DNA from: a virus
Reading direction: 5' to 3' (one strand)
Virus record (IMG/VR): IMGVR_UViG_3300031539_000056
Location: 1-48,314 of that record
Length of the DNA stretch: 48,314 nucleotides
Positions 1 through 48,314 of this stretch are shown here, piece by piece. Both the position numbers and the translations under genes were made by a program. The notes beneath the pieces are model-generated. The model searched no databases, had not been told where the DNA came from, and saw only the letters and a list, made by a program, of their open reading frames with translations. How positions within the stretch are numbered: position 1 is the first letter of the stretch; every line of letters begins with the position of its first letter.

Positions 1-174
1 ATATTGTAATTTTACAGTCATTTCAAAAGATATAATATTATTATTATTAATTTTATATTGCCCCACCCTACTACCCCCTTAACAGAATATTCAATTTTTA
101 TTCATTATTATTATACTACATTTTAAATTAAAAAACCCTTATTTTTGTCAAATATTTTTAATAATCAAGAGGAT
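1..174. other. A/T-rich left end without a gene
   Basis: No open frame with a ribosome binding site is visible. On the minus strand a TTGACA hexamer (146-151) is followed by weak TTTAAA-like sequence, so a promoter reading off the left end is possible but poorly supported. If the molecule is circular, this stretch joins the regulator region at the right end. Confidence 0.4.
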
Positions 175-330
175 TTATTTTGCCTTTTTTGACCTTTTCC
201 TTTTGTATGGCATATAATCAATCCCTGGGAATTTCTCGTCTAAATCAAGGCCACCTTTAACATTTAGGAAAGGATTTTTATCATCACTTCCCGTGGGCCC
301 GATCTTATCATTAATTTTTTTCTTTCTCAT
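175..330 (-). CDS. 51-aa basic protein, paralogue of the N-terminal part of the 25.3-25.6 kb protein
   Basis: Starts at an ATG with a good ribosome binding site (AAAGGTGATG). The frame contains KNPFL, then LDLDEKFPGIDYMPYKRK and a basic tail. The protein encoded at 25307-25618 has the same order of motifs (KNPFL, then EEFPGIDFMPYEKKK), and an 18-nt stretch around KNPFL is identical in DNA. It is the last gene of the left-end cassette and lies directly downstream, in the minus direction, of NNACC array A. Function unknown. The shared motif suggests it binds the same partner as the head-region paralogue. Confidence 0.65.
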   Translation of the reverse strand: MRKKKINDKIGPTGSDDKNPFLNVKGGLDLDEKFPGIDYMPYKRKRSKKAK

Positions 331-362
331 AATGATCATCACCTTTGATTTTTAAATATTAC

Positions 363-376
363 CTGCCCAAAGGTAG
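363..376 (+). other. Hairpin heading NNACC array A
   Basis: CTGCC-CAAA-GGTAG, a 5-bp stem with a 4-nt loop. The third pair is G-T, which is acceptable in a plus-strand RNA but becomes C-A on the minus strand. Exactly 4 nt (376 to 381) separate it from the first NNACC unit. The preceding sequence ATTAC is shared with the hairpin at 1056-1069. Confidence 0.6.
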
Positions 377-380
377 TCCC

Positions 381-440
381 GTACCACACCGCACCTTACC
401 GCACCACGCCAGACTCAACCTAACCCTACCTTACCGCACC
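381..440. repeat. Degenerate pentanucleotide array A, (NNACC)12
   Basis: Twelve contiguous 5-nt units in strict phase. Ten are exactly NNACC and the other two are ACGCC and AGACT. The first two bases vary freely while ACC is held. The array fills the space between the end of the RAMP-like gene (452) and the leader of the 51-aa gene (330). Read as minus-strand RNA it is a GGUNN repeat. No coding role is apparent, because a 5-nt period changes frame every unit. Confidence 0.85.
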
Positions 441-451
441 ACAAATTTTTA

Positions 452-979
452 TTACTTAAATCTTATTACTTCAAATCTACCAAAATGGGGTCTCCAATCC
501 CCAATTCCGACAAACTTTCCAGCATAATCAACTATCTCTTTTAGAATATCCTTTAGCATTGAATCATCCATAACCAACAAATTAAATTCTGCTTCCCAAC
601 CTTTTTTAAATGCCGGTCTGCTTCTTAAAATCTGATTCCTCTGGATCTTGACAAATTCCTGATGATTGTAGTCAAAAGTTTTCTTTCCTAAAGGAATTTT
701 ATCGGGTTCAACTTCAATGGTAGCATTTATCATATCTTTATAAGTTTTTCCCATTCTACCTTTAATTTTAAAATTTACCGCTGCCTTTACCAAACCAGCC
801 CTTAATTGTTTACTGGGAATATAGCAGCCTATCTCATCATCAAAATATAAAGATTTTTCTGCTTCTTTGGAATAGTCAACTTCACCGGATTTTTGTCTTG
901 AATTATCTTCTTCAAAAGGTCTTTTATGCTGTAAATAATCGGCAATTCCCTTGATTTTTACTTGAACCTCGTAAGCCAT
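452..979 (-). CDS. Putative single-domain RAMP/Cas7-like protein
   Basis: A 175-aa protein with a strong ribosome binding site (AAAGGAG). It opens with a beta-strand-like segment (VQVKIKG, residues 5-11). Residues 53-67 (YIPSKQLRAGLVKAA) resemble the 'iPGSSLkGalRsa' segment of RAMP proteins. Residues 158-171 (GIGDWRPHFGRFEV) resemble the glycine-rich C-terminal motif of Cas7-type RAMPs. No cas genes or CRISPR array accompany it. It lies between NNACC arrays A and B and shares a promoter with a VSR-like nuclease. The RAMP assignment rests on motif pattern only. The safer label is 'conserved phage protein with a GIGDWRPxFGRFEV motif'. Confidence 0.55.
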   Translation of the reverse strand: MAYEVQVKIKGIADYLQHKRPFEEDNSRQKSGEVDYSKEAEKSLYFDDEIGCYIPSKQLRAGLVKAAVNFKIKGRMGKTYKDMINATIEVEPDKIPLGKKTFDYNHQEFVKIQRNQILRSRPAFKKGWEAEFNLLVMDDSMLKDILKEIVDYAGKFVGIGDWRPHFGRFEVIRFK

Positions 980-1023
980 CGTTTTTCTCCTTTCTTATTA
1001 TTTTTGGACAAGTTTTATGACTT

Positions 1024-1048
1024 CGACCATACCAAACCACACCTGACC
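1024..1048. repeat. NNACC array B1, five units
   Basis: Five perfect units (CGACC, ATACC, AAACC, ACACC, TGACC) followed by AAATT. No convincing hairpin precedes it, so it looks like a 5'-truncated copy. Its end, CACCTGACCAAA, is identical to the end of array B2, which points to duplication. It sits 45 nt upstream of the RAMP-like start codon. It is in the same 5-nt phase as B2 (1024 and 1074 differ by 50). Confidence 0.8.
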
Positions 1049-1055
1049 AAATTAC

Positions 1056-1069
1056 CCGCTTAAAAGCGG
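1056..1069 (+). other. Hairpin heading array B2
   Basis: CCGCT-TAAA-AGCGG: a perfect 5-bp stem with a 4-nt loop, preceded by ATTAC. Compared with the hairpin at 1155-1168, stem pairs 2 and 5 change from T-A to C-G and from C-G to T-A. These are compensatory changes that support a real stem. Exactly 4 nt follow before the first array unit at 1074. Confidence 0.65.
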
Positions 1070-1073
1070 TTGC

Positions 1074-1143
1074 CCACCGAACCTCGCCTTACCACACAAA
1101 ACCTCATCGCACCGCACCATACCGGACCCCACCTGACCAAACC
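1074..1143. repeat. NNACC array B2, fourteen units
   Basis: Fourteen contiguous pentamers. Eleven are exactly NNACC and the exceptions are TCGCC, ACACA and TCATC. It ends with CACCTGACCAAACC and then TTAAATT, directly before the next hairpin module. It is noncoding on both strands as far as I can see, and lies between the nuclease gene and the RAMP-like gene. Confidence 0.85.
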
Positions 1144-1154
1144 TTAAATTATTC

Positions 1155-1168
1155 CTGCCCGAAGGCAG
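1155..1168 (+). other. Hairpin heading array B3
   Basis: CTGCC-CGAA-GGCAG: a perfect 5-bp stem. The loop reads TTCG on the minus strand, so a minus-strand RNA would carry the very stable C(UUCG)G tetraloop. A 4-nt linker (TTCC) separates it from the first unit at 1173, as in the other two modules. Confidence 0.65.
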
Positions 1169-1172
1169 TTCC

Positions 1173-1227
1173 TTACCACGCCTCACTGCACCGAACCCCG
1201 CCGCACCCTATCAAACCGTACCATACC
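1173..1227. repeat. NNACC array B3, eleven units, running into the nuclease gene
   Basis: Eleven pentamers, seven exact NNACC. The exceptions ACGCC, TCACT, CCGCC and CTATC keep the purine-pyrimidine pattern. Positions 1183-1227 also encode about the last 14 residues of the VSR-like nuclease on the minus strand. The array has therefore grown into, or replaced, the end of that gene, and its weaker consensus here may reflect that. Confidence 0.8.
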
Positions 1228-1602
1228 ATAGAAGTATTTTTTTAATAACTTCCTAAACTTCGGATTATCTAAATCGTTAACTATAGTATTAATTAATCTT
1301 AAACAATTTATGCCATTTTCTTTACAAATTAAATCCTTCTTTTTATCTCTAACTTTTTGTTTTGGATCACTAATATGGAAAAATCCGCCAGGCTCAATAA
1401 TACTTGTTAATTTCCCATGTCTAAAAATTGCTATATCTGCATGTGAATTATTATTCCAGAATGATTTTAGCCATTGATTTTTTGGCTCTGGGAATAGTTC
1501 TTTTAATGGTATTTTTATTTTAAATTCTAATCGGGGAAATTCATTTGTTAAATGAAAATATAATTTTTTTATTACTTCTTCGTCATCTTGTATCTTGATC
1601 AT
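1183..1602 (-). CDS. VSR/DUF559-like endonuclease-fold protein
   Basis: 139 aa. Residues 55-103 follow the pattern of very-short-patch-repair and DUF559 nucleases: ADIAIF (Asp56), then SIIEPGGFFH (Glu70, His76), then KQKVRDKKKD and GINCLRL. In these families the acidic residues coordinate metal for DNA or RNA cleavage. The usual Lys after Glu is replaced by Pro-Gly-Gly, as in other 'EpGG' members. The C-terminal tail, from about residue 126, is encoded by NNACC repeat units. It is third in the cassette driven by the promoter at 1970-1999. Nuclease activity is inferred. Confidence 0.6.
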   Translation of the reverse strand: MIKIQDDEEVIKKLYFHLTNEFPRLEFKIKIPLKELFPEPKNQWLKSFWNNNSHADIAIFRHGKLTSIIEPGGFFHISDPKQKVRDKKKDLICKENGINCLRLINTIVNDLDNPKFRKLLKKYFYGMVRFDRVRRGSVQ

Positions 1603-1611
1603 TCTTATCTC

Positions 1612-1788
1612 CTAATTTTTAACTGGTATTAATTTACCACCACAATAATGACATATATTATCTTTATCAAGAAATTCTTTAGGGGATTTTAATAATTCTG
1701 TAGCATTAATAAGTCTTATAATATAATTACCTTTTTTATCTATACCACCCTGCCAAATTTTTTCACATTTTTCACATTTAAGTTTCAT
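1612..1788 (-). CDS. 58-aa zinc-ribbon protein
   Basis: Starts with MKLKCEKCEKIWQGG and ends with ICHYCGGKLIPVKN, giving two CxxC knuckles about 45 residues apart, typical of a structural zinc site. The start ATG overlaps the stop of the upstream 52-aa gene (ATGA), so the two are translationally coupled. Target unknown. Nucleic-acid or protein binding is the usual role of such ribbons. Confidence 0.75.
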   Translation of the reverse strand: MKLKCEKCEKIWQGGIDKKGNYIIRLINATELLKSPKEFLDKDNICHYCGGKLIPVKN

Positions 1789-1943
1789 TCAATTTTTTCC
1801 TCCCGTAAAGTATCTTTAAAAAAATCTTTCCGTTTTCCGATATAACCACATCTCCGGCACCAAAAATCTTTAGTCCTAAGCCGGGATCGGACTTCTCGAT
1901 TCCCGCATTTAGGGCAAATCGGAACTTCTTTTTTTATCTTCAT
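1785..1943 (-). CDS. 52-aa zinc-ribbon protein, first gene of the left cassette
   Basis: Contains CPKCGNREVRSR and, further on, WCRRCGYIGKRK: two CxxC pairs about 19 residues apart with basic residues between them, as in nucleic-acid-binding ribbons. The ribosome binding site (GGAGGAGATG) is excellent. It begins about 25 nt downstream of the near-consensus promoter and is coupled to the next zinc-ribbon gene by an ATGA overlap. Confidence 0.75.
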   Translation of the reverse strand: MKIKKEVPICPKCGNREVRSRLRTKDFWCRRCGYIGKRKDFFKDTLREEKIE

Positions 1944-1969
1944 ATAAAATCATCTCCTCCCACACACCC

Positions 1970-1999
1970 ATTATATAATAAAAGATATTCATTTGTCAA
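1970..1999 (-). promoter_or_regulatory. Strong sigma70 promoter for the left cassette
   Basis: On the minus strand TTGACA (1994-1999) and TATAAT (1970-1975) are both perfect hexamers separated by 18 nt. This is the best match to consensus I found in the window. It gives a short leader containing the GGAGGAGATG ribosome binding site of the first zinc-ribbon gene. Confidence 0.8.
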
Positions 2000-2063
2000 A
2001 TTTATTTTTAATTATTCAATTTTTTATTGTTTTTTCTGCTTTTTTTTTACTCGAAATCGCTGT

Positions 2064-2084
2064 AACCCTTATAAATAAAGGGTT
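2064..2084. repeat. 7-7-7 inverted repeat, possible recombination core or operator
   Basis: AACCCTT-ATAAATA-AAGGGTT. Seven-bp arms around a 7-bp centre is the geometry of a tyrosine-recombinase core site. It could equally be an operator or a weak terminator. No integrase gene is present to support an attachment site. Confidence 0.3.
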
Positions 2085-2212
2085 TGCTTGATTTTTGAAG
2101 ACGTTCGTAGACTGCGTATATGGAGAAATTTTGAAGTGGCGCGTATGATTATATGTCTGAGGTTAAAAGACACACCTTAAAATCAAAATTTGAAGGTCTG
2201 TTTTTTGGTGAT

Positions 2213-2249
2213 CTAAAAATGACCTGCCCCGGACTCTTCACCGGGGCAG
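2213..2249 (-). terminator. Late-operon terminator hairpin
   Basis: A 9-bp perfect GC-rich stem, CTGCCCCGG (2224-2232) with CCGGGGCAG (2241-2249). On the minus strand it is followed by GTCATTTTTAG. It lies just past the last late gene (2301-2495), where a terminator is expected. On the plus strand the same hairpin sits immediately before the ribosome binding site of the 2266 ORF. Confidence 0.6.
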
Positions 2250-2265
2250 TTAAGGAGGTACCTAA

Positions 2266-2400
2266 ATGAAAAAGTATCGTGGGTTGGCGGCAAGCGATAT
2301 TTATTTTGAGAGATCAGGGCATATAAACTTTTTTCCGAATTTTTCTTCAAACAATTCTTCTATCCGCTTCTTTAATCTGGCATCGAAAAAAATCGCATAG
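2266..2400 (+). CDS. Doubtful 44-aa plus-strand ORF with strong ribosome binding site
   Basis: The ATG follows TTAAGGAGGTACCTAA, a near-perfect Shine-Dalgarno. The first residues are MKKYRGLAASDIYFERSG, after which the frame runs antisense to the 2301-2495 gene. The first ~45 nt are less A/T-rich than the phage. It may be the 5' remnant of a non-phage gene. Little else supports translation. Confidence 0.25.
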   Translation: MKKYRGLAASDIYFERSGHINFFPNFSSNNSSIRFFNLASKKIA

Positions 2401-2495
2401 AAATCTAACTTTACCATTTCAATGTATTCTTTATATCTTTTCTGGAGTATATAAGCCCTGTATTTTTTGTGATAATCTACTTCATATATTCCCAT
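2301..2495 (-). CDS. Small hypothetical protein, start uncertain
   Basis: 64 aa from the first ATG (MGIYEVDYHKKYRAYILQKR), lysine- and tyrosine-rich, mostly helical by eye. That ATG lacks a clear ribosome binding site. In the same frame about 25 codons upstream are open and protein-like (KPYIGDTWLEKN, then IPFWTEIFKC), back to the end of the holin-like gene. Either a non-AUG start or coupling with that gene is likely. It is the last gene before the late terminator. No family recognised. Confidence 0.55.
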   Translation of the reverse strand: MGIYEVDYHKKYRAYILQKRYKEYIEMVKLDFYAIFFDARLKKRIEELFEEKFGKKFICPDLSK

Positions 2496-2554
2496 GCATT
2501 TGAATATTTCTGTCCAGAAGGGAATAGTAATATTCTTTTCTAACCAAGTATCTC

Positions 2555-2833
2555 CTATGTAGGGTTTACGGTATTCTTCTTAAAAACATTAACTGCATTA
2601 AAGAAGGCCACGATTGCATCTATGGTCTTACCTGCAAAATCTAATATTTTCTCTTTTTCAAATGGCAAAGTTATAAATCCTGCAATAAAATCTAATGCAA
2701 GACCAACTACGACTAATACCGCATTTTTCTTTTCTGGTCCGTGACCGGGAACTTCAAAAAGATTCACTAAGGCTATTAACATGGAAAGTAATCCCGGTAT
2801 AAGTTTTAAAAATTCTAAAATCTTGGATAACAT
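2555..2833 (-). CDS. Holin-like membrane protein
   Basis: 92 aa with two hydrophobic stretches (about residues 9-27 and 37-55), the second followed by a helical hydrophobic C-terminus (TIDAIVAFFNAVNVF). Strong ribosome binding site (AAAGGAGGTAAAAG). Its place beside an M15 endolysin and other one-helix proteins fits a holin or lysis regulator. No specific holin family is recognised. Confidence 0.55.
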   Translation of the reverse strand: MLSKILEFLKLIPGLLSMLIALVNLFEVPGHGPEKKNAVLVVVGLALDFIAGFITLPFEKEKILDFAGKTIDAIVAFFNAVNVFKKNTVNPT

Positions 2834-2868
2834 TTGCTTTTACCTCCTTTCTTAATTTATTACTATAT

Positions 2869-2937
2869 TTATTTTTTGGGTTTTTTTTCCAATCTTTGTA
2901 TATATACATACATTGGCACAGGTTCAAAAATTTTCAT
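2869..2937 (-). CDS. 22-aa microprotein in lysis cassette
   Basis: A short frame, MKIFEPVPMYVYIQRLEKK and a basic end, with a good ribosome binding site (GGAAGTAAGGACAA). It lies between two membrane microproteins with conventional gene spacing. Function unknown. It may act as a coupling leader for the holin-like gene. Confidence 0.4.
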   Translation of the reverse strand: MKIFEPVPMYVYIQRLEKKPKK

Positions 2938-2970
2938 TTGTCCTTACTTCCTTTCATTTATTTTATTATT

Positions 2971-3051
2971 CTAAAACTCTATCCAACCATTAACCCATGC
3001 GATAAACACACCAAACAGTGCTGCTACAAAACCGAATAATAAAGGTCCCAT
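2971..3051 (-). CDS. 26-aa single-helix membrane microprotein
   Basis: The frame reads MGPLLFGFVAALFGVFIAWV and six more residues, essentially one transmembrane helix. The ribosome binding site (AAAAGGAGATGAAAAATA) is strong. Its position in the lysis cassette suggests a pinholin-like or antiholin-like role, which is inference. Confidence 0.55.
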   Translation of the reverse strand: MGPLLFGFVAALFGVFIAWVNGWIEF

Positions 3052-3057
3052 TATTTT

Positions 3058-3132
3058 TCATCTCCTTTTCTTATATATATTTACGAATATGTAAAATAAG
3101 ATTGCTAATATTAAAATTAAAATACAGTTCAT
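3058..3132 (-). CDS. 24-aa membrane microprotein
   Basis: MNCILILILAILFYIFVNIY followed by a KKRR tail: one hydrophobic helix with a positively charged C-terminus. It starts 3 nt after the endolysin stop and has a GGAAAATAGG ribosome binding site. Its last codons overlap the ribosome binding site of the next microprotein. Probably part of the lysis machinery. Confidence 0.5.
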   Translation of the reverse strand: MNCILILILAILFYIFVNIYKKRR

Positions 3133-3135
3133 GTC

Positions 3136-3630
3136 CTATTTTCCTTCTTTTATAATCCGATAAAACTTCAATAGACTCTCGTTTTCTATGTGTGCCGAAT
3201 AGATAATTTTTCCACCTGGATATACCCAGAATTTACTCGGAGAAGGCGGTTTAACGTCTACATGAATACCCCATTTAGCTATACCAATTCTCAAGCCCCC
3301 CACTTTTTCAGCTATCAGGCCCAATTTTATCGGGGTTATCCCATTAACTTTTATATCAGCAGCCTCTCCATCAGGAGCCGGTATGTGTTCAGACCCGGGG
3401 AAACCACCTATTCTTTTATTTTCTTCTTCACATCTATTACCACTTAAAACAATAACCGGCCTATGAAAATCAAGCCCCCTGTCTATAATCATTATCATCA
3501 TTTCAAGTTTAAACAGTAATAGACTACTTACCCGGACCTTTTTTCTCCGGCATTTTTTACAAGGACATCGAAATTCCCATTTCCAAAAGTTAGTAGAAAG
3601 ATCGCCTAAAGATTTTTTATTTCCGTCCAT
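3136..3630 (-). CDS. Peptidase M15 endolysin
   Basis: 164 aa. The zinc-peptidase pattern of the M15A/VanY group is clear: SGNRC (63-67), SEHIP with His82, AADIKV with Asp92, and GIHVDV with His123 and Asp125. These enzymes cut peptide cross-links in peptidoglycan. An N-terminal CPCKKC cluster (22-27) suggests an extra metal knuckle. No signal peptide, so export needs the holin. Its start overlaps the upstream membrane protein by 14 nt. Confidence 0.85.
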   Translation of the reverse strand: MDGNKKSLGDLSTNFWKWEFRCPCKKCRRKKVRVSSLLLFKLEMMIMIIDRGLDFHRPVIVLSGNRCEEENKRIGGFPGSEHIPAPDGEAADIKVNGITPIKLGLIAEKVGGLRIGIAKWGIHVDVKPPSPSKFWVYPGGKIIYSAHIENESLLKFYRIIKEGK

Positions 3631-3967
3631 TTATTCTCCTATCAACACTTTCTATTAATTTACACAGTTTATTTTGGTTCTCGCCGATATCTTTAAGTAA
3701 TACTATGCTCTGGTTATTCAAGTCGGCATTTTTTACATTGTCCTGATGTAATTCCTTCATATCATTGATAACTAAATTCCTAATAAATAATGTTTCCTCT
3801 TTTCGTTCCTCATCACGCTTATTTTCCTTTTTAATTCGTTCTTCATCGTGCTTATCCTCTCTTATAGCTTGACGTTTAGTTTGATATTTTAAATACCAAG
3901 CCATTAATGATACCAAGATTGCTAATGCTCCTACATCTCCATAATTACTAATTAATTCTCCTATCAT
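3617..3967 (-). CDS. Membrane-anchored coiled-coil protein, holin-like
   Basis: 116 aa with one N-terminal transmembrane helix (about residues 12-27, ALAILVSLMAWYL), then a highly charged K/E/R coiled coil to the end. This single-helix, charged-tail layout is common among phage proteins encoded directly before endolysins. Holin or lysis accessory is inferred from layout and the overlap with the M15 gene. Confidence 0.55.
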   Translation of the reverse strand: MIGELISNYGDVGALAILVSLMAWYLKYQTKRQAIREDKHDEERIKKENKRDEERKEETLFIRNLVINDMKELHQDNVKNADLNNQSIVLLKDIGENQNKLCKLIESVDRRINGRK

Positions 3968-3979
3968 TACATCATCTCC

Positions 3980-5365
3980 TTATGGTGTCTGCCATTCTGG
4001 AGCAGTTGCCCCAGCGTTCATCGTTAATACTTGCCCCGCTGTTCCTTTAGCCAATCTTATCCAATTGGTTCCATTGAAATACAAAATATCCCCAGCAGCT
4101 TGACTTGTGATAACCAAATCAGTTGCCTTAATACTTGCTGTACCTTCGGCGGTCATATCACCGCCAGCACTAACATTAACATAATTAGTCCAGGCACCAT
4201 CACCCATTTTGATATTGCCTGCGTTGTCTATTTCTTGACGTAAAACAGGAGTATCTGAACCATCAGGCGTGGTAAGAAATTCTAATCTGCCTGGCATATC
4301 ATCTGTACCTGGAGTTCCATCAACTACTCCCCTTATTTCTGTTGCATTTACATGATAACCACTGACATCATTCCACCCTGAAAAATATATATCTCCTAAT
4401 TTATCTCCTGATGCAACATTACTAGTTGGGTCTCCATCTCTGCTTCTCCTAAAAAAGAAATAAGGTGGATTATTAGCATCGACAGCACGTGAAAGCCTAA
4501 AGCCAGGGTTGAAATCCCAAATCCCTGTAACCGTCTCATTCTCATCTAACATACCAATAGAAGTTACATCGGATAAATCGTCAGAAGATATTGCCCTACT
4601 TTCCCAACTATCACCATCAGCGACTAATACGTATTTATCGGTGGGAGTAGTAATACCAACATCGGTTAAGTCTGAAAGTTGAGAAACTCCGCCACCAGCC
4701 CCTGTGGTTTCCGTCCAGACTGCAGCCCCATCAGTGTTATCGAGGCATACATACTCTTTGTCATTTGTGATATCGAACCATCTACTACCTACTGCATAAC
4801 CTTCATCTACATCATTATTTACAGTTGGAGCTTGAGTCCCGTCGAGTTTTACTTTTAGATTTTCTACGTAGTTAAGAGATAAATCTTCTTTAGTCTCCGC
4901 AAGTGTTCTAACCGCATAAGTATCATTAGCAGTTAATTTTATTAATGAAGGTGATACATAAGCTAGCGCTGATATATTTGTTAAGGCTGTATCGAGTGGT
5001 TGTATATTCAATTCTGCTTTGGTTTGCCAGGTCATTTCCCCGGCAATATAAGCGGCAATATCGTCATTTACAGGTTCATTGGAAAATTTCAATCCGGCTT
5101 CGGGTATTTGAAGGGTGCCAATGGTCGTACCATCTACTTTTGGGTAAGTTGTGTTATATTGACTATGACCAAGTAGATTACCATAAGCGTCAAGTATTTC
5201 CCTTACCTCTATTGTATCCTCCAAAGCGTCCGATTTATCGCCAGTGCCTACAAAATAGTCAACCCCACTTTGCTGTGTATAATTATAAAAGGTAAAACCG
5301 GGAATACTAAATACTAATAGAAGGATTGATAAAATTATTCCTAATAATATTTTATTTTTTAACAT
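3980..5365 (-). CDS. Tail fibre-like protein with N-terminal membrane helix
   Basis: 461 aa. The C-terminus ends in the phrase common to phage fibre proteins (LYFNGTNWIRLAKGTAGQV, then a TAPEWQTP end). Internal repeats such as LSDLTDVG and DDLSDV precede it. Unusually, residues 7-25 are a strong hydrophobic helix (ILLGIILSILLLVFSIPGF) like a signal peptide or anchor, so the product may be exported or membrane-attached before assembly. It overlaps the 57-aa upstream gene. A lysogen-surface protein is an alternative. Confidence 0.65.
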   Translation of the reverse strand: MLKNKILLGIILSILLLVFSIPGFTFYNYTQQSGVDYFVGTGDKSDALEDTIEVREILDAYGNLLGHSQYNTTYPKVDGTTIGTLQIPEAGLKFSNEPVNDDIAAYIAGEMTWQTKAELNIQPLDTALTNISALAYVSPSLIKLTANDTYAVRTLAETKEDLSLNYVENLKVKLDGTQAPTVNNDVDEGYAVGSRWFDITNDKEYVCLDNTDGAAVWTETTGAGGGVSQLSDLTDVGITTPTDKYVLVADGDSWESRAISSDDLSDVTSIGMLDENETVTGIWDFNPGFRLSRAVDANNPPYFFFRRSRDGDPTSNVASGDKLGDIYFSGWNDVSGYHVNATEIRGVVDGTPGTDDMPGRLEFLTTPDGSDTPVLRQEIDNAGNIKMGDGAWTNYVNVSAGGDMTAEGTASIKATDLVITSQAAGDILYFNGTNWIRLAKGTAGQVLTMNAGATAPEWQTP

Positions 5366-5525
5366 TTTCTTTTACCACCTCACTTTTAATTGGTTTATAA
5401 TTCATAATTGTGTTTATAAGTATGCCTCGAAGGCCCTTCATGCTGAACTGAGAGAGCCTATTATTTAGCTCCTCTTGTAAAAACTGAGTCAGTATCTTGT
5501 CAATTTCTTTTGCTAAATTTTCCAT
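5352..5525 (-). CDS. 57-aa hypothetical protein before the fibre gene
   Basis: Begins MENLAKEIDKILTQFLQEEL. Predicted largely helical. Good ribosome binding site (GAAAGGAGAATATC). Its 3' end overlaps the fibre gene start by 14 nt, indicating coupling. It is the first gene after the leader/terminator element at 5553-5611. Possibly a small structural or chaperone partner of the fibre. No family recognised. Confidence 0.6.
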   Translation of the reverse strand: MENLAKEIDKILTQFLQEELNNRLSQFSMKGLRGILINTIMNYKPIKSEVVKENVKK

Positions 5526-5552
5526 GATATTCTCCTTTCATAAAATAAAAAA

Positions 5553-5611
5553 AGAGCCAAAAACAGAACGTTTTATCGTTCTTATTCTTGGCTCTCTAAA
5601 AATGGAGCTCT
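5553..5611 (-). terminator. Leader box plus terminator hairpin (copy 1)
   Basis: On the minus strand a conserved box, AGAGCTCCA-n5-TAGAGAGCC (5589-5611), runs into a hairpin whose outer stem TTGGCTCT/AGAGCCAA (5588-5595 with 5553-5560) is followed by a T-run. An inner AACG/CGTT stem is also present. The same box and outer stem occur at 21449-21506 and 31796-31854. GCTC in the box can pair with GAGC of the terminator's own 5' arm, a possible antiterminator. Confidence 0.7.
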
Positions 5612-5669
5612 ATTGACTTATTTAATTTTTAGAAATTAATTACTTAATTGTTAAAAATCTTCTTTAGCT

Positions 5670-5942
5670 TTATCTCTCCAACATTATTTTGTTAGCTTCC
5701 GTTGCTATTGTTATTACGGCCCTATATTGCCTCATAAATATTTTTGCATCTGCTAATTCTTCCGTTGTCATTCTTTCTGCTAATCTATTTATTTCATCTG
5801 CTGTCATACTATTAAATTGAGCATTATATATTGATAACATTGAAGCTAAGGTTAAATCTTGTGTATTTGATGTATTAGACAAAATATTAACAGAAAATAT
5901 TCCTACTAAAACTATAATTAGTAATATTAATAATTTTTTCAT
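5670..5942 (-). CDS. 90-aa exported or anchored protein
   Basis: The start at 5942 has the better ribosome binding site (AGGAGGAATGAA) than the upstream ATG at 5987. Residues 3-20 (KLLILLIIVLVGIFSVNI) form a signal peptide or anchor. The rest is a helical domain rich in Ala, Glu and Arg (MTADEINRLAERMTTEELAD). It follows the lipoprotein gene and precedes the terminator at 5553-5611. Function unknown. Confidence 0.65.
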   Translation of the reverse strand: MKKLLILLIIVLVGIFSVNILSNTSNTQDLTLASMLSIYNAQFNSMTADEINRLAERMTTEELADAKIFMRQYRAVITIATEANKIMLER

Positions 5943-5964
5943 TTCATTCCTCCTGAAATAAAAT

Positions 5965-6387
5965 TTAATTAAGTCTCCAAACTTCATTAATTTTACTTAA
6001 ATACATAGAATAATTATTTAGCGTTTCACTTTCGCTTGAACAAATATCTTCAAAACAAACGGTTGCAGTTAAAGTAAGATTGATATTCATTTCAGAAATA
6101 TTCCCACTTGTTTCAACATAGTTAAGATAAGCACTAAAAACTAAAGTTGAAGAATCAAAATAAGGCATACCTTGATATACTTCAACTGTCTGATAAGCAT
6201 TTCCATCCGGGATGCAATAAGTTTTGGCTAATTCATATTCTCGATTAGATAATGCTAATAAATAATTATCCACTGTTCTTAATATATCTTCTGCATTGTG
6301 GAGTGGTGGAGTAACTATTCCCGAACATCCAGCCAATGTGAAAATTAAAAATACAACAAAAATCAACAACAGTGATTTATCCCTCAT
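5965..6387 (-). CDS. Lipoprotein with NTF2-like domain
   Basis: 140 aa. A type II signal peptide ends in the lipobox LAGC (Cys21). The mature part begins with an NTF2-like helix pattern (AEDILRTVDNYLLALSNREY) and ends ...SKINEVWRLN, like DUF4878-type lipoproteins. Phage lipoproteins are often superinfection-exclusion or lysogenic-conversion factors. That role is inference. Strong ribosome binding site (AAAGGAGGTAAAA); its start overlaps the preceding gene. Confidence 0.65.
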   Translation of the reverse strand: MRDKSLLLIFVVFLIFTLAGCSGIVTPPLHNAEDILRTVDNYLLALSNREYELAKTYCIPDGNAYQTVEVYQGMPYFDSSTLVFSAYLNYVETSGNISEMNINLTLTATVCFEDICSSESETLNNYSMYLSKINEVWRLN

Positions 6388-6904
6388 TTTTACCTCCTTT
6401 TTTATTTAGATCCTTTGGATTTTTCTCAATTATCTCATTTATCTTTTTTTCCATTATACCAAAGTCTGAAGGATATTTCAATTTTAATTCATCCATAATA
6501 TATTTTAGGGTTTTTCTTAATATTTTTAGTTCAGAGGGGATATTATATAGTTCATTAATTTTAAAAGCTAAAGTCATCCTTCTATCAGTTCCAGAAAAAT
6601 AACTATATTTATTATAATCAAAGTTTATTATTTTCTCATCTATAATTTCATAAAGAGGGAAACTATTCCAAGTTTTTTGTTCTCTAACCCTAAATTGCTT
6701 ATATTCTATCTCTTTTGTTTTCTTGCCTTCCTTATCTTTTTTGTATTCTATTTTTAGCACATCTTTTATAAATTTATCATCATCAGGTAATTCGATTAAT
6801 TTATCGTAACCATAAAATTCTTCATCACTTATCGATAATATTATTTCATGTTCTATATCATCCTCGTCGAAATTTAATTTCTTTGTATTAATATATAGTT
6901 TCAT
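6377..6904 (-). CDS. Hypothetical protein next to tail tip
   Basis: 175 aa, charged and helical toward the C-terminus (ELKLKYPSDFGIMEKKINEI). No family recognised. Its place directly after the tail-tip gene and before the lipoprotein suggests a minor tail or assembly role. Good ribosome binding site (GGAAGGAGATAGA). Confidence 0.6.
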   Translation of the reverse strand: MKLYINTKKLNFDEDDIEHEIILSISDEEFYGYDKLIELPDDDKFIKDVLKIEYKKDKEGKKTKEIEYKQFRVREQKTWNSFPLYEIIDEKIINFDYNKYSYFSGTDRRMTLAFKINELYNIPSELKILRKTLKYIMDELKLKYPSDFGIMEKKINEIIEKNPKDLNKKGGKNEG

Positions 6905-6917
6905 TCTATCTCCTTCC

Positions 6918-9842
6918 TTACCAACCCTCTGTCGTATTCACCAAATACCAAGCCGAATGGTGATAATTATGTAACAATCCAATCGTTGGTACTGCTATCT
7001 CTCCATTGTAATTATTAGAAACAGGAGCATCTGCTAAGGTTGGCAATTGTAATTGTCCTGAACTATAAAAGGCGGATATCTTTTCGGATGCGTAAATTTT
7101 TAAAGTCGTTGTTATAATTTCGGAATAAGCGGGATTCATATAAATAGAAAAACTGGCAAGGCCTGCTTTAGCAAATGTCACTTGTGCGCCAGTTGCATCA
7201 TACAATCTTATCCCGCTATCTTCAAAGTAGATATCTTCATCAGTCCCGCTACCAACACTTAATCTACCCTTTATTTGCAAAGCACTTCCATCCCATTTTA
7301 GCCAGTTGGCAGCACTGCCGATATTTAGTTTATATGCTCCTCCTTCATACCCTAACCAAAATCCTGCTGTGGTATCTGCATAAGAAGTCTTATCTACAGT
7401 CCTTATATATCCCGTATTACTAATCTGAATAGTCCCTGCAGTTATTGCTCCCAGATTAGCACTTATTGCCGATAAATAATCTATATCTAATCTATCAGCA
7501 ATGATCGAGCCTGTCTCAATATTTCCGCCGTTAATAATGGTATACGTAAGTATCCAATCTGCGCCATTATAAGTTCGGGGTTTATCCCCGTCATCGGTAT
7601 CTATCCAGATATCCCCTGCCTGCATTCCTGATGTTGGAGCGGTCGCTTGCCTGAATACTTTGGCTTTAGCGTCATATATGCTTAAATCAGGCTTATCGCT
7701 TATATTGGCATAGCCCGAAGTATTTGCTATAAATTGGATCTTCCCCTGGATTATTCCATTATCCAAATCAAAATAAGTTAAGCTATCAGTAGATTCAATT
7801 TTCCCGGTCCGGATAAATCTTCCATTTATGATCGTCTGGCCGTAAGTTAAGGATACTCCCCTCACACTGTCGACTACCGAATGTAATACTCCGATAAGAA
7901 AATAATAATATGTCTCATCATCATCAAATTTTCTTTGTGTCCCATCGACTACGATTTGCCCGGTATAACCAGGCTCCTTGGTGCATTTAGCATAAATATA
8001 ATAGGCTGTCTCATCTACCAGACTATCCTGAGAATTTTCTGATAGTGTCCAGGTTGTAATTTCATCTGCAATTGATAAATGAATTAAACTTCCAGCACTG
8101 GCATGAAATTTAGACACATCAGAAGTATAATTCCCTTCAATTTCAACACCGGATAAAATAAATTGGGTTGATTTTGATCCCACTGACAACATTCCGGTCT
8201 CAACCGACTCAGGTCTAATTTTTCCCATATCGAAATATCCGTCTGTATCAAAAATCATTGTCCTTAATTCTTCAGATGTTCGCCAGTTTCGCCTGGATCG
8301 GATAATATTTCCACCTTCTCCAATCTCAATTTTTTCTTTTAGATCTTCCTGCTCGTCATATAATCGTTGGATCAACTGCACTTCCAAATGGTCAGTTAAT
8401 TTCAGGGTATATTTATATTCATTGGCCACCGATTTAGTTAGTTCTACAATTCGGGTCATTACATTTATCCCTAAATCTGTGTCCTGAATTGTAATAAAAT
8501 CTCCTACCTTTAGACTAATTAAATGGGTTTGAAAATATCGCCAGTCAGGTTCAAGAATATAGGTTACTCTAGGTTCACAATTATCGTTAATGTAAGTTTG
8601 AGCTTTGGCCTGCAGGGCTGTTTCGGCAGTGTCTATATAAGATTGTGGTAATTCTATCTCCAATAATACATATTTATCGCCTACTGCAGGCTTTAAGGTG
8701 GCATTAGGCATTTCATAACCTACCTCGTCTTGATAGGCAATAATGGTAAATTCTTTGGTAGCGTTATTATAATTAGAGACTTCAAATTCATACCCGCCTA
8801 AATTTCCAGAATTAAAGTGTAGTTTTGCGGTTACTCCGGGAAGTAGATACTCATTTAAATCAAACATAAGAGGCTCGTTAGTATCTTTGAACTTTGTAAT
8901 ATCTCCCTCATCTACCCAGCTTATCGTTCCTTCCCGGTGGGGATAAATATCTTCAAATAGTTCTGTATGTTCAATTGTGCCATACTTATCAATATTTTTT
9001 TCTAAATAGGATTTTTCATCAATGGTTACAAATTTTAATCTTCTGCAGTGGTCTCGGTAATCGATTGCCAGATTTTTTGTCGAGCCAAAAGCATATAGCC
9101 TAGTAATAATATTCTTTTCACTTAACGTGTTTCGTGTAATATTTCTTAAACCCTGTTTATATTTGAAGGTTAGCCCTGAATCACTGCCCGCCTTATCGGT
9201 AAAGCAAATATCTTTTGTGTAACTATAAATACTAAATTCAGTAGGGTGGTAACCATGTTCAGCTTCGGCAGCAGGTTTATATCCTATCACCGCGTCGGCA
9301 GCGGGTAAATAGGGTAATTCTGCCCCCTCTTCATAATCTAATGCAAAAGTGAAATAGAATTCCCCTTCAAATTCCTCGTAAAGTTTTTGCAGGACTTGCA
9401 TGCAGTTATTTTTTGAAAAACTTAATAATTTATAATCTGAATTTGTCTGATCACAAGTTCCTTTTGCCCAGCCGGTATGTTCCCGGACCATATTAGTTAT
9501 AATAAGGTCGATAAACGTTTCCAGGTTCCCCATTAAATAAAAATCAGAATTTCCATCAGTATCTAAAAATTGGGTTTTGAGTAATTCGTAACTTTCAGAT
9601 TCAAAAGTGATATTGTAATCATAAGAATTAATAGAATTTTTTTTGATATTAGGAAGGCTATTAATATGATATATAACATCATCGTAAACAATAAAATCCC
9701 CGATATTAATATCTAAAAAGATATGGGAATTAAAAGATGATTTGATGATATCCTGTCCTAGAAGCTGGCTAATATGGCGGGTATTATCATCAGTTTTTAT
9801 TGTTATCCAGAATATTGATCCTCTATGTATATTCAGATTCAT
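6918..9842 (-). CDS. Tail-tip/tail-associated protein (Tal-like)
   Basis: 974 aa. The N-terminal ~450 residues resemble prophage tail-endopeptidase and baseplate-hub proteins of Gram-positive siphophages (DINIGDFIVYDDVIYHI, later LKVGDFITIQDTDLG). The C-terminal half contains repeats typical of host-recognition domains (GKIESTDSLTYFDLDNGIIQ and GADWILTYTIINGGNIETGS). It follows the distal-tail gene as expected. A short internal duplication near residue 180 (GYKPAAEAEHGYHP) is visible. Likely forms the tail tip and contacts the cell surface. Confidence 0.75.
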   Translation of the reverse strand: MNLNIHRGSIFWITIKTDDNTRHISQLLGQDIIKSSFNSHIFLDINIGDFIVYDDVIYHINSLPNIKKNSINSYDYNITFESESYELLKTQFLDTDGNSDFYLMGNLETFIDLIITNMVREHTGWAKGTCDQTNSDYKLLSFSKNNCMQVLQKLYEEFEGEFYFTFALDYEEGAELPYLPAADAVIGYKPAAEAEHGYHPTEFSIYSYTKDICFTDKAGSDSGLTFKYKQGLRNITRNTLSEKNIITRLYAFGSTKNLAIDYRDHCRRLKFVTIDEKSYLEKNIDKYGTIEHTELFEDIYPHREGTISWVDEGDITKFKDTNEPLMFDLNEYLLPGVTAKLHFNSGNLGGYEFEVSNYNNATKEFTIIAYQDEVGYEMPNATLKPAVGDKYVLLEIELPQSYIDTAETALQAKAQTYINDNCEPRVTYILEPDWRYFQTHLISLKVGDFITIQDTDLGINVMTRIVELTKSVANEYKYTLKLTDHLEVQLIQRLYDEQEDLKEKIEIGEGGNIIRSRRNWRTSEELRTMIFDTDGYFDMGKIRPESVETGMLSVGSKSTQFILSGVEIEGNYTSDVSKFHASAGSLIHLSIADEITTWTLSENSQDSLVDETAYYIYAKCTKEPGYTGQIVVDGTQRKFDDDETYYYFLIGVLHSVVDSVRGVSLTYGQTIINGRFIRTGKIESTDSLTYFDLDNGIIQGKIQFIANTSGYANISDKPDLSIYDAKAKVFRQATAPTSGMQAGDIWIDTDDGDKPRTYNGADWILTYTIINGGNIETGSIIADRLDIDYLSAISANLGAITAGTIQISNTGYIRTVDKTSYADTTAGFWLGYEGGAYKLNIGSAANWLKWDGSALQIKGRLSVGSGTDEDIYFEDSGIRLYDATGAQVTFAKAGLASFSIYMNPAYSEIITTTLKIYASEKISAFYSSGQLQLPTLADAPVSNNYNGEIAVPTIGLLHNYHHSAWYLVNTTEGW

Positions 9843-9855
9843 TATAAAATTCTCC

Positions 9856-10284
9856 TCATGAGGCTATCGTTGGTTCAGGTTCTCTCAATTTTAAAATAAA
9901 CTTTCCCACTAATGTAGAACCATTCCAGCCGGTTAACATATCTAAAGTTCCACCATCTTTAAAATATATATCCAGAGTATCGGTTAAAAATGGTAATTTT
10001 AGGGTATGCAGGCCAGGACCTTCTAACACTAATTTAAAGGCTTTCAAATGATTAAGAAAAAGAACTTTCGAGGTCGCTTTTATGTAACAAGATAATATTA
10101 TATCCCGGGGCTCGAAATTAATATCGTCTGCAGTAGTAAAAGCTTCTTCTCCGTTGGAATCGAGCCAACTATGGGCTGTTTTACCTTTTCGCTTCAAAAA
10201 ATCTAAAGCCCCTCTTGTTTTTTGAACATATACTCCGTATGTAGTGGCCATATCCAAAGTATCAAGTAAATATCCGGATTGCAT
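9856..10284 (-). CDS. Distal tail-like protein
   Basis: 142 aa between the tape measure and the tail-tip gene, the usual place of a distal tail (Dit-like) protein. It carries a beta-rich pattern with a GWNGSTLVGKFILKLREPEP ending. Shorter than full-length Dit proteins (about 250 aa), so it may be only the ring-forming N-domain type. Assignment is mainly by gene order. Confidence 0.55.
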   Translation of the reverse strand: MQSGYLLDTLDMATTYGVYVQKTRGALDFLKRKGKTAHSWLDSNGEEAFTTADDINFEPRDIILSCYIKATSKVLFLNHLKAFKLVLEGPGLHTLKLPFLTDTLDIYFKDGGTLDMLTGWNGSTLVGKFILKLREPEPTIAS

Positions 10285-10287
10285 ATT

Positions 10288-13200
10288 CTAAACACCCCCT
10301 ATTGATCTTAAATATTCACTCTCTAAAGTATTCCCTTCGCCTATTTTTTTATCAATACTTTCTAAGTACTTATTATATTTAGTATTATCAGCGATTTGGC
10401 TGTTAATAATTATTATGCTTTCCATATTCGTAAGAACCTCTACGGTATTAATTCTGATTGCCTGGAATTGTCCGGCCAGTAGCCCTGCTGTTTCTTCTGT
10501 TATACCGGCAATTGCTCCTGTTAGCCCTGTTATATCTACTCCCTCTGTTACCCCCGCTATTGCATCCTCTAATTCTATCCCTGCTGCTGCTAAAATCGAT
10601 TGTAATGCTTCCCATTGAGCTGAGGCATTTTTAATTATATTTTGATATGTTGACGCTAAAATATTTATTTCTGCAGTTGTTAAACCGCCTTCGGATAGAG
10701 AAGCAAATTGTTTATACCAACCCTCGATATATTTTGTGATAATAGTTCGCTTGAAAGCATCTATAATTGCCTTTCTCATCATATCGTTAAAAGTATCGGC
10801 AAAAACTTCAGCAGAATCCAACCCTTGAGAGAATCCTTCGGCTATAGCATCGGCAATTGATTCGGCAGTAGTCCCGGTAAGAATTTCCCGGTATTGTTGC
10901 CATAAATAAGCTATTTCTGCATTGGCACTTTCTATAGACGATAACCATTCTTCTATCTTTTCCTGGTCAGTTGTGCTCCAGGTCCACCAGAAAAAATGTC
11001 CATGAGCTTTTTCTTCGGCTGCAATCATATCATTGTAAGTATCAATCTGTTCTTCGAGTAAATCAATTGTATTCTGTATTGCTCTAGTCTTTGCTGTTCC
11101 TAGAGCTTGGTTCAATATTGTTTGCTGTTTTTGTAATTCAAGGGTGATCGCCTGTAATTCTTTCCGAAGTTTGGGGACATCAGAATGGTACTTAACAAAT
11201 ATTTTAATAATGCTGTTTATGGCAGCCGCTATTCCGCTTATAATCCCGGTAATATCACCCGTTGCGAAACTAATTGTTATTCCACTGATTCCACCAACTA
11301 GATCGGCCATATTATTTATCGTTTCTTCAAGTTCTGTGTCAAAATTACCGACAGCGCTGGCCAGGGCGTGTAGGGCATCAACTGTTTCATTGATTTCTGC
11401 TCTTACATTTTCCCATATTTGCTTTTGTGAATCGGCGATTTTTTCACTAAGTAAGATTATAATATCGGCATATTCAGCATATTCTATTTTCATTTCTTCC
11501 AGGGTTTCTATATAATCTTTTAATTGTTTATTATTTAATTCTTTCCCATATCCGGCTAATTTATCATCTACTTCTTGTCTTGCCTTACTTGCTTTAATTT
11601 CTGCTATTAGTTGTTTTTCTATATTCTTTAATCTTTCTTTTTCATATTTGTCATCAGTAAGCAATAGTAATTCAGCCGTTTTTTTATGAATTGAAACAAT
11701 CTTTTCTTCTATTGTCTGGTAAGCGGCAAAATAAGAATCCAATAATTCTCTTTTTTCTTTGGCCGCTTCTTCTTCTTTTTTCGATATTTTATTCAATTCA
11801 ATAGTTATAAATTCAAAATATTCCTTATTGACTTCTGTTTCTTTATATAGTTCTGTTCTGGCTATTTCAAGCCTCTGTTTATAGTGTTCTTCTAATTCCC
11901 CTATCTGTTGCCCTAAATTCTCTTTGAATATAATTAGCGATGCCTCTGTCATTTCTTTATTATATTTATCATTAATCTCTAATATATTTTTATTATGCTT
12001 TTCAACTGCCGATAAATATTCGGTAGAACCTTCTTCATAATTTTTGATTATAGATTCGAAATTATCTTTTTCAGCTTTAAGATCTTTTTCTCTTGCCTCT
12101 TTAATATATCCGAAAAGTTCATCTTCTATCTTTTTCCTTTTCTCTATTAACGTCTTATTGTATTCATATATATCATCGGTAATTATTTTAGTTAATTCGG
12201 CATTGCCTTTATATTTTTCCAGCATATCAGAAAGGTATTGACCATAGTTTTTGCCTTCTTCGATTAATTGTGCATTGTGTTTTTCTACATATTCTTCCCC
12301 GAATTGAGCTATATCGCTTGAATATTTTTTGTATCGGCCTGCCATATATTTTAATTGATCTTCTACTTCTTCAACATTAGCGGCAATTGGGATTATGGTT
12401 TCGGGAAGTTCTTCTCCGGCTGTAGAGGGTATTACAATTGGTCTTTCCCGCGTCTTTTTTAATTCCTTTAATGAGTCAGTTAGTGCATCTACTTCAATTC
12501 TTGATTTTTCTTGATTAAGAGTTAACTGATCCTCTTCTAAACTTCTTTTTTCGGTTGCATTAGATAATTCTTGCTCTAATTTTATATATTCGACATTATC
12601 TCTTAAACGAATTTCCATCATATCATTTAATTGCTCTTGTTTATATATTCCCTTTTCCCCACCTGTCAATATAAATTCTGTTAATTCTTTTTCAGCTTTA
12701 ATTTGTTTTTCAATTCTCCTTATTTCTTTATTTCCCTCATCTTCGTTCCTATCATATAATTCTTTAGATAAATCTGCCCGGCGCATTTCGATTTTCGCCT
12801 GTGCCAATCCTAATTCCATAATTCTTATGCTTAAATCTATATTGCCTTCTTTGGCTAAAGTTAAAATATCAATAGAAGTGGCAGCATCTTCGGCAGCTTT
12901 TCCAAGAATGGGGAAATATATAGCCAAGGCTTTTTCGGCTGCATGTAATTGGGTTGTTTCTTCTCTGGTAAGTTCTGTCTTGCCTCTTAAATTTTCTACG
13001 GTCTCAATTAAATTATCAATTCTACCCTGTTTTCTTTGCAGGGTATCGGTTAATTCTGAATAACTTCTTGAAAGTTTAGAAAGCTCATCAGTAGCCCCGC
13101 TCATAGCTATATTAATACTTTTAGCTATATCGTTCATAGTGCCAAGTATGCTATCTCCAAGCGGTTTTAATTTAGCCATTACATTATTATGTAAGATAGC

Positions 13201-14211
13201 TAATTGATTTTCGGTGGTATCCATCATAGTGGCAAAAGCTTTATCAGTAGCGCCGGTAGAATTTTCTATCTCATTTAGAGTCTTATTGAACGCTTCACCT
13301 TCATCTGTCATAACCGCAAGCAGACCGATAAGTCCCCGGACATTGGGGAATAATTCCATCAGAGCGCCTTCATTGCCTTTGGTCGCTATTATTATTTCAC
13401 TCAAGATTTGCTTAAATCCTTTTGATTTCAAAGCGGATATATCAAATTCAATTCCCAATTCCCTTGCCTTATCTGCTGCTTCACCTGTTCCTTTAGAAAC
13501 ACGCAGCATAGCGGTCAATATTCCTCTAATGCCGGTAGAAACAATATGCGGTTGTATTTTCTTCACTGCTTCGGCATACATGGCGGCAAGTTCATTAAAG
13601 GATAGTCCCGCTTCTGCAGCAAGTCCTGTTACCATAGATATAGTTGGGCCGAGTTCTTCCATTTTTACCTTACCGAGTCTTACTATAGTAAATAATTTAT
13701 CGGAAATATCGGCGGCAGTTCCAGCAGCTTTGCCATAGGCATTCATAACGTAGGTTAAAGCATCAGCAGCGGTAAATGTATCGGTTACAGAGGCCGTAGC
13801 GAGCTCGGTAGAGACCCGTAGTATTTTCATAGCCTCGGCCCCATCATAGCCAGCAGAGACAATCTGGTATAGTGCTTTGGTTAATTTCTGGGCATTATCG
13901 GGAACGGTTTTTGACATATCAATTATTTCTTTTGATATGCCTTCAAAATTATTCTGGACCGCCTTAGAAATAGTCTGGACTTCTTTCATAGCAGTTTCAA
14001 ATTCTTTAGAAAAATTGTAGGCCTGCTTAGATATTTTAGCAAAGATAATAGCAGATCCGATTGCCAAGCCTGCAAAAACATCCATTTTGGTTATAGCGCC
14101 TGCAAGGCCTCTCAATATTCCTTTGGCCTGGGCAGAGCCAGTTAATAGGCCAGCATTATTTAATCCAGTTTTCCAATATAATGAATTAGTTCCTGAAACG
14201 TCAAGAGCCAT
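10288..14211 (-). CDS. Tail tape-measure protein
   Basis: 1307 aa, the largest gene. The N-terminal ~330 residues match the TP901-type tape-measure core (FETAMKEVQTISKAV, LYQIVSAGYDGAEAMKILR, TAADALTYVMNAYGK). Long charged coiled coils follow, then a hydrophobic Ala/Gly-Ile section (GGISGITISFATGDITGIIS), as expected of a protein that sets tail length and may enter the host membrane. It follows the chaperone and accessory genes and precedes the distal-tail gene. Confidence 0.92.
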   Translation of the reverse strand: MALDVSGTNSLYWKTGLNNAGLLTGSAQAKGILRGLAGAITKMDVFAGLAIGSAIIFAKISKQAYNFSKEFETAMKEVQTISKAVQNNFEGISKEIIDMSKTVPDNAQKLTKALYQIVSAGYDGAEAMKILRVSTELATASVTDTFTAADALTYVMNAYGKAAGTAADISDKLFTIVRLGKVKMEELGPTISMVTGLAAEAGLSFNELAAMYAEAVKKIQPHIVSTGIRGILTAMLRVSKGTGEAADKARELGIEFDISALKSKGFKQILSEIIIATKGNEGALMELFPNVRGLIGLLAVMTDEGEAFNKTLNEIENSTGATDKAFATMMDTTENQLAILHNNVMAKLKPLGDSILGTMNDIAKSINIAMSGATDELSKLSRSYSELTDTLQRKQGRIDNLIETVENLRGKTELTREETTQLHAAEKALAIYFPILGKAAEDAATSIDILTLAKEGNIDLSIRIMELGLAQAKIEMRRADLSKELYDRNEDEGNKEIRRIEKQIKAEKELTEFILTGGEKGIYKQEQLNDMMEIRLRDNVEYIKLEQELSNATEKRSLEEDQLTLNQEKSRIEVDALTDSLKELKKTRERPIVIPSTAGEELPETIIPIAANVEEVEDQLKYMAGRYKKYSSDIAQFGEEYVEKHNAQLIEEGKNYGQYLSDMLEKYKGNAELTKIITDDIYEYNKTLIEKRKKIEDELFGYIKEAREKDLKAEKDNFESIIKNYEEGSTEYLSAVEKHNKNILEINDKYNKEMTEASLIIFKENLGQQIGELEEHYKQRLEIARTELYKETEVNKEYFEFITIELNKISKKEEEAAKEKRELLDSYFAAYQTIEEKIVSIHKKTAELLLLTDDKYEKERLKNIEKQLIAEIKASKARQEVDDKLAGYGKELNNKQLKDYIETLEEMKIEYAEYADIIILLSEKIADSQKQIWENVRAEINETVDALHALASAVGNFDTELEETINNMADLVGGISGITISFATGDITGIISGIAAAINSIIKIFVKYHSDVPKLRKELQAITLELQKQQTILNQALGTAKTRAIQNTIDLLEEQIDTYNDMIAAEEKAHGHFFWWTWSTTDQEKIEEWLSSIESANAEIAYLWQQYREILTGTTAESIADAIAEGFSQGLDSAEVFADTFNDMMRKAIIDAFKRTIITKYIEGWYKQFASLSEGGLTTAEINILASTYQNIIKNASAQWEALQSILAAAGIELEDAIAGVTEGVDITGLTGAIAGITEETAGLLAGQFQAIRINTVEVLTNMESIIIINSQIADNTKYNKYLESIDKKIGEGNTLESEYLRSIGGV

Positions 14212-14212
14212 T

Positions 14213-15400
14213 TTATTCCACCTTAATTAAATTTTTATTTGCATCTTTTTGATTAAAAATATCCCAGCGTAGTGCTAATTTATTATTATTGAGTCTAATT
14301 CCTTCATTAATATATCCACCGGCTTTTTCATAATTCTTTTTTTCGAATTCGTAGATAGCTAACCAGTTTAAAATTTCCGGTAAAATTACTTTTGTATTAC
14401 TGACTAATAATTGATCGTATAAGCTTCCCTTGGTATTAAATATATTAAGTGCAATTTCGAAATATTTTTTTGCTTTTTTATTATCTTTGCCGGTAAAATA
14501 ATTCCCCAGCATCAAATATATTTGAGAAATTCTACTTGAATAATGACAAGCTTCTTTCTCTATCCTTTCCGCATTTTTTATATCATCAAGTGCCAGATAG
14601 GAACCTACTAAATTCATAAAAGGTTCAAGAAATGCGGTCCAACCTTCGTTATATTTTTCCTTTCTCATTTTCTTGATCCATATTTCACCGTATTTAATAA
14701 CATTCTTAAAATCACGAGTTACATAATAAGTTTTAATTAAATGAGTAAAATTATGAAAATTGTCCGGATGTTTCTTATATTCTTTTTGGAGCATCGGCAA
14801 ACTGCGTGCCATTTTATTATCAAATAATTTTTCGCCCTTTTCCCCCTGAAATATATATCCGTAATGATTAAAAATTATATGAGGGGCAAAAAGATATGGG
14901 ACTTTTACGCTTGGCCTGTTATGAACGGCCTGTTCAAAATGGAAATCCTTCTCATTTTTAAATATTCTGGGCTGCAGCATTTCCGAATATTGCTTTAAAT
15001 CTCTAGAATAATAGTTATATAAATTTACAAATACCGTTGGTTCTTTATATTTTGGATTTAATATTATATCTTCTAAAGGATATAGGCACTCATGGCTCAA
15101 TTCCTCATCGGCATCCATATACATAATTTTATCCCCGGTAGCCTTTCCAATCCCGTAGTTGCGGGCTTTGCTGAAATCCCAGGGGATAAATTCTTTTTTA
15201 TATACCTTGTCGGTAAACTTTTTGGCAATATTTATCGTCCTGTCTGTCGATCCCGTATCTACTATAATTAATTCGGTAAGTGGTTTTAGCGTTTTATCAT
15301 CTTTTATTTGAATAATAGGTAAGAAGGAATCTAAACATCTTTGTAAATTTGCCTCTTCATTTTTTACTATCATACATATTGATAATTTTGGTTTTTCCAT
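14213..15400 (-). CDS. Family 2 glycosyltransferase with C-terminal TPR-like helices
   Basis: 395 aa from the ATG at 15400, preferred because it has AGGAGGAATA and a TAATG junction with the upstream gene. The GT-A fold is clear: LSICMIVKNEEANL, IIVDTGSTDRT, and the metal-binding MYMDADEEL. The C-terminal half is helical, TPR-like. It resembles SunS-like transferases that glycosylate peptides or proteins. Lodged in the tail module, it may modify a virion or host-surface component. Substrate unknown. Confidence 0.85.
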   Translation of the reverse strand: MEKPKLSICMIVKNEEANLQRCLDSFLPIIQIKDDKTLKPLTELIIVDTGSTDRTINIAKKFTDKVYKKEFIPWDFSKARNYGIGKATGDKIMYMDADEELSHECLYPLEDIILNPKYKEPTVFVNLYNYYSRDLKQYSEMLQPRIFKNEKDFHFEQAVHNRPSVKVPYLFAPHIIFNHYGYIFQGEKGEKLFDNKMARSLPMLQKEYKKHPDNFHNFTHLIKTYYVTRDFKNVIKYGEIWIKKMRKEKYNEGWTAFLEPFMNLVGSYLALDDIKNAERIEKEACHYSSRISQIYLMLGNYFTGKDNKKAKKYFEIALNIFNTKGSLYDQLLVSNTKVILPEILNWLAIYEFEKKNYEKAGGYINEGIRLNNNKLALRWDIFNQKDANKNLIKVE

Positions 15401-15741
15401 TATTCCTCCTTTAAACAGCTTATAGGATTTACGCCCCAATTCCCTTTTATATCCGGTTCATAGGGTCCGATTTCGCAAATAACTCTTGTTTTTATTTTTT
15501 TAATTCCTTTTCCATAATCGATGTTTATAAAAACATCCCTACAGGCATCCCCTACAAATTCGATTTTGGTTATTTCCCATTTCTTTAAATCTTTTTTCCA
15601 AAACCAACCTTCTAGCCAGCCTATATTATTCGAATGATTACTTCTCCAGGTCAATTGGGTATATCTCGCCATTTTTGCCCATTTTTTCTTTCTCCAATTG
15701 ATCAGGAATTTTTCTATCACCTTTTTAATTTCTTTATCCAT
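15400..15741 (-). CDS. Small NTF2-like protein
   Basis: 113 aa. FLINWRKKKWAKMARYTQLT fits the first helices of NTF2-like domains, and the second half is beta-rich. No catalytic motif seen. Coupled to the glycosyltransferase by a TAATG overlap. Possibly an accessory or lysogenic-conversion gene. Confidence 0.5.
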   Translation of the reverse strand: MDKEIKKVIEKFLINWRKKKWAKMARYTQLTWRSNHSNNIGWLEGWFWKKDLKKWEITKIEFVGDACRDVFINIDYGKGIKKIKTRVICEIGPYEPDIKGNWGVNPISCLKEE

Positions 15742-15757
15742 GAATAACTTCCTTTCA

Positions 15758-16117
15758 TTATTTAATTTTTATAAATGACGTTTCCCTTTCAAATTTATCT
15801 AATTTCGTTCTTATTCCACGAGACGGATCATAATATTTATTATTATTCCAGACACAAAAATGTTTATTTTTATATCCGGAGTAATGAATAGTGATTATAC
15901 AAAGTTTTGGTTTATTATTGTTTTTTATCCTGATAGCTTTATTACTACAGGTTATCCCCTTTTTTTGTAAGGCATAATATAATGTTTTTGTGCCCGTTTT
16001 GCCCTTTGAACCAATTAATTTTATTGATTCATTAAGGGTTATTCCGGCAATCATTGCCACGCAGGCCTGGCCACATAAATTTGAATTTTTAGGTTGTTTA
16101 ATTAAATTAATTATCAT
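15758..16117 (-). CDS. C39-like cysteine peptidase domain protein
   Basis: 119 aa. NLCGQACVAMIAG (Cys15), KHFCVW (His86) and YYDPSRG (Asp97) form the papain-like triad order of C39-type peptidases. The family includes bacteriocin-leader proteases and phage proteases of unknown target. No transporter domain is attached. It overlaps the tail-chaperone extension by ATGA. It may process a tail protein or act on a host factor. Confidence 0.65.
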   Translation of the reverse strand: MIINLIKQPKNSNLCGQACVAMIAGITLNESIKLIGSKGKTGTKTLYYALQKKGITCSNKAIRIKNNNKPKLCIITIHYSGYKNKHFCVWNNNKYYDPSRGIRTKLDKFERETSFIKIK

Positions 16118-16311
16118 AACAATCCTTTTAATTCGTTAATGTCTTTAATCTCCATATCGCTTATTTCTTTCTTTTTTTGTTTTTTGGAATCATAACTTGG
16201 AATACTACTCATCAGCATAGCTAAGTTAGTATATGAGTAATTCCATAAGATATCCCTCATGGACATCCGGGGAAAATAATGCATTAATCCGCCAATTATT
16301 CGCCAGGGGTT
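16114..16311 (-). CDS. Tail assembly chaperone C-terminal extension (-1 frameshift product)
   Basis: Sixty-five codons in the -1 frame relative to the chaperone gene, open across its stop. They read NPWRIIGGLMHYFPR, then MRDILWNYSYTNLAMLMSSI, typical of gpT-like extensions. The overlap contains GAAAAAG and AACCCCT (about 16303-16322), which could serve as slippery sites. The fusion would be about 247 aa. A separate gene starting at 16284 is less likely because the homologous sequence begins upstream of that ATG. Confidence 0.7.
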   Translation of the reverse strand, partial: NPWRIIGGLMHYFPRMSMRDILWNYSYTNLAMLMSSIPSYDSKKQKKKEISDMEIKDINELKGLL

Positions 16312-16856
16312 TCCTTTTTCTTGATCTGTAGAAGATTCATCCCCCTTATCGAAACTAAAGACGCCAAAAAAGGGCTGACATCCATTTGCTGAATTACTAA
16401 AGTCATTAATTTCAGCCCCTCCTTTGTCGTTAGATTTTCGTTCAAGAATCTAATCAATTTTTTTGATGGTTCTTTCTCTCTATTAACAATTCCATAAGCA
16501 ATCATTTTAATTAATTTGTCTTTATTTTCGATTATATTCTTAGCTCCCAGATCCATAAAATTGATTTCCTTATCATTGTTTTTCATAGCTCCTACTAATT
16601 CATCAGTATTTAAATCCAGTAGAATTTCACTGATTTTTAATAGGGTCCCCATTTTAATGGGGTATATAACGAATTTTCTTTCAGGGGTAATTAAATTAAA
16701 TTTATGGAATATATTTTTATTTTGGATGGTAATGGTAAAATCAACTCCCTTTTCGAGAATTGAATCTACGGCATTTTGGCGGATCTGATTATTTTTATTA
16801 TCACTCGGGGCCCCGAGATTGTCCTTGATTTCTTTTTTTTTATTCTTTTTAGCCAT
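16296..16856 (-). CDS. Tail assembly chaperone (gpG-like)
   Basis: 186 aa between major tail protein and tape measure. Helical core (VIYPIKMGTLLKISEILLDL, later LTTKEGLKLMTLVIQQMD). Proteins in this position bind the tape measure during tail assembly and are extended by -1 frameshifting. The reading frame ends NLLQIKKKETPGE just past the A-rich slip region. Confidence 0.75.
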   Translation of the reverse strand: MAKKNKKKEIKDNLGAPSDNKNNQIRQNAVDSILEKGVDFTITIQNKNIFHKFNLITPERKFVIYPIKMGTLLKISEILLDLNTDELVGAMKNNDKEINFMDLGAKNIIENKDKLIKMIAYGIVNREKEPSKKLIRFLNENLTTKEGLKLMTLVIQQMDVSPFLASLVSIRGMNLLQIKKKETPGE

Positions 16857-16872
16857 ATCTCTCCTTCTTAAT

Positions 16873-16916
16873 TTATTACCCGCTCTAATAATGTTTCTAT
16901 ATAGGGCGGGTAATAA
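16873..16916. terminator. Hairpin between major tail protein and chaperone
   Basis: An 11-bp perfect stem (TTATTACCCGC with GCGGGTAATAA) around a 22-nt loop, with no T-run after it. The position suggests partial attenuation or mRNA protection, keeping tail tube protein far more abundant than chaperone. Confidence 0.5.
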
Positions 16917-16924
16917 ATAATCTT

Positions 16925-17425
16925 TTATGTCAATGGAAGGATCGTCATTTTAATTGGTGCATTTGCAGTGGTAGGAGGCAACAGCACATCAGCGGTAAAT
17001 GTGATCTGTCCCGATTCGGTTTTGGCAAATCTCAATTCCCCACCGGCGTAAAGAGAAGCCCTGGCTATTTCAAACTTTAATTGCTTCGCGCTTATTAGTT
17101 TAGAAGTAAGTTCGAAAGCCCTCTCTGCAATTGCTATTGCCGTATGAGGCGATTTCCAAATAGATGTACCACTCACGCTTCCCCCAAAAGCCTGTACCAT
17201 CATGGTAGTTGACATATCCCTTGTAGCGAATTCTATTGTTTTCTTGCCTCCAGTGATTATTTGTACATCGGGATATTCGAAATCCTCACAAAACAGATCT
17301 GCTACCGAAGCCGCATTAAGCACTAGATGTGCGCTGTCAGGTACTATATATTGTATAGTAACAAGGGTTGTAAGAGACGGCCCTATTTTTACTGTTTCTA
17401 ATCCAATTAATCTTATATTACTCAT
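16925..17425 (-). CDS. Major tail (tube) protein
   Basis: 166 aa, beta-rich with one helix (TAIAIAERAFELTSKLISAK), starting MSNIRLIGLETVKIG. Size, composition and position after the tail terminator and before the chaperone fit a siphophage tail-tube subunit. Followed by a strong hairpin at 16873-16916. Confidence 0.75.
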   Translation of the reverse strand: MSNIRLIGLETVKIGPSLTTLVTIQYIVPDSAHLVLNAASVADLFCEDFEYPDVQIITGGKKTIEFATRDMSTTMMVQAFGGSVSGTSIWKSPHTAIAIAERAFELTSKLISAKQLKFEIARASLYAGGELRFAKTESGQITFTADVLLPPTTANAPIKMTILPLT

Positions 17426-17443
17426 TTTATTTTCACCTCGTTT

Positions 17444-17842
17444 TTATTTTTCTATAAAACAATTTATTCTCAAATTTACATAACTCATTGATTTTTGGTC
17501 AAAGTCTTGTAATAGTATCTGATTAGTTATATCAAAAATATAGTAATTTGAAGTGCTATTATATGCCTCTATTTTGGTTATCACTGCACCGGCAATTGCT
17601 CTTAATTTTGTTATGTCAGGGGTCCCATTATTAAAATTTTTACAATAGCAATTTATCATAAAGGTGGCATCGTTTATTATTTCGTCTCCGTTATAATTAG
17701 ATAAAGGAATTATCACAATATCCTGCAATTCAGAATTTAAAGGTTTTTTATTCCTATAAACCTTACCATCTATTGTGGCCTGAACCGGAACTACATTAAT
17801 AATAGGATATAATATATCGTTTATATCAAATGTTGTTTTCAT
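17444..17842 (-). CDS. Tail terminator-like protein
   Basis: 132 aa with the alternating strands typical of gpU-like terminators (IINVVPVQATIDGKVYRNKK, later YVNLRINCFIEK). Located between the gp10-like protein and the major tail protein, the canonical slot of the protein that caps the tail tube. Overlaps the upstream gene by 4 nt. Confidence 0.6.
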   Translation of the reverse strand: MKTTFDINDILYPIINVVPVQATIDGKVYRNKKPLNSELQDIVIIPLSNYNGDEIINDATFMINCYCKNFNNGTPDITKLRAIAGAVITKIEAYNSTSNYYIFDITNQILLQDFDQKSMSYVNLRINCFIEK

Positions 17843-18264
17843 AGACTATATTCCTTTATCTTTGATTTTAAGAGAGCCTTCGCTGCCGGCACGCTTCCGG
17901 TAATTACATCATATCCTTTACTTTCAACCGCTGCAGCATATTCCATCCCTGCAACTCCAATCAAGACAAATCCTTTGCTATTTTCCCTTAATACCTCATT
18001 TGCTATTTTTTTTGCCTGGGCTCTACCTTCGGCTTTTCCCTCTATATTTTCCTGAATAATATTTCCATCCCGGGCAATGATATATCCGATTGAACTTCTT
18101 AAATTCCCCGTTTGATCGTGATATGTTTGGGTACTCCTGGCGTCATTGACGAATTTTTCGCCTATCATAGCCAAGGTCCAGATGATCCTTTGTTCTATGC
18201 TGACCGTAAATCTATCTATTCGTCTGTCTATATTCCCTTGTGAGAATCCAGGAATCAAAGGCAT
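17839..18264 (-). CDS. HK97-gp10-like head-tail joining protein
   Basis: 141 aa. Contains DQTGNLRSSIGYIIARDG and GVAGMEYAAAVESKGYDVIT, recurrent in HK97-gp10-like tail components. Lies between the head-closure and tail-terminator genes. Start MPLIPGFSQGNIDRR. Confidence 0.75.
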   Translation of the reverse strand: MPLIPGFSQGNIDRRIDRFTVSIEQRIIWTLAMIGEKFVNDARSTQTYHDQTGNLRSSIGYIIARDGNIIQENIEGKAEGRAQAKKIANEVLRENSKGFVLIGVAGMEYAAAVESKGYDVITGSVPAAKALLKSKIKEYSL

Positions 18265-18265
18265 A

Positions 18266-18568
18266 TTAACACTTCATCTCTATATGTTTTTGATATTCAA
18301 ACAATTGTAAAATTATATGTTCCTTGTTAAAAAAGGTTAGTTTTGCATTATCAGGGACGCTTCCCGCACCGGCAAAAATCGGAGAAAAGATAGCCCAGTT
18401 ATATCCGATCATATCCCCGGATTCCCCTATAATATATTTAGTTGAATTCGGTTGAGCATTACAGACAATCCCTATTGTTACCAAAGTTCCCTCTTCATAT
18501 ATTCCAAGTGTATATGTTCCGGGAGTAAAATAACTTAAAGTTGCTGTATGAGGATATCTTTTTATCAC
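18266..18568 (-). CDS. Head closure-like protein
   Basis: 100 aa, beta-rich (MIKRYPHTATLSYFTPGTY, later AKLTFFNKEHIILQLFEYQ). Size and place between connector and gp10-like genes match a head-closure/stopper protein. Overlaps the upstream connector gene by 4 nt. Confidence 0.6.
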   Translation of the reverse strand: MIKRYPHTATLSYFTPGTYTLGIYEEGTLVTIGIVCNAQPNSTKYIIGESGDMIGYNWAIFSPIFAGAGSVPDNAKLTFFNKEHIILQLFEYQKHIEMKC

Positions 18569-18861
18569 CAGATTGCCTCCCCATTGACCGTTGGCATAGT
18601 TTCTAAATCATATTTCCGTAGAATTGTTTTTGCTAATGCAATTAGTTGAGCTCCATTATATTTAACTGCAAAAGAGCCTTCTCTTAAATCGGGATGTGCG
18701 GCCAAAGTGAAATAGAGGGATGCAGCAGCTAAATCTATATCTTTAGCATTAGCTGCCGCATAAGTCCCTCCGGCGTCAAGACCTCTATCTAAAAGAAGTT
18801 TCTCCAATAAATTATCATTACTATATTCAGTTTGTGACTGCAAAGCCTCTTTATTGTTCAT
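18565..18861 (-). CDS. Head-tail connector-like protein
   Basis: 98 aa, helical (LLEKLLLDRGLDAGGTYAAA), directly after the capsid gene. Helical proteins of this size in this slot are adaptor/connector proteins docking below the portal. Assignment from position and fold impression. Confidence 0.55.
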   Translation of the reverse strand: MNNKEALQSQTEYSNDNLLEKLLLDRGLDAGGTYAAANAKDIDLAAASLYFTLAAHPDLREGSFAVKYNGAQLIALAKTILRKYDLETMPTVNGEAIW

Positions 18862-18866
18862 TTAGA

Positions 18867-19991
18867 TTATGTTCCCCAGCTCCCGGTAGTTGACATTTCA
18901 GTATCAAGAGAAAACACTCTATCTATTGTAGGCCAGGATGGGAATGCATTGAGTTCGCCTTTGGTATATTCGGCTATAGGATCAACGTCAGACCATTTGG
19001 AAATCAGGATAGGTCCTTTTTTGGCCTGAACTACCTGTTTAGGTGGATTGGTCTCTTCGGCTATTGGTCCGTAAAGCATATCTCCACACTTTAAATCTTC
19101 CAGGAAGGTTACATATCTATCAGCTTTATCAGAATCAAGCCAGGGGTCAACTGATGTAATCGTATGTTCTGCATCCTCATAGCTTATTCTGGTGTCGATT
19201 ATTATTATTTGTGGATATCCTTCGGATTTTAAAGCCTCATTTGCCACTTCAATTGTGGGAGCCCTCTGTTTTCTTGTCCCGCCATAAATAGCATAGGGAA
19301 TTACAAAATCCTTGATCTGATCCGAAATTCTAAATGCCAGCCATTTAGAACGATTCATTAGCATATATTTTGGTGCTACTCCAGCATCGGAGGCTTGTTC
19401 CATGACAAATTCTATGTCGGTTATGGGCTTGGAAGTTGCAGCTAGTAGAATTGTCCATTTAGTAGTATTAGCTCCTACTACGACTTCTTTATTGGCCGCA
19501 AGAAGCCCAAAATCAATAGCCTCTTCGGTTATTACTCCTGCAGCGTTTGTGACTGTAGAAAGAGTTATCTGCCCTTTTGATAATGCCTGGAATATTATCC
19601 ATTCCAACCGGGCATTTACACCGTCCACGCAGTCATCTACATCTCCAAATACAAGGTCCAGTAAGGCCTTCTGTTCCGGTCTTGCCTGGGCTTTCAGTAT
19701 ATTGTAGGTATTCAAATCTATTTCTGTCATTTTCTTTTTCATTCTAATTGCAGGGATTTCTCCCGATAATTTACTTACAGTTCTTCTGGTCTTTAAAGGT
19801 GCACTCACATCATAAGCAACCACATCGGCAGCCACCCTATTCCCTTTTGAACCCACCAATGTCTCATATGTGAGAAATGGAGTTGACTTCAAGGGAAAGA
19901 ATGTAGGCCAGAATAGTTTTTCATATACTCGTGCAATGAGATAGGCCTGCAAACTCTTTTTGTCTATTTCTTTTAATAGTGAATATTCCAT
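18867..19991 (-). CDS. Major capsid protein (gpE-like)
   Basis: 374 aa. The N-terminal region (LFWPTFFPLKSTPFLTYETL, then VAADVVAYDVSAPLK and IPAIRMKKKMTEID) follows the lambda gpE-type capsid family, as does the C-terminal YGPIAEETNPP segment. It follows scaffold and decoration genes, as in lambda-like heads. It should form the icosahedral shell. Confidence 0.88.
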   Translation of the reverse strand: MEYSLLKEIDKKSLQAYLIARVYEKLFWPTFFPLKSTPFLTYETLVGSKGNRVAADVVAYDVSAPLKTRRTVSKLSGEIPAIRMKKKMTEIDLNTYNILKAQARPEQKALLDLVFGDVDDCVDGVNARLEWIIFQALSKGQITLSTVTNAAGVITEEAIDFGLLAANKEVVVGANTTKWTILLAATSKPITDIEFVMEQASDAGVAPKYMLMNRSKWLAFRISDQIKDFVIPYAIYGGTRKQRAPTIEVANEALKSEGYPQIIIIDTRISYEDAEHTITSVDPWLDSDKADRYVTFLEDLKCGDMLYGPIAEETNPPKQVVQAKKGPILISKWSDVDPIAEYTKGELNAFPSWPTIDRVFSLDTEMSTTGSWGT

Positions 19992-20028
19992 GTTATTTCT
20001 CCTTACATAATATTTTTAATTTTAATTT

Positions 20029-20631
20029 TTATGCAAATCTTATCCTGGCAGTTAAATCAGTTTTATGTTGAGTTGTAACGAAATATGGTAATTCTGATTC
20101 ATCCACAGTTCCCCTGACGACAGCACCTGCAAATAAATTATCCAGTAGAGTTGTTACTCCACCTCTTCTTACCTCTATTGTATCCCGCAAAATAGCGTCT
20201 GCGTCATACAGCGCGGTTGCAGTGGTTATTGTGGCAGTTTCGTATAAAATTGATCCTGATACTATACCACCAGTTGCTCCTACCAGTGCTCCTGCAACAG
20301 CGATTCCAGTAGTTGATACTCTGGTAATTGTTGAGGCAGTTACCCCATAAATAAATAGGAATTCACCTGCTTTAAATAAATGATCAGTAGGTTCGATTAC
20401 CATAACAGTACCTGCCGAAACTACTTTGTTAACAATCTTTACAGTTTTAATTACGTTATATAACCCTGCACTGGAAGCGTCGGCATTTAGCAATGTTCCC
20501 TTTTTGATTTCTTTGGTCGTAGTTGGGAATCTATTAGTTTTTATAGTCACCCCGCCGGGAATATCTTCTAATATTTTTAGGAATACAGGATCATAAACAG
20601 ATCCTGATTCTTTTTTTATCTGTAAACTCAT
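20029..20631 (-). CDS. Capsid decoration-like protein
   Basis: 200 aa between scaffold and capsid genes. Beta-rich with Gly/Ala/Thr-rich segments (GIAVAGALVGATGGIVSGS) and PYFVTTQHKTDLTARIRFA at the end. This slot and composition fit a head decoration/stabilisation protein (gpD-like role). Ribosome binding site GAGGTGAAA. Confidence 0.65.
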   Translation of the reverse strand: MSLQIKKESGSVYDPVFLKILEDIPGGVTIKTNRFPTTTKEIKKGTLLNADASSAGLYNVIKTVKIVNKVVSAGTVMVIEPTDHLFKAGEFLFIYGVTASTITRVSTTGIAVAGALVGATGGIVSGSILYETATITTATALYDADAILRDTIEVRRGGVTTLLDNLFAGAVVRGTVDESELPYFVTTQHKTDLTARIRFA

Positions 20632-20655
20632 TATATTTTCACCTCATTTGATTTA

Positions 20656-21408
20656 TTATTTTTCTTTAATTTCTTCGCCTTTCTTGATTTCTTCTTCCGA
20701 TAGTCCCCGGAAAGCTTGCCCTTCGGCCCCTACATTCTTTTCTTCAGCAAATTTTTTCGCCATTTCTTCTCCAATGGACCCCGCTGGTTCACCTTTCGAA
20801 GGGACTTCTCCCTCTTTGAGTTTCTTGTCAATTTCGGCTTGTTTAAGTCCGAGAACTTCGTCCTTTAAACTTTTGACACTTTCTTCAATGTCTTCGTCTT
20901 TATCAACTGTAATATATTTTAAGAATCCTTCGCTCAAATCTGCTTTTTTTAGGGCATCTTTAATTAAAGTCTCCCGCTTTGTCTTAACAGTTGATTCACC
21001 TAAACCTTTCACTATATTAGTTAGGTTCCCAATCTGTTCGGTAAGATTGGATATTGTCTTTTCCGTATCGCTCATATTCTCCTGTTCTTTCTTTTTCTTT
21101 TCTTCGGCTTTTTCTTTTGTCGTTGCTTCTTCTTTTTCTTTTGCTGATTTTAGATCATGAGTAGTAATAGCTTGCGATACCCTCCGATCCGTCTCAGATT
21201 GCAAAAATTTATTAAAGCTCCCTTCCAATCCAGCTTCCTTAATTGCCTTGACCAGCTCTTCTGGTGTAAGTTCCTTTTCCCCTTTCAACTTTTCAATTTC
21301 TGCATCAATTTCTGATTCATTAGTTATCTTGATGTCTTTTGCCAATCCCTCATCAAGCCCTGCTTTCTTCAGTGCTTGTTTAACTAAAGTTGTTAGCTTC
21401 TCATCCAT
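20656..21408 (-). CDS. Scaffold protein
   Basis: 250 aa from the ATG at 21408 (MDEKLTTLVKQALKKAGL), chosen because AAAGGAGATAAGTAAG precedes it and upstream codons lie inside the leader hairpin. Very K/E-rich with coiled coils and two related ALKKAGL/ALKKADL segments. Such acidic helical proteins guide capsid assembly and are then lost. Confidence 0.8.
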   Translation of the reverse strand: MDEKLTTLVKQALKKAGLDEGLAKDIKITNESEIDAEIEKLKGEKELTPEELVKAIKEAGLEGSFNKFLQSETDRRVSQAITTHDLKSAKEKEEATTKEKAEEKKKKEQENMSDTEKTISNLTEQIGNLTNIVKGLGESTVKTKRETLIKDALKKADLSEGFLKYITVDKDEDIEESVKSLKDEVLGLKQAEIDKKLKEGEVPSKGEPAGSIGEEMAKKFAEEKNVGAEGQAFRGLSEEEIKKGEEIKEK

Positions 21409-21448
21409 CTTACTTATCTCCTTTATATTTTTATTTTTTAACAAAAAA

Positions 21449-21506
21449 AGAGAACCATCTAAAAAGCTATTAAACTTTTTCAAATGGCTCTCTATGTTGG
21501 AGCTCT
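21449..21506 (-). terminator. Leader box plus terminator hairpin (copy 2)
   Basis: On the minus strand AGAGCTCCA-n3-TAGAGAGCCAT (box at 21485-21506) pairs as AGAGAGCCAT/ATGGTTCTCT, followed by a T-run. One pair is G-U on the minus strand but would be A-C on the plus strand, so the RNA is likely minus. It sits in the scaffold leader, downstream of a promoter. Confidence 0.7.
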
Positions 21507-21528
21507 AAAAACAATATTTCTTTTTTTT

Positions 21529-21557
21529 AGAATAACATAAAATCAATTATTAGTCAA
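21529..21557 (-). promoter_or_regulatory. Promoter upstream of scaffold operon
   Basis: TTGACT (21552-21557), 17 nt, TATTCT (21529-21534) on the minus strand. The transcript would run first through the conserved leader box and terminator before the scaffold gene. Confidence 0.55.
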
Positions 21558-21563
21558 ATCCAA

Positions 21564-22826
21564 TTATTCTATATAAGCCCATTTATATTTATAGCATTCT
21601 GTGGGGCAAGACCCAATATAATCAAGAAAATCTTTAGTAGAATATGGGCTAATTCTTATGCCATTATTATTGGGTTGCCAAGTTGTTTTAAAATTAATTT
21701 TATTTAATTTATTTATTAACCATTTTACATTTTCTATTAAAAATCCTTCAGTAGCTAATCTTATATAAGGATTTCCTTGTTTTTTTCCTTTAAATTTAGG
21801 ATGCGATAAAGACCCATCACCGATATACCATTGCCTGCAAGTCAAAGGAGTTAATTCAATATCTCTTGGCACTATTTTTTTACCATTGGGATACCATTTT
21901 TTTCTAATAGGTAAAAGTCCAGCATAACGTCGACTAGAATAAGAATAAGAATAACTATTTGATTTTTCATGATATCTTTTATTTATTTTCCCAGATTGTT
22001 CTATCCCAAAAGATTTTAGGGTATTAGAAATATATTGTATATACTCCAAATATCTAGAACTATATTGAAAAGTTGCCGAACAAGAATTTATAGTTTGTAT
22101 ACTTCCATCTCCAAGTAATTCTCCATTTATCCATTCTTTTGCTCGAAAGGGTATGTCATAATGATTGCCTGTTTTCAGATGGATTGCTTCTGCATCAGAA
22201 CGAATAGGAATATTAAATTTAGATAACCAATAACCTATACTCACATCAGATATATTACATAATTTACCGATTTGAGGCATAGATAATTTTTCTTTTATAT
22301 ATTTATTTTCTAACCAATCTTTATCTTTATATTTCTCCTGTCTATATATATTAAATTTATGTAACCATTTGCCTATAACAGATGAGCCTCTTCCAATCTG
22401 TTTGCCAATTTTTATTGTAGATAATCTCTCTTCAATATATTTTTGATATAACCAATCTCTATCTTGATATAATCTTTCCTCTGTCTCACTATGTAAAGGG
22501 ATATCAAATTTATGTAACCAACAATATATAGTTTCACGTGTTACTTCACATAATCCAGCAATCTGAATCGAAGATAATTTCTCATTCAAGTATTTATTAT
22601 ATAGCCAACTTTTATTACAATATTGTTTATTTTTTTGATTATTTTTACCACGCAGAATTCCACTTTCTCTTCGAGAGCGAAGGGTTATACCAAATTTTTT
22701 TAGCCAATATTTTACAACCCCATCAGTTGTTTCATATTTATTGGCAATTCTACATATAGATAATCTTTCCTCTATATATTTTCGCTTTAGCCAGTCTTTA
22801 TTTTGATATAATTTTTCTGTTTTCAT
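21564..22826 (-). CDS. Free-standing LAGLIDADG homing endonuclease with four HTH repeats
   Basis: 420 aa. Residues 11-50, 74-113, 124-162 and 170-210 are four copies of a helix-turn-helix unit (pattern DWLxxKYIxExLS then IG/IA and WLxKFxIxxR). Two LAGLIDADG-type helices follow (WINGELLGDGS at 232-242 and WYIGDGSL at 333-340). The enzyme should cut a long specific site; the HTH repeats probably add specificity. It has its own promoter and sits as an insertion between structural genes. No intron was recognised around it. Confidence 0.88.
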   Translation of the reverse strand: MKTEKLYQNKDWLKRKYIEERLSICRIANKYETTDGVVKYWLKKFGITLRSRRESGILRGKNNQKNKQYCNKSWLYNKYLNEKLSSIQIAGLCEVTRETIYCWLHKFDIPLHSETEERLYQDRDWLYQKYIEERLSTIKIGKQIGRGSSVIGKWLHKFNIYRQEKYKDKDWLENKYIKEKLSMPQIGKLCNISDVSIGYWLSKFNIPIRSDAEAIHLKTGNHYDIPFRAKEWINGELLGDGSIQTINSCSATFQYSSRYLEYIQYISNTLKSFGIEQSGKINKRYHEKSNSYSYSYSSRRYAGLLPIRKKWYPNGKKIVPRDIELTPLTCRQWYIGDGSLSHPKFKGKKQGNPYIRLATEGFLIENVKWLINKLNKINFKTTWQPNNNGIRISPYSTKDFLDYIGSCPTECYKYKWAYIE

Positions 22827-22832
22827 ATATAT

Positions 22833-22861
22833 ATTATACTATAAAACACCTTATTTATCAA
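22833..22861 (-). promoter_or_regulatory. Promoter of the homing endonuclease
   Basis: TTGATA (22856-22861), 17 nt, TATAAT (22833-22838) on the minus strand, with the -10 box only 6 nt from the ATG. The transcript would be leaderless or nearly so, consistent with the lack of a ribosome binding site. Confidence 0.65.
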
Positions 22862-22877
22862 CGTTCCCACGATATTT

Positions 22878-23159
22878 TTATTTTTTCGATACTGCTTTTT
22901 TTAATCTTTCTGCTGCTTCTTTTACTTTCTCCTTAGTTGCTGCCTCAAAAGTCCCCTTGTTCTCCTTGCAGTGCGTTCTTGCCGCCAGTTCTGTATAGGC
23001 ATCTATCGGATAGCGAAATGCCTGGGTCGTAGTTGTAGTTTTCCCCTTCAATCTTCCGATGATGATAGATAACTTTCCGCTCTCAATCGTTTTGAAGCTA
23101 TCGGCCTGAAAAAGACCGGGGCTTTTGATTCTACAAGAATGAAAATTCGGATACGGCAT
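22878..23159 (-). CDS. Conserved phage head-region protein
   Basis: 93 aa. The pattern MPYPNFHSCRIKSPGLFQ, then LSIIIGRLKGKTTTTTQAFR and HCKENKGTFEAA recurs in phage proteins near portal and protease genes, sometimes as a protease tail. The conserved HxC and C residues could bind metal. Exact role unknown. Strong ribosome binding site (CAGGAGGTAAATCAG). Confidence 0.65.
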   Translation of the reverse strand: MPYPNFHSCRIKSPGLFQADSFKTIESGKLSIIIGRLKGKTTTTTQAFRYPIDAYTELAARTHCKENKGTFEAATKEKVKEAAERLKKAVSKK

Positions 23160-23272
23160 CTGATTTACCTCCTGAATATTTATTTTAGATAAAACCCCCA
23201 GAATACCCTAAATTCAAACGTGGAGTGCCCCTCTTATTGCATCTTTACTTTCTTAATGTAATTGGTAGCCTA

Positions 23273-23947
23273 TTATCCGCCTATTATTAAATATTTATTA
23301 TAATTATAAAAAATTATATCTTTTTTCACAAAAATATAACTCACATATTGGGTCGGTAAATCTATCCCATATAATTCGTTTTTAATCGCTTCAAAATTTA
23401 TTGATTTAAACCAATTCAGGATTTCGGCCATAGAATATGCTTCATCTATAATTTGAAGCCTCTTTGGACATTTTTCTTTCTTCCAGGACTGCAATCTGGC
23501 GTCGGGGATATTAAGATAGATAATTGTATTGTCATTAGAATACCTCTCTATATTATCTATCAAATATGGGATTCTCTCTCTCGGGATATGCTCCATTATA
23601 TCAACTAAACATATTACATCAAAATCTTTTTTATCAAGGCTAAAATTTGTTATATCCTCTATCCGATATTCGATATTTTGATGATCAGAATTTCTCCTTG
23701 CGAATTGAATTAATTTAGGGGATATGTCAATCCCAATTACCTTTGCTCCTAGTCCAGCTATATATTTCGAGGTTATTCCTGTGCCACAACCTAAATCTAA
23801 AACATTCATTTCTTCTTTGATTATGCCCTTTAAATCCCTCTTTACTTTGATATGTCTTGGATTTTCCCGGATATGATCATATCTAAGATGGCCGAGGAAA
23901 TTATCGTAGTAATTTTTGACTTCATTCGTAGTAATTTTTGACTTCAT
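23273..23947 (-). CDS. Class I SAM-dependent methyltransferase
   Basis: 224 aa. SAM-binding motif VLDLGCGTGIT (49-59), then KVIGIDISPKLIQFA and CLVDIMEHIPRERIPYL, matching UbiG/Methyltransf_11-type enzymes that often act on small molecules or sugars. It begins directly after the stop of the upstream glycosyltransferase gene (TAAATG). A 22-bp tandem duplication covers its first codons. Substrate unknown. Confidence 0.85.
   Translation of the reverse strand: MKSKITTNEVKNYYDNFLGHLRYDHIRENPRHIKVKRDLKGIIKEEMNVLDLGCGTGITSKYIAGLGAKVIGIDISPKLIQFARRNSDHQNIEYRIEDITNFSLDKKDFDVICLVDIMEHIPRERIPYLIDNIERYSNDNTIIYLNIPDARLQSWKKEKCPKRLQIIDEAYSMAEILNWFKSINFEAIKNELYGIDLPTQYVSYIFVKKDIIFYNYNKYLIIGG
23904..23947. 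repeat. 22-bp tandem duplication at a gene start
   Basis: The minus-strand sequence beginning ATGAAGTCAAAAATTACTAC occurs twice back to back. Because 22 is not a multiple of 3, the two copies are read in different frames, and only the first ATG is in frame with the methyltransferase. Confidence 0.85.
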
Positions 23948-24910
23948 TTATATTTCCTTTATGATATTTCTTATTTTCTTTAATTGATTTTCCAGTGTCC
24001 AGCCTTTATTAATTATCCAGCTTCTATATAATTTAGAGTAATATTCCTGACTCATTATCATATCAGCCGCTTCCTCAACTGTATTAAAAACGTTAATATC
24101 GGGATATAATTGTTCATTTAATGCCCCTCTAAAATTGTGTATAACCGGTTTAATCCCCCTGGCCATAGCCTCCATTATTGCGTAAGAATGGCCTTCTTGA
24201 ATACTCGTATGAAGTAGATAATTCTTATCTTTCCAGAATTCTTCCATGTCATCGATCCAGCCATGAAAAATCACATTATCTTGCAGGCCCATTTCTTTGA
24301 TCATATATTCTAAATATATCTTATATCGTGAATCTTGATATGAACCTGCTATGTGAAGTTTGTATTCTGGATCAGCGGTCAGAATTCCATGATTGAATAT
24401 CCCCTTAGATAATTTCTTTAATATCTGCAATGCCATTTGTGGATTCTTTTTGTAATTAATGAATCCTACCCAGGCTATATTATGCCCCGGTTCTCTTTCT
24501 TTAAATGGAATATTGTCTATATCTAATCCATTATAAACCACTTCTGTTTTTACTTTATTCTCAATATCCGGGATAAATTCCCTTAAAATTCCCCTGATAT
24601 GGGGAGCTACAAAGATTAATCTATCTACCACAGGCCAATTGATTCGTTTAGGAAAATCCATAAATATTTCATAACTGTGGAGTCTGATTATAACTTTTTT
24701 GCCTTTGATCCCCTCGTAATTCGTTCCTATAATGGCCGATTGATTGCACCATTCCAGCCAGACAATATCGGCCCAATCGATTGAATTATATATATCCTGT
24801 TGGTTCCTGATTATAAACTTCCTAACAGTATAATCACATGACAGTCCTTCGATTATTTGGTCGATAAACTGGTCAAGTCCTGCCAGACAAATAAAACTTA
24901 TCTTTTTCAA
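23948..24910 (-). CDS. GT4-family glycosyltransferase
   Basis: 320 aa starting at TTG (24910) preceded by AAAGGAGAATAA. GT-B fold signatures: IIRLHSYEIFMDF, VYNGLDIDNIPF, NIAWVGFINYKKNPQM, and the donor-binding HTSIQEGHSYAIMEAMARG. Probably transfers a sugar from a nucleotide donor. With the methyltransferase and UDP-sugar dehydrogenase-like gene nearby it suggests modification of a capsid or surface glycan. Confidence 0.85.
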   Translation of the reverse strand: MKKISFICLAGLDQFIDQIIEGLSCDYTVRKFIIRNQQDIYNSIDWADIVWLEWCNQSAIIGTNYEGIKGKKVIIRLHSYEIFMDFPKRINWPVVDRLIFVAPHIRGILREFIPDIENKVKTEVVYNGLDIDNIPFKEREPGHNIAWVGFINYKKNPQMALQILKKLSKGIFNHGILTADPEYKLHIAGSYQDSRYKIYLEYMIKEMGLQDNVIFHGWIDDMEEFWKDKNYLLHTSIQEGHSYAIMEAMARGIKPVIHNFRGALNEQLYPDINVFNTVEEAADMIMSQEYYSKLYRSWIINKGWTLENQLKKIRNIIKEI

Positions 24911-24923
24911 TTATTCTCCTTTC

Positions 24924-25142
24924 TCAAAATAGAATTTTATCTCTTTTATATGTAGTCTTATATAATACTTTGCCTTTAAAAACAAAACCTAAAATCGTTG
25001 ATCTTAATAATCTCCGTTCAAATTCTTTGCGGGTTATTTTTTCCTCATTAAATGAATATTCATAATTTTTTCTATCCCAGCCATCTGGATCAATAATTTT
25101 ACACTCATATTCTTTGATCCATTCTGAACTAGCCTTTTTCAT
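24924..25142 (-). CDS. 72-aa phage hypothetical protein
   Basis: Contains CKIIDPDGWDRKNYEYSFN then EKITRKEFERRLLRSTI, a pattern that recurs in small phage proteins. Mixed charged, likely alpha/beta. Strong ribosome binding site (AAAGGAGAAATAA). Function unknown. Confidence 0.65.
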   Translation of the reverse strand: MKKASSEWIKEYECKIIDPDGWDRKNYEYSFNEEKITRKEFERRLLRSTILGFVFKGKVLYKTTYKRDKILF

Positions 25143-25154
25143 TTATTTCTCCTT

Positions 25155-25307
25155 TCATTTATCTAAAAATATCTCTGATAATATTTCATCAACTAATTTA
25201 TCTAATTCGTATAAGGAAAATAATATCTGACATTGTCCATTCGGTCTCTTAACAATCCATTTCTTAAAAAGAAGGGTAATTTTATCTTTTATTAATTTTT
25301 TCTTCAT
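25155..25307 (-). CDS. 50-aa hypothetical protein
   Basis: MKKKLIKDKITLLFKKWIVK and CQILFSLYELDKLVDEILSE: small, helical, amphipathic. Coupled to the upstream gene by a TAATG junction and companion in size and position to the 72-aa gene. Function unknown. Confidence 0.6.
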   Translation of the reverse strand: MKKKLIKDKITLLFKKWIVKRPNGQCQILFSLYELDKLVDEILSEIFLDK

Positions 25308-25618
25308 TATGGCTCGAATTTTTCGCCACTGCTTTTAGCAATAATAAATCCCTGTTTTATGGCTTTAAGTTTTGCGGCCGCCTGAGACTCCTTATTGCCA
25401 GCGGTATATGTATAACATTTACCCGAACCATATTGCCAGCCAGGTTTGTTTTCTTTTGTACAGCGTTTTAATGGCATATTTTTCACCTTCTTTGTTTTTT
25501 TAATTTTCTTCTTTTCATAGGGCATAAAATCGATACCTGGGAATTCTTCAACGAGCTCTAAACTGCCATCGGGTTTTAGGAAAGGATTTTTATTTTTATC
25601 TTTTTTTATTTTAGTCAT
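25307..25618 (-). CDS. Two-part basic protein with a possible internal start
   Basis: 103 aa. Residues 1-47 (KNPFL..., EEFPGIDFMPYEKKK) are related to the 51-aa protein at 175-330. The rest (MPLKRCTKENKPGWQYGSGK, then KLKAIKQGF) is a widespread phage domain usually starting with MPLK. A good ribosome binding site (AAGAAGGTGAAAAAT) precedes the internal MPLK ATG, so a shorter form may also be made. The two parts look like a fusion. Role in head assembly suggested by context only. Confidence 0.7.
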   Translation of the reverse strand: MTKIKKDKNKNPFLKPDGSLELVEEFPGIDFMPYEKKKIKKTKKVKNMPLKRCTKENKPGWQYGSGKCYTYTAGNKESQAAAKLKAIKQGFIIAKSSGEKFEP

Positions 25619-27282
25619 TATTTATTCAACCACCTTTTATATTTTATTCCAAACTTTTCGGCAAATGTCTTCATTGCTTCATGAGTATGCATTTGACTTG
25701 TTACTTTTGTTGCGTATTCTGTTATTTCTTCATAGCGCTCATTCGATATTCTACCATATAAGGATACCTCTTTTTTTATTATCTTATCTTTAGTTGAATT
25801 ATACATTGTTTTATATTTATCTTGTAATATACTATTTTCTACTCTCAAAAGATCTTTTACTTCGGCCCCGGAATGTGGAAACTTCGTACTTTCTATTATT
25901 TTAGCGCTATATTCGTATTTAGTCCCTACTGCCCTTATTTCAGTTCCTCTTTTATATGCTCCTAACATATTAAGATCATCTCCAGAAAAACTGCTCCCGG
26001 AAGGATGATTATGTGTAAATAGCATATTATCGACATTCATTTGATTGAATTCTTCCGCTGTAAATTTTACATAATTCCTGGCACCAGATTTTTCAAGTAC
26101 TATATTTCCTTTTGTGTCAACCGCGATACAATGTTCTATTTTTGCATCAGCGTATTTATTATTAAATTCTTTTATTCTCATTAATTGCATATTTGTTTTT
26201 GGGGCCCCGGGTATAGTTGCAACCGCTTGTGGTATGTTTTCTTTAAGTATAAGATCTTTTGTAAAATTGTCTTTAATCCAATATGGTATATTCTTATACC
26301 CCGCTATTGTTTTAGCATTTATATTTAACCAGTTCTGGGCATTCGCAGGTATTTTTGTAATATAATTAGACTGGTCGATTTGGCCAGTTTTCATAAACTT
26401 TAAAGAGTCCTTATCATTTAGCATAATTGAAGTTGTATAACATAAGCAACCAACGTGCCAGGTCATAAATATAAAACCTTTTGGATATATCCCGACTAGA
26501 TCATCGCACATGTCGAGCTGGGGATGAGAAGCCGATAAATGAACCTCTATCCCGGTTACAAACGGTAACTGCTGCCTTCTTGTATAATCGCTCATGCGAT
26601 AGGCCATGTTTATTTCATTTTTGGAAAGCCTTAATGCATTTTTATAAGAGCTTCTATAGATACCCGCTCCCGGATGATAACCTTTGGCCGCCTTACTTAA
26701 AACAAGTTTCCCTTCCTGTCTGACTCTTCTAAATAATCTATTCGGTTCATTCAAATATTGCTTAATATCTCCCGCAATTTCAGCCGCGCTTCTCCCAGTA
26801 GATATTCCCGAGGCAAGATAAAGTTCTAATTGATCCTTCGCTCCATTAGTTAGATTCCAGACCCGTTCACTCAGGTTCATTCCCGCTTCGGTCCGGTTAA
26901 GAAAAGTATCCAGCGCTGCCAAGTTTAATTGATTAAACGAAGGTGATACAAGATCTTTGTTTAGTTTTATTCCTTCGGCCCAGGTCCCCACCATTTTATT
27001 ATTCTTAAGATTGGCCATATCCCAATGGCTGACAATCCCTTCTTGTATATTAGTCTGAATATCTTTATTGAGTTTATTTAAGATTATATCTATCCGTTTT
27101 TCCAGTCCTTTATTCATTTTATAGAAAGAGCCCTGGAATATTCTAGTCGGATTTTTCAATTCAAAAATAGCAGTTTTCATTGCTAAATCCCTGGACGCCT
27201 GGTTCAATACTGCTTCGATTTTTCTGTTGCGTATGATCATGTCCAGCATATTCCTGTTTTCGAATTGATCTTCAATGCTCAT
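25618..27282 (-). CDS. MuF-type minor head protein with C-terminal JAB/MPN-like domain
   Basis: 554 aa. The middle (about 150-290) has the features of SPP1 gp7/Mu F head-morphogenesis domains, including ASHPQLDMCDDLVGIYPKG and TWHVGCLCYTT. Residues about 380-450 form a second domain with HCIAVDTKGNIV and THNHPSGSSFSGDDL (His424, His426, Ser433, Asp436), the metal-binding pattern of JAB/RadC-like isopeptidase folds. MuF proteins often carry C-terminal toxin or enzyme domains delivered with the virion. Cleavage target unknown. Confidence 0.8.
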   Translation of the reverse strand: MSIEDQFENRNMLDMIIRNRKIEAVLNQASRDLAMKTAIFELKNPTRIFQGSFYKMNKGLEKRIDIILNKLNKDIQTNIQEGIVSHWDMANLKNNKMVGTWAEGIKLNKDLVSPSFNQLNLAALDTFLNRTEAGMNLSERVWNLTNGAKDQLELYLASGISTGRSAAEIAGDIKQYLNEPNRLFRRVRQEGKLVLSKAAKGYHPGAGIYRSSYKNALRLSKNEINMAYRMSDYTRRQQLPFVTGIEVHLSASHPQLDMCDDLVGIYPKGFIFMTWHVGCLCYTTSIMLNDKDSLKFMKTGQIDQSNYITKIPANAQNWLNINAKTIAGYKNIPYWIKDNFTKDLILKENIPQAVATIPGAPKTNMQLMRIKEFNNKYADAKIEHCIAVDTKGNIVLEKSGARNYVKFTAEEFNQMNVDNMLFTHNHPSGSSFSGDDLNMLGAYKRGTEIRAVGTKYEYSAKIIESTKFPHSGAEVKDLLRVENSILQDKYKTMYNSTKDKIIKKEVSLYGRISNERYEEITEYATKVTSQMHTHEAMKTFAEKFGIKYKRWLNK

Positions 27283-27389
27283 TTATTCACCCTATTTACT
27301 CTCTCTCCCACTTCTCGACCTCTTTTTTTGTTACCGTAAAGGAATTGTTTATTCCAAAGTCGCCAGATATCGATTATGGTGATAGTCAT
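27279..27389 (-). CDS. 36-aa coupled microprotein
   Basis: MTITIIDIWRLWNKQFLYGN then basic residues. It overlaps both neighbours by ATGA junctions, forming a coupled chain from the 77-aa gene to the MuF gene. Function unknown; it may mainly carry ribosomes into the MuF gene. Confidence 0.5.
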   Translation of the reverse strand: MTITIIDIWRLWNKQFLYGNKKRGREVGERVNRVNK

Positions 27390-27619
27390 GGTTTTTCTTC
27401 AAGACGTTCTTTAAGTTTCCAACCATCTTCATAATCAGTAATTTCCCAACCGAAGTATATCGCATAAAAAGGATATTTCTTTGTTTTAAATTTCTTCGTT
27501 GATAGCTTTACAGTATAAGAACCTTTTATTTTGCCATTCAATAACATTTTTACTATTTTCTCGGTTTTATCCGCTTCTATCTCTCTTAATCTATCATCTT
27601 TTATAAATATTGTTTTCAT
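27386..27619 (-). CDS. 77-aa hypothetical protein
   Basis: Start set at 27619 (MKTIFIKDDRLREIEADK) because TAGGAGTAAATT precedes it. Mixed alpha/beta (IKGSYTVKLSTKKFKTK, then FGWEITDYEDGWKLK). No family recognised. Confidence 0.6.
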   Translation of the reverse strand: MKTIFIKDDRLREIEADKTEKIVKMLLNGKIKGSYTVKLSTKKFKTKKYPFYAIYFGWEITDYEDGWKLKERLEEKP

Positions 27620-27630
27620 ATAATTTACTC

Positions 27631-27750
27631 CTAGAATATCCATCTAATAACGGTGATCAATCCTATAATCGCCAATATAAATTCTGATAGGAGTATAAAA
27701 ATTAAGCATATACTCTTCCAGTCAAATTTATTTAAAAAATTCCACCACAT
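27631..27750 (-). CDS. 39-aa single-helix membrane protein
   Basis: MWWNFLNKFDWKSICLIFIL continuing hydrophobic to the end (LAIIGLITVIRWIF): one or two membrane passes. Strong ribosome binding site (GGGGGTTTATC). Function unknown. Confidence 0.55.
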   Translation of the reverse strand: MWWNFLNKFDWKSICLIFILLSEFILAIIGLITVIRWIF

Positions 27751-27770
27751 GATAAACCCCCTAAAATATT

Positions 27771-27941
27771 TTAAATCTTCACTATTTTTCGAATTAATTC
27801 ATCGCAAAAACATCTAAAATCGCCATAATTTATAGTACCCTCGGCATAATCATATTTTATAGTTACTTTGATTGAACCATCCTCTTGTAATTTAGCATTC
27901 TTTAGTTCAGCTATAATAAGTTTTATATTTTCTTTTGTCAT
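27771..27941 (-). CDS. 56-aa hypothetical protein
   Basis: MTKENIKLIIAELKNAKLQE, then KVTIKYDYAEGTINYG and two cysteines near the end. Very good ribosome binding site (AAAGGAGGTGAAAT). ATGA overlap with the dehydrogenase-like gene. No family recognised. Confidence 0.65.
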   Translation of the reverse strand: MTKENIKLIIAELKNAKLQEDGSIKVTIKYDYAEGTINYGDFRCFCDELIRKIVKI

Positions 27942-28747
27942 ATTTCACCTCCTTTCATACATAATGTCCCTCTCTCCAATAAATTTATATTTTCTTTATC
28001 GGCCATTATCATTACCTCAGGTGAAATTCCCTTCTTCCTTGCTGCCTTAATCAAAAATTTAATATCCTTGCTCAAACATTTACCTCCAGCCCCCCTATAT
28101 CCATCAAATAATGGATCGAGATGCATTACATTAATATATTTGTCTAATTTAAAAGCCTCGAATAATTTATAATAATCTGCCCCGTATTCCTGGCATATAT
28201 CGTATAGTTCATTCCCGAATACTACTTTTATGGTATACAGACTATTCAGGGCCACCTTTAATAATTCTGCTTCTATCGGTTTCATCATTATTATCTTATT
28301 TTTATTATCAACCACACGCTCGAATAGTCCTTTGAATATCTCGAATACTTCTCTTTTTCTGGTCCCTACAATTATTTTATCAGGGCAGATTTCATCTAAG
28401 AACGCTGTCCGTTCTCTTAAAAATTCTGGCAAGTAGACAAATTCTCTTTTATACCATTTTATAAAATTATCTATCGTTCCTGGAATTATAGTAGATCTTA
28501 TAGCGATTATTCCTTTTCTATTTTTTAAATTTATATAACCTAATGCCGTCCTAATATCTTCGAATTCCATATCGGCCTTGGTGGGTACGCAAACAAACAC
28601 AATTTCACATTTAGAAATATCATCAGTAAAGCCTTTGGCCGGATCATGTTTCTTGACAATATGCCCCAAATCCTCCAATAGTCCGCTGAGACTATTCCCG
28701 ATAACTCCGCAACCCACTACAGCAAGATTCATTCTGTTATGCTTCAT
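27938..28747 (-). CDS. UDP-sugar 6-dehydrogenase-like protein, short form
   Basis: 269 aa from the ATG at 28747 (ribosome binding site AGGTGA). An NAD-binding Rossmann motif (NLAVVGCGVIGNSLSG), VFVCVPTKAD, RSTIIPGTI and GGKCLSKD with the catalytic-type cysteine match the UDP-glucose/GDP-mannose dehydrogenase family. At 269 aa it lacks the usual C-terminal substrate domain (families are about 400 aa). It may make or bind a nucleotide sugar for the phage's glycosyltransferases. Confidence 0.8.
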   Translation of the reverse strand: MKHNRMNLAVVGCGVIGNSLSGLLEDLGHIVKKHDPAKGFTDDISKCEIVFVCVPTKADMEFEDIRTALGYINLKNRKGIIAIRSTIIPGTIDNFIKWYKREFVYLPEFLRERTAFLDEICPDKIIVGTRKREVFEIFKGLFERVVDNKNKIIMMKPIEAELLKVALNSLYTIKVVFGNELYDICQEYGADYYKLFEAFKLDKYINVMHLDPLFDGYRGAGGKCLSKDIKFLIKAARKKGISPEVMIMADKENINLLERGTLCMKGGEI

Positions 28748-30116
28748 ACGATTCACCTAATTTTGATAATTTTCCCCGTTCTTCTTCCAGTCTCTTGATA
28801 TCTTCTTCTGAATCTTCTACTAGTGGATTTTGTCTTACTGCTTCCTTTTCGCTCATGATGACATCGCCCGCTCTTGCTGTTGAAAGTGCTTTTATAAGTT
28901 CCGACATATCCTGAGGTAGAATATTCCCGAATTTAATTGATATATCTAGCTCCTGTAAATTCTTTGCTTCATTTAAATTAGTTATAGATAATATTGCCTT
29001 TAATAAATTGATTCTCCTGGTCAATGATTCTCCGAATAGTTCTTCTTTGTCTTTCGCTTTTAAAATAGCATCCATGAAAATGAATTTGAGGGCTTCTCCT
29101 GAGGTTTTCGTAAGTCCTTTGACGTTATTAAAAGATAAATCGGGGGTTGAAGTTATAGAATATATAATATCTTTTAGAGTCTCGTATTCTAATTTTATTG
29201 CTTCCGGAGCGTTCTTCCAGGTTAAATATGTGGCGTCTCCATACTCGGTTTTGCCTTGTGGATCGGTTTCTCCAGTAAATTGCAACATCCTTCCTACTTC
29301 CCCTTTCTCTGGGGGGTTGGCCAGTTTACCCTTTATTTTTAATAGAGGTGCTCCAAAATAATCATTTGTATCGGCAAATTTAGAAATTAGCATTTCACTT
29401 CTATCAATTTCAGTTTGAACACTCGTCCATTCCGGCTCATCCTGTTCGTAATAAATTACTGGGATCTTCTTGAATAAATTGTCTTTTTCTTCTACTATCC
29501 AGTCAGTTTTTTTGATCCCATAGTAAAATTTTCCAGCGGTGTAAATATCGACATGTTCATAAGTTTTACCGTCAATATCTTCAAGTTTATACCGGCGGGT
29601 AAAGGCATCCATATCTCCGTTTTCGTTAAAATGAATATAAATATCATCGCCATTTTTCTTACATAGTAGGGACACTTTAATATATTTGTTATTTTCATTA
29701 TCGATTATTGTATACCAGAGCTCGGCCACCTTTGTTTCTATAAATAATCTTCGCGCCAGCTTTTTATTGAAATAATCTAATTTGTCTTTTTTCCAGATAT
29801 CATCTATTAGAGAAAAGGTCCCCTGGTATTTTTCCTCTTTATTCCCTAATATTAATTTCACTGGATCGCCGAATAAAAAAGATACGGCCATATTGACGAT
29901 TTTCTTTTGATATTGGATGACTTCTTTTGCCTGGGTAATTATCTTCGATGTTGCACCCTTGCCGATAACTTTATCTTCCCGTTCTTTGATTGTATGTTCG
30001 CCGGTATATTGTTTCTCATATAACTCAACGTCTCTTTCCTTTGGGTCCTTACATAAGATCTCTGTTAATTTCTTAAAATCCTTGCCGTGCATTTTTAAAA
30101 TATCTTCTATCTTCAT
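28737..30116 (-). CDS. Portal protein (SPP1-like)
   Basis: 459 aa from the ATG at 30116 (ribosome binding site AAAGGAGAATATC). The N-terminal part (KIITQAKEVIQYQKKIVNMA, then FLFGDPVKLILG) and the later DLSFNNVKGLTKTSGEALKF are typical of SPP1/A118-type portals. It forms the dodecameric DNA entry ring. Directly downstream of the large terminase and followed by head genes. Confidence 0.88.
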   Translation of the reverse strand: MKIEDILKMHGKDFKKLTEILCKDPKERDVELYEKQYTGEHTIKEREDKVIGKGATSKIITQAKEVIQYQKKIVNMAVSFLFGDPVKLILGNKEEKYQGTFSLIDDIWKKDKLDYFNKKLARRLFIETKVAELWYTIIDNENNKYIKVSLLCKKNGDDIYIHFNENGDMDAFTRRYKLEDIDGKTYEHVDIYTAGKFYYGIKKTDWIVEEKDNLFKKIPVIYYEQDEPEWTSVQTEIDRSEMLISKFADTNDYFGAPLLKIKGKLANPPEKGEVGRMLQFTGETDPQGKTEYGDATYLTWKNAPEAIKLEYETLKDIIYSITSTPDLSFNNVKGLTKTSGEALKFIFMDAILKAKDKEELFGESLTRRINLLKAILSITNLNEAKNLQELDISIKFGNILPQDMSELIKALSTARAGDVIMSEKEAVRQNPLVEDSEEDIKRLEEERGKLSKLGESYEA

Positions 30117-30138
30117 GATATTCTCCTTTCCTTTATTT

Positions 30139-31398
30139 TTAAAATATTCCCAGTTCCTGGGCGTTATAAGGTTTTTCTTCTTCCTTCTCGAAAATCCTGT
30201 CATTAAGGGCATAACGAACCTGATCCATAAAATGATTATCCCGATCCACCGGTGTATTAATTACTTCTCCACTCTTATTTTTTTGCCAATGATATAATTG
30301 AAATTCGTTTATTGCATTCTGGCATTGCCTATCAATTATAATTTCGAATTGTCTCATGTATTGAATACCAAAATTGACACTTCCCGGACCTTTCCGGGCT
30401 GGCAAAGCTTCTATACCATAAGTCCTCAATTCTGCTATTGATTTAGGTTCAGAAGAATCGCACCTTATATATTCTTTTTTAATATCCGGTTTTAGTCTTG
30501 ATGCTATAACATCATTAGTTAACCCAAGTTCATATAATAATTCCTGCAATATATATAATTTCTTCCCTTTTATGGCCTGCCTTCCTGCTGCAGTAGGATC
30601 ATTTGCAAATCCAAAATCGAGCCCGTTATAGTAGATACCAAAGGTATTTTTAATTCCCGAAAGATCTTTGATCTTCCAATTGGTGAAAATCAAATCCCCT
30701 AAAATTCCCCAGTTCCCCAGGGTATAAACTTCTCTATAATAGGGATCTTGTTCGTTCTCTAATTCGTCTATATCATCTTGTTCTAAAAATCTTAAATTAT
30801 CTTTGTAGGTTGTTTTTAAGATCGATAATTTATCATCATGGTATTCGGTTCCGCCTTCTACCCAATTCTTGAAATATTCCTTGAATATCCAGTGGGTCCG
30901 GAAAATAGGGTTGAAACATAGCGTCAATCGTTTTAAGACTTTAGATTTACCTCTTAATCTCTTATATAATTGTTTAACATCATCTCTTTTCGTCTCGGTT
31001 GCTTCTTCTATAAGGATATCGGTAATGACCCCTTTTTCCGGTATTATAGATTTGAGTTTTTCTGCATCGTCCAGCCCCCGGAAAAGGATCTGGTATCCGG
31101 TAACACATGTTATGGTCATTTCAGTTTTATTGATTCTGAATAATCTTTCCAGAGTAAATAATGAAATAACTTTTCTGATCTCATTGAATACAGATGTTCG
31201 CAGGGTGTTGGCCGTATTCCTAATTACAAGATAATTCCTACCACCTTCTAAAAGATCAATTACGCACCTTTGAGAAATAAATACCGATTTCCCAGCAGAA
31301 CTGCCGCCGAAAAATATCTGCGTCCTGATAACATTTTCCAAATAAGGGATATAAACTTCATTAAAGACTTTTTTGGAAATCTGTACATTAACATTCAT
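30139..31398 (-). CDS. terL: Terminase large subunit (PBSX-like)
   Basis: 419 aa. Walker A GGSSAGKS (31-38), Walker B-like TDILIEEATE (126-135), and nuclease motif NGLDFGFANDPTA around Asp261. This is the motor and headful/cos nuclease that packages DNA into the prohead. It overlaps the small subunit by 4 nt. The strong match makes this one of the most secure calls. Confidence 0.93.
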   Translation of the reverse strand: MNVNVQISKKVFNEVYIPYLENVIRTQIFFGGSSAGKSVFISQRCVIDLLEGGRNYLVIRNTANTLRTSVFNEIRKVISLFTLERLFRINKTEMTITCVTGYQILFRGLDDAEKLKSIIPEKGVITDILIEEATETKRDDVKQLYKRLRGKSKVLKRLTLCFNPIFRTHWIFKEYFKNWVEGGTEYHDDKLSILKTTYKDNLRFLEQDDIDELENEQDPYYREVYTLGNWGILGDLIFTNWKIKDLSGIKNTFGIYYNGLDFGFANDPTAAGRQAIKGKKLYILQELLYELGLTNDVIASRLKPDIKKEYIRCDSSEPKSIAELRTYGIEALPARKGPGSVNFGIQYMRQFEIIIDRQCQNAINEFQLYHWQKNKSGEVINTPVDRDNHFMDQVRYALNDRIFEKEEEKPYNAQELGIF

Positions 31399-31736
31399 TC
31401 AGTAACCTTCACTTTTACATTTATGTCTCCGGGTATATCATATTCGAATTTATCTTTCCATCTATCTTTGGCCCTATTCTTTAACCAGAATATTTGGGCT
31501 GCTACATTACCTTTTAAAGCACTTGAAAATAGAGCATCCTCAACTGACTGAGTCCGGCTATCTATAATTGAATTTACTTTCTTATCAAATCTTTTTGATT
31601 TTTTTCGCCATTCCCATATAGTATTGCGTGATATATTGGCCGCCTTGCAAGCTTCGGTTATTGATACTGCTCCTTCAAGTGATTTAAGGAATGCTTCTAT
31701 TTTTTGTTCTTTAATCTCTTTTGATATTTTTGACAT
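31395..31736 (-). CDS. terS: Terminase small subunit
   Basis: 113 aa with an N-terminal helix-turn-helix (VSITEACKAANISRNTIWEW) and the ALKGNVAAQIFWLKNRAKDR segment found in small terminases. It recognises packaging DNA and regulates TerL. First gene after the leader element at 31796-31854. Confidence 0.85.
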   Translation of the reverse strand: MSKISKEIKEQKIEAFLKSLEGAVSITEACKAANISRNTIWEWRKKSKRFDKKVNSIIDSRTQSVEDALFSSALKGNVAAQIFWLKNRAKDRWKDKFEYDIPGDINVKVKVTE

Positions 31737-31795
31737 TTACTTTCATCGCCCTTTTTGTCTGTTTCCTGTCCTTTTTGTCCTTTTAAAAACAAAAA

Positions 31796-31854
31796 AGCCA
31801 AATCAAATAAGCAATTTCTGCTTTTTTAATCTGGCTCTCTATAATTGGAGCTCT
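31796..31854 (-). terminator. Leader box plus terminator hairpin (copy 3)
   Basis: Minus strand: AGAGCTCCA-n5-TAGAGAGCCA (31832-31854) running into an AGCCAGAT/ATTTGGCT stem with an inner AGCA/TGCT stem and a T-run. It stands before the terminase-structural operon and ends the upstream radical-SAM transcript. Sequence outside the box and stem differs from copies 1 and 2. Confidence 0.7.
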
Positions 31855-31889
31855 ACGATATTTAATTGTTTAAAATCTAATCTTCCTTT

Positions 31890-32720
31890 TTAAAATAAAG
31901 TAGTCTGTAATACCTTTTTTTCTTCCGGCATTATTTTTACTCTGGGTTTCTTAAGTGTTAAATAGTCCTGATCAATATACCTATCATCCAATTTTATATT
32001 CATGTATTTATATAAATCTTTTTTAATATAGAAATTCGCTTTAAGGTCAATTAATCTTTGTGTTATTGTATTGCCGAATTCCCGCCAGTCTATTTGATAT
32101 GGTAGTTGATAATGATTCATTTTGCCTACTTTGTATTGATCGATAAAAGGATAACTTAGTTCTAATAATTGGTATGTCGTTAATGGTTTAATAACAGGTT
32201 CAAAACTCACCCATGTTTTTATTCCCTCATTGTGTAATATTCCTAATACTTTTATCCTTTCCCTGGGTAGTGCTGCCCCCGGTTCATAATATAGGCTTTC
32301 TTTTTCGTCTAGTAGTGTTAGGGTAGCGCCTATCTTTATTCTTTTGAATTGTTTAAATAAATCCAGATCCCTTAATATTCTTTCCCCGCCTTTAGATAAT
32401 ATTGCGGTGGGTATATCATATTTTAATAATATTTTTAATATATCCCGGGTTGTTTTATATTCTGTATCGGCCTTACAGTAGGGATCACCCATAAAGCATA
32501 AAAGCACCTGTTCGGTTATTTCTTGTTTTTTTAACTGTTTCTCTAACTTTTTTAGAATATCTTCTTTCGGTTTTATTTCTTCATTGGTTACTTGTTTTAT
32601 AAAAGGCATGGTTTTTACATAGCAGTATTTGCAATTATGATCACACCCGTTATAAATATTTAAGGAATAAGGGCTATATTCCCTCGCTTTTCCTTTTGGT
32701 ATATAGATAATATCGGTCAT
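31890..32720 (-). CDS. Radical SAM protein, SplB-like
   Basis: 276 aa. CDHNCKYC (Cys26, Cys30, Cys33) ligates the 4Fe-4S cluster for SAM cleavage. LLCFMGDPYCKAD and AILSKGGERILRDLDLF continue the barrel, as in spore-photoproduct-lyase-like and related proteins. Substrate not predictable. One of three CxxxCxxC proteins in the early/middle region. Has its own promoter at 32742-32770. Confidence 0.8.
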   Translation of the reverse strand: MTDIIYIPKGKAREYSPYSLNIYNGCDHNCKYCYVKTMPFIKQVTNEEIKPKEDILKKLEKQLKKQEITEQVLLCFMGDPYCKADTEYKTTRDILKILLKYDIPTAILSKGGERILRDLDLFKQFKRIKIGATLTLLDEKESLYYEPGAALPRERIKVLGILHNEGIKTWVSFEPVIKPLTTYQLLELSYPFIDQYKVGKMNHYQLPYQIDWREFGNTITQRLIDLKANFYIKKDLYKYMNIKLDDRYIDQDYLTLKKPRVKIMPEEKKVLQTTLF

Positions 32721-32741
32721 ATTTTAACCTTCCTTTTAATT

Positions 32742-32770
32742 ATTATATCACGGAAAGTCTTATTTCACAA
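32742..32770 (-). promoter_or_regulatory. Promoter upstream of radical SAM gene
   Basis: TTGTGA (32765-32770), 17 nt, TATAAT (32742-32747) on the minus strand. The -35 overlaps the 3' end of the upstream gene. Confidence 0.6.
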
Positions 32771-33317
32771 TAGTTACAGATGGAATATACAAATATTTTT
32801 TATTGTTTTTATTGATTATTATTATTTTTTTAATACCATTTATTGCCAGATATTGCTTAAATTTCTCTATGCTATTTCTGTTAAATATTGTAGGGCATTT
32901 CTTGATCATCTTTCTTGTATAGCCTATTTTTTCTAACATTTTTACCGGCAAGCTGCCGAATATGCTTTGAATGAAAGTTATAAATAATATTCCTTTGTAT
33001 TTTTTTCGGAATATTATTTCCAGTTGTCTAAAGGGTACTCCGTAGGCATCCAGGTCAATTATATCATATTTGTTTAAATTCATCCCTTTTAAATATTTTA
33101 TGTTATCGCCTTTTAGTGTGCTTCCATAGGATATTCTATCAATCCCTATTACGTTTATATTTTTATTTGATTTTTTCTTTATTTCTTTCCATATCCTTGA
33201 CCGGCCAGCAAAGCAATCGAGCACTTTTATGCTTTGTTTATCCGGTAAGTGATTCATTCTTAAATTGATTTTGCTGTTCAGATAGGAATTGTCTGTTTTA
33301 ATTTGCCGTCTGTTCAT
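32760..33317 (-). CDS. Methyltransferase-fold protein
   Basis: 185 aa. VLDCFAGRSRIWKEI and NINVIGIDRI resemble SAM motif I and II, and DIIDLDAYGVPF resembles the 'DlDPfGsP' motif of Trm1-like tRNA methyltransferases. Catalysis and substrate are uncertain. Overlaps the ParB-domain gene, a common pairing of phage ParB-like and methyltransferase functions. Confidence 0.6.
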   Translation of the reverse strand: MNRRQIKTDNSYLNSKINLRMNHLPDKQSIKVLDCFAGRSRIWKEIKKKSNKNINVIGIDRISYGSTLKGDNIKYLKGMNLNKYDIIDLDAYGVPFRQLEIIFRKKYKGILFITFIQSIFGSLPVKMLEKIGYTRKMIKKCPTIFNRNSIEKFKQYLAINGIKKIIIINKNNKKYLYIPSVTIVK

Positions 33318-33855
33318 ATTCGCCCTTTCCGGTTATCTTATTTCTTATTATCTCTAATTCCTTATTTATTTCGTCATAATGATCTACGTCTACAGAAATT
33401 AGTATATGTACCCTTCTATATTCTCTTATATCTTCTTCTTTTTCTATATCTTCTGTAGTTTCGAACGTTGGATTTTCCAATTCCTCTTCGTTAAATCCCA
33501 CATCTAATAATAATTCCTCATCGAAATTGGCCAGCATATCCCAATCCCAGCCGCCTAAATTTTTGTTTTCCCTTAAATTTGCTTCTCTAAATTCATCTTT
33601 AGTCAGTTTTCTGTTTGGGACCCTTACATCAATTTCTTCTTTACCCCGGCCTACTAGCTGTAATATCTTCATTCTTTGGTGTCCGGATATGATAGTATTA
33701 TCGCTATTAATTACCGGGATAGACATAAGATTAAATCTTTTTAAACTTTCTTCCAGATCATTTTTTTGTTTTTCACTCATCGTTCTGGGGTTCTCTTTAT
33801 AGGGAATTAAATCATTAATTATTCGCTGTTCGGTATGCCATTTTAATTTTTTCAT
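33298..33855 (-). CDS. ParB/Srx-domain protein
   Basis: 185 aa. NDLIPYKENPRTMSEKQKND and IPVINSDNTIISGHQRMKIL are the signature of ParB-like CTPase/nuclease domains. In phages such proteins often partner DNA or RNA modification enzymes. The C-terminus is acidic. Strong ribosome binding site (AGAAGGAGAAAT). Confidence 0.85.
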   Translation of the reverse strand: MKKLKWHTEQRIINDLIPYKENPRTMSEKQKNDLEESLKRFNLMSIPVINSDNTIISGHQRMKILQLVGRGKEEIDVRVPNRKLTKDEFREANLRENKNLGGWDWDMLANFDEELLLDVGFNEEELENPTFETTEDIEKEEDIREYRRVHILISVDVDHYDEINKELEIIRNKITGKGEYEQTAN

Positions 33856-33878
33856 ATTTCTCCTTCTTTTGAAAATTC

Positions 33879-34031
33879 TTATTGTTTATTAAATTCCAAT
33901 ACGGCCTTGCTAAAATTTTTAATCATTCTTTTTATTTCTTCTTCGCTCATCATCAACATTTTTATAGCCCATATCATATCTTCAAAATCGGGTCTTTTCC
34001 GTTCTTTTCTATTAAACAATCTTATTTTCAT
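33879..34031 (-). CDS. 50-aa hypothetical protein
   Basis: MKIRLFNRKERKRPDFEDMI then a methionine-rich helix (KMLMMSEEEIKRMI). ATGA overlap with the zinc-ribbon gene upstream. No family recognised. Confidence 0.55.
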   Translation of the reverse strand: MKIRLFNRKERKRPDFEDMIWAIKMLMMSEEEIKRMIKNFSKAVLEFNKQ

Positions 34032-34237
34032 TCCTTCACCTTGTTACTGATTTCGAGAAATCTCTGATGGTATAGTTCATCAGGGCAATTTAAAGGAATG
34101 ATAGATGATGATATAAATTCCTTTCCACACCAAGGACATTTTATCTTTTCGCCTTTCCATATACTCCAAATCTGACCTTCACAATAAGGACATTTTGTAT
34201 CTCCGAAATCAGTTTTTTCATTTCTTTTATTTTTCAT
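34028..34237 (-). CDS. 69-aa zinc-ribbon protein
   Basis: Start at 34237 (MKNKRNEKTDFG) is preferred because it overlaps the upstream stop as ATGA. Two knuckles, KCPYCEG and KCPWCGK, 18 residues apart define a zinc ribbon. Likely nucleic-acid binding. Confidence 0.65.
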   Translation of the reverse strand: MKNKRNEKTDFGDTKCPYCEGQIWSIWKGEKIKCPWCGKEFISSSIIPLNCPDELYHQRFLEISNKVKE

Positions 34238-34470
34238 TCCTTCAATCTCTTCACTTTTCTTAAATTTTGGGGAATAATCTTTAAACAAAGTTTAAATTTA
34301 TAATTTTCTTTTCTAAGCGAAAAATGCTCTACAGATTTGTTCATTTCGTAAACCATTCTATTAAATACATCTTTTAATGTTATTTCAAATCGTTGATTTT
34401 CATAGATATATGAATACTCATGATTTAACATTAGACCCTCTTTATCATTTACATATTGTTTTTCGTCCAT
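34234..34470 (-). CDS. 78-aa hypothetical protein
   Basis: Charged protein (MLNHEYSYIYENQRFEITLK, later FKLCLKIIPQNLRKVKRLKE) without recognised motifs. Ends overlapping the zinc-ribbon gene. Function unknown. Confidence 0.55.
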   Translation of the reverse strand: MDEKQYVNDKEGLMLNHEYSYIYENQRFEITLKDVFNRMVYEMNKSVEHFSLRKENYKFKLCLKIIPQNLRKVKRLKE

Positions 34471-34474
34471 ATTG

Positions 34475-34657
34475 TTATTCCTCCTTCAACCTTATAATTA
34501 ATCTATCCGGATTTTCATAATCAATTATATTTATCGCTCCGCAACGGTTCTTCGGACATTTAATTTCTATTTTGGCAATCCCATCCCTGGTGCATTCTGG
34601 CAATAGAAAGCAAAGTTTTTTTCCACATCTTGCGCATCTTACTTCTATCCTTTTCAT
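34475..34657 (-). CDS. Com-like zinc finger protein
   Basis: 60 aa with RCARCGKKL (Cys8, Cys11) and KCPKNRCGAINI (Cys34, Cys39). This resembles the phage Mu Com translational activator that unfolds mom mRNA. Here it lies in an operon with nucleases and radical-SAM genes. A regulatory RNA-binding role is plausible. Confidence 0.65.
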   Translation of the reverse strand: MKRIEVRCARCGKKLCFLLPECTRDGIAKIEIKCPKNRCGAINIIDYENPDRLIIRLKEE

Positions 34658-34685
34658 TTTATATTAACCTCCTTATTTAGTCAAT

Positions 34686-35120
34686 TTATTCCCATCCAAG
34701 AATAAATCCTTCCTGGCTCTCTATTTCCTTATAGCTTTCTATATCCTCAAATTTAATACCTAAATCATCACATAAGAATTGAATCGATTCCCCATTCTTT
34801 ACACTTCTCTCATAAGGATCAGGTATTATGAATACCAATTTTTTAAATTCCTCCGGATAATACTTCTTAAATCTTCTTAGTTTGATTTTATCCGTTCTTC
34901 TGAAATACCCTTTGACTTCAATCCAAGTACCAAAAGTCGGCAAATAGAAATCTGGTTTATAGAATCTCGTACCTCTCTTTATCCCTTTAAATTCAAATTC
35001 CTTTGGCTCATATTGCCAGGGCATTTTTATCCAAATGTAATATCGACATATATTGGCTTCCATTTTTGATCTGAAGAATTTTTTCAAGTCTTTTCTATAT
35101 CCGCCTTTGGCTACTTCCAT
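34686..35120 (-). CDS. PD-(D/E)XK nuclease
   Basis: 144 aa. RFYKPDFYL (Asp57) and TWIEVKGYF (Glu68, Lys70) form the PD-(D/E)XK active site. C-terminal FDIPDPYE-like segment absent; instead KKLVFIIPDPYERS. Size fits phage endonuclease or recombination nucleases. Overlaps the upstream radical-SAM gene by 10 nt. Confidence 0.75.
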   Translation of the reverse strand: MEVAKGGYRKDLKKFFRSKMEANICRYYIWIKMPWQYEPKEFEFKGIKRGTRFYKPDFYLPTFGTWIEVKGYFRRTDKIKLRRFKKYYPEEFKKLVFIIPDPYERSVKNGESIQFLCDDLGIKFEDIESYKEIESQEGFILGWE

Positions 35121-36001
35121 TTTTTATATTCCTCCCATTCACAGGATTTGAATATCCAGGGATTGTTTACCCACCTCATAAAATCTTTATATTTCCTGCT
35201 TTTTAATGAATTATTATAATTCATAACATATGGTTTAATTGATCCTCTTTCATCTTTAATATCTCTTAGTCTTTGTATTCTATAAAGATCTTCTTCAAAT
35301 GTAGTATCGAAACCGGCTAGAATATATACGGTTATATTTCTGGGCCTGATCCCAGCCTTAATAACAAGTTCTAATCCTTTTATTATTTCGCTTTCGTCTT
35401 TAATATTATCCCAGGCAAATCTTACCATTCTTTTATGTTTTATACTGGCCAGTAGCTTGGCATTTTCTTTATTTATAAGCCGGGCATCCAGTCCCTGGTT
35501 AAAATCCATTATCCAGCCCTTATCAATGTATTTCTGTAATTTCTTGATATGAGAAGGTAAGGCCAAAAAATTGTTATCTAATAAAACTACTACATTAGAT
35601 TTAGGATTTAGAAATTCCTCCACTTCCGCGTGCTCTTTGATCTTCCCTTCTTTCTCCGGTACTATACAAAATTTACAATTTCTTATGCAACCCCGGGTTG
35701 TAAATCCCAAAGAATAATCAAGGTTGTAAAGTGTATAATCCGGTCTGATATGCTCAATGTAATCAGGCAATAAGGTTAAATATTCAAAACCTGATCCACC
35801 ACATACCATGTCTTCATTTATATAACCATCATTCCTATTGCTTTTTTGGAATATTTTAGAACAGTAAATTATATCATAAGAAGCATGCCACAAAGGTTGA
35901 TAAAATTCCACTTTATGCCCTCTCCATTTATGGTATGCTGATATTTTCATTAAGGCTAAATTATGATATTTTGAATCAATATCAAATAAACCGATCTTCA
36001 T
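35111..36001 (-). CDS. Radical SAM protein
   Basis: 296 aa starting at 36001 (MKIGLFDIDSKYHNLALMK), one base after the stop of the upstream gene (TGACATG). RGCIRNCKFC (Cys105, Cys109, Cys112) binds the cluster, and PEKEG follows as in B12-binding-type radical-SAM proteins without the full B12 domain. VVVLLDNNFLA and FNQGLDARLI continue the barrel. Substrate unknown. Confidence 0.8.
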   Translation of the reverse strand: MKIGLFDIDSKYHNLALMKISAYHKWRGHKVEFYQPLWHASYDIIYCSKIFQKSNRNDGYINEDMVCGGSGFEYLTLLPDYIEHIRPDYTLYNLDYSLGFTTRGCIRNCKFCIVPEKEGKIKEHAEVEEFLNPKSNVVVLLDNNFLALPSHIKKLQKYIDKGWIMDFNQGLDARLINKENAKLLASIKHKRMVRFAWDNIKDESEIIKGLELVIKAGIRPRNITVYILAGFDTTFEEDLYRIQRLRDIKDERGSIKPYVMNYNNSLKSRKYKDFMRWVNNPWIFKSCEWEEYKKWK

Positions 36002-36002
36002 G

Positions 36003-36518
36003 TCAATATACACGACTAATGAGAACATTTCTAATATAACCCTTTAGTTCATCTAATGAGGTATTATCCATAAGAATTTTAAGTAAATTACTTCTATAAT
36101 AATTACTTCGCCCCTTATAAAGATTTTTCATTTTTAGTATATTCATAATATCGCTTCTCCAAAGTTTCTTTGAAAGCCAGTGTATATTTATAGACTTATT
36201 TAATTCTGGACTTCTTTTTTCGGTTAAGGAAATTGTCCCATCTATATTTTTGGCTACCATAATCCCCCAGAAATCAGGGACTATTCTATTAACTTTCATA
36301 TATTTTGTTTCACCAATAACGATTGTGATTTTATCGAATACATAATCATAAATTTGCATTTGTATCGGCAATCTTCTCAATGTGTCTCTATCGCTCTTAA
36401 TTTCAAAACCACAAAAATATTTTTTGTCTATTACTGCTATATCAATCACCGCACCGTGAAGATCTAATTCATTTATAATTTTTATATTGTTTTTATCTGA
36501 CCTTATATCTTTGAGCAA
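36003..36518 (-). CDS. PD-(D/E)XK nuclease, sce7726-like
   Basis: 171 aa starting with TTG after AAGGGA. AVIDIAVIDKKYFCGFEIKS gives Asp26 and Glu39-x-Lys41 of the nuclease core; RRLPIQMQIYDYVFDK follows as in the sce7726/MmcB group. No ATG is available upstream before a stop. Likely DNA nuclease of unknown target. Confidence 0.7.
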   Translation of the reverse strand: MLKDIRSDKNNIKIINELDLHGAVIDIAVIDKKYFCGFEIKSDRDTLRRLPIQMQIYDYVFDKITIVIGETKYMKVNRIVPDFWGIMVAKNIDGTISLTEKRSPELNKSINIHWLSKKLWRSDIMNILKMKNLYKGRSNYYRSNLLKILMDNTSLDELKGYIRNVLISRVY

Positions 36519-36569
36519 CTTATCCCTTATTTCTCTATCTGAAGTACAGATTGAACTTCACCACCTTTC

Positions 36570-36722
36570 TTAGATTCTCCCTGACATTTTTAATACAAAC
36601 AAAACTCCCATAATTACTACCATTCCAAAAAGACCCCACCAAATCCAATTATTATTTTCTTTTACTTTTTTAACCGGATTGCTAAATCCTTTAATATTTT
36701 CATAGCCTACTTTAAATTTCAT
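36570..36722 (-). CDS. 50-aa membrane protein
   Basis: MKFKVGYENIKGFSNPVKKV then one transmembrane helix (WIWWGLFGMVVIMGVLFVL). Strong ribosome binding site (GAAGGTGATTAA). Function unknown. Confidence 0.6.
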   Translation of the reverse strand: MKFKVGYENIKGFSNPVKKVKENNNWIWWGLFGMVVIMGVLFVLKMSGRI

Positions 36723-36737
36723 TTAATCACCTTCTTT

Positions 36738-36944
36738 TTAGCCTAATATTTTCTTTCTTATATCTTGCTCAATTTTCTTTTGCTTCTTTTCCTCTTGTGA
36801 TCTATTTATCAAATTTTGAGATAGGTGAGAAGGATTTGTTCCTTTGTGTGTTTTAGATTCATAGTTTTGCTGCTTTTTAATTTTTTTAGTTCTTCTTCTA
36901 TTCTTGAGCCATTTTTTCTTTTTTAGAGAGCTTAATTTGTTCAT
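36738..36944 (-). CDS. 68-aa highly basic protein
   Basis: Lysine-rich throughout (SLKKKKWLKNRRRTKKIKKQ). Could bind nucleic acid non-specifically. ATGA overlap with the HNH gene. No family recognised. Confidence 0.5.
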   Translation of the reverse strand: MNKLSSLKKKKWLKNRRRTKKIKKQQNYESKTHKGTNPSHLSQNLINRSQEEKKQKKIEQDIRKKILG

Positions 36945-37402
36945 TCAATCACGCTCCCCTTTTGTCTAGCCAGTACTTCCTTCTCTCGGTGGCATCTATT
37001 ACAAAGCAGTTCAAATCCTTCTGGATATTTCAATACATCTTTCAAAAAATGTCTGCTTTCTTTCATGGTGCTATCAAAGTGATGAAATTCTAAACATTCC
37101 TTAGACTTACTATACCCACATACTCGACATCTACCTCCAAATTGAAAGATTAATCTTTTTCTTAGTTCACGCTCTTTTTGCCTTTGTACTTTCTTACCGC
37201 AGGAGCCGCATATCTTTGAGTATCTTTCCCAACCCACATTTTTGAGTTCTCTACCACAAATTAAACATTTGCGGTTTTTCTTTAAATCAACGTTAACGCA
37301 AGTATGAGAACCGTCTGCTTTTAGGAATCTACCACACAATGAACACCTATGTTTTATAGTCCCTTCTTCTGGATTTATCCTTCTTCCCTTATAAATCTTC
37401 AT
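36941..37402 (-). CDS. HNH nuclease with several zinc knuckles
   Basis: 153 aa. Cys pairs at 20/23, 46/49, 65/68, 92/95 and 134/137; LEFHHFD (His107-108) and LLCNRCHRE give the HNH core. Likely a homing-type or packaging-associated nuclease. Ribosome binding site AAAGGAGATT. Confidence 0.75.
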   Translation of the reverse strand: MKIYKGRRINPEEGTIKHRCSLCGRFLKADGSHTCVNVDLKKNRKCLICGRELKNVGWERYSKICGSCGKKVQRQKERELRKRLIFQFGGRCRVCGYSKSKECLEFHHFDSTMKESRHFLKDVLKYPEGFELLCNRCHREKEVLARQKGSVIE

Positions 37403-37406
37403 TTAA

Positions 37407-37652
37407 TTAATCTCCTTTCTTTTTTAATTTTGGATCATTGAAGATAATTTTAATATTAATCACTCCACCGGTTTCATTAATTTCATGATATTCTAATAGA
37501 TCCCCTTTATCTTTTTTAATTGCTTCTAATCTCTTTTTAAAATCTTCTAAAACTGGGATGAGATAATATATTACAAAATCCTGTAATCTTAAACTTTTAA
37601 AGTCTTTTTCATTTTCTGCTAATTCTTTTAATTCTTCTAAATTTTTATTCAT
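37407..37652 (-). CDS. 81-aa hypothetical protein
   Basis: Helical, acidic/basic (LEELKELAENEKDFKSLRLQ, later GGVINIKIIFNDPK). Overlaps the upstream HTH gene. No family recognised. Confidence 0.5.
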   Translation of the reverse strand: MNKNLEELKELAENEKDFKSLRLQDFVIYYLIPVLEDFKKRLEAIKKDKGDLLEYHEINETGGVINIKIIFNDPKLKKKGD

Positions 37653-38028
37653 TTGACCACCCCGATTTTCTTAATATATTCTGGACCAAAAAATTATCAT
37701 GTGCGGTCTCAACCACTTTGTAATATTTTATATATTTATTGTTTATCCTGGTATTCTCCTTTCTTTTGGCCAGTAATTCTGGACTTAATGTTTTCTCAAA
37801 AGCAATAAGTTTCTCCTCCTTCTCTGTTTTTTGATCCTTCAGAGGTTTAAAATATCTCCTCTTAAAGTCTCTCTTTTTGCCCCACTTTCTTAATAAACTG
37901 TATATGGTAGTAAAAGATACTCCATATTCCCAGGCAATTTCTGTTATCCGTATGTCCTGTTTATCCTTCTGGATTATTGCCTCCCGGTTGTCCATTAACA
38001 TTTTGTGTACTTTCGTTTTATCCACCAT
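37645..38028 (-). CDS. Helix-turn-helix regulator
   Basis: 127 aa. ITEIAWEYGVSFTTIYSLLR is a clear HTH, similar to transposase/regulator-type motifs, and the C-terminus is basic. It is the first gene after the structured element at 38055-38141. May regulate middle genes. Confidence 0.7.
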   Translation of the reverse strand: MVDKTKVHKMLMDNREAIIQKDKQDIRITEIAWEYGVSFTTIYSLLRKWGKKRDFKRRYFKPLKDQKTEKEEKLIAFEKTLSPELLAKRKENTRINNKYIKYYKVVETAHDNFLVQNILRKSGWSNE

Positions 38029-38054
38029 CCTTCATACCTCCCAATTATATTTTT

Positions 38055-38141
38055 ATAAGGCCCCCCGGTTAGGTGTTTGAGCCAGGAACCAAAGTTCGGG
38101 TTTTTGGAAACTCCTAATTCCACCTTGCAGAAGGGCCTTAT
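38055..38141. ncRNA. Structured intergenic element, member of a pair with 47651-47743
   Basis: A 9-bp closing stem (ATAAGGCCC with GGGCCTTAT), then GGTTAGGTG opposite CACCTTGC giving an AGGTG/CACCT inner stem, then a loop region with CAAAGTTC. The element at 47651-47743 has the same order and the shared GTTTAGGT / ACCTTGC / CAAAGTYC pieces. Strand and function are unknown. It separates the DnaC-like gene from the HTH gene. Confidence 0.5.
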
Positions 38142-38158
38142 TTAAATTTACTTGTTCT

Positions 38159-38896
38159 TTAATTTCTCCCCTTTTTCTCCAATCTCCTGTCCTTCCCGGT
38201 TAATTTTACTATCTTACACATTCCCCCAATCCTCGAACTTATTCTTGTATCTATCTGCTCATCTATTTGCTGTAGTGAAAAATTAGACGTTATTAAAGTA
38301 TGAAGCATCTCTTGCTCCCGGTAATTTATAATATAATAGGTTATTTGCTGAACGAATGCGGTTATCTTTTCCGCTCCGATATCATCAATAGCAAGGGTCC
38401 CGGGGAAAGAAGCTGTTTCCTCTGCTATATCAAATGGTGTTACCTCATTGTCTTTCCTAAATAAACTTTGTAATTCCATTATAAAACCCGGATAGCTGAT
38501 CCATTTAACTTCTCTTTCTCTAGCTTTCAATATTTCTTTTGCAATGCCAGCCATTAAAATTGTTTTGCCTACTCCAGCCGTTCCTGTAATAAACATAGAC
38601 TGCTCAATGCCCTGTTTTACTATGCCTGGCTTGTCACATTCTATATCTCTAAATTTAATCGGTATAATTATGAGTCGTTTCCGGTATTCTCTATCTTTAT
38701 AAATTATTTTGCATTTATCAGAACAAAAATATTTTCGAGGCCTATCCCATCTCTCTTTTGGAGTATCTTCAAATTCAAATTCCTTGCCACATATTGCGCA
38801 AGTATCTTTATACTTCGTAGGTTTCTTCCAGGTGCTTATATTTATCTTCTCCTGGTCTTTTAGATTGTTTAATATTTCGGTCACTTTTTCCATCAT
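38159..38896 (-). CDS. DnaC-like helicase loader with N-terminal zinc finger
   Basis: 245 aa. CAICG (Cys33, Cys36) and CSDKC (Cys58, Cys62) form a zinc finger. Walker A TGTAGVGKT (104-112) and Walker B-like TLAIDDIGA (167-175) identify an AAA+ ATPase of the DnaC/IstB group. It should load the replicative helicase at the origin inside the neighbouring gene. Two adjacent ATGs are possible starts. Confidence 0.85.
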   Translation of the reverse strand: MMEKVTEILNNLKDQEKINISTWKKPTKYKDTCAICGKEFEFEDTPKERWDRPRKYFCSDKCKIIYKDREYRKRLIIIPIKFRDIECDKPGIVKQGIEQSMFITGTAGVGKTILMAGIAKEILKAREREVKWISYPGFIMELQSLFRKDNEVTPFDIAEETASFPGTLAIDDIGAEKITAFVQQITYYIINYREQEMLHTLITSNFSLQQIDEQIDTRISSRIGGMCKIVKLTGKDRRLEKKGRN

Positions 38897-39659
38897 AATC
38901 TCCTTTCAAAGGAAAAACCCCTTGCCAGCTATTCATAATACTTTGGTTTAAAATGGCAATTTGGTTATCCTCATCATTATCTAATTTATTTAATTTATCT
39001 AATAGTAATTCTTCTGCTCTTTCGGTCATTGGCTTTTTGATTTTACTTCTCATGGCTTTAAAATCTTTCCAGGCCTTTTTAAAATTATCACCCTTTCTTT
39101 TAATAGTTTCTTTAAGAGTTTCTTTAAGAGTTTCTTTAGAGGTCGGCAAAGACTTATCTCCCTTGGGTTTCCTGAATATTTCGTTATCATTTTTGCTAAT
39201 TCTGTTATCATTTTTGATAACTCCGTTATCATTTTCGATAACAGTCGTTATCATTTTTGATAACGGATTTTTGTTATCATTTTTGATAACAATCTTCTGA
39301 ATCGGTTGTAACCATTGATCATAGTCCTTTTGGAAGCCCCACCTGTTTTTGTTATCAAATTTGATAACGATTTTTCTTAAATAAAGTCCTTTTAATGCTC
39401 TCGAAATATTATATTTATTAATTCCCGTTAGTTTTACCCATTCCTTAGAAGAAATTACAGCACTTTTCAATTTGAGGGATTGCCCTTTTTTATCCCTTAT
39501 TATTTTGCCTTTTTCATCTTTTTTTACCCATCCCCAGGTCTTTCTCCATAATGCCCATATGACCCTACTCTCATAGCCGGATAATTGTGTCTTTGCCAAC
39601 GCCTCTGCTAATTCATTCGCTATATCAACGTGACCATCTTCCCTCTGAGGATTAGCCAT
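38808..39659 (-). CDS. Phage replication initiator (O-like)
   Basis: 283 aa. The N-terminal winged-helix region (GYESRVIWALWRKTWGW, then KLTGINKYNISRAL) follows lambda O-type initiators. The middle contains repeated KNDN motifs because the DNA there encodes the origin iterons at 39183-39368. C-terminal segment is helical and precedes the DnaC-like loader gene, overlapping it. Confidence 0.85.
   Translation of the reverse strand: MANPQREDGHVDIANELAEALAKTQLSGYESRVIWALWRKTWGWVKKDEKGKIIRDKKGQSLKLKSAVISSKEWVKLTGINKYNISRALKGLYLRKIVIKFDNKNRWGFQKDYDQWLQPIQKIVIKNDNKNPLSKMITTVIENDNGVIKNDNRISKNDNEIFRKPKGDKSLPTSKETLKETLKETIKRKGDNFKKAWKDFKAMRSKIKKPMTERAEELLLDKLNKLDNDEDNQIAILNQSIMNSWQGVFPLKGDYDGKSDRNIKQSKRPGEDKYKHLEETYEV
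39183..39368. repeat. Replication origin iterons inside the initiator gene
   Basis: Six 18-bp sites of consensus GTTATCATTTTTGATAAC at 39183, 39204, 39225, 39247, 39273 and 39351. Sites 2 to 6 are near-perfect palindromes; the first is a degenerate half. The first four are spaced 21, 21 and 22 nt, two helical turns. A lambda-like arrangement, with the initiator binding within its own gene, is the natural reading. Confidence 0.85.
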
Positions 39660-39665
39660 AATAGT

Positions 39666-40028
39666 TTAGCCCTCTCTTAAATCTTCTTCTAAAACATAAT
39701 TAGTCTGCCCCATACCGTAGGCAACTAAATAAGCAAAACCATATTCTTGTCTTGCTATATCTACCCAGTCTGTTCCATCTTCAAAACCGTCCCCACTATT
39801 GGTTTCTACTTTAAAATAAGTTTTAAATGTTAATTTTCTTTTGCCCATTACATAGCCAATTCTTTCGTTATTTAACCTAACAAATTCTCTCCTTACTAAT
39901 TCTTTTTCTTCTATTTCGTATGTTTCGGGATTTTCTTTAAAATCGTCAGGTGTCCAATATTGCATATCTATCTCTATCTTTTTCGATATTCTTTTATACC
40001 TGACTTTCTGGCCTAATCTAAATTTCAT
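39666..40028 (-). CDS. 120-aa hypothetical protein
   Basis: Beta-rich start (MKFRLGQKVRYKRISKKIEI), then EYGFAYLVAYGMGQTNYVLE. No family recognised. Just upstream of the initiator gene, so probably an early function. Confidence 0.6.
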   Translation of the reverse strand: MKFRLGQKVRYKRISKKIEIDMQYWTPDDFKENPETYEIEEKELVRREFVRLNNERIGYVMGKRKLTFKTYFKVETNSGDGFEDGTDWVDIARQEYGFAYLVAYGMGQTNYVLEEDLREG

Positions 40029-40047
40029 AAATTTAAATTACCTCCAA

Positions 40048-40299
40048 TTAATTAAATTTTAAACTTAATTCCCTTTTAAGATTTTTTACATCATCCATCG
40101 TCATTCCGTATTTTTTAAATTCTATTTCAATTTCTTTTTCTGTCATTAAATCGCAATTACGATTTGCTGTATTTGCTAAACTCCTTTGTAATATTTCATC
40201 TCGCATATCTACATATCCAATATCAAGTTTTAATTTGGGATAAGTCTTGCTTCCTTCTATACAAAAAATTTCGCCGGCTTCAATATTAATTATTTTCAT
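40048..40299 (-). CDS. 83-aa hypothetical protein
   Basis: Mixed alpha/beta (MKIINIEAGEIFCIEGSKTY, then MTEKEIEIEFKKYGMTMDDV). Strong ribosome binding site (GAGGAAATATAAAA). Function unknown. Confidence 0.6.
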   Translation of the reverse strand: MKIINIEAGEIFCIEGSKTYPKLKLDIGYVDMRDEILQRSLANTANRNCDLMTEKEIEIEFKKYGMTMDDVKNLKRELSLKFN

Positions 40300-40334
40300 T
40301 TTTATATTTCCTCCTTTCTTTGTTTGTCCTTAAT

Positions 40335-40538
40335 TTAGAATGGTTTATCATCTAATTCTTCTAATAATTCCGGTTTCGTTATTGTTAGACATGTTATATA
40401 TTTATGTGTCCTTTTTGCCCAATTAAATACTTCTCCTAATGTTGTATTTTCGTCACAATGAAACATCTTTATTGTTACATCAAATTCATCAGGTGATATT
40501 TGTACTGAATCCTTAAATGACGCTATATATTCAGTCAT
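40335..40538 (-). CDS. 67-aa hypothetical protein
   Basis: MTEYIASFKDSVQISPDEFD, then FHCDENTTLGEVFNWAKRTH. Small acidic protein. It follows the TTCTATA-site cluster and has a clear ribosome binding site (GAAAGGAGAAAAG). Confidence 0.6.
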   Translation of the reverse strand: MTEYIASFKDSVQISPDEFDVTIKMFHCDENTTLGEVFNWAKRTHKYITCLTITKPELLEELDDKPF

Positions 40539-40563
40539 CTTTTCTCCTTTCTAATATATTCTT

Positions 40564-40613
40564 TATAGAAAACCCGATATTTTCTATAGTGTTTCTATAT
40601 AAAAATTATAGAA
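40564..40613. promoter_or_regulatory. Cluster of TTCTATA/TATAGAA half-sites, likely operator
   Basis: TATAGAAAA-CCCGATA-TTTTCTATA (40564-40588) and TTCTATA-TAAAAAT-TATAGAA (40593-40613): two adjacent perfect inverted repeats with 7-bp centres that share the TTCTATA arm. This is in the 78-bp gap between two minus-strand genes. It probably binds a dimeric phage regulator; which one is not evident. Confidence 0.6.
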
Positions 40614-40616
40614 CTT

Positions 40617-41180
40617 TTAATATATTGCCAATGATGGTTGGAATGGATTTAATACCTTATTATATTTCTTACGGTTTCTATCTATGAAAAGTGGTCTTAG
40701 ATTATTCAAGCCCCAGCATTTTATAAAATTAGGATCTTCGATAGCAATATAATGAAAGGCTGTTTTTGGTATTGTATGGTCAACCTCCCAATAGTTTCCA
40801 TAATTATCCCAATTCATTTCTGGCGTAAATTGTTTTTCTAAATGTTTTTTTAGATCTTTCGCAGAATAATTTACAAGTGAAATTAATCTTTTTCCATTCC
40901 TTCTTCCCTTTAATACCCACCAAAATATATTCCCCATATTCCTATCAATTCTGAATTTTGGGTCTATTTTACGTCTGTTCTTTTGATATTCTTTCATATA
41001 TTCGGGATTAGATTCTTTCCATAATTTTATTTTTTCCGGATTATTTAACTGCCATTGTCTTGAAGCGTTTATTATTTTTTCACGATTATTTTTATAATAC
41101 TTTTTCTGACTTTTTTTAATATTTTCAGGGTGATCCTTAAACCATTTTTTCATATATTCTTTAGTTTCTTCTTTATTCAT
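40617..41180 (-). CDS. HNH endonuclease, homing type
   Basis: 187 aa. WEVDHTIPKTAFHYI and CWGLNNLRPLFIDRNRKKYN are the HNH core. The N-terminal part is a run of KKYYKNNREK-like basic repeats that probably contacts DNA. Strongly A/T-rich codon use. Typical of free-standing phage homing endonucleases. Confidence 0.75.
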   Translation of the reverse strand: MNKEETKEYMKKWFKDHPENIKKSQKKYYKNNREKIINASRQWQLNNPEKIKLWKESNPEYMKEYQKNRRKIDPKFRIDRNMGNIFWWVLKGRRNGKRLISLVNYSAKDLKKHLEKQFTPEMNWDNYGNYWEVDHTIPKTAFHYIAIEDPNFIKCWGLNNLRPLFIDRNRKKYNKVLNPFQPSLAIY

Positions 41181-41926
41181 TTGAGTCTCCTCACCTCCGG
41201 AAATTCCTTTATCTCTACTGGATAAATATTCTTTAAGCTATCCTTTAGGTAAACTGGGATATTTTTATATCTGCAATAGCCAACTATATCTTCAACCCAT
41301 TCTTTTTTTGGTATGATCTTCCCTTTTCTATTTCCGGTTTCCGCCCCGATTATCACCCAATCAAAATAATTTAGAATACTCAAAAATACTATTTTATTAA
41401 GAAGTGGTTCAAAAGATATAAATTCGATATTATTAGAATGCCTATAAGCATTTTGTAAAAAAGTTACGCCATTCAAATCAATATCTTTTGTTACTGTTAT
41501 TCCCAACCAACAATTATTTGGAAACTCATATCGTAAATAAATATCAGGGAATTTTGTTAAAAATTGGAATGTATGTTGAGGATATAATTTAATCCTATCT
41601 AATACCATTGACATCCATTTTTCTTCCCAATGATTTATCTCGCTCATAGATCCCACGAATATCCGCTGAAGTGATTCCGGTAATTTTTTATGATACTGCC
41701 TATACAAAAAAGTAGGAATAAACTTCTTCAAATCATTGCTTAAACCTTCTACTGCCCTATCTGTCTTATCGTCGCTTGGAGTGGAATAGGAGTGTGGATC
41801 ATATTCTGCCATTGCCATCCTTCCAGCAAATCTTTTTGCTATTTTTCTTGCATAACAATACTCACAATGATTATTACAACCCCAAACCGGATTCCAGGTT
41901 TCTGAACACCAGCCTATCTTATTCAT
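41177..41926 (-). CDS. Gp37/Gp68-type radical-SAM-like protein (DUF5131)
   Basis: 249 aa from the ATG at 41926 (ribosome binding site TTGGAGGAAGAAAAT). WNPVWGCNNHCEYC (Cys17, Cys21, Cys24), then YARKIAKRFAGRM, WLGITV and VIIGAETGNRKG are typical of this phage family. Enzymatic role unknown. Confidence 0.8.
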   Translation of the reverse strand: MNKIGWCSETWNPVWGCNNHCEYCYARKIAKRFAGRMAMAEYDPHSYSTPSDDKTDRAVEGLSNDLKKFIPTFLYRQYHKKLPESLQRIFVGSMSEINHWEEKWMSMVLDRIKLYPQHTFQFLTKFPDIYLRYEFPNNCWLGITVTKDIDLNGVTFLQNAYRHSNNIEFISFEPLLNKIVFLSILNYFDWVIIGAETGNRKGKIIPKKEWVEDIVGYCRYKNIPVYLKDSLKNIYPVEIKEFPEVRRLK

Positions 41927-42309
41927 ATTTTCTTCCTCCAATTCCAATGCTTCCCACGTTGATTATGACCACTTACAAAAGAACGTGGTCTATCTCTCAG
42001 ATCATATTTTTTAAATGATCTACCACATCCACACGCACAAAAAATTAAGGGATTATCTATACCAAGTGGCTTTAATTCTGGATTTTTTTGTCTATGAATT
42101 CTAATATGCTTATGTCTTGATACTACTTGAAGATTTTCAATTCTATTATCTCTGACATTACCATTCTTATGATGAACAAGTTCATTAGAGGATAATTCTC
42201 TTCCTAAGTATTCTTCCATAATTCTCCTATGCTCCATCGTATTATTATAGGAATGAATATAAGTATTTTCTTTTCCCGTTCTCAATTCGAGTCTTATTTT
42301 ATTTTTCAT
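41923..42309 (-). CDS. HNH endonuclease
   Basis: 128 aa. MEHRRIMEEYLGRELSSNEL, VHHKNGNVRDNRIENL and CACGCGRSF form an HNH core plus a zinc knuckle. Homing-type. ATGA overlap with the DUF5131 gene. Confidence 0.75.
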   Translation of the reverse strand: MKNKIRLELRTGKENTYIHSYNNTMEHRRIMEEYLGRELSSNELVHHKNGNVRDNRIENLQVVSRHKHIRIHRQKNPELKPLGIDNPLIFCACGCGRSFKKYDLRDRPRSFVSGHNQRGKHWNWRKKI

Positions 42310-42466
42310 GTTTTACTTTTCTTCTTCTTAAATATTCCAATAGCTTTAAAAGTTTAATATCGTTCTCTTTAACAAATTCTCTTAATTCTTTTAAATTTCT
42401 GTGGAATATACTTTTTCTCGCCAAACCTTTTTTTATATTTTTCCTTTGATATACACCACTCGTCAT
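42299..42466 (-). CDS. 55-aa basic protein
   Basis: MTSGVYQRKNIKKGLARKSI then a helical K/E/L segment. Good ribosome binding site (CTGGAGATAAAAA). Overlaps the HNH gene. Function unknown. Confidence 0.55.
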   Translation of the reverse strand: MTSGVYQRKNIKKGLARKSIFHRNLKELREFVKENDIKLLKLLEYLRRRKVKHEK

Positions 42467-42491
42467 TTTTTATCTCCAGGTATTTTAATTT

Positions 42492-42761
42492 TTAAAATGT
42501 ACTTCCTGCTATTCTATAACCAGATAATTTATCGTTTGTTTTTTCTAATTCGCCATCAACGATATCCTGAAAATGTGCTGCAATATTAAATATTTTATAG
42601 GCAGGCCACTTAAATCTTCTATAAAGTTTGCCATCATTTTTTGTTATTTTTACTAAAGCATTACTTTGAATACCATTAGGTTTTTCTTTTAAATACCAAG
42701 CCCTTACTCGAAATCCCCTATCTTTTATATCAAAAATAGGTTTGTGTTTTTTGTTATTCAT
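42492..42761 (-). CDS. 89-aa hypothetical protein
   Basis: Basic, aromatic-rich (RGFRVRAWYLKEKPNGIQSN, then YRRFKWPAYKIFNIAAHFQD). Excellent ribosome binding site (GGGGGTAAGAAATAA). No family recognised. Confidence 0.6.
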   Translation of the reverse strand: MNNKKHKPIFDIKDRGFRVRAWYLKEKPNGIQSNALVKITKNDGKLYRRFKWPAYKIFNIAAHFQDIVDGELEKTNDKLSGYRIAGSTF

Positions 42762-42944
42762 TTATTTCTTACCCCCAATTATTTTTTCAATTACTTTTTT
42801 CTTTATTTTTTCCAGTAAAGTTAAAGCGCATTTTCGGTGATAAAGTCTACGTTCATACATAACCATATCGTCTATACTAAGGATCTTCTTTTTACACTTA
42901 AAACATACCCAGGCAACCCCTTCTTGCAATCTGTATTTTTTCAT
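42762..42944 (-). CDS. 60-aa zinc-finger protein
   Basis: CFKCKKKILSIDDMVMYERR and YHRKCAL give a LIM-like CxxC...HxxC knuckle. Ends hydrophobic/basic. Probably nucleic-acid or protein binding. Confidence 0.65.
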   Translation of the reverse strand: MKKYRLQEGVAWVCFKCKKKILSIDDMVMYERRLYHRKCALTLLEKIKKKVIEKIIGGKK

Positions 42945-42955
42945 ATATTTGCCCC

Positions 42956-43198
42956 TTAAAAATTAAAATCAGAGTTCGGTTTAACTCTAAATTTATCCAC
43001 ATATCTAATTTGCTTTTTATCATCATGTCTCTTCCAATAACGATCTCCAAAGACTAATATTTTTAATCTATTGCCGGACATTTCTTTAAGTATGATACAA
43101 TCCATCCAATAATCTATTCCGCTTCTGCATAGGCCTTGCCTACAACTTAATTTATGGGTTGAGTCTTTTTTTTGAATGTTTGCATATTTTGAGTTCAT
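42956..43198 (-). CDS. 80-aa hypothetical protein
   Basis: Start at 43198 (MNSKYANIQKKDSTHK) from the GGAGG ribosome binding site. CRQGLCRSGIDYWMDC carries three Cys. No family recognised. Confidence 0.6.
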   Translation of the reverse strand: MNSKYANIQKKDSTHKLSCRQGLCRSGIDYWMDCIILKEMSGNRLKILVFGDRYWKRHDDKKQIRYVDKFRVKPNSDFNF

Positions 43199-43443
43199 TT
43201 TTTTTCCTCCGGTAAACTTGAATAACACTTTTCGCAAATTATTTTATTCTTTCCTTTTTTAGTAATACAGGCCACCGGACTATCTCCATCCATAAATTTA
43301 CCGCCACAAATAAAGCATTTTCTTTTGCTCCAAATAAGTCTTGTTAAATCGGTTTTCATTGAGCATTTTACTTTTACAAAATGCGTAACCTCAATTTTGG
43401 AGTTTATCAATTTCTTTTTATATTCTTTGCCTATTATTTCCAT
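43195..43443 (-). CDS. 82-aa zinc-knuckle protein
   Basis: Start at 43443 (MEIIGKEYKKKLINSK) after AGGAGGGGAATA. KCFICGGKFM and ICEKCYSSL give two CxxC pairs, a zinc-binding domain. Role unknown. Confidence 0.65.
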   Translation of the reverse strand: MEIIGKEYKKKLINSKIEVTHFVKVKCSMKTDLTRLIWSKRKCFICGGKFMDGDSPVACITKKGKNKIICEKCYSSLPEEKK

Positions 43444-43832
43444 TATTCCCCTCCTAATAAATAAACTTTTGTTAGTTTTCGACCCCATTCTTTAGCCTCT
43501 TCCAAAGTGGAAAAACACAGATCAATTTTCCAGCCTTTAATTGCCGAGCCCCGGTCATTACATTTACCCAGGCCATAACCTTCAATCCATACCCTTTGAC
43601 CCATGCGTAGAGGACCGTTCTTATCGTCTATAGCAATCGATCCCCTACCAGCCACGTCGCCTATGGCAGTAAAGCCATCATCAAAGGGATAGGTACATTC
43701 AGACCCCGGGTAGTATCCGGTGGCTTCCAGGATAAAATATTTAGGCTCTTCTCCATTTCCCTGTTTTGGTATAACCATGTAAATTAGTAAGATTAATATT
43801 ATAATTTCAATTAGAATTATTATTTTTTTCAT
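43443..43832 (-). CDS. 3D-domain murein hydrolase-like protein
   Basis: 129 aa. N-terminal anchor (IIILIEIIILILLIYMVI), then a 3D domain: EATGYYPGSECTYPFDDG, TAIGDVAGRGSIAID and CNDRGSAIKGWKIDLCFST. These double-psi-barrel domains occur in lytic transglycosylase-type exported proteins. Unusually it is in the early region, far from the lysis cassette. Confidence 0.75.
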   Translation of the reverse strand: MKKIIILIEIIILILLIYMVIPKQGNGEEPKYFILEATGYYPGSECTYPFDDGFTAIGDVAGRGSIAIDDKNGPLRMGQRVWIEGYGLGKCNDRGSAIKGWKIDLCFSTLEEAKEWGRKLTKVYLLGGE

Positions 43833-43860
43833 AATTTACCTCATATAAAATATAATATAA

Positions 43861-43945
43861 TAGCAGGGGGAACAGCCTTGATTGCACTCCCATTTTCTGC
43901 TCCCCCGGGCCTGGGTTGTTAGTCATAGCTAACTTCCTTTTACTC
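43861..43945. other. Structured gap before the 3D-domain gene
   Basis: GGGGGAACAG pairs with CTGCTCCCCC (one mismatch), and a GTTAG/CTAAC hairpin follows. No gene here. It lies downstream of the 43953-45575 gene and may terminate or attenuate that transcript. Confidence 0.4.
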
Positions 43946-43952
43946 GGCCGTT

Positions 43953-45575
43953 TTAATCCGGGATATCCCCGTCGCTGATTTCTTCATCTGGGAAAGGTTT
44001 GTCCTCATTAATTATTTCAAGTGGCTTTTGTTTATTCGGGATATCCTCGTCAGCAGTTTCCTGTTCTTCTTCACTTTTTGCCATATCTATTATTTTTTCT
44101 ATTGCTTCCGGATCATCAAGTAAAGTTCGTTTCAGTTCCTCAATTGGGCTTCCCGGTTCTTTTACGTCAGCTTTACAGGCAAACCAGGCGATCTCTTTCC
44201 AGGTATCTAAACCCACCTCTTTAAAACTTTCAAACATCTTATCTAATTTTTCTTTGTCATCTTCGGTAGGTGGCTCCAGGGCTTTCATGAGTTGGTTATA
44301 TTTATCTTTGTTAGAAGTTAAAACCTTTCGGGCCAGATGTTCGCTAAGCATGGTTTTAAATATTCCCATATCTACGGCAAATTTAACCAGCTTATCAAAG
44401 TTATCAATCCCGGCTTTTTGGGCCTGTTTCGATATAGCCAGTAAGATTTTAGTTTCTTCTTTAACTTTTTCTTTATAGGTTTCTTTCGATTCCTGGTAAG
44501 CTTTAAGCTTGCCCTTTCCTTCTTCCTGATCTTTTTTTACTTGGGCTTCCTGGGTCCCTGGTTCATTAATCTCTTTTTTTAGATTCTTTTCTTTTGGTTT
44601 TTCTTCTGCCTTTTTTTGTTTTTCCTGATTCTTGGTCTCTTTCTCTTCTTTCTCTACTGCTATACACTTTTTAGCCTCTTCTTCGGTTTCTGGTCCTACA
44701 ATAACCGCCCCATTTTTTTTGCTATCTAATTTCGGGTTGATATCTTCTTCTCTTTCCGGTATTTGATATATTCTTTTTTGACCTATGAATAATGTTTGAC
44801 CTTCTCTAATCTTTTTTATTTCCGGTATAGGTAGATCCAATTCACAGGTCAGGGGCCAATGTTTATCTTTTCTACCCTCATGCTGGGTCTCTTTTTGCAT
44901 CCGCCTTAACTTAAAGGGGAGCATGGTTATACTATTGTATTCGTTAGTTATAGGATCTTTGAGTAGTTCTAAAGCTAAATAGATCCCGCTCTGGACATCT
45001 ACCATAGTATTCCAGGAGCCGGAATCGATAACATAAATGCCCCCCATTGAGATATCGGGTATAAAAAAGAAGAGGCTGGCTCTTTTACTACAACCGTCCT
45101 TTTGGCCAAACTTATCACAGGGGCATTCTACCTCTTCAAAAATCCCTTTTTCATTAGCCTTCATGGCAGTTTCGCCGTCACCCACACATTTAAGACCCCT
45201 TGAGCTACCATAATATTTATAGGCCTGAGGAAATAAACCGCCCACGTCCGGTAAACCGTTTTCGTCTAGTCCGGATAAAGGGAAGGCAATATTTAATTCA
45301 ATGGGTTCATCTCCAAACATTGCTTTAACTTCTTTAGGGCACACAAAATAAGATACATCTTTGGGATGGAATTCCAATTCTCCAAATTTATCCCGCCGCT
45401 GTACGAGATCCCCGTTCTGATCCTTTTTATATTTTCCATCCTTACCTTTTTCCAAAGTAGGAACCTGAATCCCCAACCGGATTTTTCCTTTCCAGGTCAA
45501 CCTCCGGATACTGCTTATCGGATGGTCTCCCCGTATCTTAGTAAACCTCTTAAAAAAACTTGTACCACCGTTCAT
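43953..45575 (-). CDS. Recombination directionality factor-like protein
   Basis: 540 aa. The N-terminal ~260 residues (DVSYFVCPKEVKAMFGDEPI, KYYGSSRGLKCVGDG, then CPCDKFGQKDGCSK and IPDISMGGIYVIDSGSWNTM) resemble the phage RDF-like family related to phiC31 gp3. Those proteins pair with serine integrases, but no integrase is visible, so a replication or recombination role is also possible. The C-terminal half is K/E-rich. Strong ribosome binding site (TTAAGGAGG). Confidence 0.6.
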   Translation of the reverse strand: MNGGTSFFKRFTKIRGDHPISSIRRLTWKGKIRLGIQVPTLEKGKDGKYKKDQNGDLVQRRDKFGELEFHPKDVSYFVCPKEVKAMFGDEPIELNIAFPLSGLDENGLPDVGGLFPQAYKYYGSSRGLKCVGDGETAMKANEKGIFEEVECPCDKFGQKDGCSKRASLFFFIPDISMGGIYVIDSGSWNTMVDVQSGIYLALELLKDPITNEYNSITMLPFKLRRMQKETQHEGRKDKHWPLTCELDLPIPEIKKIREGQTLFIGQKRIYQIPEREEDINPKLDSKKNGAVIVGPETEEEAKKCIAVEKEEKETKNQEKQKKAEEKPKEKNLKKEINEPGTQEAQVKKDQEEGKGKLKAYQESKETYKEKVKEETKILLAISKQAQKAGIDNFDKLVKFAVDMGIFKTMLSEHLARKVLTSNKDKYNQLMKALEPPTEDDKEKLDKMFESFKEVGLDTWKEIAWFACKADVKEPGSPIEELKRTLLDDPEAIEKIIDMAKSEEEQETADEDIPNKQKPLEIINEDKPFPDEEISDGDIPD

Positions 45576-45610
45576 TTAAATAACCTCCTTAATTAATTTT
45601 ATTTTTTGCC

Positions 45611-45760
45611 TTATTTATTGATATGCCTTCTTAATTCTTTGTTGTCAAGACTGTAAAGTTTCACCACAAAATCTAATCTTTTATCCTCCTCTAACCCATT
45701 CACTTGACCCTCTAATTTCCTAATTCTGTTCTTTAGCTTTTTTGCTGTGATTTTCTTCAT
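45611..45760 (-). CDS. 49-aa coiled-coil protein
   Basis: MKKITAKKLKNRIRKLEGQV then acidic/leucine-rich heptads, with GGGGGTAATTTGAG as ribosome binding site. Located between the SbcC-like and RDF-like genes. Function unknown. Confidence 0.6.
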   Translation of the reverse strand: MKKITAKKLKNRIRKLEGQVNGLEEDKRLDFVVKLYSLDNKELRRHINK

Positions 45761-45793
45761 GCTCAAATTACCCCCTTAATATTATTTTTCACG

Positions 45794-47044
45794 TTAAAAT
45801 GGTGCATCTTCATTTTCTCGTTTTACCTCGCCCTCTTCAATATAAAAGCCAATCGTCCCAGTGTCGTCTACTTCTTCGGCCCAGATCTGATAGTCAAATT
45901 CTTTTGCCATTTGGCGAACTACTTCTTTACTTCTGTTATCTAATAAGGTCCAATCTGAAATCCTTAAAACTTTTAATTTCGGATTCAAGGCCATTCCTAT
46001 TTTTATACAAATCTTTAACTGCTCGGAGTATGATATTTGGGAATATGGAGTGCCATCATAGGCGATTTCAGTTTCAGTTAGACTTAGTTTCTGGTCTGGG
46101 ATCTTATGCCAATTCTCTTTTAGGCCATCTTCCATTATCTTGATTTGCTCATTTATTTCCTGTGTAAAATCAGCATATTCATTTTTGGCCTTATTTTCTT
46201 TCCTATCGGCTATTCTATTGCGGTCCCGGGCTCTTATCTGTTCGTTTATTGCCTGCGATTCAGATAATTTTTCTCTTAGGGAATCGATGGGAATTTTTTT
46301 GTTTTCCTGTAAATAATTTTCGCAATTATTAACAAGAGTTTTTAACCTTTCTATTTCTTTTAGTGATTGCTCTTTGTTTCTAGTTGCTTCATCAATTTTG
46401 GTATTAACCATCATTGCTGCTTGCAATTCATTATTAATATCATCTACAGAAATTAATTCTTCCGGCAGATCTTCAAGCGTTATCTCTTCCCTGTTCCCAG
46501 ATAGTAATTTTACTTCCCGGCCTTTTCCTAATCTTTGATCATATAAGAAGGCAATTTTTTTCTCTATCTCGGTAACATCAAACTCAGTTAGATCAATAAG
46601 CACCTTCCTTTGTTCTTTCCCGCTCATCTGCGAAAACAACCGCGGATCAAAACTCAAATAACCAATGAAGTCATCTAATAACTTTTGTGGGGGGTCGTGT
46701 TTTTTCCCTACTCCGTTGGTTACTTTTAGTTTTGTTTCTCCGTTCGCTTTCCATACCCTATTTACAACAAACAGCACTTCCGGTATTTTCCCCGCTGCAA
46801 GTTCTTCAGGCGATAAATCTTCACATAAAGTTACCTCGCCCTCTGCCTCTTTTTCGCCTTTTCTAATAGGCATGGGAGTTTCTTTCGCCCCAGCTTTCCA
46901 ACACAATACATACCAGATAGAATCTAACGCCGAAGTTTTCCCCGCTCCATTTTTACCGGATATAATCACCATGTCATCCTTTGGTGTTATATCTATTGCC
47001 TTTATCCCTTTTATATTTTTGCTTTTCAAATTAATGATTTTCAT
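45794..47044 (-). CDS. SbcC/RecN-like AAA ATPase
   Basis: 416 aa. Walker A GKNGAGKT (30-37) at the N-terminus, a coiled-coil middle (residues about 200-320), and the C-terminal head with PYSQISYSEQLKICIKI and LRISDWTLLD (signature and Walker B). Recombination, end-processing or single-strand-annealing partner. Very good ribosome binding site (AAGGAGGTAAGAA). Confidence 0.85.
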   Translation of the reverse strand: MKIINLKSKNIKGIKAIDITPKDDMVIISGKNGAGKTSALDSIWYVLCWKAGAKETPMPIRKGEKEAEGEVTLCEDLSPEELAAGKIPEVLFVVNRVWKANGETKLKVTNGVGKKHDPPQKLLDDFIGYLSFDPRLFSQMSGKEQRKVLIDLTEFDVTEIEKKIAFLYDQRLGKGREVKLLSGNREEITLEDLPEELISVDDINNELQAAMMVNTKIDEATRNKEQSLKEIERLKTLVNNCENYLQENKKIPIDSLREKLSESQAINEQIRARDRNRIADRKENKAKNEYADFTQEINEQIKIMEDGLKENWHKIPDQKLSLTETEIAYDGTPYSQISYSEQLKICIKIGMALNPKLKVLRISDWTLLDNRSKEVVRQMAKEFDYQIWAEEVDDTGTIGFYIEEGEVKRENEDAPF

Positions 47045-47076
47045 TTCTTACCTCCTTAATTTTTTATTTTCCAAAA

Positions 47077-47289
47077 TTAACCAAAGGTGTCATCCTGGCA
47101 CTTTTGACAAAGCCCCGAAATCCCATATTCTTTAATGGATAATTGATCTTTAAAATCTTCCATTTCTATCTTTGCGCCACAAGTAACACAGACTCCCTTT
47201 TCTTTAGCTTCTGTCGGTGATCTTCCAAAGGCTTTTTTGGCAAAAACATCAAGAAAACTTTGTATCTCTTTGCTTCTTTCCACCTTCAT
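47077..47289 (-). CDS. 70-aa zinc-ribbon protein
   Basis: CVTCGAKIEMEDFKDQ then LSIKEYGISGLCQKCQDDTF, a common small phage protein with two CxxC pairs. Probably nucleic-acid binding; early gene. Confidence 0.75.
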   Translation of the reverse strand: MKVERSKEIQSFLDVFAKKAFGRSPTEAKEKGVCVTCGAKIEMEDFKDQLSIKEYGISGLCQKCQDDTFG

Positions 47290-47311
47290 TTACCTCCTTA
47301 AAATTATTTTT

Positions 47312-47452
47312 CTACCATTTATACCGGACATTAAAATACTTTTTCATCCCTCCTTTACTGATAGTCATTTGCTCTTTTTCTTTCTTGCCTTTATAGATAT
47401 TCAAAGCGATCATAAATATTAACCAGACAAAAACAATGTAAACAAAAGTCAT
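47312..47452 (-). CDS. 46-aa membrane protein
   Basis: N-terminal helix MTFVYIVFVWLIFMIALNIY followed by a basic tail. Good ribosome binding site (AAGGTGGTGATTCT). Function unknown, early. Confidence 0.6.
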   Translation of the reverse strand: MTFVYIVFVWLIFMIALNIYKGKKEKEQMTISKGGMKKYFNVRYKW

Positions 47453-47464
47453 AGAATCACCACC

Positions 47465-47632
47465 TTATTTATTGTTGATCCGGATTTTTACTTCGTATAG
47501 AAGTCTGTTAGTATAAAATTCAGATTTGGTTACAAAACGCACTACATTTGAACCTTCCTTTATCTCTTTTATCATTTCATCCAAAAGATTTTTAAAAACT
47601 ATCCTTAATTGTTTTAATTTTTCTTCTTTCAA
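47465..47632 (-). CDS. 55-aa hypothetical protein, TTG start
   Basis: Starts at TTG after AAGGGGGGTGAAAAA. The frame begins MKEEKLKQLRIVFKNLLDEM and ends beta-like (YTNRLLYEVKIRINNK). First gene downstream of the structured leader. Confidence 0.6.
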   Translation of the reverse strand: MKEEKLKQLRIVFKNLLDEMIKEIKEGSNVVRFVTKSEFYTNRLLYEVKIRINNK

Positions 47633-47650
47633 TTTTTCACCCCCCTTTTT

Positions 47651-47743
47651 ATCAAGCCTCCGTTTAGGTCCTTATAGCTAATAAGCAAAGTCCCCGGGGT
47701 TGGCGGGTGAGAAATCATTAGCTCAACCTTGCGGAGGCTTGAT
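47651..47743. ncRNA. Structured leader element, pair of 38055-38141
   Basis: A perfect 12-bp closing stem (ATCAAGCCTCCG with CGGAGGCTTGAT), then an AGGT/ACCT pair, then a 7-bp stem (AGCTAAT with ATTAGCT) around a GC-rich loop containing CAAAGTCCCC. Shared pieces with the element at 38055-38141 are GTTTAGGT, ACCTTGC and CAAAGTYC. It lies in the 5' leader of the early operon on the minus strand. No known riboswitch class recognised. Confidence 0.55.
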
Positions 47744-47761
47744 TCTTTTCTAAATAAAAAA

Positions 47762-47836
47762 AGCCAAATAAAAAAGCCCGGATACATACAGGCAAGCGTC
47801 AAACCTGTATCTTTTATCCGAGTTAATTATTTGGCT
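47762..47836. terminator. Nested terminator hairpin
   Basis: Outer stem AGCCAAATAA/TTATTTGGCT, then CGGATA/TATCCG, then ATACAGG/CCTGTAT with an 11-nt loop, ending in a T-run on the minus strand. Resembles the AGCC/GGCT element seen at 5553, 21449 and 31796 but lacks the AGAGCTCC box. It could terminate or attenuate early transcription. Confidence 0.6.
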
Positions 47837-47860
47837 ATATTCTATTTTAAATTTATTTTA

Positions 47861-47875
47861 CTTACATCTGGTAAG
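47861..47875. promoter_or_regulatory. Operator-like dyad, copy 1
   Basis: CTTACATCTGGTAAG, a 5-bp inverted repeat just downstream of the early -10 box. A near-identical half (CTTACATATGGTA) lies in the promoter of the regulator gene at 48235-48247. Likely bound by the 47995-48213 product. Confidence 0.6.
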
Positions 47876-47885
47876 CATATGATAT

Positions 47886-47914
47886 ATTATAGGACGTTGT
47901 TAAATCTCTAAAAA
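47886..47914 (-). promoter_or_regulatory. Early promoter
   Basis: TATAAT (47886-47891) preceded at 17 nt by TTTTTA, a weak -35. Overlaps the dyad region, so regulation by the neighbouring HTH protein is plausible. Confidence 0.45.
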
Positions 47915-47994
47915 AATGTTACCCGGATACCCTCCACTTATTCAATTGTGGTAATCTAAGGGCATTTGAGTATCATAACGCTTTTTCCCCTTTT

Positions 47995-48213
47995 TCATTT
48001 TAATTTAATTATTATATTATCTATAATTGCCCTGGTATTCTCGCTTTGTGGTGCAGTCTTACCTTGTTGGTATCTGTTATATGTGCCGTAACTCACTCCG
48101 AGAAAATGAGCCATTGCGGTGGGACTTATATCATGTTTTTGAGCTAGAGTAACCAGTTTTTTTATTCTCTCATCTTTTATTTTTGAAATATCTATTTCAA
48201 TTCTTTTTCCCAT
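47995..48213 (-). CDS. Cro/XRE-like transcription regulator
   Basis: 72 aa from the ATG at 48213 (MGKRIEIDISKIK; ribosome binding site GGAGAGTAAAT). The helix-turn-helix ISPTAMAHFLGVSYGTYNRY fits small Cro/XRE proteins. No dimerisation domain is attached. It probably represses its own promoter and the early promoter through the two CTTACATNTGGTA sites. Confidence 0.75.
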   Translation of the reverse strand: MGKRIEIDISKIKDERIKKLVTLAQKHDISPTAMAHFLGVSYGTYNRYQQGKTAPQSENTRAIIDNIIIKLK

Positions 48214-48230
48214 ATTTACTCTCCATAAGA

Positions 48231-48259
48231 ATAATACCATATGTAAGAATAAATTGCAA
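48231..48259 (-). promoter_or_regulatory. Promoter of the regulator with an operator in the spacer
   Basis: TTGCAA (48254-48259), 17 nt, TATTAT (48231-48236) on the minus strand. The spacer contains the CTTACATATGGTA site (48235-48247 in the reverse sense), which resembles the dyad at 47861-47875. Confidence 0.65.
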
Positions 48260-48314
48260 ATATTTTTTGAAAATTATTAAATTAGTTATTATAATTTAAT
48301 GCATCCCTAAGATT

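What the first reader, a model, noticed from the sequence alone, without database searches (positions are those of the whole stretch)
363..1227. Degenerate NNACC arrays with covarying hairpin heads around a RAMP-like gene
Four blocks (381-440, 1024-1048, 1074-1143, 1173-1227) total 42 contiguous pentamers, 33 of them exactly NNACC. The two leading bases take 14 of the 16 possible dinucleotides, which slippage alone would not produce; something holds ACC every fifth base while leaving NN free. Three blocks begin exactly 4 nt after a 5-bp stem with a 4-nt loop. Known pentamer repeats are usually identical copies. A guide-like, filament-binding or protein-counting role is inference.
Basis: partly seen in the sequence, partly recalled or inferred. 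Interest (0 to 1): 0.9.

Follow-up and report, generated by a model that had tools for sequence, protein, structure and literature searches.

The report
Phage VIPR guide-RNA locus (GGY/NN repeats)
The odd five-letter repeats are the genes of three small guide RNAs of a recently described phage weapon called VIPR, and the code in one of them spells out, almost perfectly, a gene of a sister phage, so the phage most likely uses it to shut down rivals.

Summary
Read on the strand of the neighbouring genes, the units are GGYNN and each hairpin is a 3' tail. This is a VIPR locus (preprint PMC13142463): a Vipr protein (window 452-979, minus strand), three vrRNAs of 11, 14 and 12 repeats, and a PD-(D/E)XK-like accessory gene. 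The protein matches the experimentally studied SUSP1 Vipr, including PDB entry 36pp (E about 1e-15). Relatives keep the repeat frame and the tail hairpin (compensatory changes in all five pairs) while NN differs between guides. Decoding NN with one skipped base finds a target for vrRNA A: 21 of 22 letters in a small gene of a sister phage that has no VIPR; none of 1000 shuffled guides reached 20. That gene sits where the window carries the VIPR cassette, and the window keeps only its last 13 codons. Guides of two relatives hit sister phages equally well. The fourth block (1024-1048) is not a guide: it is a short repeat in the vipr leader with largely conserved NN, role unknown. New member of a known kind, with covarying hairpin tails and a nuclease-like partner.

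The parts
452..979 (-). vipr gene (175 aa), RAMP homologue
   Evidence: BLASTP 27% identity over the length to SUSP1 Vipr, E=2e-20; profile match to PDB 36pp 'SUSP1 Vipr protein' E=8.9e-16; both in phrog_4652
1173..1227 (-). vrRNA A repeat tract, 11 GGYNN units; code AT AC TT AG GC GG TC GC GA GT AA
   Evidence: target 21/22 in a sister phage with 1-nt skip
1154..1172 (-). vrRNA A 3' tail, GGAA + 5-bp hairpin, 4-nt loop
   Evidence: covariation across 15 tails
1074..1143 (-). vrRNA B repeat tract, 14 units; code TT CA GG CC AT GC GC GA TT GT AA GA TC GG
   Evidence: no target found
1055..1073 (-). vrRNA B 3' tail hairpin (CCGCT/AGCGG)
381..440 (-). vrRNA C repeat tract, 12 units, downstream of vipr; code GC AA AG TA TG CT GT GC AA GC GT AC
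   Evidence: no target found
362..380 (-). vrRNA C 3' tail hairpin (CTACC/GGCAG)
1024..1048 (-). five GGTNN units in the vipr 5' leader; NN of units 1, 2, 3 and 5 the same in the window and four relatives; not a hypervariable guide
1183..1602 (-). accessory gene (vap): PD-(D/E)XK / DUF2726-VSR-like protein; conserved part ends near 1225, the ORF runs on into vrRNA A
   Evidence: homologues in seven relatives; model pLDDT 87.5, best fold matches BstEII, TnsA, DUF2726 and VSR endonucleases
1970..1999 (-). perfect sigma-70-like promoter (TTGACA-18-TATAAT) upstream of the cassette
   Evidence: consensus scan only
161..199 (-). last 13 codons left of the gene that vrRNA A targets in the sister phage
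   Evidence: 12 of 13 residues identical to the C-terminus of L341:5576-5785; DNA homology to the sister stops at about window 200

Best explanation
The locus is a phage-borne VIPR system. Transcription on the minus strand yields the accessory nuclease-like gene, vrRNAs A and B, the vipr gene and vrRNA C. Each vrRNA is a tract of GGYNN units capped by a small 3' hairpin. Vipr subunits hold the GGY letters and present the NN letters, which pair with DNA of a competing phage while one target base is skipped between dinucleotides (the codon wobble base); bound complexes silence the target gene, and the nuclease-like partner may add cutting. Shown here: protein homology, locus anatomy, repeat periodicity, hypervariable NN, covarying tail, and one-skip matches of three guides of this clade (one from the window) to sister phages. 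Taken from the published SUSP1 work: RNA expression, Vipr binding, DNA recognition and silencing. Inferred: that the same happens in this phage, and any cutting.
For: Vipr homology to SUSP1 Vipr (E=2e-20; PDB 36pp E=8.9e-16; phmmer 2.4e-14, the only hit; shared phrog_4652). Units per guide 11, 14, 12, inside the published 9-16 (PMC13142463). GGYNN arrays lie next to a Vipr ORF in IMG/VR: 65 of 145 loci with strong arrays, 63 of 65 on the same strand, median distance 28 bp, against 2 of 76 weak-array loci and 0 of 111 control loci. Tail hairpin: all 5 pairs with compensatory changes, 97.3% paired, 0/500 shuffles. Code: among 27 clade guides against 0.81 Mb of sister and clade phage DNA, skip 1 gives three 21/22 matches (vrRNA A of the window, L123_4, L277_1), none of 3000 shuffles above 20; no such match at skips 0, 2, 3. 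All three targets are in coding sense with the skipped base at codon position 3. In 3.6 Mb of unrelated DNA the same guides reach only 17-18 of 22 at skip 1. Own genomes are avoided: best self matches 15, 17 and 16 of 22.
Against: No target was found for vrRNAs B and C. The structure prediction of the window Vipr is unusable (pLDDT 37.6), so the RRM, G-loop and thumb were not seen directly. No transcript data. The tail is a plain hairpin of varying sequence, unlike the invariable, pseudoknotted tail described for the SUSP1 clade.
Confidence: 0.95

Rival explanations
1. A TRAP-like regulatory element: a ring protein counts GGY triplets spaced by two free bases in a leader RNA next to a stem-loop, and NN carries no information.
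For: Triplet plus 2-nt spacer with a neighbouring hairpin is the layout of TRAP sites (own knowledge). Block 1024-1048 does sit in a leader with conserved sequence.
Against: The triplet is GGY, not GAG/UAG; the neighbouring protein is a Vipr RAMP; NN spells matches to sister-phage genes at a single skip length only, which a mute spacer would not.
Confidence: 0.02
2. A fast-evolving satellite repeat made by slippage, selfish or neutral.
For: Over 347 GGYNN arrays, neighbouring units share NN about twice as often as expected (0.147 against 0.072), so slippage or duplication contributes somewhere.
Against: Conserved placement and strand beside vipr in many phages, covarying tail, high NN entropy of 3.89 of 4 bits, and target matches.
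Confidence: 0.01
3. A VIPR locus that is decaying: the guides are relics, block 1024-1048 is a broken guide, and the system is inactive.
For: Nine of 42 units deviate from NNACC; five units with no tail at 1024-1048; two of three guides have no found target.
Against: Vipr is intact and conserved at 74-96%; deviating units also occur in all close relatives; vrRNA A still matches a sister phage at 21/22; the leader block is kept in four relatives.
Confidence: 0.05

Closest known systems
VIPR of Escherichia phage SUSP1 (type II; PMC13142463, PDB 36pp)
   Same: Homologous Vipr protein; vrRNAs of 9-16 GGY/NN units up- and downstream of vipr; structured 3' tail; 1-nt skip code; targets in competing mobile elements; a small accessory gene.
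   Different: Tail here is a 5-bp hairpin with a mostly 4-nt loop whose stem sequence differs from guide to guide, not an invariable pseudoknotted tail; the accessory gene is PD-(D/E)XK-like, not the gene beside vipr in SUSP1 (phrog_5926); extra GGTNN mini-array in the vipr leader.
VIPR types III-V (PMC13142463)
   Same: Accessory gene predicted to be a nuclease or other DNA enzyme.
   Different: The paper finds types III and V enriched in host defence islands; this one is in a phage. The type could not be assigned because the supplement was not available.
Class 1 CRISPR-Cas (Cas7/Csm3 RAMP filaments)
   Same: RAMP subunits on a guide RNA with periodic unpaired bases (from PMC13142463).
   Different: No CRISPR repeat-spacer array beside the locus and no cas-like hit for either gene; the guide is gapped GGY/NN.
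TRAP-binding leader RNAs (own knowledge)
   Same: Triplet motif with 2-nt free spacers beside a stem-loop.
   Different: Motif, protein and function all differ.

Membership tests
VIPR | Vipr RAMP protein | tested here: met
VIPR | RRM core, G-loop and thumb in the Vipr fold | tested here: inconclusive
   model pLDDT 37.6; the conserved GIGDWRPHFGRF stretch aligns with SUSP1 Vipr
VIPR | vrRNA of 9-16 YNNGG repeats with conserved GGY | tested here: met
   11, 14 and 12 units
VIPR | hypervariable NN among related loci | tested here: met
   the guides of the seven closest relatives all carry different NN strings; NN entropy 3.89 bits over 347 arrays
VIPR | structured 3' tail after the repeats | tested here: met
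   hairpin with compensatory changes in 5 of 5 pairs; not invariable in sequence as in SUSP1
VIPR | target code with 1-nt skip | tested here: met
   vrRNA A, L123_4 and L277_1 at 21/22, skip 1 only, none of 3000 shuffles above 20
VIPR | targets in competing phages, skip base at wobble | tested here: met
   targets in sister phages, codon phase 1, sense strand; for vrRNAs B and C none found
VIPR | minimal locus with one vap gene, mostly in phages | tested here: met
   vap-like gene beside vipr in the window and seven relatives; phage head, tail and terminase genes in the window
VIPR | vrRNA expressed and bound by Vipr; DNA binding and silencing | not testable with these tools
   needs experiment
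VIPR | assignment to one of the seven types | not tested
   criteria are in the paper's supplement, not available here
CRISPR-Cas class 1 | array of identical repeats and unique spacers with several cas genes | tested here: not met
   no such array beside the locus; no PADLOC or NCBIfam hit for either gene
TRAP leader | GAG/UAG triplets and a TRAP protein | tested here: not met
   triplet is GGY; neighbour is Vipr

The most novel reading that the evidence does not exclude
The five largely fixed GGTNN units in the vipr leader (1024-1048) are a Vipr-binding site through which free Vipr represses its own mRNA, so that Vipr output is matched to the supply of vrRNA; a built-in feedback not mentioned in the text of the VIPR preprint.
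Probability: 0.25. Interest if true: 0.65.

Novelty: new member of a known kind. Interest (0 to 1): 0.55.

Why it matters
VIPR was described in 2026, with the code worked out mainly on one E. coli phage and one Pseudomonas prophage. This window gives an independent, distant clade in uncultivated phages in which the one-base-skip code can be read from sequence alone, with a target for the window's own guide. It also shows a simple way to spare oneself: the gene that guide A attacks in the sister phage has been replaced in this phage by the DNA stretch that holds the VIPR cassette. Two relatives aim at a sister phage's head gene and at a sister VIPR accessory gene. That makes phage-against-phage use directly testable with a short hairpin-tailed guide.

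Tried and rejected
Scanning IMG/VR for exact 8-unit seeds of vrRNAs A, B and C with 1-nt skip: 5, 39 and 2 stretches, none extending beyond the seed; the A target found later was missed because its one mismatch lies in the seed. Genome-collection scan for close Vipr relatives: none. AlphaFold model of Vipr from seven similar sequences: too poor to use, so no fold search was made with it. Weak guide matches not counted as shown: L277_4 (18/20, 3 of 1000 shuffles as good), L278_1 (15/16, 9 of 1000; it does fall in frame in the accessory gene of three relatives), L279_1 (32/44), and L281_1 at skip 2 (20/24), which stands alone. A first target search with all 347 guides was swamped by low-complexity guides that match equally well when shuffled; these were filtered out. 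The leader code CA GT TT .. CG read as a guide: no match in the window or in the held stretches of the four relatives. Rfam: no match in the window. Host: the terminase has relatives at 27-61% identity, mostly in Bacillota (Clostridia, Bacilli) but also in Cloacimonadota, Chloroflexota and others, so the host stays open.

Full report
What was checked. The signal is far from chance: best in-frame score 11 against at most 3 in 300 shuffles of the region, and nothing on the other strand anywhere in the 48 kb.

What it is. A literature search turned up one paper, PMC13142463 (bioRxiv 2026.04.26.720920), describing VIPR: a RAMP protein, Vipr, with vrRNAs of 9-16 YNNGG repeats, a 3' tail, and a code in which NN pairs with DNA with one base skipped. 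Reading the window on its gene strand gives exactly this: GGYNN tracts of 11, 14 and 12 units, each followed by G[GC]NA and a 5-bp hairpin.

The protein. Window 452-979 (minus) is 27% identical over its length to the Vipr of phage SUSP1, both fall in phrog_4652, and a profile of its clade finds one significant solved structure, PDB 36pp, 'SUSP1 Vipr protein', E=8.9e-16 (phmmer 2.4e-14). My own model of it is too poor to judge the fold.

Relatives. Vipr homologues at 31-96% identity were found in IMG/VR. In those with arrays, every array is on the vipr strand. In a wider set, 65 of 145 loci with strong arrays hold a Vipr ORF, 63 of 65 nearest arrays on the same strand, median distance 28 bp; 2 of 76 weak-array loci and 0 of 111 controls do. 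Array loci without a Vipr include many single arrays, some of them simple repeats, and fragments cut near the array.

Tail. Fifteen distinct tails with a 4-nt loop show compensatory changes in all five pairs, 97.3% of cells paired, covariation 0.564 against at most 0.20 when slid, 0 of 500 shuffles. The stem differs between guides of one genome, so structure is kept rather than sequence. In the SUSP1 clade the paper describes an invariable tail with a pseudoknot; this is a difference.

The code. Twenty-seven guides of the window's clade were decoded with skips of 0-3 and compared with 0.81 Mb of clade and sister-phage DNA. Three match at 21 of 22 letters, all at skip 1: vrRNA A of the window in sister phage G028 (L341:5705, minus), L123_4 in the minor head gene of sister phages (the window itself matches at 20/22), and L277_1 in the accessory gene of VIPR phage L278. 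In 1000 shuffles each, the best were 19, 19 and 20. All three lie in coding sense with the skipped base at codon position 3 (for the latter two; for vrRNA A, whose target ORF L341:5576-5785 reads ITFSAGSAKVK there). In 3.6 Mb of unrelated DNA the same guides reach 17-18 at skip 1. Self matches are 15, 17 and 16 of 22; for L123_4 and L277_1 the self match is the phage's own copy of the target gene, with 5 and 6 mismatches. Four further matches are weaker and are listed under what was rejected.

Self and non-self. Sister phage G028 (52.6 kb, no vipr match) aligns at 94-97% to both ends of the window: 47723-48314 and 1-200. Homology stops at window about 200. In G028 the gene there is the 69-aa target of vrRNA A; the window keeps its last 13 codons (161-199, minus) and then carries other DNA with the VIPR cassette. 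Homology resumes at about window 2030. So the phage lacks the site its guide attacks because that stretch has been exchanged.

Accessory gene. Window 1183-1602 has homologues in seven relatives. Its model (pLDDT 87.5) matches BstEII (E=9e-4) and, weakly, TnsA and VSR-like enzymes in the PDB, and phage DUF2726 and VSR endonucleases among viral models. The invariant residues H54, D56, E70 and K89 fit a PD-(D/E)XK-like fold (my reading), but the usual (D/E)xK lysine is replaced by E-P-G, so activity is uncertain.

The fourth block. Positions 1024-1048 are five GGTNN units 45-70 nt upstream of the vipr start. Units 1, 2, 3 and 5 are identical in the window and four relatives, in a 19-nt invariant run longer than any in the vipr gene of the same five phages (14), although the 25-nt block as a whole is no more conserved than the best tenth of that gene. 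It has no tail and no matching site in the stretches searched. Two more distant relatives (L279, L280) lack it. Autoregulation is my guess, not shown.

Expression. A perfect sigma-70-like promoter lies at 1999-1970 (minus), upstream of the cassette; a single transcript is plausible but not shown.

Verdict. VIPR membership is as firm as sequence can make it. The kind is known; the clade, its hairpin tails, its accessory gene and its targets add to it. Whether it is one of the seven published types could not be tested.

Noticed in passing
window 1-200 and 47723-48314: Both window ends are contiguous in sister phage G028 (L341:4630-5618) with about 200 bases between them, so the window is nearly a complete, circularly permuted genome.
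   Followed up: partly
window 26824 (minus), in gene 25618-27282: The window's own minor head gene is a 20/22 match for a guide of a relative (L123_4), so this phage is itself a likely VIPR target.
   Followed up: yes
window 28079 (minus), in gene 27938-28756: A UDP-glucose/GDP-mannose dehydrogenase-like gene between head genes carries an 18/20 match for guide L277_4; also present in other sister phages.
   Followed up: partly
L341:1050-4203 and L343:9764-11864: Both ends of contig G028 match the same window stretch (about 44.06-45.6 kb) at different identity, either a duplication or an assembly join.
   Followed up: no
L145, L183, L069, L046, L078: VIPR loci with many arrays (9-18 strong arrays per locus), some with constant spacers between blocks; L183 lies on a 112-kb contig.
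   Followed up: no
L047, L137: The only two of 65 loci in which the nearest array is antisense to the Vipr ORF.
   Followed up: no
window 21564-22826: A 420-aa homing-endonuclease-like gene (HNH and LAGLIDADG family matches) between structural genes.
   Followed up: no
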